Shown piece after piece: positions 1-64,000 of a stretch of 64,000 nt of DNA (within the stretch, counting starts at the first letter, position 1; every line of letters begins with the position of its first letter). Position numbers and translations under genes: made by a program. This stretch comes from an uncultured Candidatus Nitrosopumilus sp. (lineage in GTDB: Archaea > Thermoproteota > Nitrososphaeria > Nitrososphaerales > Nitrosopumilaceae). Below the pieces are notes generated by a model. The model saw only the letters and a program-made list of their open reading frames with translations. It ran no database searches and was not told the origin of the DNA. Where the stretch lies: positions 1-64,000 of the forward strand of contig CAJQSE010000019.1 in assembly GCA_905612485.1 (NCBI GenBank). Reading direction: 5' to 3'.

Positions 1-720
1 AAAATTAATTCAGAGAAATATTCTATAATTTTTGAACCCTATTCAGTAGGAGAATTATTAGCATTTGTTGTAGCACCAAATTTTAATTTTAAAACATTCA
101 AAGAAAGAAAAAGTTGTTTTTCAAATAATTTTAAAAATAAAATATCAACAGAGAAATTCAATTTAATAGATGACCCACACATACCAGAAGGCATTGGAAC
201 AAAATCAATAGATGATGAAGGAACAAAAACAGAGAAAATAAAATTAATTGAAAATGGTGTTTTTAAAAATAGTTTTTCAAACCTTTATGATAGTTACAAA
301 GAAGGAGAAAAAGAATCATCAGGTAATGCGATACGAATGGGTTCACCTATGGGAAGAAGTGCAGAACCAATTCCAATTTCAGCACCACATAATCTGACAA
401 TTACACAAGGGGGTAGCTCAAAAGAAGACATGATTAAAGATACAAAACATGGGTTGTTAGTGGGAAGATTATGGTACACATATGCAGTAAATCCAATCAA
501 AGGGGATTTTTCATGTACTGCAAGAAGCGGAATTAGAATTATTGAAAATGGAAAAATAAAAGGACCAGGAAAATCAGTAAGAATAGTACATAATCTTCCA
601 GCATTATTAAAGAATATTTCAGATATTGGAAATGATCAAAGAAGAGTTATGCAATGGGCATCATTGCCATCAATTACCCCATCAATCAAAGTTGAAGATA
701 TAGCAGTAAATTCGATTTAA
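1..720 (+). CDS. TldD/PmbA family protein, C-terminal part (truncated at window start)
   Basis: Frame 1 is open from base 1 to the stop at 720; C-terminal residues (GNAIRMGSPMGRSAEPIPISAPHNLTITQG...GLLVGRLWYTYAVNPIKGDFSCTARSGIRIIENG) resemble TldD/PmbA. Confidence 0.85.
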   Translation, partial: KINSEKYSIIFEPYSVGELLAFVVAPNFNFKTFKERKSCFSNNFKNKISTEKFNLIDDPHIPEGIGTKSIDDEGTKTEKIKLIENGVFKNSFSNLYDSYKEGEKESSGNAIRMGSPMGRSAEPIPISAPHNLTITQGGSSKEDMIKDTKHGLLVGRLWYTYAVNPIKGDFSCTARSGIRIIENGKIKGPGKSVRIVHNLPALLKNISDIGNDQRRVMQWASLPSITPSIKVEDIAVNSI

Positions 721-741
721 AATTTCAAATTTAGGCATAGA

Positions 742-1683
742 TTATTTTAAAAATGTTGTTATCAGGTACAAAATATAGCCTGCAGCTAAAATTATGCCCA
801 TAGTTCTGTTAATTATTTGAGTTTTTAAACCAATTAACAATGAAAGACTAAAGATAATCATTATCGCATAATCGACATAAACATCAGTAGTGATCAAAAT
901 ACCTCCAAGAGATGCACCAACACCCATTATCATCAAAACATTATAGATATTACTTCCAATAATATTTCCAATTCCAATGTCACTGTGTCCTTTACGAATT
1001 GCAATAATAGAAGTGATTAATTCTGGAAGAGAAGTCCCAATTGCAATTACAGTAAGACCGATAATTTTTTCAGATAAACCAAATTTAGCTGCAAGAACTA
1101 CAGCATTATCAACTGTAAGTATAGATCCAATATACAAAACAACAATACCAATTCCAATTAATCCAGCAGATTTTAGATAGACGTTACTTTTACCAGAATT
1201 TATCTCATCTTTAGCAGCCTCTCTATGTTTTAATGCATTCCTAAATGTATAAAATCCAAATACCCCCAATCCAATAAGAAGTAAAACTCCATCGTATTGA
1301 GAAATTTCACCATCAATGGAAATCAAAATAAGCAATACAGAAACACCTAACATTATTGGAATTTCTTTTCGCAGTATAGATTTTCTAATTGTAAGCGGAG
1401 TAAGAATTGCGGCAAATCCAACAACCATTCCAATATTAGCAATATTACTTCCAATAATATTTCCTAAAATTATTGCACTGTGATCTCCAGCAGCTGCAAT
1501 ACTTGCAGCAAATTCAGGAGCTGATGTACCATATGCAATAATAGTCATACCAATTACAAGATTACTTATACGAAATTTTTTTGCAATTGTAATACCGCCA
1601 CTAACTAACCAATTTCCACCAAAACATAACATGACTAATCCAATTATCAGTAAGGCAGCACTTAGTAAAACATCCATAATCAA
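742..1683 (-). CDS. Calcium/sodium antiporter (CaCA family, YrbG-like)
   Basis: 313 aa; two internal repeats with GTSAPEFA / GTSLPELITS and GNIIGSNI motifs. Confidence 0.92.
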   Translation of the reverse strand: MIMDVLLSAALLIIGLVMLCFGGNWLVSGGITIAKKFRISNLVIGMTIIAYGTSAPEFAASIAAAGDHSAIILGNIIGSNIANIGMVVGFAAILTPLTIRKSILRKEIPIMLGVSVLLILISIDGEISQYDGVLLLIGLGVFGFYTFRNALKHREAAKDEINSGKSNVYLKSAGLIGIGIVVLYIGSILTVDNAVVLAAKFGLSEKIIGLTVIAIGTSLPELITSIIAIRKGHSDIGIGNIIGSNIYNVLMIMGVGASLGGILITTDVYVDYAIMIIFSLSLLIGLKTQIINRTMGIILAAGYILYLITTFLK

Positions 1684-1904
1684 ATTTTAGGCAATGGTTG
1701 TTTAAAGGAGATGATTTACTAAAAATTTACAAGTTTACCAATTCAAATTAAGTTCAGAAAAACAACAAGTATCTCAAAACATAGCCTTCATCATTTGATC
1801 CAATATTCAAAAAACACAAAATTAGGTGTAAAAAAACCACTCATAAGGATTAGAAATAAACAAGTCAAAGACTAATAAGGTAATGTACCGTACTGTACTG
1901 TATA

Positions 1905-2249
1905 ATGAAAACAAGATTAACATATGTACCACTAGAAGTAGCAGACCAATTTGAAGACTTCATAATAAAGAGAGAAGGACAAGTTTTAGATGCAGTGAAA
2001 GCAAGAACCAGAGATTTCAGCACGTTATCTTTGTTAAAGTTGTTATACCAACTTAAAGGAAATCCAATGACATTTACAAATCTATATTCAAAGTCAAAAA
2101 TTAGAATGAAAAGATCATTTTTGAATTATTTACATCTATGTGTAAATTATAATTTCATTGAAAAAGAAGCAGTAGGACCAAATGTAATCTATACAATTAC
2201 AGACAAAGGAAGATTAATGCTAAATCTATTCATGCAAAAGAATAATTAA
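1905..2249 (+). CDS. Small winged-helix-like putative transcriptional regulator
   Basis: 114 aa; C-terminal helix-turn-helix/wing-like pattern ending YTITDKGRLMLNLF. Confidence 0.6.
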   Translation: MKTRLTYVPLEVADQFEDFIIKREGQVLDAVKARTRDFSTLSLLKLLYQLKGNPMTFTNLYSKSKIRMKRSFLNYLHLCVNYNFIEKEAVGPNVIYTITDKGRLMLNLFMQKNN

Positions 2250-2271
2250 ATAGAATATATCGAGGCAAACT

Positions 2272-2997
2272 GTGGAAAAAGAATTTCCAGAAGCAGAAGT
2301 ATTTCCAATTAAAAAAATGGAATTAAAAAATCCAATAATTTTTGCAGGGTTTGTGGGTGCAGGCCTTGTAGGCCCTCTTGCAATTACTCATATGATTACA
2401 GAATTAAAAATGACAGAAATTGCAGTTATGAGATCAAAATATCTTCCACCATCAACGGTTTTCATGAAAGGAAGGTTACGTCATCCTTTTAGATTCTATG
2501 CAAATCCAGAAGGAACAATTTGTGCAATAATTTGTGAAATAACATTACGAATGGAAGGACTGTATACATTAGTATCATCAATTTTAGATTGGGCAGAAAA
2601 TAATGGATCTAAAGAAATTGTGATTTTAGATGGAGTTGCAAGTACCGAACATGATGATAAAGCATACTGTGCAGCAGAAGAAGATTTGGTTAGAACAATG
2701 GCAGATAAAGACATCAGTTTAATTCCTCAAGGGTTCATCACAGGAATTCCAGGAGGGATACTAAATGAATGTCTAGTAAGAGAAATTCAAGGATTAACAC
2801 TATTAGCAAAAGCAAACAAAACAGAGCCTGATGCGGGTGCTGCTGCAACCCTAATTGAAGCATTAAACAGATTTTATGAAATGGAGATTAATACATCAGA
2901 ACTCCACAAGGAAAAAGATAGAATACAATCAGAATTCAGTGAATTATCTCAAAAATATGTAGAGCACAGAGAAGAAACATCTGGAATGTATATGTGA
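2272..2997 (+). CDS. PAC2 family / proteasome assembly chaperone-like protein
   Basis: 241 aa, GTG start; GFVGAGLVGPLAITHMI and ITGIPGGILNE PAC2 signatures. Confidence 0.85.
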   Translation: MEKEFPEAEVFPIKKMELKNPIIFAGFVGAGLVGPLAITHMITELKMTEIAVMRSKYLPPSTVFMKGRLRHPFRFYANPEGTICAIICEITLRMEGLYTLVSSILDWAENNGSKEIVILDGVASTEHDDKAYCAAEEDLVRTMADKDISLIPQGFITGIPGGILNECLVREIQGLTLLAKANKTEPDAGAAATLIEALNRFYEMEINTSELHKEKDRIQSEFSELSQKYVEHREETSGMYM

Positions 2998-3046
2998 TCG
3001 AAATAACAAGCAAATTCTTTTATTCATAATAAATGCGCAACAAACT

Positions 3047-4069
3047 ATGGCTTTAACATACAAAAAAGCAGGAGTAGATATTTCAAAAATTAAACAAAGC
3101 CAAAAAGCAATTGGGAAATTAATTGTATCGACACACAAACTTCAGAAAAAAGCAAAGATAACACATGGGTTTGGACATTATGCAGGGATAGTTGAAATAC
3201 CAGGTGGAAAACTTTTAGCCACACATACAGATGGGGTTGGAACTAAAGTGGTAATTGCAAATATGATGAAAAAATACAATACAATAGGAATTGATTGTGT
3301 TGCAATGAATGTAAATGACATAATTTGTATCGGTGCAACACCAATATCATTTGTAGATTATATTGCTTCAAACAAAAATGATGTAGGTATATTTAAAAAA
3401 ATTGTAGAAGGATTAGTAAAAGGTGCAAAAAAATCGGCAATGCCAATTGTCGGTGGAGAAACTGCAATCATGCCAGATGTTATCGAAGGGAAAGGATTTG
3501 CATTTGATTTAGCAGGAATGGTTGTAGGCTTATTAGATAAAAAAGATATGATTTTAGGAAATAAAATTAAAGCAGGTGATGTAATTATTGGAGTAAATAG
3601 TTCAGGAATTCATTCAAATGGATATTCACTTGCAAGAAAAGCTTTGCTAACAAAATATTCAGTTAAAGATAAAGTTAAAGGAGTTGGAACCATAGGCGAT
3701 GCATTACTAACACCTACAGAAATCTATACAAATCCAATTCTCGAAATTAATCAAAAATGTAAGATAAATGGGTTAGCCCACATTACAGGAGGTTCATTTA
3801 CCAAACTATTACGCCTCAAAAACATAGGTTATGAAATAGACTCACTTCCAAAAATACCTCCAATTATGGGATTAATACAAGATCAAGGGGTGAAGGCAGA
3901 AGAAATGTACAAAACTTTCAACATGGGAGTTGGGTTCTGTATAATGGCACCAAAAGATCAAGTTAATAAAATTAAATCAATATTTAAAAAACATAAGATC
4001 AAAAGTCAGCAAATAGGACAAGTAATTTCTAAAAAAGGAGTATCAGTAAACTCAATAAAAATTACTTAA
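3047..4069 (+). CDS. purM: Phosphoribosylformylglycinamidine cyclo-ligase
   Basis: TYKKAGVDI..., HTDGVGTKV, GGETAIMP, SSGIHSNGYSLAR motifs. Confidence 0.95.
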   Translation: MALTYKKAGVDISKIKQSQKAIGKLIVSTHKLQKKAKITHGFGHYAGIVEIPGGKLLATHTDGVGTKVVIANMMKKYNTIGIDCVAMNVNDIICIGATPISFVDYIASNKNDVGIFKKIVEGLVKGAKKSAMPIVGGETAIMPDVIEGKGFAFDLAGMVVGLLDKKDMILGNKIKAGDVIIGVNSSGIHSNGYSLARKALLTKYSVKDKVKGVGTIGDALLTPTEIYTNPILEINQKCKINGLAHITGGSFTKLLRLKNIGYEIDSLPKIPPIMGLIQDQGVKAEEMYKTFNMGVGFCIMAPKDQVNKIKSIFKKHKIKSQQIGQVISKKGVSVNSIKIT

Positions 4070-4143
4070 TTTAACAACAAAAAAATAATTTTTAACGCAA
4101 CATCACCTTATATGACAGATTTCTTTAATTTTATTAGATAACA

Positions 4144-5391
4144 ATGAGTGAAGCCCATTTTATTGAAACAATAATCGGAGTAGGAATACTTCTTTTTGCA
4201 GCTAAATTAATGGCAGAACTTTTTCTCAGATTAAAACTTCCAATTGTGTTAGGAGAATTAATTGCAGGTATGATTGTGGGGCCATTTGCATTAGGCGGAT
4301 TGCAAATAATAGATGGAAAACAATTGTTACAAATCAATGATGAGATCAAAATATTGGGAGAGATGGGTGCAATTGTAATTTTATTCATGGCAGGACTTGA
4401 AATGACACCAAAAGAATTTCTCAAAGGTGGAAAAGCAGCATTCGTAGTTGGAACATTAGGAGTAGTCATTCCATTCTTTGTAGGGCTCGCAGTTTTCCAA
4501 TTATTTGGATTTGATGCATTACAATCAATGCTCATTGCAACCGCGCTTACAGCAACAAGTATTGCAATTTCAATTCAAGTTCTGAGTGAATTTGGAAAAC
4601 TCAAAACACCCGAAGCTAGACTCATCATAGGTGCCGCAATTATAGATGATATTCTAGCAATTGCAGTTCTATCAGTAGTAACATCCATTGCAGGATCAGA
4701 TGGAGGAGTGGACAACATAGACATTACAGAAGTAACAATTACAATTTTACAAGTATTAGGATTCTTTGCAATAATGCTCATTGTATCAGTAGTTGTGATT
4801 CCAAAGGTAATCACACCAAGAATATGGAAAGCAAAAGGAAGTGTTGAAGGAATAGCTACTGCGGCGTTCTTTGGTGCAGCAGCTCTTGCAGGGTCCATAG
4901 GTTTGTCGCCGATTGTAGGAGCATTTGCGGTAGGTATGGCATTATCAACAAGCAAAGTCTTTGATAAAATAGAAAATTATGTTGGGAAAATTGGTTTAAT
5001 TTTTGCACCATTATTTTTTGCAATCATCGGCGCACAAGTAGATCTAAGAGCAGTAGATTTGAATATTTTGGTATTGAGTGCAGTCATAGTTGTAGTTGCA
5101 GTTACAACAAAATTATTTGGATGTGGTCTTCCTGCAATGTATTTTTTAAAAAGCAAACAAAAAGGACTGCGTGTAGGAATTGGAATGATTTCAAGAGGAG
5201 AAGTGGGATTAATTGTAGCAGGTGTTGGAATAACAGCTGGAATTCTTACATCTGAAGTATACTCTACAATCATAATCATGGTAGTAGTAACAACCATCAT
5301 TACTCCAATTTGGTTAAAAATTGAATATAGAAAAGAGCAAAGAAATGCCAATAATGAATCAAATAAAACAATAGAACCAAAATCAGAATAA
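4144..5391 (+). CDS. Cation:proton antiporter (CPA2/Kef-type)
   Basis: 415 aa multi-TM; LPIVLGELIAGMIVGP, IDDILAIAVL, SRGEVGLIVAG. Confidence 0.9.
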   Translation: MSEAHFIETIIGVGILLFAAKLMAELFLRLKLPIVLGELIAGMIVGPFALGGLQIIDGKQLLQINDEIKILGEMGAIVILFMAGLEMTPKEFLKGGKAAFVVGTLGVVIPFFVGLAVFQLFGFDALQSMLIATALTATSIAISIQVLSEFGKLKTPEARLIIGAAIIDDILAIAVLSVVTSIAGSDGGVDNIDITEVTITILQVLGFFAIMLIVSVVVIPKVITPRIWKAKGSVEGIATAAFFGAAALAGSIGLSPIVGAFAVGMALSTSKVFDKIENYVGKIGLIFAPLFFAIIGAQVDLRAVDLNILVLSAVIVVVAVTTKLFGCGLPAMYFLKSKQKGLRVGIGMISRGEVGLIVAGVGITAGILTSEVYSTIIIMVVVTTIITPIWLKIEYRKEQRNANNESNKTIEPKSE

Positions 5392-5420
5392 ATTTTAACG
5401 GTGTCAGATCAGCAATATTC

Positions 5421-7007
5421 ATGATTGAGTTAGATTCAGTACAATCTAAAGCATATACTGAGATTACTCAGAATCTTTTAACAATTCAAGATCCAAGTAA
5501 AAAACAAGTAAAAGAAGAAATCATAAAAATTTGTACAAAATACTCATTAGATAGAATTCCAAAAAATTATGAAATATTATCAATGGCAAAAAAATCAGAT
5601 TTTGATAAATTAAAAAATGTACTCATAAGAAAACCTGTAAAAACAGCATCAGGGGTATCAGTAATAGCATTAATGCCAAAACCATATGCATGTCCTCATG
5701 GAAGATGTACATATTGTCCAGGAGGAATTGAGTCAAATTCTCCCAACAGCTATACCGGAAAAGAACCATCATCATTAAATGCAATTGCAAATAAATTTGA
5801 TCCTAAATTACAAATCACATCAAAAATTAAAAAATTAATTGCATTTGGACATGATCCATCAAAAATGGAAATTGTGATTGTAGGTGGAACTTTTCTATTT
5901 ATGCCAAAAGATTATCAAAAAAATTTCATTAAATCATGTTATGATGCACAAAATGGGATAGACTCAAAAAATTTGGAAGAAGCAAAATCCAATAATGAAC
6001 ATGCATCAATAAGGAATGTAGGATTTACAATTGAAACAAAACCAGATTATTGTAAGAAAGAACATGTTGATTTAATGTTGAGTTATGGAATTACAAGAGT
6101 GGAAATTGGAGTTCAGTCATTACAAGAAAGAGTTTATAAAATTATCAATAGAGGACACGATTATAATGATGTAATAGAATCATTTCAAATTTCAAAAGAT
6201 TCAGGGTACAAAATTGTTGCACATATGATGCCAGGGTTACCTACAATGACACCAGAAGGAGACATTGCAGATTTTAAGAAATTATTTTCAGATTCGCAAT
6301 TACGCCCAGATATGTTGAAGATTTATCCTTCACTAGTTATTGAAAATACTCCATTGTATGAAGAATACAAGCAAGGGAAATACACACCATATTCAGATGA
6401 TGAAATGATCAGAGTGTTAACAGAAGCAAAAAAGAAGGTTCCAAAATGGGTTAGAATCATGAGAGTACAAAGGGAAATTTCACCAAAAGAAATCATAGCA
6501 GGACCAAAATCAGGAAATTTGAGACAAATTGTACATCAAAATCTTGCAAAACAAGGATTATCATGTAAATGTATTAGATGTAGAGAGGTAGGATTAACAA
6601 ATAAAAAAACAGACAATGGAGACGTAAAATTAAACAGAATAGATTATGACTCCTCAGGAGGAAAAGAGGTTTTCTTATCATATGAAGACAAAAATGAATC
6701 AATTTATGGATTTTTGAGATTAAGAAAACCAAGTACTGAAGCACATAGGGATGAAATTAATAATGACACATGTATAGTCAGAGAAATTCACGTATATGGA
6801 AAATCGTTAAAATTAGGAGAGAAGAAAACAGGTGAAATTCAACATTCAGGGTTAGGAAAAAATTTGATGAAGGAAGCTGAAAAAATATCTAAAGAGGAAT
6901 TTGATGCAAAAAAAATACTAGTGATTAGTGCAGTAGGTACAAGAGAATATTATCAAAAATTAGGGTATTCGTTATATGGGCCATACATGTCCAAAAAATT
7001 GAATTAG
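5421..7007 (+). CDS. elp3: Elp3: tRNA U34 carboxymethyltransferase (radical SAM + GNAT)
   Basis: CPHGRCTYCPGG radical-SAM motif; C-terminal GNAT domain (HSGLGKNLMKEAE...GTREYYQKLGY). Confidence 0.95.
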   Translation: MIELDSVQSKAYTEITQNLLTIQDPSKKQVKEEIIKICTKYSLDRIPKNYEILSMAKKSDFDKLKNVLIRKPVKTASGVSVIALMPKPYACPHGRCTYCPGGIESNSPNSYTGKEPSSLNAIANKFDPKLQITSKIKKLIAFGHDPSKMEIVIVGGTFLFMPKDYQKNFIKSCYDAQNGIDSKNLEEAKSNNEHASIRNVGFTIETKPDYCKKEHVDLMLSYGITRVEIGVQSLQERVYKIINRGHDYNDVIESFQISKDSGYKIVAHMMPGLPTMTPEGDIADFKKLFSDSQLRPDMLKIYPSLVIENTPLYEEYKQGKYTPYSDDEMIRVLTEAKKKVPKWVRIMRVQREISPKEIIAGPKSGNLRQIVHQNLAKQGLSCKCIRCREVGLTNKKTDNGDVKLNRIDYDSSGGKEVFLSYEDKNESIYGFLRLRKPSTEAHRDEINNDTCIVREIHVYGKSLKLGEKKTGEIQHSGLGKNLMKEAEKISKEEFDAKKILVISAVGTREYYQKLGYSLYGPYMSKKLN

Positions 7008-7016
7008 TGAAAAGAA

Positions 7017-8606
7017 ATGTCAGGAGAAAAAATCATCGGTAAAGGAACATGGATAGATAAATTAGCATCAGAATTAATTGAACGTGAAAAAATACTAGGA
7101 AGAAATTTAGATCTAATAAGAGTGGAAAGTGGTTTGGGGGCTTCAGGAATTCCACACATTGGAAGTTTAGGAGATGCAGTTAGGGCATACGGAGTAAAAC
7201 TTGCATTGGAGAATATGGGATACAAATCAGAATTAATTGCATATTCAGATGATCTAGATGGATTAAGGAAAGTTCCAGAAGGAATGCAAGAATTTGGTTT
7301 AGAAGAACATATTGGAAAACCAGTATCACTAATTCCAGACCCTTATGGATGTCATGATTCATACGGTATGCATATGAGTAGTATTCTGTTAGACGGATTA
7401 GAAAAAGTTGGAATAAAATATGAATTCAGAAGAGCTATAGACACATACAAACAAGGATTACTAAAAGATCACATTCATACAATATTACAAAACAGTGTAA
7501 AGATTGGAGATGCAATTTCAGAATTAGTAGGGCAAGAAAAATATCAAAAATACTTGCCGTATTTTCCAGTATGTGCAGAATGTAATCGGCTCTACACTGC
7601 AGAAGCTACAGAATACATTAGTAATGAAAAGAAAGTCAAATACAAATGTCATGATACAGAAATTGGCTCAAAAATGATCAAAGGTTGTGGCCATGAAGGA
7701 GAGGCAGATATTACAAAAGATTTAGGAAAATTAGCCTGGAAAGTAGAATTTGCAGCACGCTGGTCTGCATTTGACATTAGATTTGAAGCATATGGAAAAG
7801 ACATTATGGATTCAGTGAAAGTAAATGACTGGGTGGCAGATGAAATTTTAGAAGTACCACATCCACATCATGTAAAATATGAAATGTTTTTGGATAAAAA
7901 AGGGAAAAAGATTTCAAAATCATTAGGTAATGTGATCACAGCACAAAAATGGCTAGAATTTGGTAATTCAAAATCAATTCTGTTATTACTATACAAAAGA
8001 ATTACAGGAGCTAGAGAATTAGGGTTTGATGACATTCCAGGATTAATGAATGAGTATAATGAACTTGAAGATACTTACTTTGGTAGAATCAAAGTAGATA
8101 ATCAAGCAAAATTAACTAAATTAAAAGGACTATATGAATATGTCAATTTACTTAATCCACCAAAACAATCAAGCATTCATGTTAATTACAGACTTTTAAT
8201 TGAACTAACAAAAATTTTCAAAGAAGATAGAAATGAAAGAGTGATGAAAAAACTAATTGATTATGGAGTAATAAAAAATCCAGAACCAGAAATTGAAAAA
8301 TTAATTGAAATTGCAGGAAATTATTCAGATGAGTTTGATGAACAAGAAAAAACAGAAGTAGATTTAGATGACATATCTAAAAAAGCACTAGGAATACTGG
8401 TTACAGCATTACAAGAAGAAGAAGAACCAGAAGATATTCAAAATACAATATATCAAATTGCAAAAGCAAATGAGATACAACCAAAAGATTTCTTTAAAAT
8501 ATTATATCAAATAATTCTTGGAACTTCCAGAGGACCAAAAATAGGCCCATTCATAATAGATATCGGTAGAAAACAAGTTGCTAAAACACTAACAGAGTAT
8601 CTTTAA
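7017..8606 (+). CDS. lysS: Lysine--tRNA ligase, class I
   Basis: 529 aa; GASGIPHIGSLGDAVR (HIGH-like) and KKISKSLGN (KMSKS-like). Confidence 0.93.
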   Translation: MSGEKIIGKGTWIDKLASELIEREKILGRNLDLIRVESGLGASGIPHIGSLGDAVRAYGVKLALENMGYKSELIAYSDDLDGLRKVPEGMQEFGLEEHIGKPVSLIPDPYGCHDSYGMHMSSILLDGLEKVGIKYEFRRAIDTYKQGLLKDHIHTILQNSVKIGDAISELVGQEKYQKYLPYFPVCAECNRLYTAEATEYISNEKKVKYKCHDTEIGSKMIKGCGHEGEADITKDLGKLAWKVEFAARWSAFDIRFEAYGKDIMDSVKVNDWVADEILEVPHPHHVKYEMFLDKKGKKISKSLGNVITAQKWLEFGNSKSILLLLYKRITGARELGFDDIPGLMNEYNELEDTYFGRIKVDNQAKLTKLKGLYEYVNLLNPPKQSSIHVNYRLLIELTKIFKEDRNERVMKKLIDYGVIKNPEPEIEKLIEIAGNYSDEFDEQEKTEVDLDDISKKALGILVTALQEEEEPEDIQNTIYQIAKANEIQPKDFFKILYQIILGTSRGPKIGPFIIDIGRKQVAKTLTEYL

Positions 8607-8608
8607 TC

Positions 8609-8809
8609 ATGGTTCATGGAGAACATAACAAAAGTAGAAACAGCGGAGGATTTGCATTAATAATTTTAGGCGCATTAATGCTAATAATAGGACCACAGGA
8701 GGCAATTGTTCCAAAAAGTTTGAGTGTAATAGTATGGGTTGGAGGAATAGCCATTGGAGGAATTGGATTTTATCTTAAATTTATCAAAAACAGGGTAAAA
8801 CGCCAATAA
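8609..8809 (+). CDS. Small two-TM membrane protein
   Basis: 66 aa ORF directly downstream of lysS, two hydrophobic segments. Confidence 0.6.
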   Translation: MVHGEHNKSRNSGGFALIILGALMLIIGPQEAIVPKSLSVIVWVGGIAIGGIGFYLKFIKNRVKRQ

Positions 8810-8846
8810 AGAAAGGTTCATCTTTTGGAAAAGAAGAGGGAAGACC

Positions 8847-9605
8847 ATGGGATTTTTTGGTAGAAAGAAAACAGAAGTAGAGGAAAATAATGAATCCGTA
8901 CTAAAAGAAAAATTAGAAACAGAAGTAGAGAGTCAACAAAATGAATTTAGAACAAAACAAGACGAGATTACAAATATTACAGAAAAAATTCAAAAGGTCA
9001 AAGAAGAATATGATACAACAGTTAGTAATTTAATGTTAATAAAAAAAGAGTTTAACCAAAAAAAGATGGAATTAGACATAGTGCAAAGGGAGTATAGAGA
9101 AATAAGAGAGAAAATTAAGAATTCTCAACAAATTAAAGATACAAAATCAATTAATGAATTTAATAAAACTGAAAAAGAATTCAAAAAAATAAAAGAGGAA
9201 TTAGATAAAATGACAAAAGAACATAATGAAATTAAAGAACAAATTATAAAAGGACAATCATCATTACATGGAATAAGAAAACAACAGGTAGAAGTGGGAA
9301 AAGAATTAGATAAAGCAAATTCTAGATTATACAACGCTAAAAAAGAATTAGATAGAAAAGATCAATTTCAGGATACAAGCATCTTAACATCAAAAGAAGA
9401 AAAAGATATCAAAGGAGAAAATACTAGTGAAAAAACAAATGCAGGCATAATAGAAGCTGCAAGTGTAGTTGTAGGATCATTAAAATCAAAATTAACCACA
9501 ACACAAAAAGAACTAGAACAAATACAAGGACTTTTAGAAGAAGAAAGAGAAGCCCATAAAAAAACACGACAAGAATTAATGAAAATTAAATCATCAGCAA
9601 ACTAA
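8847..9605 (+). CDS. Coiled-coil protein of unknown function
   Basis: 252 aa, highly charged, heptad-like throughout. Confidence 0.75.
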   Translation: MGFFGRKKTEVEENNESVLKEKLETEVESQQNEFRTKQDEITNITEKIQKVKEEYDTTVSNLMLIKKEFNQKKMELDIVQREYREIREKIKNSQQIKDTKSINEFNKTEKEFKKIKEELDKMTKEHNEIKEQIIKGQSSLHGIRKQQVEVGKELDKANSRLYNAKKELDRKDQFQDTSILTSKEEKDIKGENTSEKTNAGIIEAASVVVGSLKSKLTTTQKELEQIQGLLEEEREAHKKTRQELMKIKSSAN

Positions 9606-9614
9606 ACCAACAAA

Positions 9615-10064
9615 TTATAAATTATTAAAATATTTTTTCCATTTTAATTTTATTTCTTCTTCACTTTTACCTAAATCATAAAGAGGGGAAGTAACTGTAG
9701 AAATAGATGAGATAGATACGATTACAATAGAATTAATTGAACTTTGAATTCCATTAGATCGATAATGATGAAGGATATCAACATACATGGGAGTATCTTT
9801 AATTATTTCAGCAGTTCCTGCAAACAAATATCCCTTACGAGATAAAGGATCAATTACATTAATTTCTACAAAAGGATTATTTTGTAAATTACTCATGGTA
9901 TCTGGAGAACGAATATCTGCAAATGCAAGAAGGTTATCAGACCATGAAATTATAGTTCCTTTTGGAGATATGTTTGGTTTCCCATCTGAAGAAACTGTAG
10001 CAACGTAACCTAGTTTTTGAGCATTCAAAAAAGCCTTAATTTCAGAAGTAATAGTAGACAACAT
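9615..10064 (-). CDS. Pyridoxamine 5'-phosphate oxidase family (FMN-binding split barrel) protein
   Basis: LGYVATVSSDGKPNISPKGTIISWSDN...FADIRSPDTMSNLQNNPFVEINVID. Confidence 0.88.
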   Translation of the reverse strand: MLSTITSEIKAFLNAQKLGYVATVSSDGKPNISPKGTIISWSDNLLAFADIRSPDTMSNLQNNPFVEINVIDPLSRKGYLFAGTAEIIKDTPMYVDILHHYRSNGIQSSINSIVIVSISSISTVTSPLYDLGKSEEEIKLKWKKYFNNL

Positions 10065-10100
10065 TATTTTAAATAAACTGAATGTAATTAATTTTGAGGA

Positions 10101-10199
10101 TCAGCGCATCATTTCAGTGAGTTTGAATTGAACGAAGAAATATGCAATACCCCCTCCAATCATTGCAATCCATGCAACAACCTGCTGCCTCTTAGTCAT
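10101..10199 (-). CDS. 32-aa single-TM microprotein (MTKRQQVVAWIAMIGGGIAYFFVQFKLTEMMR)
   Basis: Read manually; ATG to TGA, hydrophobic core; absent from ORF track. Confidence 0.5.
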   Translation of the reverse strand: MTKRQQVVAWIAMIGGGIAYFFVQFKLTEMMR

Positions 10200-10282
10200 G
10201 TTCAAAAAAATATTAAACTCATTATTGAATCTAATTCATAAGTTCAGACAGTTATAATTAGAATGACAGTAAGGAAATACCA

Positions 10283-10432
10283 TTGGCAAGTATCAAAGAT
10301 ATTGGAAAATTATTTGTATTTGTGATAGGGGGATTAGTGGCAATAATAGTAGGCTCATTTATGATTAGAGGCACCATGCATATGTGGGATAATAAGGATG
10401 ATGAAAAAAGAAGGATGGGAAATAAGGACTAA
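10283..10432 (+). CDS. 49-aa single-TM microprotein (TTG start; ASIKDIGKLFVFVIGGLVAIIVGSFMIRGTMHMWDNKDDEKRRMGNKD)
   Basis: Read manually; hydrophobic segment then charged tail; absent from ORF track. Confidence 0.5.
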   Translation: MASIKDIGKLFVFVIGGLVAIIVGSFMIRGTMHMWDNKDDEKRRMGNKD

Positions 10433-10461
10433 AAAGTAACAAGTATCAAGTAAAAATTGAA

Positions 10462-10761
10462 TTGCTTCAAGACTCTACAATTAGAAAATCATTAGACAAT
10501 TACATCAAAAGAAGAATAAAAGAAATACCTACTGAAATTGAACAAACTTTTCCAAATATTAAAAAAATTTGGAAATGCAATGATGAATTAGATTTTCTTT
10601 ATGGGTACTATGTTGGAAAAATTGAAGAAGGATCATTACATTATCTACTCAAAGCAACACGTGCATCAGCAGGAGGATATGTAGATACTTTTGAAATTAG
10701 AGGGATTATTGAAGAAAATAAAATACAATTACAGGACACCATCAAAAGTGTACTAAATTAG
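10462..10761 (+). CDS. Hypothetical protein
   Basis: 99 aa ORF with coding-like composition. Confidence 0.65.
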   Translation: MLQDSTIRKSLDNYIKRRIKEIPTEIEQTFPNIKKIWKCNDELDFLYGYYVGKIEEGSLHYLLKATRASAGGYVDTFEIRGIIEENKIQLQDTIKSVLN

Positions 10762-10796
10762 TGAACTAGAAATACTAGATAAAGTAAAGAAAGTTT

Positions 10797-10970
10797 ATGG
10801 TAGGACCACAAGATGGAGGTTTTGGATTTGATCAATCTAAAAAATACACCGAAGTAAAAAATATTGAAGAAGTATGCGTTCAATGTCAAGCAGGTCAACA
10901 TAAAAAATGTCTAAAAAAATCAAAAGAGCAAGAAGTATGTGAATGCGAACATTGTATGATTTATGGTTAG
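10797..10970 (+). CDS. 57-aa cysteine-rich putative Zn-binding microprotein (MVGPQDGGFGFDQSKKYTEVKNIEEVCVQCQAGQHKKCLKKSKEQEVCECEHCMIYG)
   Basis: Read manually; CVQC...C...CECEHC; absent from ORF track. Confidence 0.6.
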   Translation: MVGPQDGGFGFDQSKKYTEVKNIEEVCVQCQAGQHKKCLKKSKEQEVCECEHCMIYG

Positions 10971-10982
10971 AGATAAAAAAAA

Positions 10983-11351
10983 TTATATTAAATGAGGGGC
11001 AAAGTTCTCATCAATCCAGACACCAACTACATCAGCATCCAAATTCCAAGAATTTACAATATCTACACTTTTTTTGATATGAATAAAATGCTCATTCTCA
11101 GAAACATGATTTCCAGCACATCCAAAGTGTCCAGAAATAACAATATGAGATGATTTATGATTAGAGATAGAAATTATTACACTTTTTTTAATAGATTCAA
11201 TATTACCATCAAAAATTACTTTATCAATACCAGGTGCAGTAATAGTATCAACAAAATCTACAGAGTATTTTTCTTTAATCCAATTAATCATAGGAAGTTG
11301 AACTCTACCATCTATACAAGATAAAGAAGTTGCAAAGGATTTTTCACTCAT
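10983..11351 (-). CDS. Compact beta-carbonic-anhydrase-like protein
   Basis: 122 aa; C-x-D-x-R (SCIDGR) and H-x2-C (GHFGCAGN), the beta-CA zinc-ligand pattern. Confidence 0.65.
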   Translation of the reverse strand: MSEKSFATSLSCIDGRVQLPMINWIKEKYSVDFVDTITAPGIDKVIFDGNIESIKKSVIISISNHKSSHIVISGHFGCAGNHVSENEHFIHIKKSVDIVNSWNLDADVVGVWIDENFAPHLI

Positions 11352-11471
11352 TATAAATTCAATTTTTACTACAATAACTGTAAATATTAAATTTTAGAAA
11401 TGGATTCATGGAATCAAGTTAAAAAGTAAAATACAAAAATGCATTAAATAGGAGTAAAAAATAGTCCAATT

Positions 11472-11783
11472 ATGTTATTTGGAGTTTTTGCAACACATAG
11501 TCCAGAATCATGTCCAATGAATAATGAATTAAGTAAAGAGACATTTCTCAAACTCAAAATCCAATTAGAGGTAGAGATGAAAAAATACAACATAAACAAA
11601 ATTGTTGAATTTTACATGTCAGTTTTAGAACATCAGTGGATTATTATCATTGATGCGATACATGCACACGACATAGAAAAACTCTGTATAGATACAGGAA
11701 TAGCATCAACAAGTATAGTCAAAATAGTTCCATTAAATCGGTATGAAGATATCACAAAAAAAATACAATTAAAAAAAAAATAA
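11472..11783 (+). CDS. Hypothetical protein
   Basis: 103 aa ORF. Confidence 0.6.
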   Translation: MLFGVFATHSPESCPMNNELSKETFLKLKIQLEVEMKKYNINKIVEFYMSVLEHQWIIIIDAIHAHDIEKLCIDTGIASTSIVKIVPLNRYEDITKKIQLKKK

Positions 11784-11930
11784 ATTAATTTTCTAGATCA
11801 TATCTAAAAAGGATCTCATCAGATTTACCTAATAATTCTAAAATACCTCTAATGTCACTAATTTCTAATTACCCTCTCAAATTTATTTATGATCTTTGAG
11901 AATTTATCGGATTTTTGATCATGCTAATAA

Positions 11931-12488
11931 TTATAATTGTGAATATCTAAAACAATCAATTGTGTGATCATTCACCATACCCACTGCTTGCATTAATGCA
12001 TAACAGATAGTGGGTCCAACAAAATTAAATCTACGTTTTTTAAGATCCTGACTTAATTTTTCTGAAATTTTAGTATATGTAGGTAAATCAGAATGTTTTT
12101 TAAATTTATTTTTAATTGACTTGTGATTCACAAAACTCCACAAATATTCATCAAAAGATCCAAACTCTTTCTGAATTTTAATAAATTGTTTTGCATTATT
12201 GATTGCAGAATTAATTTTAAGTTTATTTCTAATAATATTTTTATTTTGTAGTAATTTTTTAACATGATTTTGAGTGTATTTTGAAACTACAACTACATCA
12301 AAATTAGAAAATGCAAAACGATATCCATCTCGACGATTAAGAATGATACACCAAGATAATCCAGCTTGGGCACCTTCCAAGATTAAAAATTCAAATAATT
12401 TTTGATCATTATGTTGTGGCACACCCCATTCATTATCATGATAAGTGATATTAGGTTCATTTTTTGCCCAATTACATCTTTTTTTCAT
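11931..12488 (-). CDS. tag: DNA-3-methyladenine glycosylase I
   Basis: RCNWAKNEPNITYHDNEWGVPQHNDQKLFEFLILEGAQAGLSW...VGPTICYALMQAVGMVNDHTIDCFR. Confidence 0.95.
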   Translation of the reverse strand: MKKRCNWAKNEPNITYHDNEWGVPQHNDQKLFEFLILEGAQAGLSWCIILNRRDGYRFAFSNFDVVVVSKYTQNHVKKLLQNKNIIRNKLKINSAINNAKQFIKIQKEFGSFDEYLWSFVNHKSIKNKFKKHSDLPTYTKISEKLSQDLKKRRFNFVGPTICYALMQAVGMVNDHTIDCFRYSQL

Positions 12489-12540
12489 AATTAGAGTATT
12501 AATTAAGACAAAATATTAGTTCTCAATCATCGAATAAATT

Positions 12541-12966
12541 ATGAAATTAAATAAGCAGTTATTACAAATTAACAGAAATTTTATAATTTGTTTTATTGCA
12601 TCAGCATCATTATCTGCAGTAGCGGCTCAATTATTAGCAGATTATGAAAATTACCAGACTACAACCATAACAATCATTATTGGATATGTAATTTATTTTG
12701 GATTATTTTCAAGTTTGTTTTACATAGACAATAGAAAAAGGTACAAAACTATGGAATCAGGATTAATTAAGAAAGAATTACTAAAATTAATATCATCATT
12801 TGGAATTGGAGAGATAATATATCTAGGAATTAGATGGCCAAGTTTGTATTATTTGTTAGAAATAGGTATTGAACCATATTTAGCATCAATAATTTCAGAA
12901 ATTATTGCAACAACATGTTACATGATATCAATAACAATATTTCTCAGAAAAACAAAAACATTCTAA
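12541..12966 (+). CDS. Multi-TM membrane protein, unknown function
   Basis: 141 aa, four hydrophobic segments. Confidence 0.65.
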   Translation: MKLNKQLLQINRNFIICFIASASLSAVAAQLLADYENYQTTTITIIIGYVIYFGLFSSLFYIDNRKRYKTMESGLIKKELLKLISSFGIGEIIYLGIRWPSLYYLLEIGIEPYLASIISEIIATTCYMISITIFLRKTKTF

Positions 12967-13368
12967 TTATTTAGCAAGTTGAGTAACTAAATCAGTTGAA
13001 GTAATTAGTCCAATTACATTTCCATTATCAGTTACTGCAAGTTTTCTAATTTTTTTATTAGTCATTCTTTCGGCTGCAGCAGAAATTGATTCATCAAAAT
13101 TAATTGTAATTAACGGTGAGGACATTATTTGCTCCACTAAAGTATCAGACGATAAATTATGAGCCACAATTTTTGTTGCATAATCTCTATCAGTAATAAT
13201 ACCACAAAGATCACTATTTTTCTTTACAAGAACAGCACCGATTCCACTTTGCTCCATCATTTTTGCCACTTGAAATACAGTGGTGTCATTATTTACAGAA
13301 ATAATTACTCTAGTCATAACATCTTTGACTAAAATTAAATTAGAATCAAAATCCTGACGGCTCATCAC
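12967..13368 (-). CDS. CBS domain-containing protein
   Basis: Tandem CBS pattern: VKDVMTRVIISVNNDTTVFQVAKMMEQSGIGAVLV...GIITDRDYATK...LITSTDLV. Confidence 0.92.
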   Translation of the reverse strand: MMSRQDFDSNLILVKDVMTRVIISVNNDTTVFQVAKMMEQSGIGAVLVKKNSDLCGIITDRDYATKIVAHNLSSDTLVEQIMSSPLITINFDESISAAAERMTNKKIRKLAVTDNGNVIGLITSTDLVTQLAK

Positions 13369-13437
13369 TATATTGAAAGAAGATATTATTTAAGAATAAA
13401 CAAAATTTCACGGAATTGTCATAATAAGAGGATAAAC

Positions 13438-13511
13438 GGGCACGATCGGATTTGAACCGACGACCTAGCACTCCGCAAGCGCTTGCTCTATCCAAGCTGA
13501 GCCACGTGTCC
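13438..13511 (-). tRNA. tRNA-Arg (anticodon GCG)
   Basis: Revcomp GGACACGTGGCTCAGCTTGGATAGAGCAAGCGCTTGCGGAGTGCTAGGTCGTCGGTTCAAATCCGATCGTGCCC; cloverleaf folds, loop TTGCGGA; one A-C mismatch at acceptor position 3-70. Confidence 0.92.
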
Positions 13512-13553
13512 AAGAACATTTTGAAAGTGACACTTAATTTGGATTACTATTAC

Positions 13554-14375
13554 TCAAAGAGGTTTTGCAAAAATATATTGTGTTTCATCAGATTCATGAA
13601 ATGACCAAGCAGTGGGCAATGAAATATTTTGAATTAACTGTAGATCATTATTTTCAATAAAACTACCCCATCCAGCATTATTTTTTGGATCTACAGGATA
13701 TTTTTTTGATAAAGTTCCAGCAAAAGCCCAACCAGCATTATTCCACAAATTAGAATTAGATTTAATTTTGTTCAACACACCTGTTGCTAATTCCAATCCA
13801 CCCATTTGAGCAATACCGCCTATGAAAAATAAGGGTCTAGACAGATTCAATGAAGAATAATCAAATTGCACTGCATCAAAACAATTTGGATTAAAATTAA
13901 TATTAATTGTTAATGATTTTTGAAGATCAACTAACATACTATCAAGTTCAATACTATACGATTCCATGCCAAGTATCTTAGCACAATATGCAATACGTCC
14001 ATCACCAGAACCAATATCAATTATTTCAGAATATCCATTTTTTTTTGCAAATAATGACATGACATATCCAGACATAATCCATGTTGGAGAAAAAGGAGCA
14101 TGACTTGAATCATGTTGTATACTGTTTAACCAATATTTGTTAATGTCACCTTCATAAACAACACAAGAAATATTATCAATTATTTTTTCAAAGGAATTAT
14201 AATAAATTGGATTTTTAGTTGCGTATTCATGAAGTAAATTTAATTCAGATTGATCAATTGGAAACGATTCAGAGTTAGAAGTAGGAATTAATTCTTGAAT
14301 CTGACTAGTTCCAATATAATTAGATACAAATTCTTTTTTTAGATTTACCAGATTTTCAGCAAGTTTTTCAATCAT
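13554..14375 (-). CDS. SAM-dependent methyltransferase-like protein
   Basis: EIIDIGSGDGRIAYCAKILGMESYSIELD motif I-like; likely start MIEKLAENL at 14375. Confidence 0.6.
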   Translation of the reverse strand: MIEKLAENLVNLKKEFVSNYIGTSQIQELIPTSNSESFPIDQSELNLLHEYATKNPIYYNSFEKIIDNISCVVYEGDINKYWLNSIQHDSSHAPFSPTWIMSGYVMSLFAKKNGYSEIIDIGSGDGRIAYCAKILGMESYSIELDSMLVDLQKSLTININFNPNCFDAVQFDYSSLNLSRPLFFIGGIAQMGGLELATGVLNKIKSNSNLWNNAGWAFAGTLSKKYPVDPKNNAGWGSFIENNDLQLIQNISLPTAWSFHESDETQYIFAKPL

Positions 14376-14808
14376 TAGACAAACCTGCATCATATTGCTG
14401 TACAAATTCTTTAGTACTCATTATTTCTCGTAATTTCTCATACAATATAGCCTCATTTTCAATAGTTTCTTTGGATTTTTGCTCAGAATTAAGAGATTGT
14501 AAATTACCAGTAATATTAGATATTGAGTGAGCAATACTTTGTATGATTTTTGGATGAATATCAGAATTAAATTTGTCAGAGATAAATTTTTTAGTATTTA
14601 GAATTTTTTCATGTAAAGCAATATTATTAGTTTGATCAAGTTGCTGTTTCATCACTATAATCATTGAAGAAATATTTGTAATTTGATAATAAACTTCAAC
14701 AATTTGATTTACATTTAATTCATCATCAAAATTCATGGCGTTAACAAGATTTTCTAATTTATCAGATTCAGAAATGAATAATTCAAGTAAATCATTTGGC
14801 AAAGACAT
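14368..14808 (-). CDS. Hypothetical helical protein, overlapping the methyltransferase start
   Basis: 146 aa ORF; short overlap with the next gene suggests translational coupling. Confidence 0.65.
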   Translation of the reverse strand: MSLPNDLLELFISESDKLENLVNAMNFDDELNVNQIVEVYYQITNISSMIIVMKQQLDQTNNIALHEKILNTKKFISDKFNSDIHPKIIQSIAHSISNITGNLQSLNSEQKSKETIENEAILYEKLREIMSTKEFVQQYDAGLSND

Positions 14809-14856
14809 AATGAAAAAAATTATCTTAAATTTTTAAAAATGTTGGTATTTGAAAAA

Positions 14857-15573
14857 TTATTCTTCTTTTTCGGCTTTGTTAGTATAGATGTATGTCATTA
14901 AAGCACCACCAATAATACCACCAATAATTGGACCGACCCAGTATATCCATTGAACTTCCCATAAACCAGCATCACCTGAAATTAATGCAGGAGAGAATGA
15001 TCTTGCAGGATTCATAGATGCACCAGTTAAAGGTACGCCAACTAAGTGTAACAAGAAAACCATACCACCAATTGCTGCACCATAAACACTCTTTGGTGCT
15101 TTTTTGTGTACAGCAGTCATAAAGATTACAACTACTAAGAAGAATGTGAAAATTATTTCTAAAACTACAGCAGATATTACACTACCATTGATTATATCAC
15201 TTGGTCCACCATGAGCACCCCAGAGTACTTGTTTTCCAATTTCTGGGAATATGACAGCTAATGTTGCAGTTGCAATAACTGCACCAATTATTTGAAATAG
15301 AATATATCCAATGCCATCTTTGACACCAATTTTTTTGGTAATCATCATAGGAATTGTTACTGCAGGATTAATGTGAGCCCCTGAAACGTGACCAAATGCA
15401 TATACCATTAATGCAATTGCACCACCGTGACCCAAAGATATCATAATAATTGCTTCTGTAGATAATGATCCATCACCGAAAACAACAACTGCTAGAATTA
15501 CAGATAATGGACCAAAGAATACCAATCCAAATGTTGCAATTGCTTCAGCAAGCCATGCTCGGGTATTAACCAT
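14857..15573 (-). CDS. Aquaporin / MIP family channel
   Basis: SGAHINPAVTIP and GASMNPARSFSPAL (two NPA boxes); likely start MVNTRAWLAEA. Confidence 0.95.
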   Translation of the reverse strand: MVNTRAWLAEAIATFGLVFFGPLSVILAVVVFGDGSLSTEAIIMISLGHGGAIALMVYAFGHVSGAHINPAVTIPMMITKKIGVKDGIGYILFQIIGAVIATATLAVIFPEIGKQVLWGAHGGPSDIINGSVISAVVLEIIFTFFLVVVIFMTAVHKKAPKSVYGAAIGGMVFLLHLVGVPLTGASMNPARSFSPALISGDAGLWEVQWIYWVGPIIGGIIGGALMTYIYTNKAEKEE

Positions 15574-15693
15574 AAAGCAACCCCTCAGAGATTTCAATAT
15601 AAAACATGGTATTTGGATTGGATCATAGAGAGGATACGGGTACATGGTGAAAGAAAGGATTCTTTTAATATAGAAATAAAAATTTGGAAATAT

Positions 15694-16152
15694 ATGATTG
15701 AAGAAGGAGAATCTGTTCCAAAATTTACAATTAATGATGCAAATGGAAATAAAGTAAAATCAACAGATTACAAAGGAAAGAAGCATGTGATTTACTTTTA
15801 TCCAAAAGATTTTACACCAGGGTGTTCAACACAAGCAGATGAATTTTCAACAGAATATAAAAAATTCCAAGATAATGGAATCGAGATTATTGGAATTAGT
15901 CCAGATGATATAACCTCACATAAAAAATTCTGTACTAAAATGGGAATCAAATATCCCCTATTATCAGATACAGAAAAAGAGGTGTCAAATGCATTTGGTG
16001 TTTGGGGAATGAAAAAATTCATGGGACGAGAATACATGGGAGTGACTAGAAGTTCATTTTTAGTAAATGAAGAAGGTAAAATTTTTAAAATATATTCCAA
16101 GGTAAAACCTAAAGGACATGCAAAACAAGTACTAGAAGATTTTACAAAATAA
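15694..16152 (+). CDS. Peroxiredoxin (Bcp/AhpC-TSA type)
   Basis: FYPKDFTPGCSTQADEF, GISPDDITSHKKFC; likely start MIEEGESVPKF. Confidence 0.93.
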   Translation: MIEEGESVPKFTINDANGNKVKSTDYKGKKHVIYFYPKDFTPGCSTQADEFSTEYKKFQDNGIEIIGISPDDITSHKKFCTKMGIKYPLLSDTEKEVSNAFGVWGMKKFMGREYMGVTRSSFLVNEEGKIFKIYSKVKPKGHAKQVLEDFTK

Positions 16153-16161
16153 AAGAAAAGA

Positions 16162-17094
16162 TTAGAAGCCTTTTGGTAATGTACCTTTAGAAGATTTAGC
16201 TGGCTCTGGTTCTGCTTTTGCCTCAAATCCTTTTGGTAATGCACCACCTTTCGTGTTAGTAGATACTTTTGCTTGAGCTTCTGCTGCTGCTTCTTCTACT
16301 GCAGTTTTTGCATCATCAATTTTTTGCTGTTCCAATCTTTTCAAATAATCAGATTCATAATCAGACAATTTGTCTTGTTTAGATTTACCATCATTGTTTG
16401 GAGCAGTTTGTGGTGGAGGTGCTTGTTCAGAAACTTGTGGTTTTGGAGCTTCTTGAGCAGTTGCTTTTAGAGCAACACCTTGTACGGTCATAGCTACACC
16501 ACTGAAACTTCCAAATCTTTTTTGAGGTGGATGATATGCAAGTCTAGGTCTTGTTGCAAAGTATTGGTCAGATGGTTGTGTATAACCAGTTACTGTTGCT
16601 TTTTGATCATTCCAGTTTTTGGTTGGAATTTTACCTACAGGTGCTGTGCCTCTAACAAAGTATCTGTTAGGTGCTGGTGTGTATCCAGTAACTTTTGCTC
16701 TGTACTGATGGAAATCAGTCATTGCTGCATTCATGTATGCATTTTCTAATGCATCTTGCAAAGTTGTTGGAGCTGTTGATTTTGTTTCAGCTGGTTTTGG
16801 AGCTTCTTGGGGTTTTGGTGTAGAACCTTTTGGAAGTGTAGGTTTCGGTTTTGCTGTTTCAGCTGGTTTTACCTCTGCAGGTTTAGTTTCTGCTGGTTTT
16901 GCTGTCTCAGCTGGTTTTGAGGCTTTATTAGATTTTGAGACAGAAGGAGGATCAAATTGTTTAGTTAATTTTGTTAGTTTTACCTCTAATTCGGCAATCT
17001 TCTTTTCAAGAGCTTTTTTTGTATCTTTTTTTGTATCTTTTTTTGTAACTTTTTTGGTAACTTTTTTTGTATTAGTTTTTCGCTTTGCTGCCAT
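16162..17094 (-). CDS. Low-complexity Pro/Ala/Lys-rich protein with VTGYT..YF repeats and LPKGF motifs (paralogue A)
   Basis: 310 aa; N-terminal KKVTKKDTKK tracts, PAETAKPAETKPAEVKPAET, internal repeat, C-terminal GTLPKGF. Confidence 0.8.
   Translation of the reverse strand: MAAKRKTNTKKVTKKVTKKDTKKDTKKALEKKIAELEVKLTKLTKQFDPPSVSKSNKASKPAETAKPAETKPAEVKPAETAKPKPTLPKGSTPKPQEAPKPAETKSTAPTTLQDALENAYMNAAMTDFHQYRAKVTGYTPAPNRYFVRGTAPVGKIPTKNWNDQKATVTGYTQPSDQYFATRPRLAYHPPQKRFGSFSGVAMTVQGVALKATAQEAPKPQVSEQAPPPQTAPNNDGKSKQDKLSDYESDYLKRLEQQKIDDAKTAVEEAAAEAQAKVSTNTKGGALPKGFEAKAEPEPAKSSKGTLPKGF
16528..16981 (-). repeat. 454-bp repeat, copy 1 (in paralogue A)
   Basis: Base-by-base reading gives identity to 18002-18455 with constant offset 1474. 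Confidence 0.9.
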
Positions 17095-17223
17095 TAAATA
17101 ACTAGTAATTTCATTGTTTATTTACATTTTGTTTAGAATTAGAAAAATAAGTGAATTAAATTAAAAAAAATACATTTTTCTAATTAAATTAATGAAAATT
17201 TTATGAATTGTTTTATATAATGA

Positions 17224-17415
17224 TTAATCAGGTTCCCAAAATTGCATCACAAACATGCAATTGTTACATCTCCATAATCTTACATGAATTCCATTTTCAG
17301 CATCTGCAACATATTTTCCATCTTCCAATTGAATTACTTGAGGAAGATAGCTTAATTCGTTGTTTTCAAGCCATTCATTTTCTTGGCAATTAGGACAATG
17401 AATTTTTGGACCCAT
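17224..17415 (-). CDS. Small zinc-ribbon-like protein
   Basis: CPNC...CNNC; likely start MGPKIHC. Confidence 0.65.
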   Translation of the reverse strand: MGPKIHCPNCQENEWLENNELSYLPQVIQLEDGKYVADAENGIHVRLWRCNNCMFVMQFWEPD

Positions 17416-17512
17416 ATACAGCATAGTTAAGATAAAAGAAGCATATTACTTTTTTAAAAAAATATGTAAAAACAAACATCGATAAAATAAATAATTGTAA
17501 TAGAGAAATAAA

Positions 17513-17728
17513 TTATAATTTTAATCGTTTAGAATCCAATTCATTTTTAAAAATAATAATTAATTCTTCAACAGTACAATTTCTTAAAGAATCAGGTAAA
17601 GAACTAGTATCAAATGATTGTAATTTGTGGATTTTTTTCCCAATTAACATTTTAACAAAACTTGGAATATTTGCATCAAATTTTTCATTAATGTAGTCAA
17701 GAATTTCATCAATATCATTTTGTTCCAT
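17513..17728 (-). CDS. Hypothetical protein
   Basis: 71 aa ORF. Confidence 0.55.
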   Translation of the reverse strand: MEQNDIDEILDYINEKFDANIPSFVKMLIGKKIHKLQSFDTSSLPDSLRNCTVEELIIIFKNELDSKRLKL

Positions 17729-17827
17729 AATAATCAGAGATTCAAATTACATAATAAAGTTAAGAAAATAAAAATATACAACTAAAGTTAAAGAAGAATA
17801 AAAATAGAAAATAATAGGTATTATGAA

Positions 17828-18517
17828 TTAGAAACCTTTTGGTAACGAACCTTTTCCTTTCATTTCTGAAGCATAGGATTCTTTTGCCAATTTTTCTGTT
17901 TCCTGTGGAGTTAATTTAGGAACTTCTTTTAGTTTTGTTTGTTCAGTAAGCCCATCAACAGTCATAGATATACCACTGAAACTTCCAAATCGTTTCTCTG
18001 CTGGATGATATGCAAGTCTAGGTCTTGTTGCAAAGTATTGGTCAGATGGTTGTGTATAACCAGTTACTGTTGCTTTTTGATCATTCCAGTTTTTGGTTGG
18101 AATTTTACCTACAGGTGCTGTGCCTCTAACAAAGTATCTGTTAGGTGCTGGTGTGTATCCAGTAACTTTTGCTCTGTACTGATGGAAATCAGTCATTGCT
18201 GCATTCATGTATGCATTTTCTAATGCATCTTGCAAAGTTGTTGGAGCTGTTGATTTTGTTTCAGCTGGTTTTGGAGCTTCTTGGGGTTTTGGTGTAGAAC
18301 CTTTTGGAAGTGTAGGTTTCGGTTTTGCTGTTTCAGCTGGTTTTACCTCTGCAGGTTTAGTTTCTGCTGGTTTTGCTGTCTCAGCTGGTTTTGAGGCTTT
18401 ATTAGATTTTGAGACAGAAGGAGGATCAAATTGTTTAGTTAATTTTGTTAGTTTTGCCTCTAATGCGGCAATCTTCTTTTCAAGATCTTTTTTTGTTTGC
18501 TTTTTAGCAGCTGCCAT
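17828..18517 (-). CDS. Low-complexity Pro/Ala/Lys-rich protein with VTGYT..YF repeats and LPKGF tail (paralogue B)
   Basis: 229 aa; near-identical core to 16162-17094, different C-terminal part, ends GKGSLPKGF. Confidence 0.8.
   Translation of the reverse strand: MAAAKKQTKKDLEKKIAALEAKLTKLTKQFDPPSVSKSNKASKPAETAKPAETKPAEVKPAETAKPKPTLPKGSTPKPQEAPKPAETKSTAPTTLQDALENAYMNAAMTDFHQYRAKVTGYTPAPNRYFVRGTAPVGKIPTKNWNDQKATVTGYTQPSDQYFATRPRLAYHPAEKRFGSFSGISMTVDGLTEQTKLKEVPKLTPQETEKLAKESYASEMKGKGSLPKGF
18002..18455 (-). repeat. 454-bp repeat, copy 2 (in paralogue B)
   Basis: Identical to 16528-16981 by reading. Confidence 0.9.
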
Positions 18518-18613
18518 TAATTTTCATGCCTAATTCGGGGTTTATGTACATTTGGTTTGAATTAGGTACGCAAACATGATCAATTTTATATGTTAAATTA
18601 AATGATCTCTAAT

Positions 18614-18988
18614 ATGGATGACTTTGAAAAAGAATATCCCGAATTTGATTGGAAAAATATACCAGCATACAAACATCCTGGAGGTAGAAATTGTCCGTGT
18701 CCTAAACATGAATACATCAGAGAACAGATTAATTTTACAAAACAAGTAAATGAAAAAGGAAAAGAACCATCCAAAGTCACACTAAAGTTTTGTCCAGATC
18801 ATTACAGAGTATATTTGGATGAAGTAATTCCAGCAATGCCATTGAAATACAGAATTTTAACTAAAATTGCTTTGAAGTTAGGTGCAATTCAAATTGAGCA
18901 ATTAAAATACATGGAATCAGAATTATGTTTCTACTGTAAATTTGGTTCAGGGGGGCATGACAAAAAAACAGAATTGCCACCAATGTAG
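18614..18988 (+). CDS. Hypothetical protein
   Basis: About 124 aa from MDDFEKEYPEFDW; CPCPKH and CFYC motifs. Confidence 0.65.
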   Translation: MDDFEKEYPEFDWKNIPAYKHPGGRNCPCPKHEYIREQINFTKQVNEKGKEPSKVTLKFCPDHYRVYLDEVIPAMPLKYRILTKIALKLGAIQIEQLKYMESELCFYCKFGSGGHDKKTELPPM

Positions 18989-19044
18989 ATAGTAACAAAG
19001 TTATAAAAAAATCCAGTTAAGCTTATACCTGATTTAAGAAGAGC

Positions 19045-20493
19045 TTGAATGTGCCAATACAAGATACTCAAGAATTCATCATTGAGCTTGAAAAACAAGG
19101 GGAATTAAAAAGAGTCAAAACAGAAGTAGATCCAGATTTAGAGATTGCAGAAATTTTAAGAAGAGAAATGTATTCAAATGGTCCTGCTATTCTTTTTGAA
19201 AATGTAAAAGGTCATACTATGCCAGTTTTAGGAAATGCATTTGGTTCAATGAAAAGACTCGAGATTGGACTTGAAATGACAGATTTTACAGAAATTGGAC
19301 ACCGTATTACAGATATGACAAAAATGGATATGCCATCAGGTTTACTAAATAAAATTAAAAAACTTCCCGAACTTTCAAAAATGACAGCATCATTTCCCAA
19401 ATCAGAATCTAGTGGATTAGTTACGGAATTCACATCAACGGATGCATCATTTGATGACTTGCCAATCATAAAATCATGGCCTAATGATGCAGGACGTTTC
19501 ATAACATTAGGATTAATTGCAACAAAACATCCAGAAACAGGAGTTCGAAATCTAGGAGTTTACAGAATGCAAATTATAGATAAAACACATGCATCTATGC
19601 ATTGGCAAAAACACAAGAGAGGAGCAAATCACGGAGATATTGCAAAAGATAAAGGAGAAAAAATACCAGCAGCAATAATTTTTGGAGGAGAACCTGCAAC
19701 AATATTTTCATCAATTGCACCAGTTCCAGAAGGATTAGACAAATATCTATTTGCAGGGATTACTAGAAAAGAAGGAATTAAGACAGTAAAATGTAAAACA
19801 ATTGATTTGGATGTTCCAGCAAATGCAGAAATTGTTTTAGAAGGATATGTTGATCCTGCAGACATTAGGGATGAAGGTCCATTTGGAGATCATACAGGAT
19901 ACTACACACCTGTAGAACCATATCCAACATTTACATTAACAGGAATTATGAGAAGGAAAAATCCAGTTTATGTTACAACAGTTGTAGGTAAACCAATTTT
20001 AGAAGATGCTTATATTGGAAAAGTTATTGAACGTTCATTTTTACCCCTTGTTCAAATGTTTCATCCAGAAGTAATAGATTTTAGCATGCCAGCTGCAGGA
20101 TGGTTTCAAGGTTTTGCAGTAATCTCAATAAAAAAAAGATATCCAGGTCAAGCAAAAAAAGTCATGATGGGGTTATGGGGAATGGGACAACTCTCACTCA
20201 CCAAAATGTTTGTAGTAGTTGATGAAGATATCAATGTGCATGATATGGATGATGTGATATGGGCCATTACTACAAGGTCTGATGCAGCAAGAGACACAGT
20301 AATCATAAATAATACACCTACAGATACTTTAGATCCAGCATCACCATTAGTCAATTTAGGTTCTAAAATGGGAATAGATGCAACTCAAAAAACTAGAGAG
20401 GAAGGATATATGAGGGAAATTCAACAGCAAGTAAAAGTAGATGAGAAAACAAAAAACCTAGTGGATTCTAGGTGGTCGGATTATGGATTATAA
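19045..20493 (+). CDS. UbiD family decarboxylase
   Basis: 482 aa; GPFGDHTGYYTPVEPYPTFTLTGIMRRKNPVYVTTVVGKP, typical UbiD; TTG or GTG start. Confidence 0.92.
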   Translation: MNVPIQDTQEFIIELEKQGELKRVKTEVDPDLEIAEILRREMYSNGPAILFENVKGHTMPVLGNAFGSMKRLEIGLEMTDFTEIGHRITDMTKMDMPSGLLNKIKKLPELSKMTASFPKSESSGLVTEFTSTDASFDDLPIIKSWPNDAGRFITLGLIATKHPETGVRNLGVYRMQIIDKTHASMHWQKHKRGANHGDIAKDKGEKIPAAIIFGGEPATIFSSIAPVPEGLDKYLFAGITRKEGIKTVKCKTIDLDVPANAEIVLEGYVDPADIRDEGPFGDHTGYYTPVEPYPTFTLTGIMRRKNPVYVTTVVGKPILEDAYIGKVIERSFLPLVQMFHPEVIDFSMPAAGWFQGFAVISIKKRYPGQAKKVMMGLWGMGQLSLTKMFVVVDEDINVHDMDDVIWAITTRSDAARDTVIINNTPTDTLDPASPLVNLGSKMGIDATQKTREEGYMREIQQQVKVDEKTKNLVDSRWSDYGL

Positions 20494-21606
20494 TACATTG
20501 ATAGGATTATAGAAATTATCTCTTTCTTCAACTTGATAACCTATTTGATGAATAGCATCAATAATAATTTTATCAGTTAATTCAGTTGAACGTGCACCAG
20601 TACATGAAACTACTTCTTCACCAATAAGAGTACCACCAAAATCATCAGCACCATATTGTAAAGCAAGTTGTGCCATACCAACCCCATTAGTTAACCAGGA
20701 AGATTGTATGTGTGGAATTAATCCATCTAAAACTAATCTAGAGATTGCAATCATTTTCAAAAGTTGAATTCCTCCAGATCCATATTCAACAATACCCTCA
20801 TCTTGCATCAAAGTATTATTTGGTTCAAAGTTCCAGGGAATAAAAGCCATAAATCCGTTAGTTTTTTCTTGTAATTTTATAATTTTAGAAAAATGTTCAA
20901 CAATATCATTATTGTTTTCAACACTACCATACATCATTGTAGCAGAACCAGGAATATCCATAGAATGTGCCTCATCCATAATTCGAATCCAATCAGCACT
21001 GGAAATTTTCTTTGGACTAATAATGTCTTTAACAGAATCAGTTAAAATTTCAGCACCTGCACCAGGAATAGATTGTAAACCTGCATCTTTTAATCGAGAT
21101 AAAATTTCTTTTGTAGATGATTTCTCAACTTTTGCAATCATATCAATTTCAGATGTAGATAATCCATGGACACCAACAGTTGGAAATTTTTTACGAATCA
21201 TTTTGAATGCATCTTCATAATATTCAATTTTTAAATTTGGATTATGTCCACCTTGAATCAAAACTTGACGAATTTTAAACATGTCATAAGAGGTTTTAAC
21301 ACGAGTTTCAATTTCATCAAGAGATAAAGTGTAAGAATCTTTAGCTCCAGGAGATCTATAAAATGCACAAAATTTGCAATCAGTGATGCAGACATTAGTG
21401 TAATTCAAAATGATATTATTTACAAAAGAGGCTTTATTGCCAAATTGTTTTTTTGTTAGGTATCCAGAAACTAATCCCATTAAATGAACATCATCAGATT
21501 CTAAAAGTCTCAAAATATCTTCAGATCCAGGTCTAATACCTTTAAGAGAATTTTCTAAAATATCTTTAATATTACTTTTTTGTATTTGCTCAGTAGTTTG
21601 ACTCAA
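20488..21606 (-). CDS. mqnC: Cyclic dehypoxanthinyl futalosine synthase-like radical SAM protein
   Basis: NYTNVCITDCKFCAFYRSPGAKDSYTL, LIQGGHNP, AFIPWNFEPNNT, IQSSWLTNG; fits MqnC better than CofH. Confidence 0.8.
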   Translation of the reverse strand: MSQTTEQIQKSNIKDILENSLKGIRPGSEDILRLLESDDVHLMGLVSGYLTKKQFGNKASFVNNIILNYTNVCITDCKFCAFYRSPGAKDSYTLSLDEIETRVKTSYDMFKIRQVLIQGGHNPNLKIEYYEDAFKMIRKKFPTVGVHGLSTSEIDMIAKVEKSSTKEILSRLKDAGLQSIPGAGAEILTDSVKDIISPKKISSADWIRIMDEAHSMDIPGSATMMYGSVENNNDIVEHFSKIIKLQEKTNGFMAFIPWNFEPNNTLMQDEGIVEYGSGGIQLLKMIAISRLVLDGLIPHIQSSWLTNGVGMAQLALQYGADDFGGTLIGEEVVSCTGARSTELTDKIIIDAIHQIGYQVEERDNFYNPINVL

Positions 21607-21752
21607 TTATTATACATCCTTTAGAATTTCTATTTAATTCTTGATAGAAAACAGAATTAAGAATTAATGAATAAATTATGCTTAATTTCAAATAAATTTG
21701 AGCATGCAAATGCACGTTATTTTTAAGTAGGGCTGAAAGAACAAAACAAAAC

Positions 21753-22535
21753 ATGGTATCAGCAACTCAAATTAGATTAAATCGAATTATGAGAAAGGGA
21801 AAGATGTTATGTATTCCAATGGATCATGGAATTTCAAATGGGCCTATTGAAGGTCTCGAAGATCCATCAGATATAATTTACAAATGTGAAGGACATGGAC
21901 TTACTAGTGTAATTATTAACAAAGGAATAATCAAAGCATTACCAAAACCACCAAAGATTGGAATTTTAGTTCATTTTTCAAGTAGTACTTCATTATCATT
22001 ATCACCTAACAGAAAGATGTTAACAGGTACAGTCAAAGAAGCAGTTGCACTAGGAGCTGATGGTGTTTCACTTCACATCAACATTGGAGGTAAAGAGGAA
22101 CCAGAAATGTTAGAGCAACTTGGAATGACAGCAGATCAATGTCATAGGTGGGGAATGCCACTTTTAGCAATGATGTATCCAAGGGGAGAAAATGTTCCAA
22201 ATCCACATGATCCAGAAATAGTAGGACATGTTGCAAGAATTGGTGCAGAATCTGGAGCAGATATTGTTAAAACATTATACACAGGAGATATCGATTCATT
22301 TGCAAAAATTGTTAAAAGTACACCAGTTCCAATTGTGATTGCAGGCGGACCTAAAACAAAAACAGATTTAGATATTCTTCAAATGACTGAAGACGCCATA
22401 ACTGCAGGAGCCAAAGGAGTAACATATGGTAGAAACATCTTTGCACATAAAACACCTGAAAAAATGGTCGAGGCATTAGCTGAGATAATTTTCAAAAAAG
22501 GGACAGCAAAGGAAGCAATGAAAAGAATTGAGTAA
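21753..22535 (+). CDS. 2-amino-3,7-dideoxy-D-threo-hept-6-ulosonate synthase (archaeal DHQ pathway)
   Basis: [25 protein letters not shown]...; adjacent to DHQ synthase II. Confidence 0.92.
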
Positions 22536-23589
22536 AAATAGAGAATTAATAATTTTACCAAAAGTAAATCAGACACAATTATCAAAGTTTTTGCCACAGT
22601 TAGAAAATGAAGGAATTAAAATAATCTATTTGGATCCTAAAAAATTAGGTAAGAAAAAAACAAAATTACAAACAGTGTCTACATCAAATTCTTCAAATTA
22701 TGTAGTATTAGAAAAAGAAGGAGCATCCAAACCAAAAGGAAAAAAAGTTGGAATTAAATTTGAAGTATTATCAAATTCAGATATCGAAGATGTTTTAGCA
22801 GTTTCAAAAAAAGGATTAGATTTTGTAATAATTGAAGTTAAAGATTGGAAAATTATCCCATTAGAAAACATAATTGCCAAATTACATAAAATACACACTA
22901 AGATTTTTTCCATTGCAAGAACTCCGCAAGAAGTAAGAAAAATGTTTTCAATTTTAGAAGTAGGTGTAGATGGAGTAATTTTCAGTACATCATCAATTAA
23001 GGAAGTAAGAGAAGCAATGGTGTATCTAGGAACCAAAAGCTTTGATATGAAACCTGCTAAAATTATTGAAATTAAGGAAGTAGGGGATGGGGAGAGGGTT
23101 TGTGTAGATACAGCATCAATATTACATAAAGGAGAAGGGATGTTGATTGGAAATAGATCAAATTTTTTGTTTCTTGTCCATAATGAATCAGTAGGATCGT
23201 CATTCACATCACCAAGACCATTTAGAGTAAATGCAGGTGCAGTGCATTGCTACACACTATCACCAGATGGAACTACAAATTACTTATCAGAAGTTGAAAC
23301 AGGATCTGAAGTATTGATTCTAAATTCCAAAGGAAAGGCACGTAGAGCAACTGTAGGAAGGGCAAAAATTGAAAGAAGACCAATGTTGATGATAAAAGCT
23401 TCAGTAGGAAATGAGATAGGAGGAATTATTGCACAAGATGCAGAGACGATTAGATTTGTCAAGCCAAATGGACAACTTGTATCAGTAACACATCTAAAAA
23501 AAGGAGACATAGTAATGGCTCATTCAAAACCTGCAACAGGTAGACATTTTGGAATGGAAGTTTCAGATGAGTACATACTAGAAAAATAA
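22528..23589 (+). CDS. 3-dehydroquinate synthase II
   Basis: DTASILHKGEGMLIGNRSNFLFLVHNES...RPFRVNAGAVHCYTLSPDG...TNYLSEVETGSEV. Confidence 0.95.
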   Translation: MSKNRELIILPKVNQTQLSKFLPQLENEGIKIIYLDPKKLGKKKTKLQTVSTSNSSNYVVLEKEGASKPKGKKVGIKFEVLSNSDIEDVLAVSKKGLDFVIIEVKDWKIIPLENIIAKLHKIHTKIFSIARTPQEVRKMFSILEVGVDGVIFSTSSIKEVREAMVYLGTKSFDMKPAKIIEIKEVGDGERVCVDTASILHKGEGMLIGNRSNFLFLVHNESVGSSFTSPRPFRVNAGAVHCYTLSPDGTTNYLSEVETGSEVLILNSKGKARRATVGRAKIERRPMLMIKASVGNEIGGIIAQDAETIRFVKPNGQLVSVTHLKKGDIVMAHSKPATGRHFGMEVSDEYILEK

Positions 23590-23591
23590 AA

Positions 23592-24269
23592 ATGAAATAC
23601 AAAACTTGTATATCAATTGCAGAAAAAACACCAAATAAAATAAAATCTAAATTAAAAATTGCATTAAAAAAATCAGATTATGTGGAAGTTAGATTAGACT
23701 TTTTAAAAATTGAACAAATTCCAAATGTACTAGAAATAATAAAAAAAGATCTAAACAGAATTGTATGTACGTTAAGACCAAAAATAGAAGGAGGTGTATT
23801 TCCAGGAAATGAAAAAGAAAGAATATCAATAATAAAATTGATTGCAGAATATAATCCATTTTTACTAGATATTGAATTTAACACACTAAAGAAAAACAAA
23901 GAATTAGTCAAATATCTAAAATTAACAAAAACAAAATTATTAGTTTCTTGGCACGATTTTAAAAAGACACCAAAATCTTCAGAATTGAAAAACAAAATTA
24001 AACAGATGAGTAAATTTTCATCCAATGTAAAAATTGTCAGTACTTCTAAATCAACATATGATTCAACCAGAATGTTAGAATTATACAATAGTAAAGGAAA
24101 AAATAATTTAATTTCATTTGCAATGGGGGATTTAGGTAAAATATCTAGAATTTTATGCCTATATCTAGGCAGTCCATATACCTACGTATCATTAGGAAAA
24201 GCAGTTGCCCCAGGACAATTTAGCATAGATGAAGTTAAGAAAATAATTAATCTGAAAAGAAGTAAATAG
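23592..24269 (+). CDS. aroD: 3-dehydroquinate dehydratase, type I
   Basis: VEVRLDFL, CTLRPKIEGG, SWHDFKKTP, FAMGDLGKISR. Confidence 0.93.
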   Translation: MKYKTCISIAEKTPNKIKSKLKIALKKSDYVEVRLDFLKIEQIPNVLEIIKKDLNRIVCTLRPKIEGGVFPGNEKERISIIKLIAEYNPFLLDIEFNTLKKNKELVKYLKLTKTKLLVSWHDFKKTPKSSELKNKIKQMSKFSSNVKIVSTSKSTYDSTRMLELYNSKGKNNLISFAMGDLGKISRILCLYLGSPYTYVSLGKAVAPGQFSIDEVKKIINLKRSK

Positions 24270-24312
24270 AAAATTGAGAGTTTAAATCAATCATATTACT
24301 CAAGAAAATAAT

Positions 24313-25134
24313 ATGGGAAAAAGTTTTGCAGTTATTGGTGATCCTATTGATCATTCATTATCTCCAAACATCCACAGTGCAGCATTTAGAGAATTAAATT
24401 TAGATTCATCATACATAGGATATAGAATACCAAAAGGAGAATTAGAAGGGGGAGTAGAAGGGCTTAAAAAAATAAAAATAACAGGATTTAATGTCACCAT
24501 ACCACATAAAATTGAGATGATGAAATATTTAGATAAAATAGATGAGTCATGTAGCATAATTGGTGCAGTTAACACAGTTGTAAATAATGAAGGCGTATTG
24601 AAAGGATACAATACAGATATGGATGGTTTTTTGGAACCAATTAAAAAAAGAAATATCTCAATACAAAATAAAAAAATACTATTAATTGGTGCAGGGGGAG
24701 CTGCAAGAGCAATTGTTGCAGGAATGACTAAAGAAAAGGCAAAAAGTTTAGTTATAGTAAACAGAACAATAGAAAATGCAAATAATTTATCAGAATTTGC
24801 AACAAAAATTGGATTAACCACAAGTACAAAAAAAATAGAAGATGTAAATGAAAACATAGAAAATTATGACATAATTATCAACGCCACAGCCATAGGGTTA
24901 AAGGATGAATCAAGTCCAATTTCATTTGAGGGTGTAAAAGAAAAAACAATAGCATATGATATTGTATATTCTCCAATGAATACAGATTTTATTAAAAAAG
25001 CAAAAGAAAAAAAATTAGAAATAATTTATGGATACGAAATGCTCCTAGGACAGGCTGTTAGAGCATTTGAAATTTGGCACGACATGAAAGCACCTCATAA
25101 TGCAATGAAAAAAGCATTGTTAGGAGGATTTTGA
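24313..25134 (+). CDS. aroE: Shikimate dehydrogenase
   Basis: VIGDPIDHSLSPNIHSAAF, NVTIPHK, GAVNTVV, GYNTDMDGF, IGAGGAARAI. Confidence 0.96.
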   Translation: MGKSFAVIGDPIDHSLSPNIHSAAFRELNLDSSYIGYRIPKGELEGGVEGLKKIKITGFNVTIPHKIEMMKYLDKIDESCSIIGAVNTVVNNEGVLKGYNTDMDGFLEPIKKRNISIQNKKILLIGAGGAARAIVAGMTKEKAKSLVIVNRTIENANNLSEFATKIGLTTSTKKIEDVNENIENYDIIINATAIGLKDESSPISFEGVKEKTIAYDIVYSPMNTDFIKKAKEKKLEIIYGYEMLLGQAVRAFEIWHDMKAPHNAMKKALLGGF

Positions 25135-25988
25135 TGGCAAAAGCAAAGGCCACTATCCATGGAGCAGTTTCTATAGTTAGTGCAATTGCAAATAAAAAAG
25201 GCGCAACAGTAGGAATTGCATTAAAAGTTGAAGCCATAGTAGAAACATCAGAAGGAAAAGGAATCATAATTCAATCAGAAAATAAAAACCTTAGCTCACG
25301 TTTGATCAATAAAACAATTGAAAAAATTATATCTAAAAAAGATTTAGAAAAAAACAAAATAACAATTACATTGACCTCAGAAATTCCAACAGGATATGGA
25401 TTAAAAAGTTCCAGTGCAATATCATCAGCAGTTGCATTAGCATGTGCAAAAATATTTAAACCAAAATTAACAGATCAGCAGATTTTACTAGCTGGTGTGG
25501 ATGCATCAATTGAATCTAAAGTGAGTATTACAGGAGCATATGATGATGCATGTTCTTGTTATTATGGAGGATTTAATGTAACAGATAATGGAAAAAGAAA
25601 AAGAGTACATTTTGAAAAAGTACCATCAAATTTAATTGCAGTTATTTTTATTCCAAAAAATCGTAAAAGAGGAAATTTAAAAAAATTAAAGATACTGTCG
25701 GCAATTTTTAGTAATGCGTGGAAATTAGCAAAAGGGAGAAAATATTGGGAAGCCATGACAATGAATGGGTTAGCAGCATCAGCTATTTTAAATTCAGATC
25801 CTAAAATTATTGTAGATTTAATTGAAAAAGGAGCACTAGGGGCATCAGTTTCAGGAAATGGTCCATCAATAGCTGCAATTGTAAAAAAAGAAAATGAATC
25901 AAATGTTAAAAAAATATTTTTAGCATTAGAGGGGAACATAATTGTTTCAAAAGTAAATAACAAAAAGGCAGAAGTATATGAACTGTAA
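25131..25988 (+). CDS. aroK: Shikimate kinase, archaeal GHMP type
   Basis: PTGYGLKSSSAISSAVALA GHMP ATP motif; position within aro cluster. Confidence 0.92.
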   Translation: MMAKAKATIHGAVSIVSAIANKKGATVGIALKVEAIVETSEGKGIIIQSENKNLSSRLINKTIEKIISKKDLEKNKITITLTSEIPTGYGLKSSSAISSAVALACAKIFKPKLTDQQILLAGVDASIESKVSITGAYDDACSCYYGGFNVTDNGKRKRVHFEKVPSNLIAVIFIPKNRKRGNLKKLKILSAIFSNAWKLAKGRKYWEAMTMNGLAASAILNSDPKIIVDLIEKGALGASVSGNGPSIAAIVKKENESNVKKIFLALEGNIIVSKVNNKKAEVYEL

Positions 25989-27246
25989 GATAGAAAAATC
26001 AAAAATCAAAGGGGAAATAAATTGCCCTTCAAACAAAAGCTATACACATAGAGGGATTTTTCTTGCATCACTTGCAGGAAATAACAGCAAAGTAGAGAAT
26101 GTGTTATTATCAGCAGATACAAAAGCAACAATTGAAGCATGTAAAAAATTTGGAGCAGTAATCGAACTAAATGGTTCAGATATAATTGTAAAAAAATCAA
26201 TAAAAATTGGTACAAACGTACCTGAAATTAATACTGAAAATTCAGGAACAACAATTAGAATTGCAGTGGGAATTGCCAGTTTGTTTTCAGAAGAAATTAC
26301 TTTAACAGGAGATGCAAGTCTACAAAAAAGACCAATGCAGCCATTATTAGATGCACTGTCAAGTATTGGTGCAAAATGTAGTTCAACAAATGGAAGCCCA
26401 CCAATCAAAATTAAAGGAAGTATCATAGGTGGAGACATACGGATTCCAGGAAATTTATCTAGTCAATTTATTTCATCATTATTAATTAGTGCACCACTAA
26501 CAAAAAATGGAATTAATTTAACAATTGAAGGAGATTTGGTTTCAAAACCATATTTAGATGCAACAATAGTAACTATGAGAAAATTTGGAGTGTCAGTTAA
26601 AACATTAATTCCATATAAAAAATACAATATACTACCACAAATTTATAAAAATACAACATTTAGTGTTCCAATTGATTTTTCAAGTTTAGCATTACTTCTT
26701 TCATTTACTATACTTAACGGGGAAGACGTAGTAATCAAAGGAAGTATGGGAGACTTACCACAAGGGGATGAAGCATTCATTGACTTTATAGAACAATTAG
26801 GAGTATCAGTTACAATTAACGACAATGAAATTAAAATTAAATCGCCTGAAAAATTAAAAGGAGGGAAGTTTGATTTAAGAAATTCACCAGATCTCTTGCC
26901 ACCACTAGCAATTTTATCATTAATTTCATCAAAACCAATAGAAATTGTAAATGTAAAACATGCAAGATTAAAAGAAACAGATAGAATTGCAATTCTTGCA
27001 AGAGAATTACCAAAAATAGGAATAAAGGTGGATGAAAAAGAAGATGGATTAATTTTAGAATCGTCAGATAGTCTTACTGGGGCAAAACTAGATTCAGAAA
27101 ATGATCACAGATTATTCATGGCATTTTGCATTGCTGGAACATATATTGGAAATTGTATTGTAACGGATTCAAAATCAGTGGAAGTGTCATATCCCAATTT
27201 CATAGAGGAAATGAACAGATTAGGCGCAAAAATTGAAAGGATATAG
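25978..27246 (+). CDS. aroA: 3-phosphoshikimate 1-carboxyvinyltransferase (EPSP synthase)
   Basis: PSNKSYTHRGIFLASLAG, ENSGTTIRIA, DASLQKRPMQPLLDAL, KETDRI. Confidence 0.96.
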   Translation: MNCKIEKSKIKGEINCPSNKSYTHRGIFLASLAGNNSKVENVLLSADTKATIEACKKFGAVIELNGSDIIVKKSIKIGTNVPEINTENSGTTIRIAVGIASLFSEEITLTGDASLQKRPMQPLLDALSSIGAKCSSTNGSPPIKIKGSIIGGDIRIPGNLSSQFISSLLISAPLTKNGINLTIEGDLVSKPYLDATIVTMRKFGVSVKTLIPYKKYNILPQIYKNTTFSVPIDFSSLALLLSFTILNGEDVVIKGSMGDLPQGDEAFIDFIEQLGVSVTINDNEIKIKSPEKLKGGKFDLRNSPDLLPPLAILSLISSKPIEIVNVKHARLKETDRIAILARELPKIGIKVDEKEDGLILESSDSLTGAKLDSENDHRLFMAFCIAGTYIGNCIVTDSKSVEVSYPNFIEEMNRLGAKIERI

Positions 27247-27332
27247 AAAGTTTTCAAAAAAAAAAGTGCCCAATAAAGCTAAAAAAATCTCAAGATAGAT
27301 AAAAAAATCATCAATTTCACTTACAATAGCAA

Positions 27333-27389
27333 ATGTCAACAATAGATGAATTTTTGCTAAAACCACGAGGAATTATAAACATCACTTAA
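27333..27389 (+). CDS. 18-aa ORF (MSTIDEFLLKPRGIINIT), possible leader peptide; speculative
   Basis: Read manually in the 153-bp aroA-aroC gap. Confidence 0.2.
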   Translation: MSTIDEFLLKPRGIINIT

Positions 27390-27399
27390 CATAGATCAT

Positions 27400-28497
27400 G
27401 TGTTGCCGGGAAATTCTATTGGCCAGCGTCTTGCCTTGACAAGTTTTGGTGAAAGTCATGGAAGATCAATTGGAGCAGTATTAGATGGATGTCCTGCAGG
27501 ATTGGAAATAGATGAAAAAGAAATACAAGAGATGTTAAACCTAAGAAAGCCAGGTCAAAATTTAATTTCAACACAAAGAAAAGAAGGGGATGTTGTAGAA
27601 GTGATATCAGGGATTTTCAGAGGCTTCACAACAGGCGCACCCATTACAATGTTAATTTGGAATGCAGATCAAAAATCGAAAGATTATGAAAATTTAAAAA
27701 CAAAATTAAGACCAGGTCATTCAGATTATCCTGCAATGATGAAGTATAATCAATATAATGATTATCGAGGAGGAGGGAGATTTTCAGGAAGACTAACGGC
27801 AACACATGTAATGGGCGGTGCTATTGCAAGAAAATTACTTAAAGTAACATTAGGAATTAAAACAAATTCATTTACTTCACAAATTGGAAAAATAAAGATG
27901 GAAAAAGAATTCAATGAAAAAATGGCAAAAACAATTTATAAAAATGAAGTAAGATGTCCAGAAGAAAAAACAGCTGAAAAAATGAGGGAGTCAATCTTAG
28001 ACGCAAAAAAGAAAGGTGATTCTCTAGGTGGGATAATTGAATCAATTACAACTAATGTACCAGTAGGACTAGGAGAACCAATTTTTAGTTCATTAGAATC
28101 AGACTTGAGTAAAGCAATTTTTTCAATTCCATCAGTAAAAGGAGTGGAATTTGGTTCAGGGTTTAGAGGTTCAGAATTATTTGGTTCAGAAAATAATGAT
28201 TTGTACACAATGAAAAGAGGAAAAATTGTAACAAAAAGTAATAATTCAGGAGGGATACTGGGAGGAATTTCAAATGGAATGCCAATTACAATGAGAATTG
28301 CATTTAAGCCAGCATCATCAATTGCTCAAAAACAAAGTACTGTAGATATTAAGAATAAAAAAAATACAATACTTCAAGTAAAAGGAAGACATGATCCATG
28401 TGTAGTACCAAGAGCAGCACCAGTAGTTGATTCACTAGTAGCTCTAACCATAGCAGATCATGCACTTATCACAGGTACAATCAAACCTAGTTTATAA
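27400..28497 (+). CDS. aroC: Chorismate synthase
   Basis: LTSFGESHGRSIGAVLDGCPAGLEI, DYRGGGRFSGRLTATHVMGGAIAR, GRHDPCVVPRA. Confidence 0.97.
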   Translation: MLPGNSIGQRLALTSFGESHGRSIGAVLDGCPAGLEIDEKEIQEMLNLRKPGQNLISTQRKEGDVVEVISGIFRGFTTGAPITMLIWNADQKSKDYENLKTKLRPGHSDYPAMMKYNQYNDYRGGGRFSGRLTATHVMGGAIARKLLKVTLGIKTNSFTSQIGKIKMEKEFNEKMAKTIYKNEVRCPEEKTAEKMRESILDAKKKGDSLGGIIESITTNVPVGLGEPIFSSLESDLSKAIFSIPSVKGVEFGSGFRGSELFGSENNDLYTMKRGKIVTKSNNSGGILGGISNGMPITMRIAFKPASSIAQKQSTVDIKNKKNTILQVKGRHDPCVVPRAAPVVDSLVALTIADHALITGTIKPSL

Positions 28498-28501
28498 AAA
28501 A

Positions 28502-29869
28502 ATGTCAGATATTAACAATCTTAGAAATAAAATGGATGCAGTTACATTAGAAATGATCAATTTACTAAAAACTAGAACAGATATTGCAAAAGAAATTGGT
28601 GAAATTAAAAAAAATATTGGAAAAGGAGTTACAGATGAAGAACGTGAAGATAATTTACGTGGAAAGATCATTCAAGTATCTAAAGAAATAGGTTTAGATG
28701 AAACATTAGCATCAAAATTTTTAAATTTTTTATTAAATGAGTCAATAAAAGTTCAATCAGAAAATAAACAAACACATCTTTCAATTTTCTTAAAAGCAAA
28801 ATCACTTGAACAAAAGGGTAAAAAAATAATACATATGGAAGTAGGGGAACCAGATTTCTTGCCACCAGAAATTGTTAAAAAATCATTAACAGAAGTTTTT
28901 GAGAAAGGATTTATGAAATACGGGCAAGCAAAAGGTATGCCAGTTTTTAGAGAAGCACTTGCAAAATATGTTTCAAAAAAATTCAATGTGGAGGTTACAA
29001 ATGAAAATATTATAGTAAGTCCAGGTGCAAGGTTCTTAATTTTTTCAGCAATCAGTACATTACTAAATCCAGGTGATGAAATGATAGTAATTGAACCATC
29101 ATGGCCAGCATACAAAGATTGTGCATTGAATGCAGGAATTAAAGTACGAACAATAAATACAACATTAGAAGAAAAATGGGAGCCATCAATTGAACGAATT
29201 AAAAATGCAATTAATACAAATACAAAAATGATTGTTCTTAATTATCCAAATAACCCAACAGGTAAAATTTTACCAGAAAAATTACAAGATATTATAATTG
29301 AAGTAGCAAAAGAAAATAACCTCTATGTATTAAGTGATGAAATTTATTCACAGTATGCAAAAACAAATTGGAAAAGTATTCTAAGTTATAATTATGAGAA
29401 AAGTATTGTAACCCAATCATTTTCAAAATCACATGCCATGACAGGGTTTAGAATAGGTTATGGAATAGCATCTAAGCAAGTTATAGAAAAAATAGTTAAG
29501 TTAGAAGCACTTTGTTTGACAAATGTCTCAGAACCAATTCAATATGTTGCAATGAAAGCATTAGATGCAGATACAACAAATAATTCCAAAATAATACAAA
29601 AAAGACTAGATAAATTATCAAAAAAAGCAAAAGAGCTGGGATTAGAATTCATTATTCCAGATGGAGCCATGTATATTTTTGCAAAAATCAATCAAGAAGG
29701 CTTTGATGGAGTAGAATTTGCCAATAATTCACTAGAAAAAGGATTAGCAGTAGCTCCAGGAGAAGGATTTGGAAATTATAAGAATTTCATTAGAATATCA
29801 GCATGTCAAGATGAGAAAACACTAATGGAAGGAATGCATATACTAGGTAACATGATGAGGGATAGTTAG
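28502..29869 (+). CDS. Chorismate mutase-aminotransferase (class I/II) fusion
   Basis: N-terminal NLRNKMDAVTLEMINLLKTRTDIAKEIGEIKK (AroQ) followed by PLP aminotransferase (NYPNNPTGKIL, SFSKSHAMTGFRIGY). Confidence 0.9.
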   Translation: MSDINNLRNKMDAVTLEMINLLKTRTDIAKEIGEIKKNIGKGVTDEEREDNLRGKIIQVSKEIGLDETLASKFLNFLLNESIKVQSENKQTHLSIFLKAKSLEQKGKKIIHMEVGEPDFLPPEIVKKSLTEVFEKGFMKYGQAKGMPVFREALAKYVSKKFNVEVTNENIIVSPGARFLIFSAISTLLNPGDEMIVIEPSWPAYKDCALNAGIKVRTINTTLEEKWEPSIERIKNAINTNTKMIVLNYPNNPTGKILPEKLQDIIIEVAKENNLYVLSDEIYSQYAKTNWKSILSYNYEKSIVTQSFSKSHAMTGFRIGYGIASKQVIEKIVKLEALCLTNVSEPIQYVAMKALDADTTNNSKIIQKRLDKLSKKAKELGLEFIIPDGAMYIFAKINQEGFDGVEFANNSLEKGLAVAPGEGFGNYKNFIRISACQDEKTLMEGMHILGNMMRDS

Positions 29870-30720
29870 TGAAAAAACTTACAGTTATCGGTGCAGGGGG
29901 TCAAATGGGTCAATGGTTCACAAAATATTTTTCAGGTTCAGAGTATGAAGTAACAGGATATGACTCAGAAAGTACGAATTTTGGAAAAAACATTATAGTA
30001 TCAGAATCATTAGTTGGTGCAATTCTAAAAGCAGATTATGTTGTTTTATGTACACCAACAAGAAGAACTCCAGAAATAATTAGACTAATTGCAAAAGAAA
30101 TGAAAAGAGGGACTTATCTTATTGAAATTTCATCAGAAAAATCTAAAGTTGTAGCATCATTAGCCAAGATGCCAGATAAGATTAATCCAATTTGTATTCA
30201 TCCAATGTTTGGTCCAGGAATAAAAACAATCAAAGGTCAAAACATTATATCAGTTCCAATTAAAGATGCTAAGAAAGAATTAACAGTTACAAAAGAATTA
30301 TTTGATGGAGCAAATTTTGTTACAATTGATGCAATTGAACATGACAAAAAAATTGCCGTCATCTTAGGATTAACTCATTTAATGAATTTAGTTTTTGCAA
30401 ATATTATTTCAAAAGATGAAAAAATGCTATTAACAGAAAAAATGTCGGGTACAACATTTAGAGTTCAAAAAACATTAGCAGAAAGTATAATGACAGAAAC
30501 TCCAGAATTAATTGAAACAATTATTGCAAATCCAGAAATTAGAAGAGTTGCTGAAGAATTATGGAAAGACATAGGACGATTACTAACATCAGTCCAAGAA
30601 TCAAAGACAGAAGAAGTAATTGAGTATATTAAAAATTGTCAAGAGAGATTATCAAAACATACAGATCTTGATGAGTCATACAAAAAACTCTCAAAAATGG
30701 TAAAAGCTGTTGAAAAATAA
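29869..30720 (+). CDS. tyrA: Prephenate/arogenate dehydrogenase
   Basis: GAGGQMGQWFTKYF Rossmann motif, HPMFGPG; next to CM-aminotransferase. Confidence 0.9.
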   Translation: MKKLTVIGAGGQMGQWFTKYFSGSEYEVTGYDSESTNFGKNIIVSESLVGAILKADYVVLCTPTRRTPEIIRLIAKEMKRGTYLIEISSEKSKVVASLAKMPDKINPICIHPMFGPGIKTIKGQNIISVPIKDAKKELTVTKELFDGANFVTIDAIEHDKKIAVILGLTHLMNLVFANIISKDEKMLLTEKMSGTTFRVQKTLAESIMTETPELIETIIANPEIRRVAEELWKDIGRLLTSVQESKTEEVIEYIKNCQERLSKHTDLDESYKKLSKMVKAVEK

Positions 30721-30725
30721 ATAGA

Positions 30726-31130
30726 ATGGGTTCAACAAGAATAGTTACATCTTTTATTAAAAATAACAATAAGATATTAATTCTAAAAAGAAGCGACAAA
30801 GTAAGATCAATGAGAGGTTTATGGTCAGGGGTTAGCGGGATTATTGAAAATGACGAGGAGTCACTAAATAGAGCAAAAATTGAAATTTTTGAAGAAGTAG
30901 GAATCAGAAAAGACAAAATTAGTCTTACTAAGAGTGTGGAAAAAATTAAAATTTCTTCACCACAGTATGAAAATCACGAGTGGGAAGTATTTTCATTTTT
31001 ATTTGAAACAAAAGAAACAGAAATTAAACTCAATTGGGAAAATTCAGAATTCAGATGGATTAACGTGAATGAATTAGAAAATTATGAAACAGTTCCCAAT
31101 CTTGATAAAATACTATTCAATTTGTTGTAA
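30726..31130 (+). CDS. NUDIX hydrolase
   Basis: Nudix-box-like GIIENDEESLNRAKIEIFEEVGI. Confidence 0.85.
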   Translation: MGSTRIVTSFIKNNNKILILKRSDKVRSMRGLWSGVSGIIENDEESLNRAKIEIFEEVGIRKDKISLTKSVEKIKISSPQYENHEWEVFSFLFETKETEIKLNWENSEFRWINVNELENYETVPNLDKILFNLL

Positions 31131-32441
31131 ATTTTCATTTTCTTTATCATACTTTTTTTGTTGAGGTAACATCATGTAAACACATGCACCCCCACACATA
31201 GTACAAGGAACATTATTTCCAGGGTGTTGTCCAGTTCTACTATGAATTTTTGCAGCTTCTTCAGGATCAATTGACAAAGCAATTTGTTTCTCCCAATTCA
31301 ATGTACGTCTAGCTTCAGTCATTGCCATATCCCATTTAATGGCCTTATCACGCATTTTTACAAGATCACCAGCATGAGCAGCAATTCTATAAGCAATCAA
31401 GCCAGCTTTAACTTCTTCAGCATTTGGTAATGCTAAATGTTCAGAAGGAGTTAGATAACACAAAAGATCTACACCTTCACTTGCAGAAATGGCAGCACCA
31501 ATAGCACTTGCAATATGATCATGTCCAGATGCAATATCAGTAACTAAAGGACCAAGAACATAGTAAGGCACGTCACCAATAAGAGATTTAGCTAATCGGA
31601 CATTTGCAGCAACTTCATTTAATGGAACATGACCTGGACCTTCAACCATAACTTGAATATCATTTTCATGAGCTCTCTTTGTTAATTGAGAAATATTGAT
31701 CATTTCTTGAACTTGTAATTCATCATGGGAGTCTAAAATTGAACCAGGTCTTAATGCATCTCCAAGACTAAATGTGACATCATATTTTTTGGCAATTTCC
31801 ATCATGTAATCATAATGAGTGATGTAGGGATTTTCTTTGTCATGTTTTAACATCCAAGCAGCAGTAATTGTACCACCTTTACTCACAACTCCCCCATATC
31901 GTTGAACTTTAAGAATTCTTTTTGCAATATCTTTTGTGATTCCACAGTGAATAGTGGTATAGTCAACCCCATCTTTTGCATTATTTTCAAATGCTTTGAT
32001 GTAATCATCTTCGGTTAAATTCAAAGGATTTTTGTGGACTTCAACACCATAGTTGTAAGCTTCGTAAATTGGAACAGTTCCAAAAGTAATAGGTGCAACT
32101 TCTAAAAGAGAACGTCTAATGGCTTTTACATCACCACCATCACTAAGGTCCATCATTGTATCAGCATGATATTTCAAAGCAACTTTAGCTTTCTCAATTT
32201 CTTCACCTAAATTTACATTCAAAGTAGAAGTTCCAATATTGACATTAACTTTAGTTTTCATGCCCTTACCAATTCCTACATTATGTATTTTTTGAGGTCG
32301 AATATTATTACTGGGAATTATAATTGAACCTCGAGCAATTTTTGGGATTAGCCAATCAAGTGAAACATCTTCATCTTTTGCAACTTGTTTCATTTCATCA
32401 GTAGCAACACCACGACGTGCAGAAGTCATCTGAGTAGCCAT
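31113..32441 (-). CDS. thiC: Phosphomethylpyrimidine synthase
   Basis: 442 aa; MVEGPGHVPLNEV, C-terminal CTMCGGACVYMM. Confidence 0.96.
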   Translation of the reverse strand: MATQMTSARRGVATDEMKQVAKDEDVSLDWLIPKIARGSIIIPSNNIRPQKIHNVGIGKGMKTKVNVNIGTSTLNVNLGEEIEKAKVALKYHADTMMDLSDGGDVKAIRRSLLEVAPITFGTVPIYEAYNYGVEVHKNPLNLTEDDYIKAFENNAKDGVDYTTIHCGITKDIAKRILKVQRYGGVVSKGGTITAAWMLKHDKENPYITHYDYMMEIAKKYDVTFSLGDALRPGSILDSHDELQVQEMINISQLTKRAHENDIQVMVEGPGHVPLNEVAANVRLAKSLIGDVPYYVLGPLVTDIASGHDHIASAIGAAISASEGVDLLCYLTPSEHLALPNAEEVKAGLIAYRIAAHAGDLVKMRDKAIKWDMAMTEARRTLNWEKQIALSIDPEEAAKIHSRTGQHPGNNVPCTMCGGACVYMMLPQQKKYDKENENLQQIE

Positions 32442-32566
32442 AAATCAATGTAGTTCTTACCTGATTTAAACATGAGTGGAATTAATTTAAAATTTGAAGT
32501 AGGTTAAAACTAGTACTATATTAATAAAATAAGAAAATCTTATATTTTTAAAAAACAACTATTACT

Positions 32567-32665
32567 ATGAAAACAATTAGGGAATGCATTCATTGTGGTA
32601 AGGAATTTTACAGTATGAAAGATGAATTTTGTTCCAATTATTGTGTAACACAATCTTCAACATAA
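32567..32665 (+). CDS. 32-aa putative Zn-binding microprotein (MKTIRECIHCGKEFYSMKDEFCSNYCVTQSST)
   Basis: Read manually; CxxC...CxxxC; absent from ORF track. Confidence 0.55.
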   Translation: MKTIRECIHCGKEFYSMKDEFCSNYCVTQSST

Positions 32666-32670
32666 TATTA

Positions 32671-32904
32671 TTAGATTAAATTTAAATTTTTTTCCAAAAG
32701 CGATTTTTCAGATTTTATTTTATGAATTCGTTGTAAAATAGGCTCAACAAGACGTTCAGAATCAGAAAAATTTTGTCTAATCTCAAAAACTCTTTGAATT
32801 AATTCAAGTTCTGCAGAAATTAAGGATTTGTAATTATTAAATTGTAAATGTTCAGATGTACGATCATCATTTGTAGATGATTCCATTATCGAGGAGGACT
32901 CCAA
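32671..32904 (-). CDS. Hypothetical protein
   Basis: 77 aa ORF. Confidence 0.5.
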   Translation of the reverse strand: MESSSIMESSTNDDRTSEHLQFNNYKSLISAELELIQRVFEIRQNFSDSERLVEPILQRIHKIKSEKSLLEKNLNLI

Positions 32905-33077
32905 CTTTCTTCCACATTATCATCAATATTTTCAGAAACAAAAATTTTTTTTCCACACTTAAAACACTGCCAAAGAAATTTTCCCTCTTTTTTTTCTTGA
33001 TATTGCATAGGAAGTAAACAATTTGTACATTGTAATTGTTCAGGAATTGAATCATCAACCATAGGAATTTTACTCAT
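32886..33077 (-). CDS. Small zinc-ribbon-like protein
   Basis: CTNCLLPMQYQEKKEGKFLWQCFKCGKK; two CxxC. Confidence 0.6.
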   Translation of the reverse strand: MSKIPMVDDSIPEQLQCTNCLLPMQYQEKKEGKFLWQCFKCGKKIFVSENIDDNVEESWSPPR

Positions 33078-33179
33078 ATAAGAAAAAAGCCATTCAGGTA
33101 TAAAATAGATAGTATAAGTTTAGATTAAAAATTCACCATTAATGGAAAAATAGATTAGTGTTAAAAATTAGTAAACTAT

Positions 33180-34478
33180 GTGAATTTATTATCAATTGGT
33201 GGTTCGGATCCATCATCAGGGGCAGGAATTCAGAGTGACATCAAAACATTTTCAGCACTGGATGCTTACAGTCTTACAATAATTACATCAGTTACAGGAC
33301 AAAATACTTCAAATTTTGGAATGATAGAACCAGTATCAAAAAATATTTTGAAAAATCAATTAGAATCAGTAATGTCAGATTTTAAAATAGATGGAATAAA
33401 AATTGGAATGGTATACAATTCAGAAATAATTAAAATAGTGCATAAATATCTAAAAAAATTAAAAATACCAATCATAGTAGATCCAGTAATCAAGTCAACC
33501 ACAGGAGGAATGCTCATAAAAAAATCAGCCATTAGTGATTTTAAAAAATTCATAATACCTCTTGCTACAATTATTACTCCAAACAAATTTGAGGCTGAAA
33601 TTTTAACAAAAACTAAAATTAATTCAAAAAATACACCTGAAAAAATTGCTAAAATAATACAAAAAATGGGAGCAAAGAATGTAGTAATTACAGGAGTGGA
33701 AAATAAAAATAAACAAGTATTAGATTTTGTGTTAGAAAAAAATAAAAAATATTATATTACAGATGAAAAAATTTCAAAAATAAATCGTGGAAGTGGGTCC
33801 ATTCATTCAGCAGCAGTATTGTATGCAATTGTAAAAAATAAAAATATTAAAGAATCATTAAAATTTGCTAAGAAAACTACATTAAATTCAATTAAAAATT
33901 CGAAAAAAATAGGAAAAGGAATTATAATTACAATTGCGGAGAGACATGATGAAACAAAAATAAAATTATCAAATGCAATTAATGAATTTATTAAAATAAA
34001 AAATATTTATGAAAATATTCCAGAATGTCAGACAAATTTTGTTTATTCAAAAGAAAAACCAAAATCAATTAAAGAAATACTTGGAATCTCTGGAAGAATA
34101 GTTAAATCTGGGAAAGAAGTCATCATTGCAGGAAATTTATCATATGGAGGTTCAAAACATGTTGCAACTGCATTGTTAACAGTAAACAAAAAATATTCAA
34201 AGATCAAATCTGCAATTAATTTAAAATATAAGGAAGAAACAATATTTAAAATAAAAAAAGTAAAATTAACCACATATGATTATGATAGAACCCAAGAGCC
34301 ACAAAATGTAAAAAATAAAGGTTCAACAATAGAGTGGGGCATTAAAAATGCAATTAAAAATTCAAGAAAACCACCAGACATAATTTATCATAAAGGAGAT
34401 TTTGGAAAAGAGCCAATGATCATAGTATTTGCTGAAACACCAGATATGCTAATAAAAAAAATTATGAAAATTATTTAA
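33180..34478 (+). CDS. thiDN: ThiD-ThiN fusion (HMP/HMP-P kinase + thiamine-phosphate synthase domain)
   Basis: SIGGSDPSSGAGIQSDIKTFSA...DPVIKSTTGG; C-terminal ThiN-like domain (YDRTQEPQ...GSTIEWGI...DIIYHKGDFGKEP). Confidence 0.92.
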   Translation: MNLLSIGGSDPSSGAGIQSDIKTFSALDAYSLTIITSVTGQNTSNFGMIEPVSKNILKNQLESVMSDFKIDGIKIGMVYNSEIIKIVHKYLKKLKIPIIVDPVIKSTTGGMLIKKSAISDFKKFIIPLATIITPNKFEAEILTKTKINSKNTPEKIAKIIQKMGAKNVVITGVENKNKQVLDFVLEKNKKYYITDEKISKINRGSGSIHSAAVLYAIVKNKNIKESLKFAKKTTLNSIKNSKKIGKGIIITIAERHDETKIKLSNAINEFIKIKNIYENIPECQTNFVYSKEKPKSIKEILGISGRIVKSGKEVIIAGNLSYGGSKHVATALLTVNKKYSKIKSAINLKYKEETIFKIKKVKLTTYDYDRTQEPQNVKNKGSTIEWGIKNAIKNSRKPPDIIYHKGDFGKEPMIIVFAETPDMLIKKIMKII

Positions 34479-34527
34479 AACAAAAAGACAAATTTATCCT
34501 TGAACATAAATACTCAAAATTGAAATA

Positions 34528-35235
34528 ATGTTTGTGAAAGCAGTAATTCTTGCTGGGGGGTTAGGAACAAGATTAAGACCATTAACCATTAACAAGCCTA
34601 AACCCATGCTACATGTAGGAGAAAAACCAATTTTAGAGCATCTAATAGATTGGACAAAAAAAGGAGGGGTCAAATCAATAGTTCTATGTGTAAGTTATCT
34701 TAGAAAATCAATTCAAGATTACTTTGAAGATGGAAATAAATTTGGAATTAAAATTGAATATGCAATTTCAAAAAAACCATTAGCTACCGCAGGACAGCTC
34801 AAAACAGCAGAAGAATTCATTGAGGATGATTTTGTTTGTTTGTATGGTGATTCAATTTTTAATTTTAGTCTAAGAAATATGATAAAAGAGCATTCAACAA
34901 AAAAGGCATTTGTCACAATGGGTCTAAATGAATATAAAACAAATTTACCATATGGGGTAATTGAGACTTCTAAAAATGGTAGAGTAATAAATTGGAATGA
35001 AAAACCAGAAATAAAAGCAAATGTAAACATGGGTTGTTATGTTATGAATCCAAGAGTTTTCAATTTAATTCCAAAAAATAAACCATATGGAATGGATGAT
35101 GTAATTAAAAAAGCAATGAAGAAAAAAGAGACAGTAAATAGTTTCATAACAAAAAATGGATTCACTGATATCGGAAACAAAGAATCATACAAACAAGCAT
35201 GTGAAGAATATAAGAAGAAGCAGGAGGGAATTTAG
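34528..35235 (+). CDS. Sugar-phosphate nucleotidyltransferase
   Basis: AVILAGGLGTRLRPLTINKPKPMLHVGEKPILEHLI. Confidence 0.92.
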   Translation: MFVKAVILAGGLGTRLRPLTINKPKPMLHVGEKPILEHLIDWTKKGGVKSIVLCVSYLRKSIQDYFEDGNKFGIKIEYAISKKPLATAGQLKTAEEFIEDDFVCLYGDSIFNFSLRNMIKEHSTKKAFVTMGLNEYKTNLPYGVIETSKNGRVINWNEKPEIKANVNMGCYVMNPRVFNLIPKNKPYGMDDVIKKAMKKKETVNSFITKNGFTDIGNKESYKQACEEYKKKQEGI

Positions 35236-35237
35236 AA

Positions 35238-35675
35238 ATGGATGAACCAATCATAAGAGAATTAGAAGAAAATGATTTCAAAAAAGGATTTCTAAATGCA
35301 TTGGACACATTAAAAGAAACTAGCAATATTACTGAAGATAAGGCATTAGAGATTTTTAAAAATATTAAATTAAATCCAAAACATATCATAGTTGTTGCAG
35401 AAATAAATGGTAAGATTGTAGGTTCTACAACCCTACTAATTGAGCCTAAATTCATTCATCAAGGAGGAATTGTAGGGCATATTGAAGATGTAGTGGTAAG
35501 CAAAGAGTTTCAAAGTAAAAAAATAGGCAAGAAAATTATCAAATATGTTTTAAAACTTGCAAAAAATCATGGGTGTTATAAAACAATTTTAGATTGCTCA
35601 GATGATGTCAAAGCATTTTATGAAGAAATAGGATTCAAATATCATTCAAATGAATTAAGATTTAATCACATCTAG
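35238..35675 (+). CDS. GNAT acetyltransferase resembling glucosamine-6-phosphate N-acetyltransferase (GNA1)
   Basis: GIVGHIEDVVVSKEFQSKKIGKKIIKYVLKLAKNHGCYKTILDCSDDVKAFYEEIGFKYHSNELRF. Confidence 0.75.
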   Translation: MDEPIIRELEENDFKKGFLNALDTLKETSNITEDKALEIFKNIKLNPKHIIVVAEINGKIVGSTTLLIEPKFIHQGGIVGHIEDVVVSKEFQSKKIGKKIIKYVLKLAKNHGCYKTILDCSDDVKAFYEEIGFKYHSNELRFNHI

Positions 35676-36112
35676 AAAAATTGTTTTTTTGGACGTTTTT
35701 TTCGTTTTAGAATTAAAGATGCACCAACACCCATCACAGGTGCAGATAATATTATGAATAATAATGGAAGATAGTTTACAGCGTCTGTAACATAAATATC
35801 TCTAATTGAATCTATCATTGAATATGAAACAATATTACCTGCCAGTAAAATTATTCCTCCAATAATTATCAAAGAACCAATTTGTTTGGAACCATAATTT
35901 CGAGACATGATAAAAACAACTGCAGCTAAAATTCCAGCAGGTGCAACACCAATAGAAACAAATTGAATTAATTTTGGATCGGGTGAAAAACCTTGTGCAA
36001 CTACAGCATCTTCAGGAACAGTATTCATAAAATTATAAACTGAAATCATCTCGCCAGCAAACATTGCAAAAAGACCTACACTAGTAATTGCAAGCCATTT
36101 TTCAATTGCCAT
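35672..36112 (-). CDS. Multi-TM membrane protein, unknown function
   Basis: 146 aa, hydrophobic segments. Confidence 0.65.
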   Translation of the reverse strand: MAIEKWLAITSVGLFAMFAGEMISVYNFMNTVPEDAVVAQGFSPDPKLIQFVSIGVAPAGILAAVVFIMSRNYGSKQIGSLIIIGGIILLAGNIVSYSMIDSIRDIYVTDAVNYLPLLFIILSAPVMGVGASLILKRKKRPKKQFF

Positions 36113-36153
36113 ATTGTTAGCTAATTCTAGTTGATAAATAAACCATTCAGAAA

Positions 36154-37170
36154 TTAAATAATGCCAACAAGATTGGCTAATTCTTTTCTACATGCAGTTC
36201 CAAGTTTTTCAGCTGCCTCTTCAGGAGAAACATCATTTAGGAAAATACCATACCCACGTTCTAATCCAGACCAAGATTTAGTAATTGGATAAATTTCAAG
36301 ATGCCAATGAATTTGTCGAGTATTTTTCTTTTCAGGAGAAAGATGGAAAACCAAATTGTATGAAACATTTTTAACAGTTTTGGTAAGTCCACCTAAAGTT
36401 GCTCTTAAAATCAAGGATAAATCATTAATTTCTTTTTGAGTGATTTTTGAAAAACTTGTGGTGTGTTTTTTTGGAGAAATCCAAAACTCATAAGGATAAG
36501 ATGGAGCCCAGGGTGAAAAAGCAATAAACCCATCAGTTTGAAGGATTTGCCTAGGTCCACTTAATTCTTCATTTATGGTTTGACACATATGACAAACACC
36601 TTTTTCATTCAAAATTTTATGGGATTCTTCAGCCTCAGCATCTATAATTGGAGGTATGGTAGAAAGAGTAAGAATATTTAGATGAGGATGAGGGTTGGTA
36701 TTTCCAGCAAGATCTCCATTATCACCGTAAATGGAAACATATGTTACACCTTTTTGAGTATACAGCCACCTCAATCTATCTTGTACAACAACTAAAACAT
36801 TAGACCATTGTTCAGGAGGGATTGTTGCAAATGTATCTTTTGAATTTGGAGACGCAACAATTACGTAGTGGTATCCATATGCTGGTTCACTGTAAAATGG
36901 TTTGTCACTATAGGAGTTTTCAGTTTCAGTAGAAACAATAGGATTCTTACTTTCAAAAACACGAATAGACCAGTCTTCAACATAATTATCCTCACTATCT
37001 TGAAGACGTTGTAACATTCCATCTTTTTCAACAAGGGATAAAACTGAAAGTTTAGTCATAGATTCATTGCCAGGAGCAAAAGGATTTTTTTTAGAGTCAA
37101 GTTTCGTGCTATCAGTTTTAGAAACAATCATGAAACGTTCAGAAACATAATCTTTTCGCATATCACCCAT
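36154..37170 (-). CDS. galT: Galactose-1-phosphate uridylyltransferase family (HIT superfamily)
   Basis: NPHPHLNILT, CHMC, FSPWAPSYPYEFWISPKKH, QIHWHLEIYP. Confidence 0.88.
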   Translation of the reverse strand: MGDMRKDYVSERFMIVSKTDSTKLDSKKNPFAPGNESMTKLSVLSLVEKDGMLQRLQDSEDNYVEDWSIRVFESKNPIVSTETENSYSDKPFYSEPAYGYHYVIVASPNSKDTFATIPPEQWSNVLVVVQDRLRWLYTQKGVTYVSIYGDNGDLAGNTNPHPHLNILTLSTIPPIIDAEAEESHKILNEKGVCHMCQTINEELSGPRQILQTDGFIAFSPWAPSYPYEFWISPKKHTTSFSKITQKEINDLSLILRATLGGLTKTVKNVSYNLVFHLSPEKKNTRQIHWHLEIYPITKSWSGLERGYGIFLNDVSPEEAAEKLGTACRKELANLVGII

Positions 37171-37296
37171 AATGGTAATTGAAAGTAATTGTATGTTAAA
37201 ACGTTTTCTTAAATTAAATAAAAAATTAATTAATTAAAAAATATGAAAATTGTTTTTGATTTGAAACAAGTCTTTAGAATTAAAATTTAAAAAAAA

Positions 37297-38658
37297 ATGA
37301 TCGCAAATATATTGCAAGATTTAAAACAGAGATCAGAAGTTTTGATAAACAGAGATCAAATGGAGAATTCGGACATTCACATTATTTACGTTCTTTTAGA
37401 TGGGGTAGGGGACCTGCCACACCCAGATTTAGATGGAAGAACACCATTAGAAGCTGCAAATACACCAACATTAGACAAAATTGCCAGCAATGGTTCAATC
37501 GGGGAAGTCATTTCAGTTGGAAAAGGAATAGCCCCAGAATCAGACATTGCAGTTTTCAATATGCTAGGTTACAAATTTGAACATGTAGATTATGCGGGTA
37601 GAGGGGTTATAGAAGCAATAGGAATTGGAATTGATTTCAAAAATGGGGATTTAGCATTAAGAGGAAATTATTCAACATTAGATGATGATGAAGTGATTAC
37701 AGATAGAAGAGCAGGTAGATATATTGAAAAAGAAGATGCAGATGGAATTGCAAAAGAATTAGAAGAAAAAATAAAATTTTCAGTTCCAGATACCAAAATA
37801 GTAGTTGCACCAACAATAGGACATAGAGTAACAGTAAGAATTAGATCACCATCTCAAAAACTATCATCAAAAATTACAAATACAGATCCAGCTTATAGTA
37901 ACATTGGAGGTATGGGGGTAGCAAAAGCAGTTGGTGATTTTCTAAAAATTGAAAAATGTTTACCTTTAGAAGATAAAGAGGATTCTAAATTTACAGCAAA
38001 TTTAGTAAATGAATTTTCAAAACAATCAATAAAAATTATGAAAGAAAGCAAGATAAATAAAAAACGTCAAGAACAAAATAAAAAACAATTAAGTTGTATT
38101 TTACTTAGAGATGCAGGTAACAAATATCCAGATGTACCGCCAATTAATGAAAAACATGAAATGAAATTTGCATGTATAGTAGATATGCCAGTTGAACTTG
38201 GAATTTCAGAAGTTCTTAAAATGAAAGCATTTGAAGCAGGAGGACTAACAGACTATGAAGAAAAGGCAAAAGTTGCAGCAAAAGCAATGGAAACACAAAA
38301 TGCAATATATGTTCACCTTAAAGGACCAGATGAATTTGGTCATGATGGAGATGCCATAGGTAAAATGAAAAACATAGAAGAGATTGATCAAAGATTTTTT
38401 AAAACACTTGTGGAAAATATTGATTCAAATAAAGTTGCAATAATTATTTCAGCAGATCATTCTACTCCATGTATCAATAAAGGGCATAGTGATGATCCAG
38501 TACCAGTTGTAGTTTCAGCAGATTTTATTAAAAATGACGGTACAACAAGAATGACTGAAGAGCAAGCAAAGAAAGGAAGTATAGGATTACTGCAAGGTTC
38601 AGAAGTAGTTACAAAAGCTTTAGAATTAATTAGATCTCAAATAAAACCAAATCATTAA
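37297..38658 (+). CDS. apgM: 2,3-bisphosphoglycerate-independent phosphoglycerate mutase (archaeal)
   Basis: LLDGVGDLPHPDLDGRTPLEAANTPTLDKIA, HLKGPDEFGHDGD, SADHSTPC; true start may be downstream. Confidence 0.95.
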   Translation: MIANILQDLKQRSEVLINRDQMENSDIHIIYVLLDGVGDLPHPDLDGRTPLEAANTPTLDKIASNGSIGEVISVGKGIAPESDIAVFNMLGYKFEHVDYAGRGVIEAIGIGIDFKNGDLALRGNYSTLDDDEVITDRRAGRYIEKEDADGIAKELEEKIKFSVPDTKIVVAPTIGHRVTVRIRSPSQKLSSKITNTDPAYSNIGGMGVAKAVGDFLKIEKCLPLEDKEDSKFTANLVNEFSKQSIKIMKESKINKKRQEQNKKQLSCILLRDAGNKYPDVPPINEKHEMKFACIVDMPVELGISEVLKMKAFEAGGLTDYEEKAKVAAKAMETQNAIYVHLKGPDEFGHDGDAIGKMKNIEEIDQRFFKTLVENIDSNKVAIIISADHSTPCINKGHSDDPVPVVVSADFIKNDGTTRMTEEQAKKGSIGLLQGSEVVTKALELIRSQIKPNH

Positions 38659-39190
38659 TTTTTTGCATTTCAATTGATTTGTTTCGAATTCTTTCAACAT
38701 CAATTGAATGATACATAGATGGGGATCTCCCTAATTTTTCTAAAGCTCTAGTTAACATTGCAACACCAATGCTTAATTCATTTGCCTGAGCATGAGCATA
38801 TGCAACAGCTACAAGTATAATCCCTTGAACCAATTCCTTTTCACGACCAAAGCATTGTTTCCAAACACCTTCAAAGGCTTCATGACATTCCCAAAATCGT
38901 TCGCTATTAAAATAAAAAATACCATCTTTAATACCTTGATCCATTTCAATTTCTTCTTCAACTACATGTCGCACATTATCTAAATCCCCAATAGAAGATA
39001 ATTTGTCTACAAGTGTATCGACATCTTTTGTCTCAATAGCCACATCAAATTCAATAAAGGTTGTAGCAATTCTAGCAAGTCTGATATGGGCATTCATTCC
39101 AGAAATCAGATCTTTAGAATGATAAAGTATTTCACGAGAATGTGTTGGGATATGTTTTTCATTTTTTAAATGAATTAAATATCGCTCCAT
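38630..39190 (-). CDS. DUF309-like protein
   Basis: FYFNSERFWECHEAFEGVWKQCFGREKELVQGIILVAVAYAH. Confidence 0.85.
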   Translation of the reverse strand: MERYLIHLKNEKHIPTHSREILYHSKDLISGMNAHIRLARIATTFIEFDVAIETKDVDTLVDKLSSIGDLDNVRHVVEEEIEMDQGIKDGIFYFNSERFWECHEAFEGVWKQCFGREKELVQGIILVAVAYAHAQANELSIGVAMLTRALEKLGRSPSMYHSIDVERIRNKSIEMQKINDLVLFEI

Positions 39191-39272
39191 ACCATTGATT
39201 CACAGTATTTTCTTAAATTTCTTGTGTAAATTCAACTAGGTTTATATGAAATATCCAAAGGATTTTTGATAC

Positions 39273-39773
39273 ATGTCACTTATTCAGACACTTTCAGATG
39301 TCAATAATACCTTCTTATCAAGAAGAGAATTAATTTGTGATTTTGCAGGATTAGGCGGTAAACTCAAAACTCTGGAAGCAGTAGATATGATAACAAAGGA
39401 ATTCAAATTAGATGGAAAAATTGTGATTCCAATGAGACTAAAAACAAATGTTGGAATGTTAAAAGTAACAGGAACTTTCTATGTTTATGAGGATGAAGGA
39501 TTGGCAAAAAAACATATCAATCCAACTATTTTCACAAGGTTAGAAAAAACTAAAGCAAAAATTGCCGAAGTTGAAAAGGCAGCAGCTGAAGCAGTAGTTG
39601 AAGTACCAGCAGAAAAAGCAGCTGAAGTACCAGCAGAAAAAGCAGCTGAAGTACCAGCAGAAAAAGCAGCTGAAGTACCAGCAGAAAAAGCAGCTGAAGT
39701 ACCAGCAGAAAAAGCAGCTGAAGTACCAGCAGAAAAAGCAGCTGAAGTACCAGCAGGGGATAAAACAGAATAA
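39273..39773 (+). CDS. rps24e: 30S ribosomal protein S24e with repetitive C-terminal extension
   Basis: NNTFLSRRELICDF...LKTNVGMLKVTGTFYVYEDEGLAKKHINPTIFTR; directly upstream of rps27ae. Confidence 0.85.
   Translation: MSLIQTLSDVNNTFLSRRELICDFAGLGGKLKTLEAVDMITKEFKLDGKIVIPMRLKTNVGMLKVTGTFYVYEDEGLAKKHINPTIFTRLEKTKAKIAEVEKAAAEAVVEVPAEKAAEVPAEKAAEVPAEKAAEVPAEKAAEVPAEKAAEVPAEKAAEVPAGDKTE
39600..39757 (+). repeat. 24-bp tandem repeat (GAAGTACCAGCAGAAAAAGCAGCT), six full copies plus partial, coding for EVPAEKAA
   Basis: Direct reading; units identical. Confidence 0.97.
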
Positions 39774-39958
39774 TGCCTGTAGAAAAAAAAGGTAGTAAAG
39801 GATCTAGTCCAAAAGTTTACGGATATTTCAAAATTGATGGTGACAAAGCAACTAGAATTAAAAAAAATTGTTCAAGGTGTGGAAGAGGTGTATTCATGTC
39901 AGAACACAAAGATAGAAACACCTGTGGAAAATGTGGATTAACAGAATTTAAACAATGA
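39773..39958 (+). CDS. rps27ae: 30S ribosomal protein S27ae
   Basis: CSRCGRGVFMSEHKDRNTCGKCGLTEF. Confidence 0.95.
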   Translation: MPVEKKGSKGSSPKVYGYFKIDGDKATRIKKNCSRCGRGVFMSEHKDRNTCGKCGLTEFKQ

Positions 39959-39993
39959 ATATTGTTCATTAACAGTTATACAAATTATACAAT

Positions 39994-40260
39994 GTGAATA
40001 GAATACCTGTCAGCTCTCTTAACGATAATAAATCAAAAGTAAATGTGAAAAATCCTAGATGTTTGAATGTATTTTTAAATTCTTGTAAAAATAAAGCTAC
40101 AAGAGAAACTTATGTTAATCATTTGAATGCATTTTTAAAATATGTTGAAAAAGATCATGAATCATTATTGATGTTAACTAATTCTGAATTAAATGAAATA
40201 GTAGAAAATTACGTAATGTTTTGTTCAGATAATGATAGATATGCAGTTTCAAGCATTTGA
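39994..40260 (+). pseudogene. Tyrosine-recombinase/integrase fragment (N-terminal SAM-like core-binding domain only)
   Basis: CLNVFLNSCKNKATRETYVNHLNAFLKYVEKD...; no catalytic R..HxxR..Y domain downstream. Confidence 0.6.
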
Positions 40261-40391
40261 GGAAATACTATCTGTCAAAATGGCTGAAAGTGATATCGGA
40301 TATAGAAAATATGAATTGAATAAAGAAGCTAAGGAAGCAAGATATCCAGTTCTAAGTGTTGTTCCAAAAATAACATATTGGTTTTAGTTAG

Positions 40392-40411
40392 ATCGATTTA
40401 AATCGATTTAA
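40392..40411. repeat. Tandem 10-bp repeat ATCGATTTAA x2, containing 16-bp palindrome ATCGATTTAAATCGAT
   Basis: Direct reading. Confidence 0.9.
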
Positions 40412-40425
40412 AAACTGGGTAAATT

Positions 40426-40551
40426 ATGGATAGAAGGGATATTTTGGTTTTAGTTTCAATTATGCTAGGAGCTGGAATTCCTGTATCATTGATGATTCTA
40501 GTTGCTAATGGGATTATCAAATTACCAATGAGTAATTTTGGAACAAACTAA
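40426..40551 (+). CDS. 41-aa single-TM microprotein (MDRRDILVLVSIMLGAGIPVSLMILVANGIIKLPMSNFGTN)
   Basis: Read manually; hydrophobic core; absent from ORF track. Confidence 0.5.
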   Translation: MDRRDILVLVSIMLGAGIPVSLMILVANGIIKLPMSNFGTN

Positions 40552-40608
40552 TCTAAAAATTATTTATTAAATTTACATTTTGTTTGTTTATTTTTTTTTG
40601 TTTGTTTA

Positions 40609-40654
40609 TTTTTTTTGTTTTTGACAGCACTTGTTGTGTCAAAAAGAAAAAAAA
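40609..40654. repeat. Inverted repeat, 18-nt arms (TTTTTTTTGTTTTTGACA / TGTCAAAAAGAAAAAAAA, one mismatch), 10-nt loop
   Basis: Direct reading. Confidence 0.9.
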
Positions 40655-40657
40655 TGA

Positions 40658-40951
40658 TTATTCGCAACCATTAGGACACTCATCACATTCGTTTTGATTT
40701 TTTTTAACATAAGATGTAAAGACAGATTCACAATCAGTACAGTAAAATGTTTTTTTGTAAAGTTGTTTTCGTTTTAGAACTACAGCTTTCAATGCAGAAA
40801 CCCATTCAGTTCCAAAAGAATAATCGTTTTCATCATCTTCATCTATCTCAATAAAGTAATGTCGCCAATGTTTCTTAGTTTTTGTTCTATGAAAACGTAA
40901 GTTGCCTGCGTTCTTGTATGTTTTGTATACACCAATGGTAATTTTTTGCAT
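40658..40951 (-). CDS. Hypothetical protein with C-terminal zinc-finger-like cysteines
   Basis: 97 aa; CTDC...CDECPNGC. Confidence 0.6.
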   Translation of the reverse strand: MQKITIGVYKTYKNAGNLRFHRTKTKKHWRHYFIEIDEDDENDYSFGTEWVSALKAVVLKRKQLYKKTFYCTDCESVFTSYVKKNQNECDECPNGCE

Positions 40952-41309
40952 GTTTTACAACGGCTAATCACCACTAAAAAGACATTGATTAGTTTACATG
41001 ATTTACAATTATTTTGTATTAATGCAAGTTGATCATGTAAAAATTAGCATAATTTCATAAATATTAGATACGTTCAAAGTCGATATTAAAGATTATATTT
41101 ATTATCAAAATAACACGTGTATCCCTTTAACTGAAATGACTCAATCATATCACTTAATGTTTATTTCATATATTTTTTGTAAAAAAGCAAATACTCTTTG
41201 ATGAATCACTAACATGAATCATTATTTTTAAAATTTATTGTTATGACTGACAATGCTCATTATAGGCGTAAATTAAATAATAAAATACACCTTATTATTT
41301 AGATATAAT

Positions 41310-43823
41310 GTGAAATTAATTTATAATTTATCCACATTTGCTGTATTTGGGATATTACTTTTGTTTATAGTATTTCCTATTCCTTCTTCATATGCCGCAG
41401 CTCCAGATGCTCCAACTAATTGTGCCCCAAGTGCCGCTCCTGAGACCACCACTATGACGTTAACTTGGACAGCCCCTTCAGGAACTGTAACAGGTTATAA
41501 AATCGATACTGCAACGGAGTCTAGTTTTAATGTTTTTGGTTCTTTTAGTACTATTGTAGCTACAACAGGAAATACGGATGTAACAAAAACTCTTACTGGT
41601 TTAGACCCTGGACAGTTTTTCAAAATTAAAATATTCGGTATTAATGATGACGGAACGGGTCTTGCTTGTACTTTCATGGCAGGAACAAAACATGCCGGAG
41701 CTGTAGATCATGATTATTCAGCTGGTCAACAAAACTTTTCGGAGGGGCAGGTTTTTGGAGAAGGTACTAAATTTGCAAATTCACAGACATTTACAAAGGC
41801 ACAAACATTTGGAGCATCCCAAACGTTTGGTACTGGTGGTACATTTGCAGTTGCAAACACATGGGGTGACAAAGCTGATTTCTCAGCAGGTACTCAGACA
41901 TTTACTACTGCACAAACATTTGGAACAGCAGCTAAATTTGCAGCAAATCAGGATTTTACAAATGTAGATCATGATTTCACAGGTGCTGCCATGTTTTTTG
42001 ATTCAGGTGGAGCATTTTCTGCAGGTGAGGTAATGGGAATGGGTGCTGATTTCTCAACAGGTATCCAAACCTTTGGTTCTGGTATGACATTTGGGGAGGC
42101 AACAGAATTTGCTGCATCTCAGGATTGGGGTGCTAATCCACAAACATTTGACAAATACATGCACTTTGGGGAATCAAATGATTTCACAGGTAGGGTTCAA
42201 GCTTTCAAAGAAGGAACATCATTTGGATCTGGAACTACTTTCAGAGATTCACAGACAATGCCACTAAATACAATTCCGTCATTTGGTGTAATGTTGGAAC
42301 AAATTACTTGTGGAACTGATACTTCTGCTGACACCTGTATCCCAAATGATGCATCAAAGTATCTATCCCCTGGAGAATTTCTAACTCCAGGGCAAGATCC
42401 TGCAGCAACGTCAAGCTCCATTTCCAGTAATGACAAGTCATTTGCAGTTGAAGGTGCAGGCTTGGAGATGACTTTTGCGACCGTATCTGGAGATGGTACA
42501 ATTACATCAGACTTGTATGATCCTGCAAACATTCCTAAATCTACTGCAGTTGCTGGAACTGCGGGTAAAGTATCCGTAAAGACAAGTAATGCTGGAACTG
42601 TTACCACCATTGGATCAGTAACAAACATCTCAACTGGAACTGCCACCATATCTGGAGACATTACAATCAAACTATCTTACACTGAGGCAAACATTCCTGC
42701 AGGAACTGCAGAGTCTGATCTAACCATGATACACTATACTGATGGGCAATGGAAGACTGAAGAGTCATGTGCTGTAGATACTGTAAATAATAAAATCTCT
42801 TGTACTGTTACCTCACTATCCCCATTTGGAGTTGGTAGTTCTGGTAGTGGAGGTGGTGGTGGTGGAAATAATTGTGATTATAATGGATTTGGAAATAATA
42901 ATTCTCTTAGAGTATACCAAGTATCATACGATATTGATACATACCAGGTTTTAGTGAATGCATACTCCACATGTGGTTCCATCTCAGCTAAAATGACAAC
43001 TCCAATGCAACAAAGTATTTTGGGATTATCTACAGAGCAGACATTACTTGATGATAGAGTTGCAATTTATTCTGGATACCTTGATGAATCAGATGAAAAA
43101 TTTAACATATCAATTCAAAACAAACGAGATTCCTTTAGTGAAACATTTTACATTTATGATAAGTCAATTACAAAAAAATACACTGGAACCACTGGATATA
43201 CATCACAACAACAAGGTATGGTCTCACCTACAATTACATCCACTCAAATAACTATTGCATCTGAACCTTCTGTAGAAGAAACAGTTCTAGTAGAAAATGA
43301 GAAACAAATTGTAGAAAAAGAAACAGTTCTAGTAGAAAATGAGAAACAAATTGTAGAAAAAGAAACAGTTCTAATAGAAAACGAGAAACAAATTGTAGAA
43401 AAAGAATCACCAATAGGATACACTCCAGAACCTACTGAAGAACAAACAAATGAAGAAGGTGGCGGTTGTCTAATTGCCACTGCAACTTATGGCAGTGAGA
43501 TGGCATTAGAGGTTCAACAACTCAGGGAATTAAGAGATAATCAACTACTACAAACTGAATCTGGAACTGCATTTATGGGAACATTTAATGACATTTACTA
43601 TTCATTTAGCCCAATTATAGCTGATTATGAGCGTGAAAACCCATTATTCAAAGAGGCAGTAAAGATTGCAATCACTCCAATGATTTCATCACTGTCACTA
43701 ATGGAGAATGCTGAATCCGAATCTGAAGTTCTAGGAATTGGACTATCAGTAATTGCATTGAACCTTGGAATGTATCTAGGGGTTCCAGCAATTGTAATAA
43801 TTGGAATTAGAAAGAGAATCTAA
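41310..43823 (+). CDS. Secreted/surface-anchored protein: signal peptide, Fn3-like domain, hexad-repeat region, CLIATATYGSE C-terminal region, C-terminal TM
   Basis: N-terminal hydrophobic segment; APDAPTNC...TGYKIDTAT Fn3-like; [F/W]-x5 repeats; GGGCLIATATYGSEMALEVQQLRELRDNQLL...; C-terminal TM + RKRI. Confidence 0.85.
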   Translation: MKLIYNLSTFAVFGILLLFIVFPIPSSYAAAPDAPTNCAPSAAPETTTMTLTWTAPSGTVTGYKIDTATESSFNVFGSFSTIVATTGNTDVTKTLTGLDPGQFFKIKIFGINDDGTGLACTFMAGTKHAGAVDHDYSAGQQNFSEGQVFGEGTKFANSQTFTKAQTFGASQTFGTGGTFAVANTWGDKADFSAGTQTFTTAQTFGTAAKFAANQDFTNVDHDFTGAAMFFDSGGAFSAGEVMGMGADFSTGIQTFGSGMTFGEATEFAASQDWGANPQTFDKYMHFGESNDFTGRVQAFKEGTSFGSGTTFRDSQTMPLNTIPSFGVMLEQITCGTDTSADTCIPNDASKYLSPGEFLTPGQDPAATSSSISSNDKSFAVEGAGLEMTFATVSGDGTITSDLYDPANIPKSTAVAGTAGKVSVKTSNAGTVTTIGSVTNISTGTATISGDITIKLSYTEANIPAGTAESDLTMIHYTDGQWKTEESCAVDTVNNKISCTVTSLSPFGVGSSGSGGGGGGNNCDYNGFGNNNSLRVYQVSYDIDTYQVLVNAYSTCGSISAKMTTPMQQSILGLSTEQTLLDDRVAIYSGYLDESDEKFNISIQNKRDSFSETFYIYDKSITKKYTGTTGYTSQQQGMVSPTITSTQITIASEPSVEETVLVENEKQIVEKETVLVENEKQIVEKETVLIENEKQIVEKESPIGYTPEPTEEQTNEEGGGCLIATATYGSEMALEVQQLRELRDNQLLQTESGTAFMGTFNDIYYSFSPIIADYERENPLFKEAVKIAITPMISSLSLMENAESESEVLGIGLSVIALNLGMYLGVPAIVIIGIRKRI
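41710..42262 (+). repeat. Region coding for about 27 hexad units headed by F/W, consensus F-[GAST]-x-x-x-x
   Basis: Read from translation. Confidence 0.85.
43278..43403 (+). repeat. 42-bp tandem repeat x3 coding for ETVL(V/I)ENEKQIVEK
   Basis: Direct reading. Confidence 0.95.
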
Positions 43824-44015
43824 AAATAGACACATACGTTAACTGGTAAATTATTCTAAAAAAATACAACACCACAGATGATGAACAAAAATGGTTTCTA
43901 GACTTAGTTTAGTTACTCTTTTTCCTTTTTATTGATTAACACATTTTTTTGTCAATAAAATGCACGTACTAGCAGAATTTAAACAGTAAAAAAAATTATT
44001 TCATATAAATTAAAA

Positions 44016-44723
44016 TTAATACAATCTTTTTTTATGTATTTTAGAGCTTTTTTCTCCTAACTGTTTGATTTTTGTAAGAAATTTAGGATCAAGTTTAATT
44101 TTAGATAAAGACTCTGCAGATAATTTTACATTATTGGCATCTAATGAAATATTAGATTTAGGTAAATTTCTATTAGACCAAAATTTTATTACTTTATCTT
44201 CAAGTTTATAATCACGAAACCCAGAAGGAAATTTTTTAGTAATATGATTTAACAAAGTTCTATCTTGAAAAACAACTTTAGGTTCAAACAATCTTGTTTC
44301 ATCACTATAGACATTTTCAAATAAATTACCAGATATTTCGTCAGAAAGTAATTCCATTTTTGAAATTTTTCTTAATAGTTCTAAAAAATGTAAAAATTCA
44401 TGAGCTAAAATAGCATGAATTGTACCCTTTAAACCATAAGCAACAAGAGGGGCAGAAATTTGAATTACAACTTGAAATTTTTCCTCAAACATAACAGGAA
44501 TAGTTCTAGCAAAAAGAATACCATACTCATATGAATTTGAATCAGATGATGAAAGTACAAGGGAAGGTTCTACATATGCAACAGGGTATTGAATTCCAGA
44601 TGCTTTTTCAATTCTATCTATTCCAGCAACGATGATAGGAAAACGCTTCAAGGTTAAATCATAAATATCGTCAGGGATAAGCCCCTTAGAATGTGCATCT
44701 CTAAAACGTACTAAAGGATCCAA
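44016..44723 (-). CDS. Hypothetical protein with HExxH metallopeptidase-like motif
   Basis: 235 aa; AILAHEFLHFLELL. Confidence 0.6.
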   Translation of the reverse strand: MDPLVRFRDAHSKGLIPDDIYDLTLKRFPIIVAGIDRIEKASGIQYPVAYVEPSLVLSSSDSNSYEYGILFARTIPVMFEEKFQVVIQISAPLVAYGLKGTIHAILAHEFLHFLELLRKISKMELLSDEISGNLFENVYSDETRLFEPKVVFQDRTLLNHITKKFPSGFRDYKLEDKVIKFWSNRNLPKSNISLDANNVKLSAESLSKIKLDPKFLTKIKQLGEKSSKIHKKRLY

Positions 44724-44760
44724 TATGGACTCTTAATGATTTTAATGTAAAAACGTTGAT

Positions 44761-44862
44761 TTATGAAGATCTAGGCTTTCCAGATTTTGCCTTTTTAACT
44801 TTACGTCTATTTTCGCTTTGATCAGCACGTCTTTGATGTTTACCTGTTTTTCTCATTGGCAT
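44761..44862 (-). CDS. 33-aa highly basic microprotein (MPMRKTGKHQRRADQSENRRKVKKAKSGKPRSS)
   Basis: Read manually; ATG to TAA; absent from ORF track. Confidence 0.5.
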   Translation of the reverse strand: MPMRKTGKHQRRADQSENRRKVKKAKSGKPRSS

Positions 44863-44897
44863 GTAAATTTACAATATTTCGGAGTAGTTAATTGTTA

Positions 44898-46043
44898 TCA
44901 TTGTACATCAATGCCATGAAAATCAAACACATCACATTTACATTCACAATTAAGAAATTCAGAAATATTGGGAGAAACATCTCCACCTTCAATAAATCTC
45001 CGTATAGGCAATCCACCTTCTACTTTCATAAATAAAGAAAAATCATGGGATGAATTTTTTTTATAATTTATAAAAAAGATCTGTTTTCCAAAATATTTTC
45101 CAGATTTTTCATAAACCATAACTGGGGCATTGCAAATATTTTTTAATTTTTTGAGATATTGTGGGTCAAGAGGATGTTTAGAAGAAATTTTGATTTTAAC
45201 AGATGAACTAAAGGTTATAGGTTTTTTAGGGAATTTATCAATAATTTTTAAATTTTTTAATTTAACAGAATTAAGATCAATAGAAGTTAATTTTGATTTT
45301 CTTTTATTTGGGTGTTGGAGTTTGACAAAAAAGGGCCTACCATCACCTAAAACGAGACTAGATTTATCCTCACCGCCAATCCAGGTAAATTTTGTAGTAG
45401 TACCACCAAATTTTTTAAAAATATATTGTGAAATAATTCCTTCAACACTATCAAATTCAGAAATACCATGAAACATACAAGTTCTACACCCCCTACCACT
45501 ACAATTTATACAAGATTTTTGTTTTTGAGTAATTCCCCGTAGTGTTTTCACATATCTTCCAGAAAAAGTAATAGATTTAGAATATAATTCACAAGATTCA
45601 TTTTTAAAATTTATTATAAGATTTATTTCAGGATCTAAAAAATCTAGAATTTTTTTTGTTTTTTTAGAAAAAGATTTTCCTAATTCTTTAGTAATATCAG
45701 TTTTAACACTATCAACTCCCATTAATTTGTAATGTGATCTAATGTAATCATCCCTATCAACAATGGAAGGTTTAACAGCAGTTCCAACACTAAATGTACA
45801 ATAAGAATAATCAGATGTAGAATCGATCATCATTTTTAAAAAATAATCTAGATTATCAAATAAATTCTTACAGATAAAACATTTTTGAGAAGATTTAAAA
45901 TTTTTCTTCAATTTTTGACCAAGAATTTTATTTGAAGAAAGACATAATTGTTTAGAAAATAATCTGCCTAAACAATGATAACATAATTCATGATTTTTTA
46001 AAATTTGATTTGCAATAGGGATAATTTTTTGATATTCAGACAT
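44898..46043 (-). CDS. pus10: tRNA pseudouridine(54/55) synthase Pus10
   Basis: CYHCLGRLF, CINCSGRGCRTC..., GGEDKSSLVLGDGRPFFVKL. Confidence 0.9.
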   Translation of the reverse strand: MSEYQKIIPIANQILKNHELCYHCLGRLFSKQLCLSSNKILGQKLKKNFKSSQKCFICKNLFDNLDYFLKMMIDSTSDYSYCTFSVGTAVKPSIVDRDDYIRSHYKLMGVDSVKTDITKELGKSFSKKTKKILDFLDPEINLIINFKNESCELYSKSITFSGRYVKTLRGITQKQKSCINCSGRGCRTCMFHGISEFDSVEGIISQYIFKKFGGTTTKFTWIGGEDKSSLVLGDGRPFFVKLQHPNKRKSKLTSIDLNSVKLKNLKIIDKFPKKPITFSSSVKIKISSKHPLDPQYLKKLKNICNAPVMVYEKSGKYFGKQIFFINYKKNSSHDFSLFMKVEGGLPIRRFIEGGDVSPNISEFLNCECKCDVFDFHGIDVQ

Positions 46044-46067
46044 TTTTAAAAATGTGGTTAGAGAAAA

Positions 46068-47393
46068 TTATCCCAATCCCATTTTTCTAAGAGTACCTTG
46101 CATTTGACGACCTTTTGAAGCCTTCATTAAATTCTTAGAATTTTTATAATTTTTGAGTAACTCTTTAACTTCACCCTCAGCCCATCCAGAACCACGTGCA
46201 ATTCGTTTAATTCTAGAAGAATTAAGTAAGTCAGGATCTGCCTTTTCATCTTTATTCATACTTTGAATGATATACCGCCATTTTGAAACTCTATCCTCCA
46301 TTTGATCAACTTGATCCTCTTTGACCATGCCAGACATTCCAGGCATGCTGTCAAGAAGTCCTTTCAAAGAACCAACTTTAGTAACTTCCTCCAACTGATA
46401 AAAGAAATCATCCATATTCATTTTTCCGCTTGAAATTCGTTTCATTCTAACATCATCACCCTCATTTTCCAATCTTTTTGCCAAATCCAATACAGCTTGA
46501 ATATCACCCATTCCAAGTAATCTACCAACAAATCTAGTGGGTGAAAATTTTTCTAAATCATCAATTCTTTCACCAGTACCAATGTACATTATTTGTGCAC
46601 CAGTTGCAGCAGATGCTGCAAGTGCACCACCACCTTTTGCAGAACTATCCAATTTTGAAATGACTACACCCCCAACTGGAATGGTTTTATGAAATGCTTC
46701 TGCTTGATTGAAACATTGTTGTCCAATAGTACCATCAATTACAAGTAAAGCTAAATCTGGTTCTGCAACTTTATTGATTTTAACCATTTCTTCAAGTAGA
46801 TCATGTTCCTCTTTATGACGACCAGCAGTATCAATTATGATTACATCAAGAGATTTATTTTCAAAATATTTTAAACCATTTTTTACAATGTTTGGAGAAT
46901 CCTTGTTATTTTCTTCACCATAAACTTCAACATCAGATTTTGCACACATCATTTTAAGCTGAATTAATGCACCAGGTCTGTAGGTATCAGCACCAACAAC
47001 TCCAACTTTGTGTCCTTGACCAATCAAAAATTTAGCAAGTTTTGATGCCATAGTGGTTTTACCACTTCCTTGAATTCCCAATAAAATTATTTTGTTTTGT
47101 TTACCAGGTATAAAATTAAAATCAGATTCATTACCAAGTAATTTAGTTAATTCATTATAGAGAATTTTTACAATATGATCTTTACGTGAAAGCCCAGGAG
47201 GCGGAGTTTCATTTAATGAACGCTCTTCTAATCTCTTAGTAATTTCAAGAACTAATCTCACATTTACATCAGACGTCAATAATGCTCTTTGAACATCTTT
47301 GCAAAGATCTTTAATTAATTCCTCATCTATGCCTGAAGATTTAACAATCTTTTTGATTGCATCGCCTAAACTACTTTTTAATCCATCAAGCAT
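46068..47393 (-). CDS. srp54: Signal recognition particle protein SRP54
   Basis: GIQGSGKTTMASKLA, DTAGRHKEE, C-terminal M domain. Confidence 0.97.
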   Translation of the reverse strand: MLDGLKSSLGDAIKKIVKSSGIDEELIKDLCKDVQRALLTSDVNVRLVLEITKRLEERSLNETPPPGLSRKDHIVKILYNELTKLLGNESDFNFIPGKQNKIILLGIQGSGKTTMASKLAKFLIGQGHKVGVVGADTYRPGALIQLKMMCAKSDVEVYGEENNKDSPNIVKNGLKYFENKSLDVIIIDTAGRHKEEHDLLEEMVKINKVAEPDLALLVIDGTIGQQCFNQAEAFHKTIPVGGVVISKLDSSAKGGGALAASAATGAQIMYIGTGERIDDLEKFSPTRFVGRLLGMGDIQAVLDLAKRLENEGDDVRMKRISSGKMNMDDFFYQLEEVTKVGSLKGLLDSMPGMSGMVKEDQVDQMEDRVSKWRYIIQSMNKDEKADPDLLNSSRIKRIARGSGWAEGEVKELLKNYKNSKNLMKASKGRQMQGTLRKMGLG

Positions 47394-48075
47394 CGTAATT
47401 TAATTCTGCATCTACTATTTCAAACCTTCCTCTATACCCATCCCAATTTTTTATAAAATCATTAATTTTGATTGGATGGGAAAAAAGAGGACAGTTCAAT
47501 ACAAAAGTTTCAGATTCCCCACCTTCAAAATTTAAATTAAATCCAAATTTTACAGATAAACTAGTCAAAATTTTAATATCAGATTTTGAAATTAATTTTC
47601 CCAACCATTGTTCATCTAAACCATCAGAAGACACAGTTATCATTATAAAATGAAAATTAGAATCAAGTAATTCATTCATGTATTCATTTGTGTCAGTACC
47701 CCATAACGGTGCAATAGAAACTAAATTTAATTTTAGACATAAAGTTTCAAATTTTTCTTTTTGAAATTTACTTTTAATTCCTCCATGAATTAAACCATCA
47801 ATTTGAAATTGTTCTTTTGCATTTTGTAATAATTTTTCCATTACAATTAATTCATCTTTAGTTTCATCAGAATTAGAAATAATAGTTAATTGTGGAATGT
47901 TCATTGATTCAGATTGTAATTTAGTCCATTTCAAATTGGGATGATGTAGAAGATGGCTTTCTTCAGATTTTGTAAATATACTTAATAAGCATACAACATC
48001 ATGTCCTTGCTTTTTAGCAAGATGAATAGCATATGTACTATCCTTTCCACCAGAAAAAAGACAAGCTAATTTCAT
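47386..48075 (-). CDS. dph6: Diphthine--ammonia ligase
   Basis: CLFSGGKDSTYAIHLA, GLIHGGIKS, PLWGTDT, GGESETFVL. Confidence 0.93.
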   Translation of the reverse strand: MKLACLFSGGKDSTYAIHLAKKQGHDVVCLLSIFTKSEESHLLHHPNLKWTKLQSESMNIPQLTIISNSDETKDELIVMEKLLQNAKEQFQIDGLIHGGIKSKFQKEKFETLCLKLNLVSIAPLWGTDTNEYMNELLDSNFHFIMITVSSDGLDEQWLGKLISKSDIKILTSLSVKFGFNLNFEGGESETFVLNCPLFSHPIKINDFIKNWDGYRGRFEIVDAELNYDA

Positions 48076-48123
48076 AATTTAATAAAAAACCAATCTAATA
48101 AAATTCTAGAATTTATTGAAAGA

Positions 48124-48186
48124 GATGCTTCAATACTCATAATCGTCATCATAAATCAGACGGCTTTTCCAACAATCATCAGCATC
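48124..48186 (-). ncRNA. Box C/D sRNA candidate (63 nt), D guide predicted to target C34 of a CAU-anticodon tRNA
   Basis: Minus strand: GATGC-TGATGA-TTGTTGGAAAAGCCGT-CTGA-TTTA-TGATGA-CGATTATGAGTA-TTGA-AGCATC; boxes C, D', C', weak D (TTGA), terminal stem GATGC/GCATC. Confidence 0.65.
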
Positions 48187-48284
48187 TGTTATAGTTCTGT
48201 GTACATATGATTTTAGTGCTATGATTAACATACAATTATCAAATTATAATTGAATAAGTAAAGTATTTTTGTAAAATTATCAGT

Positions 48285-48698
48285 CTAACTATTTTTGATA
48301 GTCATAATTTTGGTATTATCCATTACAACCCAATATTCAACATTTTGTCCGTTTTCTAATTTTCCTTTAACTTCATCATCAATCATAGCAATATCTATGG
48401 TCTCAAATGACTCAGAATCCATAACTTGTACAATTTCACCATTAATTGAAATGATTTGGCCAACTTTTTTGTTAATCATTGGGATGTGAATTTGCATACT
48501 GACAGGGCCAACATGTGGTCTATTTTTTCCATCAAAGATGCCTTGACCAACTATTCGAGCTTTTGCTGCACCGTGTTTACCAGGTTTTGAGGTATCATAT
48601 TCAATAATTCTACATGGTTCACCACTAGGTTGATCAGAGTGTGGAAGTAGAATGTATGATCCAATTTTCAAAGAACCTAGATCAGATGGTTTACTCAT
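48285..48698 (-). CDS. eif5a: Translation initiation factor IF-5A
   Basis: EYDTSKPGKHGAAKARIVGQGIFDGKNR (hypusine loop). Confidence 0.95.
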   Translation of the reverse strand: MSKPSDLGSLKIGSYILLPHSDQPSGEPCRIIEYDTSKPGKHGAAKARIVGQGIFDGKNRPHVGPVSMQIHIPMINKKVGQIISINGEIVQVMDSESFETIDIAMIDDEVKGKLENGQNVEYWVVMDNTKIMTIKNS

Positions 48699-48730
48699 AA
48701 AAAAATAGGTTTCCCCCGAATATTTAACTT

Positions 48731-49342
48731 CTACTTTAGCTGATCAAGAATTGAAAGACTCAATAAATTAGATAATTTAAACCCCTTTCGAGTAATATCG
48801 CGTTGTGTTTGATCACAATATTTTTTTACACTCTGATGGCTTTTTTCACTAGCAACTTCAATTACAATCATATTTGCAAAATAAGGGAAAGTAAATTTTG
48901 AAGGAATTAAACAAGTGGTATCCATATGTCCAATACTAGCAACTTCAATCTTTTCTCTTTTTAGTAATAGACCTGAAATCTCTATCAAACCTTCGTCATC
49001 TTCATCATATTCTAAATAATATATTGAAATAAAATTAGTGTTACCCAAAACTTCTCGTTTAAAAAGTTCATCATGGATATTAAATACAAATGAAGTTTTT
49101 TCTTGAATGTGTTTAGATAATTCTTTTTCTATAAGAGAACTATCTTTAAATTTAGCTAGTAGATAATGATTAGCAGAAGTTGAAAAATAAGGTTTACTAT
49201 CATTAGAAAAAGTACCGGTGACAAAATATAATTTTTCAATATTTTTAGAATTAGTCCAAGATTCTTTTAATTCAAGAGAATCATGATTGTGCAAGTAGGG
49301 GACACAAACATACCCAGAATAAGATAATTTTTGTTTAGACAT
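48731..49342 (-). CDS. Hypothetical protein
   Basis: 203 aa ORF, coding-like. Confidence 0.65.
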   Translation of the reverse strand: MSKQKLSYSGYVCVPYLHNHDSLELKESWTNSKNIEKLYFVTGTFSNDSKPYFSTSANHYLLAKFKDSSLIEKELSKHIQEKTSFVFNIHDELFKREVLGNTNFISIYYLEYDEDDEGLIEISGLLLKREKIEVASIGHMDTTCLIPSKFTFPYFANMIVIEVASEKSHQSVKKYCDQTQRDITRKGFKLSNLLSLSILDQLK

Positions 49343-49439
49343 AATTATTTGAAATTTTTAAGAGTATTTATCCATATATTTAACACATATTTAAAAAAGC
49401 AATATGGTTTTTAAGAGCAGTAATCTTCATAATTTTTGT

Positions 49440-49564
49440 CCCGTGGTAGCTCAGCCTGGTAGAGCTTCCGGCTGTAGTTGTTGGCTTAAGATGGCTGACC
49501 GAAAAAACAGCATATCAGGCATACAGAAACCGGGTTGTCGAATGTTCAATTCATTCCCGCGGGA
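49440..49564 (+). tRNA. tRNA-Tyr (anticodon GTA) with 51-nt intron at 49478-49528; CCA encoded at 49565-49567
   Basis: Acceptor CCCGTGG/CCGCGGG, anticodon arm TCCGG-CTGTAG[intron]A-CCGGG, T arm GAATG-TTCAATT-CATTC. Confidence 0.93.
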
Positions 49565-49674
49565 CCACAAAAATAACATATTTCTAGAAAATTTATAAAA
49601 AAATTTAAAAAATAATAAAAAAATAGACTGTTTAAGAAAACATAGATGAAATCTTAATTTAAAAATTCAAATGT

Positions 49675-49866
49675 CTACTCTAATTTTTTGACTTTTTGTG
49701 CTGCTGGGCCTTTCTGGCCTTCACCGATTTCAAACTCGACTTTATCGCCTTCGTTAATGAATCCATCAACGTCAGATTTGTGAACGAATAAATCATCGCC
49801 ACCTTCTCTTTCGATAAAACCAAAGCCCTTAGTACGGTTGAACCATTTTACGGTACCTTGTTCCAT
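49675..49866 (-). CDS. csp: Cold-shock domain protein (CspA-like)
   Basis: [33 protein letters not shown]. Confidence 0.97.
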
Positions 49867-49914
49867 AATTTCGAATCAATACATTCACTATATTAACTAA
49901 GATATATCTAAAAA

Positions 49915-50226
49915 TTAGAAATCTTTTGCAATATGACCATTATCTTTTAGCCATTCTACTTGAGGTAATGTAAATCTCCAGACAATATCTCCACGTTCTT
50001 TTTCTTTAAAATCCCATGGAGCAAGGATTACAATATCATTATCTCTAATCCAAACTCTTCTCTTTAATTTTCCTCTAATTCTTCCACGTCTAGTTAAATT
50101 ATCATCACATTTTATCATAACATTTTCACCGCCCATCATTTTTAAGACTCTGCCAAATAATTCACCTTCTTCAGGAAGACGAATTTCTTTTAGAGCACTT
50201 TCGTTTTTTACTTGACGCTTACCCAT
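49915..50226 (-). CDS. eif1a: Translation initiation factor aIF-1A
   Basis: LPEEGELFGRVLKMMGGENVMIKCDDNLTRRGRIRGKLKRRVWIRDNDIVI. Confidence 0.95.
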   Translation of the reverse strand: MGKRQVKNESALKEIRLPEEGELFGRVLKMMGGENVMIKCDDNLTRRGRIRGKLKRRVWIRDNDIVILAPWDFKEKERGDIVWRFTLPQVEWLKDNGHIAKDF

Positions 50227-50334
50227 AACACGAGTAAATCAAGTTACCATATAACTGATGAGGTTTTTAGAAGATAAGCTTTCAGGAAGATATGATTCAA
50301 AAGAAATTTTATCTATTACATTCAAAATTAGTCA

Positions 50335-50904
50335 ATGGAGTTTAGATGTATTGATGAGTGTTCTCAGTGTTGTATTGAAAGGGAATATTATCCAACTAAA
50401 GAATTTGGTAAAATAGGTGTACTAATACTGCCAAAAGAAAAAAAAGAAATTGAGAAATTAGCAGAATTAAATAAAATAAAAATAAAAATTTTGCCAAGGA
50501 TAGGGATTTCTGAAAATAGAAATCAAACGCCATCAAAGATTTTGGCATACCAATTGATGGGAGTTGAAAAAAATGGCAATACATGTCCTTTCTTAGATAC
50601 AAAAAGTGGAAAAAAATCAACACATGGAGGATTTCCATGTAAAATTTATGAAAACAAACCATTGGCATGTAGTGCATATCCATTAATTGAAACAAACCCA
50701 ATTACACTAGATCAAAAATGTAAATTTTGTAAAGAATGTGGAACTGCAGATAAAAATTTAAATTTTGAAACAGAATCTCTATTAAAAATTAAAGAAAGTA
50801 TGCAAACAAATGGAACGTACATTTGGAGATATGCAACAGGTATTGGAGAACAAGAAGATTATGGAATTATTAAAACAGGTTGGATTTTAGAAGAAGAGAT
50901 TTAG
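50335..50904 (+). CDS. YkgJ-type cysteine cluster protein
   Basis: CIDECSQCC...CPFLD...CKIYENKPLACSAYPL. Confidence 0.88.
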   Translation: MEFRCIDECSQCCIEREYYPTKEFGKIGVLILPKEKKEIEKLAELNKIKIKILPRIGISENRNQTPSKILAYQLMGVEKNGNTCPFLDTKSGKKSTHGGFPCKIYENKPLACSAYPLIETNPITLDQKCKFCKECGTADKNLNFETESLLKIKESMQTNGTYIWRYATGIGEQEDYGIIKTGWILEEEI

Positions 50905-50905
50905 A

Positions 50906-51958
50906 TTAAGGATTAATTACAGCACGACCAAGAATTTTTCTTGCTTTAAGATCCTCTAATGCAGTATTACATTCATCAAGATTATATCTTTTAGAGATAA
51001 CAGGATTAAGAGTTCCTTTTCGTGCAAGTGCAAGTAATTCTACCATATCATCATAGTTTCCAGTATATGCACCCTGTATTGTAATTGATTTAAGAGGAAT
51101 TGTTACTAAAGATAATTCGATAGAACCACCAAACAATCCCACAAGAACCAAATTTCCTCTTTTTCTCAAAACAGCAAAATCAAGTTTTACAGTTGGTGGG
51201 GCATTAACAAAATCAACTATACTATCAGCACCTTTATCATTACAAATAGACATAATTTTTTGAACAGTATCAGAATCTTTAGAATTAACAGTAAAATCAG
51301 CACCCATTTCTTTGGCAATATTTAATTTTTTATCATCAAGATCAACACAAATAATTTTAGCATTAGTAATGGCGTTAGCAATTTGAACACCCATCAATCC
51401 TAAACCACCAGCACCAACAATAACAAGAAATTCAGGAGAATTACTGTTTGCTTTTTTAATTGCAGTATATGCAGTTAATCCAGAACATGCAAGAGATGTT
51501 GCAGCATCTGGATCTACACCATCAAGTTTTGCTAAATATTTAAAATTTGGAATTAAAGCATAATCAGAATATCCACCATCTTGAAAAACACCCATTGATC
51601 TAGGTGTATCACACAAGTTCTCATTTCCAACTTTACATGCAGGACATTCACCACATCCAATCCAAGGAAAAACAAGTACTTGATCACCTTTTACTATTCC
51701 TGAAACATTATCACCAATATCTTCAACGGTACCAACAATTTCATGACCAGGAGTTACTGGATACTTTACTCCTCTATCAGTAACTTTCATGAATTGACCA
51801 TCTCCAAGATCATAACCACCTTCCCATAGGTGTAAATCACTATGACAAACACCAACAGAATTCACTTTAACTAATACTTGATCTCCCTGAGGTTTTGGAG
51901 TTTCAGATTCAGATACCGAAAGAGGTTCATTAGGAGCAGTGATCCTTGCAGATTTCAT
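50906..51958 (-). CDS. Zinc-dependent alcohol dehydrogenase (MDR family)
   Basis: GVCHSDLHLWEGGY, GHEIVGTVEDIG, GCGECPACKVGNENLCD. Confidence 0.93.
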   Translation of the reverse strand: MKSARITAPNEPLSVSESETPKPQGDQVLVKVNSVGVCHSDLHLWEGGYDLGDGQFMKVTDRGVKYPVTPGHEIVGTVEDIGDNVSGIVKGDQVLVFPWIGCGECPACKVGNENLCDTPRSMGVFQDGGYSDYALIPNFKYLAKLDGVDPDAATSLACSGLTAYTAIKKANSNSPEFLVIVGAGGLGLMGVQIANAITNAKIICVDLDDKKLNIAKEMGADFTVNSKDSDTVQKIMSICNDKGADSIVDFVNAPPTVKLDFAVLRKRGNLVLVGLFGGSIELSLVTIPLKSITIQGAYTGNYDDMVELLALARKGTLNPVISKRYNLDECNTALEDLKARKILGRAVINP

Positions 51959-52053
51959 AATGAAAAAAATCCATCTTTACAATATAAGAGTTGACTGGAA
52001 GTAAGAAAAAAATAGAGTCATTAGATATTATTGAATAAAATAATAGTTATGCC

Positions 52054-52734
52054 GTGAATGAATCTCAAACGCCAAACAGTATTGCGCAAGAACCAATCAA
52101 TGTTTTATTTGATCCAAAAGCAGTTGTAAAAAAAGATGTATGGGAAATAGATCTAATTCAAATTTTAAATTTATTAACAAAAATTCTAGAAAAAACAGGT
52201 AGAACAGATCTCAAGGTTGCAGGAATGGCCGCATTATCATCATCACTAATCTACAGAATGAAAGTTGAAAGTATTTTTGCATTACAAAAAGCAGCTATGG
52301 ACAAAAAACCAAGCTTTCAAAGAGCAGATGTAGATATAGAATTAATTGATATTCCTTATAGACATGAATCAACATATCCAGTTTCATTAGATGATTTGTT
52401 AGGATTACTTCAAAATCTTATTGGTACAATAGCAAATCCACAATCAAGAAGAAACAACAAATTAGACATAGAGCCAATTGAAGCACCTGATTTTCAAGAA
52501 TTTTTTATTTCACTAGAGAGCATTATTGGAAAATATGAAGATCTAATTATTAAAAAAATTGCAGATTCAGGATTTGGATTACTTCAAGATATCATTTCAG
52601 AACTAGATCAAGTAGATTCAATTAGATGTTTTTTTGCAGCATTATTTTTAGCAAGAGATCAAAAGGTAGATTTAGAGCAACAAGATGATGATATCAAAAT
52701 TATACTCATGAAAGAAGAGACAACAACTGAATAA
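52054..52734 (+). CDS. scpA: Segregation and condensation protein A
   Basis: ScpA-like; immediately followed by ScpB. Confidence 0.8.
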   Translation: MNESQTPNSIAQEPINVLFDPKAVVKKDVWEIDLIQILNLLTKILEKTGRTDLKVAGMAALSSSLIYRMKVESIFALQKAAMDKKPSFQRADVDIELIDIPYRHESTYPVSLDDLLGLLQNLIGTIANPQSRRNNKLDIEPIEAPDFQEFFISLESIIGKYEDLIIKKIADSGFGLLQDIISELDQVDSIRCFFAALFLARDQKVDLEQQDDDIKIILMKEETTTE

Positions 52735-52777
52735 AAATGGAGAAAGTTTCTTAAACTAAATTTTACAGGAAGATAAA

Positions 52778-53335
52778 ATGGTTAAAATTGAAAATATGGA
52801 TGAAGCAACTGCAAGAATAGAATCAGCACTGTATTCAGCAGGACGACCACTTAGAATAGAAGATATTATCAGAGCATCAGGCACAGAATCGAGAACAAAA
52901 ACATTAGATTTACTTGGAGTAATTATGAAAAAAACAAAAATAGCATTCAAAGCATTAGAGATAACAACATTACCAGATGGGTCATATGTAATGCAATTAA
53001 AACCAGAGTACAGTTCAACAATCAAAAGATATGCATCAAAACCAGTTTTACCAAATGCAACATTAAAGACATTATCATATATTGCATATATGCAACCAAT
53101 AGCATCAAAACAACTTGTCGAGACAAGAGGTTCAGGAGTTTATGCACATCTAAAAGAATTACGACAATTAGATTACATTACTCATCAAAATGTAGGTAGA
53201 TTGAAAATTTATACAACAACTGAAAAATTCCAAAAATATTTTGGAATTCAAGGCGATGTAGAAGATCTAAAGTCAAGATTATTTTCTAAAGTGAGAAAAA
53301 CTGCAAGTAGAGGAGTAGAAAATAATATCTCATAA
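52778..53335 (+). CDS. scpB: Segregation and condensation protein B
   Basis: ATARIESALYSAGRPLRIEDIIRASG...TLSYIAYMQPIASKQLVETRGSGVYAHLKEL. Confidence 0.9.
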   Translation: MVKIENMDEATARIESALYSAGRPLRIEDIIRASGTESRTKTLDLLGVIMKKTKIAFKALEITTLPDGSYVMQLKPEYSSTIKRYASKPVLPNATLKTLSYIAYMQPIASKQLVETRGSGVYAHLKELRQLDYITHQNVGRLKIYTTTEKFQKYFGIQGDVEDLKSRLFSKVRKTASRGVENNIS

Positions 53336-53423
53336 ATCACAACAGAAACAAAATAGATTGATTTTTGATTTAAGGCTAATTTTTGGCGTTTTGTATAAAT
53401 TAGAGTAATTCAACTAATTTTTT

Positions 53424-53807
53424 GTGAGAAAATCAGTAGAGAATTTAGCAACCAGTAAAATAACTGGAGGAAGAAGAAAACCACTTAGAATTAGAAGAAA
53501 ATATGAAACGGATAGATATCCAAATGAAGCAATTAATGGAGCACAAGTAACAATAACAAGAAGAGTTCGTGGAAGTAATAATAAAGTCGCTTTAAAATCA
53601 ATTGATTTTGTTAATTTAGCAACAGGTAATGCCAAGGTAGTTAAATCAAAAATTATCAAAGTTTTAGACAATGCTACAAACAATGATTACAAAAGAAGAG
53701 GAATAATCAGCAAAGGTGCAATTCTTGAAACACAAGAAGGAAAATGTAAAGTTGTTTCTAAACCAGGACAAAATGGAATAGTCAACGCAGTTTTACTCAA
53801 AGAATAA
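53424..53807 (+). CDS. rps8e: 30S ribosomal protein S8e
   Basis: KITGGRRKPLRIRRKYETDRYPNEA...RRGIISKGAILETQEGKCKVVSKPGQNG; GTG start. Confidence 0.95.
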   Translation: MRKSVENLATSKITGGRRKPLRIRRKYETDRYPNEAINGAQVTITRRVRGSNNKVALKSIDFVNLATGNAKVVKSKIIKVLDNATNNDYKRRGIISKGAILETQEGKCKVVSKPGQNGIVNAVLLKE

Positions 53808-53808
53808 A

Positions 53809-54108
53809 ATGAAAGATTACGAGCACGTCGTAATATGGTTGGATTATTTTAATAAAAATTTAAAAAAATCAAAAGGGAGAAGACTAGGATTAGAAAAATG
53901 TGTTTTTGATCCATCATTAAAAGAATTAACAGAGGCAACAGCAGCTGCAGGGTTTGAAATTACAGAGTCTGAGGATAAAGTAAGATATCCAAAAAGACCG
54001 TTTGTCAGATCAGGCTATGTTGTGTTGCCAAAAGGATCCTCCAAGACAATTATTCTTAACAAAATTTCACAAAAACTTATTTCAAAAAGAGCCAAACAAA
54101 CAAAGTAA
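53809..54108 (+). CDS. srp19: Signal recognition particle 19 kDa protein
   Basis: HVVIWLDYFNKNLKKSKGRRLGLEKCVFDPSLKELTEA. Confidence 0.92.
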   Translation: MKDYEHVVIWLDYFNKNLKKSKGRRLGLEKCVFDPSLKELTEATAAAGFEITESEDKVRYPKRPFVRSGYVVLPKGSSKTIILNKISQKLISKRAKQTK

Positions 54109-54203
54109 AATCTATTCTAGCTCTTAGCTAAAGTAAAGTTGACAGGAGTCTATGATAGTGTAATCATTTCTACTATTGTTAATTGCAGGAGGTAGGCGAA
54201 ATA

Positions 54204-54452
54204 ATGCACCTAGCCGGAAGTGGCAGGGTAATCATTCAGCTATCAAAAGAAGTAGTTGAGGGACAGATACTCTGTGACAACAAAGGAACTAGAGTTGCAA
54301 AAGTAATGGAAATGATTGGTCCAATAAAAAGGCCGTTTGCATCAGCAACGCCCTTAACAAATAGCATCAATAAATTTATTGGAAAGCGTGTTTTCATGTT
54401 TGAACAATCCCCTGCAACTAAACCAAAAAAATTTAGGAGAAATAAAAAATGA
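54204..54452 (+). CDS. gar1: H/ACA RNP protein Gar1-like
   Basis: MHLAGSGRVIIQL...VAKVMEMIGPIKRPFASATP; between srp19 and tfb. Confidence 0.85.
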   Translation: MHLAGSGRVIIQLSKEVVEGQILCDNKGTRVAKVMEMIGPIKRPFASATPLTNSINKFIGKRVFMFEQSPATKPKKFRRNKK

Positions 54453-55402
54453 ACATATTACAAACCCAAAGCTGTCCTGAATGTAGATCATCGTTAGTTG
54501 ATGACATGCAGAATGGTGAAATAATCTGTTCTGGTTGTGGAGTAGTTGTCGATGACCAGATTGCAGATAGTGGTCCAGAAACAATAAGTTCGAATCTCGA
54601 AGATAAAATGAAGCTTGCAAGAGCAACAGGACAAACAACCTATTCTCAACATGATTTGGGAATAACAACTGAGATTTCAATTAGTGCAAAAGACTTCAGT
54701 GGAAAAAAAATCAACCATGAAGTTGCAAACCAAATGAATCATCTCAGAAAATGGCAACAAAGAGTAAGAATATCAACACCAAAAGAAAGACGACTTGCAA
54801 ATGTTTTAGCAAAGATGGGCGAAACATGTGAATCACTTAATCTTTCAAAAAATGTGTTAGAAACTACTTCAATGATTTATAGAAATTTAGACGGACACAT
54901 AGAAGTAAAAGGAAAATCAGTAGCTTGTATTACAGCAGCAACAATCTACATGGCATGCAAACAATGTGACGTGGTAAGATCATTAGAAGAAATTTGCCGA
55001 GGAATTGTTCCAGCAAAAGATGTTAAATCAAAAACAAAACTTGCAGCAAAATACTATAGAACCATGGTAATGGAAATGGGCTCAATTAAAGCTCCAGTAC
55101 TAACTATGGACAAATACATCTCAAAGATAGCAAATATGACACAAACAGAGGTTAGAGTAGAAAGACTAGCCTTAGAAATTGCTGAGAAAACAAAAAACAG
55201 TAGTATTTCAGATGGAAAATCTCCAAATGGAATTGCTGCAGCATATCTGTATGTTTCATCAGTATTACTTGGACAAAACGTCTTACAAAGAGATGTTTCA
55301 AGTATTGCAGGAGTTACAGAAGTCACTATCAGAAATAGATGTAAAGAGATTCTAACAAGTCATAAACTCAAAATTACTTTGAGACCATCTCTGGCCAAAT
55401 AA
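54449..55402 (+). CDS. tfb: Transcription initiation factor IIB (TFB)
   Basis: CPECRSSLVDDMQNGEIICSGCGVVV; cyclin-like repeats. Confidence 0.96.
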   Translation: MNILQTQSCPECRSSLVDDMQNGEIICSGCGVVVDDQIADSGPETISSNLEDKMKLARATGQTTYSQHDLGITTEISISAKDFSGKKINHEVANQMNHLRKWQQRVRISTPKERRLANVLAKMGETCESLNLSKNVLETTSMIYRNLDGHIEVKGKSVACITAATIYMACKQCDVVRSLEEICRGIVPAKDVKSKTKLAAKYYRTMVMEMGSIKAPVLTMDKYISKIANMTQTEVRVERLALEIAEKTKNSSISDGKSPNGIAAAYLYVSSVLLGQNVLQRDVSSIAGVTEVTIRNRCKEILTSHKLKITLRPSLAK

Positions 55403-55495
55403 TCCCCCCCCCCTTTTCATTTTATGATTAAAATTACCAATTAGGATTAGCTAAATTTCGTCGGTATTATATAGAGAATTAAATTTGTTTGGAAT

Positions 55496-56266
55496 ATGGC
55501 AGTGTTAGAAATTAAAGATCTACATGTATCAATAGGAGATAAAGAGATTCTCAAAGGAGTTAATCTGAAGACAAATCCAGGAGAAGTACATGCCATTATG
55601 GGACCAAACGGTTCAGGAAAAAGTACGTTAGCATACACATTACTTGCACACCCAAAGTATCAAGTCACTAAAGGAGATATTCTACTGGATGGTGAAAGTA
55701 TTTTAGGATTAACTGCAGATCAAAGAGCAAAAAAAGGATTATTCTTAGCATTTCAATATCCAACTGAAGTTTCAGGAGTAGGATTCTCTCACTTTCTAAG
55801 AACAGCATACAACTCTCTAAGTAAAGCAATGGATGGGGATGATAGAGAAGTTTTCATCACTGTAAGAGAATTTCAAAAATATCTTAAAGAAAATATAGCA
55901 AAAGTTGGATTAAGGGAAGAATTCCTTTCAAGATATCTAAATGAAGGATTTTCAGGAGGAGAGAAAAAACGTGCAGAAGTATTACAAATGGCAGTTTTAA
56001 AACCTAAAATTTCAATTTTAGATGAACCAGATTCAGGATTAGATATTGATGCAGTTCAATCAGTAGCTAAAGCAATCAGTAATGTTTCAACTAAAGATGC
56101 AACAGTAATTATAATTACTCACTATGCTAGAATTTTAAAATTCTTAGACAAATTAGATTATGTACATGTATTTGCACAAGGCAAAGTTCTACAAACTGGA
56201 GATGCATCTCTTGCAGATAAATTAGAAGCCGAAGGTTATGAATGGGCTTTAGAAAAAGCAGCATAA
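55496..56266 (+). CDS. sufC: Fe-S cluster assembly ATPase SufC
   Basis: GPNGSGKSTLAYTLLAHPKY, LNEGFSGGEKKRAEVLQMA, LDEPDSGLDIDAV. Confidence 0.96.
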   Translation: MAVLEIKDLHVSIGDKEILKGVNLKTNPGEVHAIMGPNGSGKSTLAYTLLAHPKYQVTKGDILLDGESILGLTADQRAKKGLFLAFQYPTEVSGVGFSHFLRTAYNSLSKAMDGDDREVFITVREFQKYLKENIAKVGLREEFLSRYLNEGFSGGEKKRAEVLQMAVLKPKISILDEPDSGLDIDAVQSVAKAISNVSTKDATVIIITHYARILKFLDKLDYVHVFAQGKVLQTGDASLADKLEAEGYEWALEKAA

Positions 56267-56341
56267 TAAGTTAAAAAAAATACAAGTATTATAGTATAGA
56301 ATATGTTTTTTGTTTAAATAGGGTTTCAAAAATTAAAAATT

Positions 56342-57016
56342 ATGTCAGAAGATAACAAACAATATTTTTTTAATTTTTCATTTTTTAAGGTTGATCCAAA
56401 ATGGAGATGGATGGCAGATTTAGCAAAAGAAGAATCTGCAAAGGAAGTAGAAAATATTATCAAAAATTCAGAAATAATGTTTAGAACATATTCAAATTTA
56501 GGATTAAGAGATGATGCAGACTTTTTATTTTGGTTTGCAGCACCTACAGTTGAAGAAATTCAAGCAGTTATTGAAAAATTATACAAAACAGTATTTGGAA
56601 AATATATCATCCCATCAAGAACATATTTGTCATGTACAAGACCATCATTGTATGTACAAGACCAAAAAACTTTAGGTTTCATTACAGGTGACAATCCCAA
56701 AAAACATGTTATAGTTTATCCATTTACAAAAACGAGAGAATGGTATCTTCTACCAAAAGAGAAACGTCAGGAAATTATGGATGAGCATATAGCAGTTAGT
56801 AAAAAATACCCCCAAATAGTACTCAATACCACATATTCATTTGGAATTCATGATGAAGATTTCATGCTAGCATTTGAAGTAGATGATATCAGAGATTTCC
56901 AAAATCTAATAATGGATTTAAGAGAAACTCAAGTTTCAACATATGTAGAAAATGATATTCCAATGATTGTATGTGTGAAAAAAGATATTATTCCATTAAT
57001 TACAAGTTTAGGATAA
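56342..57016 (+). CDS. Chlorite dismutase-superfamily protein, coproheme decarboxylase (ChdC/HemQ)-like
   Basis: YPFTKTREWYLLPKEKRQEIMDEH...YSFGIHDEDFMLAFEVDD; Y-P-x-x-K and W-x14-H as in HemQ-type proteins. Confidence 0.85.
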   Translation: MSEDNKQYFFNFSFFKVDPKWRWMADLAKEESAKEVENIIKNSEIMFRTYSNLGLRDDADFLFWFAAPTVEEIQAVIEKLYKTVFGKYIIPSRTYLSCTRPSLYVQDQKTLGFITGDNPKKHVIVYPFTKTREWYLLPKEKRQEIMDEHIAVSKKYPQIVLNTTYSFGIHDEDFMLAFEVDDIRDFQNLIMDLRETQVSTYVENDIPMIVCVKKDIIPLITSLG

Positions 57017-57117
57017 ACATCTAAAACAAGATTTTATTGATGCAAATCTTGGATAAACATAAATGATGAAATTTCAATAAATAAAATGTAAATGACAAAA
57101 TTAGAAGGAGATAAAAA

Positions 57118-58116
57118 TTGAATTATAATAACCTAGGAAAAACAGACATCAAAGTATCAGAATTAGGATTCGGTGCTTGGTCGATTGCATTAGATTGGTG
57201 GGGCAAAAAAATTGAAGAAGATGAAGCAAAAAGAATGCTTAAAAAAGCATATGATTTAGGAATTAACTTTTTTGAGACGGGTGACATGTATGGAAAAGGG
57301 AAAAGTGAGAGACTCATTGGTGAAGTTTTTAAAGATATGAGAGATGAAGTAGTCCTATCTACAAAATACGGTTATGATTTCTCAGAAGTAGACCAAATAG
57401 GACACAAAGAATTACCGCAAAAGTTTGATGAAGATTTTACTCGAAAAGCATTAAGAGATAGTTTGAAAAGATTACAAACAGATCATCTAGACATGTATGG
57501 ATTACACAATCCAAAATTAAATCACATTAGAGATAATTCAATTTTTGACGTACTGGATAGTTTTGTTGCAGATAAATCAATTAGCACATATCAAGTAGCT
57601 TTAGGTCCTGCAATTGGATGGACACAAGAAGGCATGGAAGCAATGGAAAGACCAAATGTAAGTGCAGTTCAAACAGTATACAATATTTTAGAACAATCAC
57701 CAGGCAATGAATTAATGAAGAAAGCAGAAGAAGAAAATGTAGGAATTCTTGTTAGAGTTCCAGAAGCATCAGGAATACTAACAGGAAAAGTTAACGCTGA
57801 AACAAAAATTGATGAAAAAGATCATAGATCAGTAAGAAAAGGAGAATGGATTAAAGCATCATTAGCAAAAGTGGAAGTGCTCAAACCAATTGCAAAAAGA
57901 ACAGGTTTAACCATTACAGAATTATCAATGAAATTTATCATGTCAAAAAAAGGATTTGCGTCTGTATTTCCCACAGTAATTAGTGAAGAAGAAATTGTAA
58001 ACTATGTTGAAATGACTAAAGGAGGATATATTTCAGCATCAGATATGAAAGAAATTGAAGACATTTACAATACATGGCCACCTTATGAATTAAAAGCAAC
58101 GCCACAAACAAATTAA
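57118..58116 (+). CDS. Aldo/keto reductase
   Basis: KVSELGFGAWSIALDWWG, FETGDMYGKGKSERLIGEV, STKYGYDF. Confidence 0.94.
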   Translation: MNYNNLGKTDIKVSELGFGAWSIALDWWGKKIEEDEAKRMLKKAYDLGINFFETGDMYGKGKSERLIGEVFKDMRDEVVLSTKYGYDFSEVDQIGHKELPQKFDEDFTRKALRDSLKRLQTDHLDMYGLHNPKLNHIRDNSIFDVLDSFVADKSISTYQVALGPAIGWTQEGMEAMERPNVSAVQTVYNILEQSPGNELMKKAEEENVGILVRVPEASGILTGKVNAETKIDEKDHRSVRKGEWIKASLAKVEVLKPIAKRTGLTITELSMKFIMSKKGFASVFPTVISEEEIVNYVEMTKGGYISASDMKEIEDIYNTWPPYELKATPQTN

Positions 58117-58123
58117 TTTGTAA

Positions 58124-58462
58124 ATGGATGCTCCAATAAATTCAGAAAAAACTATAGAAATCATTGAAAGAATGAAACTTGCCAAAATTGGCAAATATAA
58201 AAAATGGCAATTAATAATTAAAAAAATTAAAAACGATCAAATCCTAAATCCAGAAGAATTAAAATATTATTCAAATTTAACTAGAATTTATAAAAATTCA
58301 AGTGTTACAAGTAGAAGTAAAATTTATCATACAAAATTATCATTAGAGGATGAAAAACCACCATGTAAAGAATGTGGAAAAGATTCATTATACTATTGTA
58401 ACATGAATGATCAATATTTTTGCAATATTCATGTTGTAGGACACGATAAAAATGAAATTTAA
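58124..58462 (+). CDS. Hypothetical protein with small cysteine motif
   Basis: 112 aa; CKECGKDSLYYCNMNDQYFCNIH. Confidence 0.65.
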   Translation: MDAPINSEKTIEIIERMKLAKIGKYKKWQLIIKKIKNDQILNPEELKYYSNLTRIYKNSSVTSRSKIYHTKLSLEDEKPPCKECGKDSLYYCNMNDQYFCNIHVVGHDKNEI

Positions 58463-59502
58463 GCAGTAGTATCTTCTAAACTAAATGAATTTTCAACAAA
58501 ATATTCAACTCGAGTTTTTTTAAATTCACGAGAACTGAAAAGAATTTTGTATTCATCAACATTAATTTGGTTTTGGATAGTTTTAGCTACATCATATGCT
58601 TCATCATGTGTTTTACAATGAATCATTGAAAATACATTATATGGCCAATCATCATAGGTAGGGCGCTCATAACAATGACTAACTTGAGGAAATGATCCTA
58701 ATGTTTCGCCAACAGAAGTAATTCTATCTTTAGGAACTTTCCAGACAATCATACCATTTGCAGTGAATCCAACTTGTCTATGTCTCAAAATAGCTGCAAA
58801 TCTTCGCATGACACCTACATCCTCATAGTGTTTCATTTTTGCAAATACTTCATCTTCAGTAATGCCAAGATTTTTTGCAGCCTTTACAAATGGTTCATCA
58901 ATAATTTCCATATCTTTTTGTAATTCACGGATAAAATCTTTGTCTTGTTCTGTAGGTTTAAATTCAATATTTTTAATTTCTTTTTTTTCTTCAGTTGGTG
59001 CAATGTCATGTTTCTTATCATCTACCAAGTCAAGTTTTACACCTATTTTGAATAATTGTAAAGTTGGAAGCATTCTAACTTTTTTAATTCCTTTTAGAAC
59101 ATTAAATTTTTCAAGTTCATCATTTAGATCAGCACCAGGAGGTACAGCTAAAGTGAACCAGAGATTAAACTCATGATCTCGTTCATAGTTATGACTGACG
59201 CCAGGATGACGATTAATTTGACTAGCTACATGATCCAATTCATCATGTTCAATTTCCATTGCAACCAATGAACTAGTGTAACCAAGTTTTCGGGTATCAA
59301 AAATTGCACTCAATTGTCTTAAGACACCAATTTCTTTAAGATTTATTAAATTTTCTTTGATAATTTCAGGAGTAGTATCAAATTTTTTTGCAATAGCATC
59401 AAAGGGTCTAGTAACTAATGGAAACGTCCATTGAATTTCATTTAGAAGTTCCTTATCAGATTCACCTAAAGAAGACAATAAGTGAATTAATCGGAGATTC
59501 AA
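58459..59502 (-). CDS. ahbAB: Fused siroheme decarboxylase (AhbA-AhbB), two Lrp/AsnC-like modules
   Basis: Module 1 HPGVSHNYERDHEFNLWFTL; module 2 FPQVSHCYERPTYDDWPYNVFSMIH; beside hemA/hemB. Confidence 0.88.
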   Translation of the reverse strand: MNLRLIHLLSSLGESDKELLNEIQWTFPLVTRPFDAIAKKFDTTPEIIKENLINLKEIGVLRQLSAIFDTRKLGYTSSLVAMEIEHDELDHVASQINRHPGVSHNYERDHEFNLWFTLAVPPGADLNDELEKFNVLKGIKKVRMLPTLQLFKIGVKLDLVDDKKHDIAPTEEKKEIKNIEFKPTEQDKDFIRELQKDMEIIDEPFVKAAKNLGITEDEVFAKMKHYEDVGVMRRFAAILRHRQVGFTANGMIVWKVPKDRITSVGETLGSFPQVSHCYERPTYDDWPYNVFSMIHCKTHDEAYDVAKTIQNQINVDEYKILFSSREFKKTRVEYFVENSFSLEDTTA

Positions 59503-59572
59503 TTAAAAATGTAGCTAGTATTTCATACAATAATTTTTAATACATAAATAGAAACGGGGGTGTCTTGGATCG

Positions 59573-60226
59573 ATGATAATAAATCTAAATCTCGAAGGTA
59601 AAAAAATCATTGTTGTTGGGGGAGGAAATGAGGCTGAAAAAAGAATAAAATCAATACTAAATGAAAAATGTGAAATCATAGTTATCAGTGATTCTGTAAA
59701 TACACAGATTTCAAAATTAGTAAAAACAAAAAAAATTAAATTCAAAAAACAAAAAATTGAAAATATAAAATTTATTTTAGAATTAAACCCAGATTTAATA
59801 ATTACAACTACAAATGATAAAAAAATTAATCAAAAAATAATTAATCATGCAAAGAAGAAGAAAATAATAGCATATAGTTCAGATAATCCTGAATATAGTG
59901 ATTTTTCAAATGCCGCAATTATTGATTTTGAAAAAATGATTCAAATTGCAATTTTCACCGGAGGTAGAAGTCCAGTAATGTCAAAAAAAATTAAATCAAA
60001 AGTTGAAATTGTACTAAAAAAAATTATTTCAAAAGAAGATATTGCTCAAATTAAAATTCAAAAAATATCACGAAAACTAGCTAAAGAGATAATCCCTATC
60101 CAATCTGAACGAAAAGAATGTCTACACAGCATCATGACTGACAATCATATTGATCAGTTAATAAAAGACGGTCAGATAAAAAAAGCTGAAAAGCGAGCCA
60201 TAGAGATACTAAAAAAATGGAAATGA
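59573..60226 (+). CDS. Precorrin-2 dehydrogenase / sirohydrochlorin ferrochelatase-like (CysG N-terminal/Met8 type)
   Basis: INLNLEGKKIIVVGGGNEAEKRIKSIL...FSNAAIIDFEKMIQIAIFTGGRSPVMSKKIK. Confidence 0.92.
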   Translation: MIINLNLEGKKIIVVGGGNEAEKRIKSILNEKCEIIVISDSVNTQISKLVKTKKIKFKKQKIENIKFILELNPDLIITTTNDKKINQKIINHAKKKKIIAYSSDNPEYSDFSNAAIIDFEKMIQIAIFTGGRSPVMSKKIKSKVEIVLKKIISKEDIAQIKIQKISRKLAKEIIPIQSERKECLHSIMTDNHIDQLIKDGQIKKAEKRAIEILKKWK

Positions 60227-61488
60227 ATCAAAAAATCATAAATGCACGTGTAACTTTTCGTAACTCACCAATCCATATTTTAGAAAAGTTCACTATCAGA
60301 GATACGGAAAACGCATATCAACAATTTAAAAAACATTCAGAATTAGATGAATGTGTAATAATTCAAACTTGTAATAGAATTGAATTATTTGGAAAATCAA
60401 AAACAGATAATTCAGATAAAATTAAAAAAACATGGGCAAGGATTACAGGATTAGATGAAGAAATATTTGAAGAAAATATTGAATTTGTAGAAAATCAAGA
60501 GGCCATGTATCACCTGTTGAAACTAACATCAGGCTTAGATTCAATGGTATTAGGCGAAGAACAAATTTTAGGTCAAATAAAAAATTCAATAACATCAGCT
60601 AGAAAATCAAAGGCATCAGGCCAACATCTCAATACTCTATTTGATAAAGCAATCAGAATGGGTACAAGAATTAGAAATTCTAGTGGAATTGGTAAAGGCG
60701 GCATATCAGTAGGATCAATGGCAGTAAAACTTGCAGAAGAAAATATCGATGAATTAAAAACAAAACAAATTCTTTTGATTGGAACAGGAGAAGTATCAAC
60801 TCTTGTTGCAAAATCATTACAAAGAAGAGGATATACATTTAATGTTACAAGTAGAACCATTGGAAGATCAGAAACATTTTGTGAAACAATGGGAGGAAAT
60901 CCAATTAAATTTGAAGAAGTTCTTCCAGGATTTAACAAGTATGATGTAATATTTGTTGCAACAACTGCACCATATTTTCTCGTCACGCAAGAAAGAATTG
61001 CAGATGCCATGAAAGATAAAAACAAGGGAATGATGATACTGGATTTATCAAATCCAAGAACAGTGGATGAAAAAGTTGCAACAATTAGAGGAGTCAAATT
61101 AATGAATTTAGATCAAATTGCAGAAATGGTGGAAAAAAACATGAATGCTAGATTAAACAAGGTAAAAACCATTGAAAATATAATTAGAGAAGAAGTATCA
61201 GTATTAGAAGCCTCAATGAAAAGATTAGATGCAGAACCACTGGTAACGGACGTATTCAAAAGTATAGAGAATCTCAGAGAAAAAGAATTGAATAAAGCAT
61301 TACAAATGCTCAATGAAAAAGATGAAAAGAAAATCAAAATTATTGAAGAATTAACAAAAGCAGTGGTAGAGAGTATCGTGTCAACTCCAATGAATAATAT
61401 CAGAAAAGCATCAGAACAAGGTCAACCAGATGTAATAGAGTTGGCCAGTAAGCTATTTGACTATAAAAAACAGAATCAGGTTGACTAG
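60217..61488 (+). CDS. hemA: Glutamyl-tRNA reductase
   Basis: CVIIQTCNRIELF, LGEEQILGQIKNS, GTGEVSTLVAKSL. Confidence 0.97.
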   Translation: MEMNQKIINARVTFRNSPIHILEKFTIRDTENAYQQFKKHSELDECVIIQTCNRIELFGKSKTDNSDKIKKTWARITGLDEEIFEENIEFVENQEAMYHLLKLTSGLDSMVLGEEQILGQIKNSITSARKSKASGQHLNTLFDKAIRMGTRIRNSSGIGKGGISVGSMAVKLAEENIDELKTKQILLIGTGEVSTLVAKSLQRRGYTFNVTSRTIGRSETFCETMGGNPIKFEEVLPGFNKYDVIFVATTAPYFLVTQERIADAMKDKNKGMMILDLSNPRTVDEKVATIRGVKLMNLDQIAEMVEKNMNARLNKVKTIENIIREEVSVLEASMKRLDAEPLVTDVFKSIENLREKELNKALQMLNEKDEKKIKIIEELTKAVVESIVSTPMNNIRKASEQGQPDVIELASKLFDYKKQNQVD

Positions 61489-61519
61489 GATTATATTTTA
61501 GCCAGAATTAATTTTAAAC

Positions 61520-62500
61520 ATGTCATTTCCCACTAAACGTCTTAGAAGATTACGAATATCAGAAAAAATGAGAGAATTAGTTCAAGAAACCACATTAACA
61601 TCCAAAGATTTCATTTGTCCAGTATTTGTTCAAGAGGATCTAAAAACAAGAATTAAAATTGAATCAATGTCAGAAATTGAAAAATTGCCATTAGAAGATG
61701 TAAATGGTGAAATCAAAACAATCATAGATTTAGGGATTCCTGCAATCATGTTATTTGGAATTCCAACACAAAAAGATGAAGCAGGAAGTTCCTCTTTTGA
61801 TGATAACGGTATAGTTCAAAAAGCAATTACGCAAATTCGAAAAAAGTTTGGAGATAAAATTGTAATTATGGCAGATGTTTGTTTGTGTCAATTTACATCT
61901 ACAGGTCATTGTGGAATTATTCAAGGTGATAAAATTGATAATGATACAAGTTTAGATACACTTGCAAAAATTGCTGTTAGTCAAGCTAAAGCAGGTGTGG
62001 ACACAGTATCACCATCAGCAATGATGGATGGTCAAGTTGCAGCAATAAGAAAAGCTCTAGATGATGAAGGGTTCACAGATGTCTCAATAATGTCACATTC
62101 AGCAAAACATCGTTCAAATTTTTATTCGCCATTTAGAGATGCTGCAGAATGTGCACCAAAATTTGGAGATAGAAAAACATACCAAGTTCCATTTACAAAT
62201 GCAAGAGAATCAATGATGGAAGTAGAAACAGACATCAATGAAGGAGTAGATATCGTAATGATAAAACCAGCATTATCATATTTGGATTTAATTGCAGAAA
62301 CTAGGAGAAAATATAATATTCCAGTATCAGCATATAGTGTTTCTGGAGAATATGCATTAGTAAAAGCTGCATCTCAATTAGGATATGTAAATGAAAAAGA
62401 CATTACATTAGAAATTCTCTATTCAATTAAAAGAGCAGGAGCAGACATGATAGTCACATATTTTGCAAAATCAGCCTCAAGATTTCTTCAAGAATTATGA
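61520..62500 (+). CDS. hemB: Delta-aminolevulinic acid dehydratase
   Basis: RRLRISEKMRELVQET, VDTVSPSAMMDGQVAAIR, SHSAKHRSNFYSPFRDA, MIKPALSYLDLI. Confidence 0.97.
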   Translation: MSFPTKRLRRLRISEKMRELVQETTLTSKDFICPVFVQEDLKTRIKIESMSEIEKLPLEDVNGEIKTIIDLGIPAIMLFGIPTQKDEAGSSSFDDNGIVQKAITQIRKKFGDKIVIMADVCLCQFTSTGHCGIIQGDKIDNDTSLDTLAKIAVSQAKAGVDTVSPSAMMDGQVAAIRKALDDEGFTDVSIMSHSAKHRSNFYSPFRDAAECAPKFGDRKTYQVPFTNARESMMEVETDINEGVDIVMIKPALSYLDLIAETRRKYNIPVSAYSVSGEYALVKAASQLGYVNEKDITLEILYSIKRAGADMIVTYFAKSASRFLQEL

Positions 62501-62808
62501 GAAACGATGAACGATTTGAAATACAAAGAGCATTTGACTTATTGCCACATGTTGTTGGTGCAAGTTGGGCTACAGTAGGGTTTAGAATGGAAGGAATTAG
62601 AAAACCGACAAGAGAAGAATTTAGAGAAAAAACATTAGAATATCTAAAAATGGTTGAACCAGTTTTTGAATCATATCCAAAAAATGAAGATTACGCTGAA
62701 ATTTGTAAATATATAGAATTGAGAAAAAAACAAGAATATGAGAAGATAATCTCAGGTGAAAATAATGAAATTGAAACTAGATATGATAGATATGTAGATT
62801 ATGGTTAA
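62497..62808 (+). CDS. Conserved-looking hypothetical protein, translationally coupled to hemB
   Basis: 103 aa ORF with 4-bp overlap (ATGA) with hemB. Confidence 0.7.
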   Translation: MRNDERFEIQRAFDLLPHVVGASWATVGFRMEGIRKPTREEFREKTLEYLKMVEPVFESYPKNEDYAEICKYIELRKKQEYEKIISGENNEIETRYDRYVDYG

Positions 62809-63425
62809 ACCTCATTTTTTAGTTGTTTTAAAAATTCCTTTAACACCTTAGTTCTTTTTTTAGCTTCAATTTTACCAGATTTTGTATTCATCATTGATTC
62901 TAGTTTCAGTAATTTATTAAAAAAATGATCAACGGCCCAAAGATTATCATTAGGATTTCTTTTATTACAAAAAGGATCATCAATGTTGTAAAAGGATCTA
63001 TTGAGAGAACCACTAGTAGCAAAAACTCTCGCAATTCCTATAGCACCTAATGCATCAAGTCTATCTGCATCTTGTAATATTTTTCCTTCAAGAGTTTGAG
63101 GGATTTTATTTTGAGAAAAACTATGATCTGCAATAGCATCAAAAATAATTGTAATTTCTTCAGCAGTAAAATCATATTTTTTTAAAATTAATTTTGATTT
63201 TTTTGCACTGTCTATAGAAGAAAATTTAGAACGTTTACTTGATTTAGAGTATGAAACTATATCATGTAATAACGCAGCACTAAGAACTAATTTTTGATTT
63301 GCTTTTTCTTTTTTTGCAATTTTTTGAGCATTATTGTAGACTCTCATAATATGTTCAAAATCATGAGCAGGATCATTATCCATTATTTTAATTATTTCAT
63401 TTTTTATAGAATCAAGAACGTTCAT
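62805..63425 (-). CDS. HD-domain phosphohydrolase
   Basis: HDFEHIMRVYNNAQ...LSAALLHDIVSYSK...QDADRLDALGAIGIARVF. Confidence 0.92.
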   Translation of the reverse strand: MNVLDSIKNEIIKIMDNDPAHDFEHIMRVYNNAQKIAKKEKANQKLVLSAALLHDIVSYSKSSKRSKFSSIDSAKKSKLILKKYDFTAEEITIIFDAIADHSFSQNKIPQTLEGKILQDADRLDALGAIGIARVFATSGSLNRSFYNIDDPFCNKRNPNDNLWAVDHFFNKLLKLESMMNTKSGKIEAKKRTKVLKEFLKQLKNEV

Positions 63426-64000
63426 TTAGAATCTCCATATTTTTGGTTTAACAAATTTAATTTTTCTTTGAGTGAGTAACACTGTCCAATTAATACATGC
63501 AAATAAAACAATTAAGCCAATACCAATACCGTCAATTAATAAAATTCCAGTAAGACGATCTTCAAATATTTCTAAAAATGGAGTTAAAACTGCATTACCA
63601 AAATATATCATTATAATATAAGAAATAGTTCTACCAATCCAAAATCCAACATAGATACTAGCACTCTTTGCACGCATTAGACCATACGTAATAAATAAAA
63701 TATTACTTGGAAGAGGTGTTGCTCCAAACAAAAAAGATGTAATTAGATACCCATATTTTTTCTTATTCAGATAATTTCCAATCATATCCAGATTAGATTT
63801 TTGTTCTTCCCCAACAAACTTTCGAAATAATCCACTAATTCTTTTTAGAAAAAATCTACCAAGAGTAGCTCCCGTTGCACCAACTACAGCAAGAAGTACA
63901 ATATTCAAAGTAGGGTCAAGAAGATAAAATGATGTTAAAACTATCCAACTAGGTGGCATCAAAATTGGAGATGCATTTATTCCAATTAATACAAGAAAAA
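63426..64000 (-). CDS. VTT/DedA-like membrane protein (truncated at window end)
   Basis: Frame stays open upstream of the annotated start to the window edge (..FLVLIGINASPILMPPSW); multi-TM. Confidence 0.6.
   Translation of the reverse strand, partial: FLVLIGINASPILMPPSWIVLTSFYLLDPTLNIVLLAVVGATGATLGRFFLKRISGLFRKFVGEEQKSNLDMIGNYLNKKKYGYLITSFLFGATPLPSNILFITYGLMRAKSASIYVGFWIGRTISYIIMIYFGNAVLTPFLEIFEDRLTGILLIDGIGIGLIVLFACINWTVLLTQRKIKFVKPKIWRF

Follow-up and report, generated by a model that had tools for sequence, protein, structure and literature searches.

The gap between the eIF5A and dph6 genes in the 64,000-nt stretch of DNA analysed here (the window) holds a 63-nt locus without existing annotation (positions 48124-48186, minus strand), which raises the question of whether it encodes a genuine box C/D sRNA and, if so, which nucleotides its guides would direct to methylation. 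A first-pass annotation had read it as a candidate guide for C34 of tRNA-Met, with boxes C, D' and C', a weak box D and a GATGC/GCATC terminal stem, and all of these elements are present. On the minus strand the order is the 5′ stem arm GATGC (48182-48186), box C TGATGA (48176-48181), a 16-nt D' guide region (48160-48175), box D' CTGA (48156-48159), TTTA, box C' TGATGA (48146-48151), the D guide CGATTATGAGTA (48134-48145), box D TTGA (48130-48133), a single A and the 3′ stem arm GCATC (48124-48128). The box order C-D'-C'-D is satisfied, and boxes C, D' and C', assigned from the sequence and the genus alignment, match the consensus (RUGAUGA/CUGA), the base before UGAUGA being C rather than R. 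The length, 63-66 nt in the genus, fits the 50-70 nt range of archaeal C/D sRNAs with a terminal stem, and the sequence is predicted to permit two L7Ae k-turns; a fibrillarin gene was found in the same genome (PF01269, 299 bits, G000:C41). Two features count against this reading. The D' spacer has 16 nt instead of the usual 10-12 nt, and the terminal box D is TTGA or ATGA across the genus, not CTGA. Its first base is therefore non-consensus; the UGA core shows no variation across the genus alignment, which leaves both sheared G-A pairs able to form.

In favour of a chance arrangement of the boxes one can cite the AT-richness of the window and the single-strand folding of the element, which was unremarkable and uninformative (z -0.97). 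However, the pattern TGATGA-N10-20-CTGA-N2-10-TGATGA occurred once in the 64 kb against 0.01 occurrences expected from dinucleotide shuffles, and the element is conserved. BLAST located it in 30 of 36 relatives of the same genus, where the flanks diverge and the boxes and the two antisense stretches hardly vary. Majority identity in the alignment, which comprised members of the genus and of the order, was 0.94 in the core, 0.76 in the upstream flank and 0.66 in the downstream flank. With a covariance model built from this alignment and a cut-off of E<=0.01, matches scoring up to 91 bits were obtained in 251 of 300 order genomes and in 128 of the 150 genomes drawn from the class. The order and class samples share genomes, and the weakest hits (E about 0.001 to 0.01) could represent other C/D sRNAs. 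The five base pairs of the terminal stem were paired in 94% of the cells of an alignment of 46 deliberately diverse sequences, compared with 69% in shuffles, and double-sided changes, which affected all five pairs, numbered 52 versus 12.6 in shuffles and no more than 8 when the stem was slid, a count somewhat biased toward the structure by the fitting of these sequences to the model. The class-wide conservation and the covariation already refute a chance arrangement, to which we assign a negligible probability. The element is a genuine archaeal box C/D sRNA, and it is common to ammonia-oxidising archaea and their relatives, being conserved class-wide and beyond its own organism.

The first-pass annotation had also placed the element in the dph6-eIF5A gap and had proposed that boxes and guides be looked for in relatives. 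Pfam domains confirmed both neighbours on the minus strand, eIF5A upstream (48285-48698; PF21485/PF01287) and dph6, encoding diphthamide synthetase, downstream (47386-48075; PF01902), and in relatives boxes and guides are kept at this same locus. Further upstream of eIF5A lie a 203-aa ORF without a Pfam match (48731-49342, minus strand) and, on the plus strand, an intron-containing tRNA-Tyr(GTA) gene (49440-49564), which was missed by ARAGORN and found with Rfam (45 bits), its identity being taken from a near-identical homologue in a complete relative genome (G006). The gene order eIF5A - sRNA - dph6 - SRP54, on one strand throughout, is kept in most of the family, and the adjacency of sRNA and dph6 reaches other families of the class, with a spacing of 2-8 nt in several cases. 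The proximity to dph6, upstream of it and on the same strand in many genomes and at only 2 nt in several other families, could mean that the element acts in cis, as an L7Ae k-turn within the leader of dph6, to control dph6 translation, the guide matches being secondary; a role of archaeal L7Ae in regulating translation has been proposed (PMC5539422). This is very improbable, given that the element persists with eIF5A upstream where no adjacent dph6 was detected, that conservation is centred on the boxes and on two antisense stretches matching rRNA and tRNA in the N+5 register, and that the element has a promoter-like box of its own. This box, ACTAAAAT (48210-48217, minus strand), lies 24-31 nt upstream at a near-fixed distance in the genus; it is retained there even with a different upstream gene, and the end of the eIF5A gene contains it in many species. 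Its position fits a putative TATA-like promoter belonging to the sRNA itself. A T-rich stretch after the stem (48119-48123, minus strand) is a weak putative terminator.

As to the targets of an independently transcribed sRNA, the D guide was compared with the CAU tRNAs. The complete genome G006 holds three of them, which we assigned from sequence features as initiator, tRNA-Ile2-like and elongator, the last with a 40-nt intron that, judged from the pairing of the arm, would sit between positions 30 and 31. The mature elongator anticodon arm reads CCAG-A-CTCATAA-TCTGG. Within the D guide, GATTATGAGT forms ten contiguous pairs with ACTCATAATC, i.e., nt 31-40 of elongator tRNA-Met, which sets C34 opposite the fifth base counted from box D. 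Alignment to the elongator tRNA-Met of the relatives hence bears out the earlier claim that N+5 falls on C34, and the stem foreseen with it (A31-U39, G30-C40) is exactly present there. The 12-nt match originally proposed, TACTCATAATCG, is in fact shorter, only the ten pairs at nt 31-40 being contiguous; in the pre-tRNA, T30 belongs to the intron, and a U occupies position 41. Discrimination would come from pair 31-39, because the initiator and the tRNA-Ile2-like tRNA of G006 read GCTCATAACC where the elongator reads ACTCATAATC. The elongator arm is the same in nearly all relatives examined, and in two that have another stem sequence (G043 and G057) the ten target bases are nonetheless identical. 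Perfect 10-nt targets in the rRNA/tRNA set were found for fewer than 1% of shuffled D guides, and the guide core GATTATGAG, complementary to ACTCATAATC of the elongator, is retained in 33 of the 46 diverse sequences. An elongator tRNA-Met gene was not found in the element's own assembly, which is 74% complete; this counts against our reading, and it is from the closest relatives that the match in this organism is therefore inferred. L010, the first tRNA-Met detected in the own genome, was dismissed as a target, its arm GGCTCATAACC being that of the tRNA-Ile2-like gene and not of the elongator. Elsewhere in the order the elongator intron is likewise at the non-canonical 30/31 position (L104, L113-L143 and others), and some members show apparent further insertions in the variable/T-arm region of tRNA-Met.

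The D' guide had been left without an assigned target, and a search of 23S rRNA supplied one. The guide GGAAAAGCCG finds its complement, CGGCTTTTCC, in the own genome's 23S rRNA, with 10 pairs at CGGCUUUUCC in the peptidyl-transferase centre, the base adjoining D' (N+1) being unpaired. The N+5 target corresponds to E. coli C2510, as placed in E. coli 23S rRNA by means of the anchor GGGAUAAC (A2451). The exact target of the D' guide, ACGGCTTTTCC, was also sought, and in the own genome it matched only the sRNA itself; the true target has U rather than A opposite N+1. As with the D guide, shuffling the D' guide gave it a perfect 10-nt target among these rRNAs and tRNAs in fewer than 1% of cases. 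Moreover, the guide base at N+7 agrees with 23S position 2512 in 32 of 33 genomes (A with U in 17 and G with C in 15), the sole exception being G054. This co-change of guide and rRNA largely follows one phylogenetic split, so that it reflects one or few events and may be a single one.

Taken together, the 63-nt sRNA very probably guides methyl marks to C34 of elongator tRNA-Met and to the catalytic centre of the ribosome. In the proposed mechanism the sRNA would be transcribed independently, the C/D and C'/D' k-turns would be occupied by L7Ae and the sRNP completed by Nop5 and fibrillarin; the D guide would pair with nt 31-40 in the anticodon loop of elongator (pre-)tRNA-Met for 2′-O-methylation of the wobble C34, and the D' guide with 23S CGGCUUUUCC in the peptidyl-transferase ring, where C2510 (E. 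coli numbering) would be methylated. The analysis itself establishes the sequence, its conservation, the covariation of the stem, the two complementarities in the N+5 register, the co-change of guide and rRNA, the synteny and the presence of a fibrillarin gene. We infer expression of the sRNA, sRNP assembly and both methylations, and we give this double-guide explanation as a whole a probability of about 0.88. The candidate tRNA-Met C34 guide of the first-pass annotation is thus supported, each of its sequence-level predictions having held, although it was incomplete as to the D' target and the class-wide conservation.

The degenerate box D raises the alternative that only the D' guide of a genuine C/D sRNA works, on 23S C2510, the tRNA-Met match being weak or a relic and C34 being methylated otherwise or never. 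In keeping with this, and against our reading, families f2 and f3 have changed D guides with the D' guide kept; a search with a simple, strict pattern, which also missed guide-carrying genomes of families f8 and f21, found no separate sRNA with a tRNA-Met D guide in f2 and f3. The retention of GATTATGAG across most families of the class, the invariant UGA of box D in the genus and the maintenance of the C34 register even where box D changes make this alternative distinctly unlikely. The sRNAs of the window type with a retained 23S D' guide and a tRNA-Leu(CAA)-type or other D guide are apparent cases of guide retargeting: in G051 (L055) the D guide is GATCTTGAGTT, which fits C34 of tRNA-Leu(CAA), and further examples come from f2 and f3 (L057, L059, L221, L226 and L227). 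With the same backbone carrying different D guides in some families, they offer a tractable case of retargeting.

Guides for Cm34 of tRNA-Met, both archaeal and human, are already known (PMC7994747, PMC6601510, PMC2584109), C34 being methylated by human SNORD97/SCARNA97 and by archaeal box C/D RNPs (PMC6601510). In Haloferax volcanii, a box C/D guide serves the same modification on elongator pre-tRNA-Met, likewise within an archaeal box C/D RNP system (Joardar 2011, as cited in PMC6601510; the guide was predicted in PMC2584109). No Rfam family reached its gathering threshold on the element (best 23.7 bits versus 63). The best E-value was that of the archaeal C/D sRNA sR41 (RF01126; 18.6 bits, E 0.0066, far under its gathering 54 bits), whose D guide also has UAUGAG at N+3 to N+8, which would fit a tRNA-Met loop, and whose D' guide differs. 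The title of the 2011 report on the Haloferax volcanii guide reportedly mentions its "unique features". Among the weak but informative Rfam similarities, SNORD97 aligns on the D guide, and plasmodium_snoR28 and snoR77Y align on the D' guide; these carry no proof of common ancestry, as guides to a conserved target are bound to resemble one another. The SNORD97 consensus guide GAUUAUGAG adjoins box D and has the same target nucleotide, C34, but the RNA is eukaryotic and longer and matches under the Rfam threshold, and the resemblance probably arose by convergence, the target being conserved. In humans, 28S Cm4456 (old C4426) is guided by SNORD49A/B (PMC9941101). The plasmodium_snoR28 consensus has AGGAAGUGCCGUC beside its D' box, close to GGAAAAGCCGUC in the window sRNA, and SNORD49A/B, plasmodium_snoR28 and snoR77Y are all eukaryotic guides with Rfam matches under threshold. 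By counting, we take human 28S Cm4456 to be the position of E. coli C2510. To our knowledge, none of these three groups includes a tRNA guide. One class-wide sRNP might couple methylation of wobble C34 and of 23S C2510 in an ancestral guide arrangement whose guides are separate in eukaryotes (SNORD97-type and SNORD49-type), a speculation that we consider unlikely.

Membership among the box C/D sRNAs is well supported, and a predicted target pair of rRNA and tRNA in one sRNA is unusual. In Pyrobaculum, the tRNA-targeting C/D sRNAs reportedly have a second guide without a target (Lui 2018, as summarised in PMC7994747), whereas both guides have one here. Each activity has known counterparts; for the combination of a tRNA-Met C34 guide with a peptidyl-transferase rRNA guide, and for its conservation across the class, no description appears to exist in the literature searched. 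In that part of the literature no account of thaumarchaeal C/D sRNAs was found, and an earlier prediction may exist elsewhere. The locus provides a candidate tRNA-Met C34 guide for an archaeal class that is abundant worldwide and has guide RNAs apparently undescribed in these sources, and it predicts a specific methylation in the peptidyl-transferase centre, at 23S C2510.

A sister C/D sRNA for C34 of tRNA-Leu(CAA) was found in the own genome (L286, G000:C13:7057-7078) and in G006 (L216, G006:C1:97277-97336). It has the same architecture, its D guide GGATCTTGAGTT adjoining CTGA, but differs from the window sRNA in its D' guide, for which a 23S search gave no convincing target, and in its genome location. 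Its pairing apparently extends into the pre-tRNA-Leu(CAA) intron, in which case methylation would precede splicing. G054 carries a second related C/D sRNA (L058, G054:C28:15130-15192) with the D guide CGAATGCAAGTA, which possibly fits the anticodon loop of a UGC tRNA (Ala).
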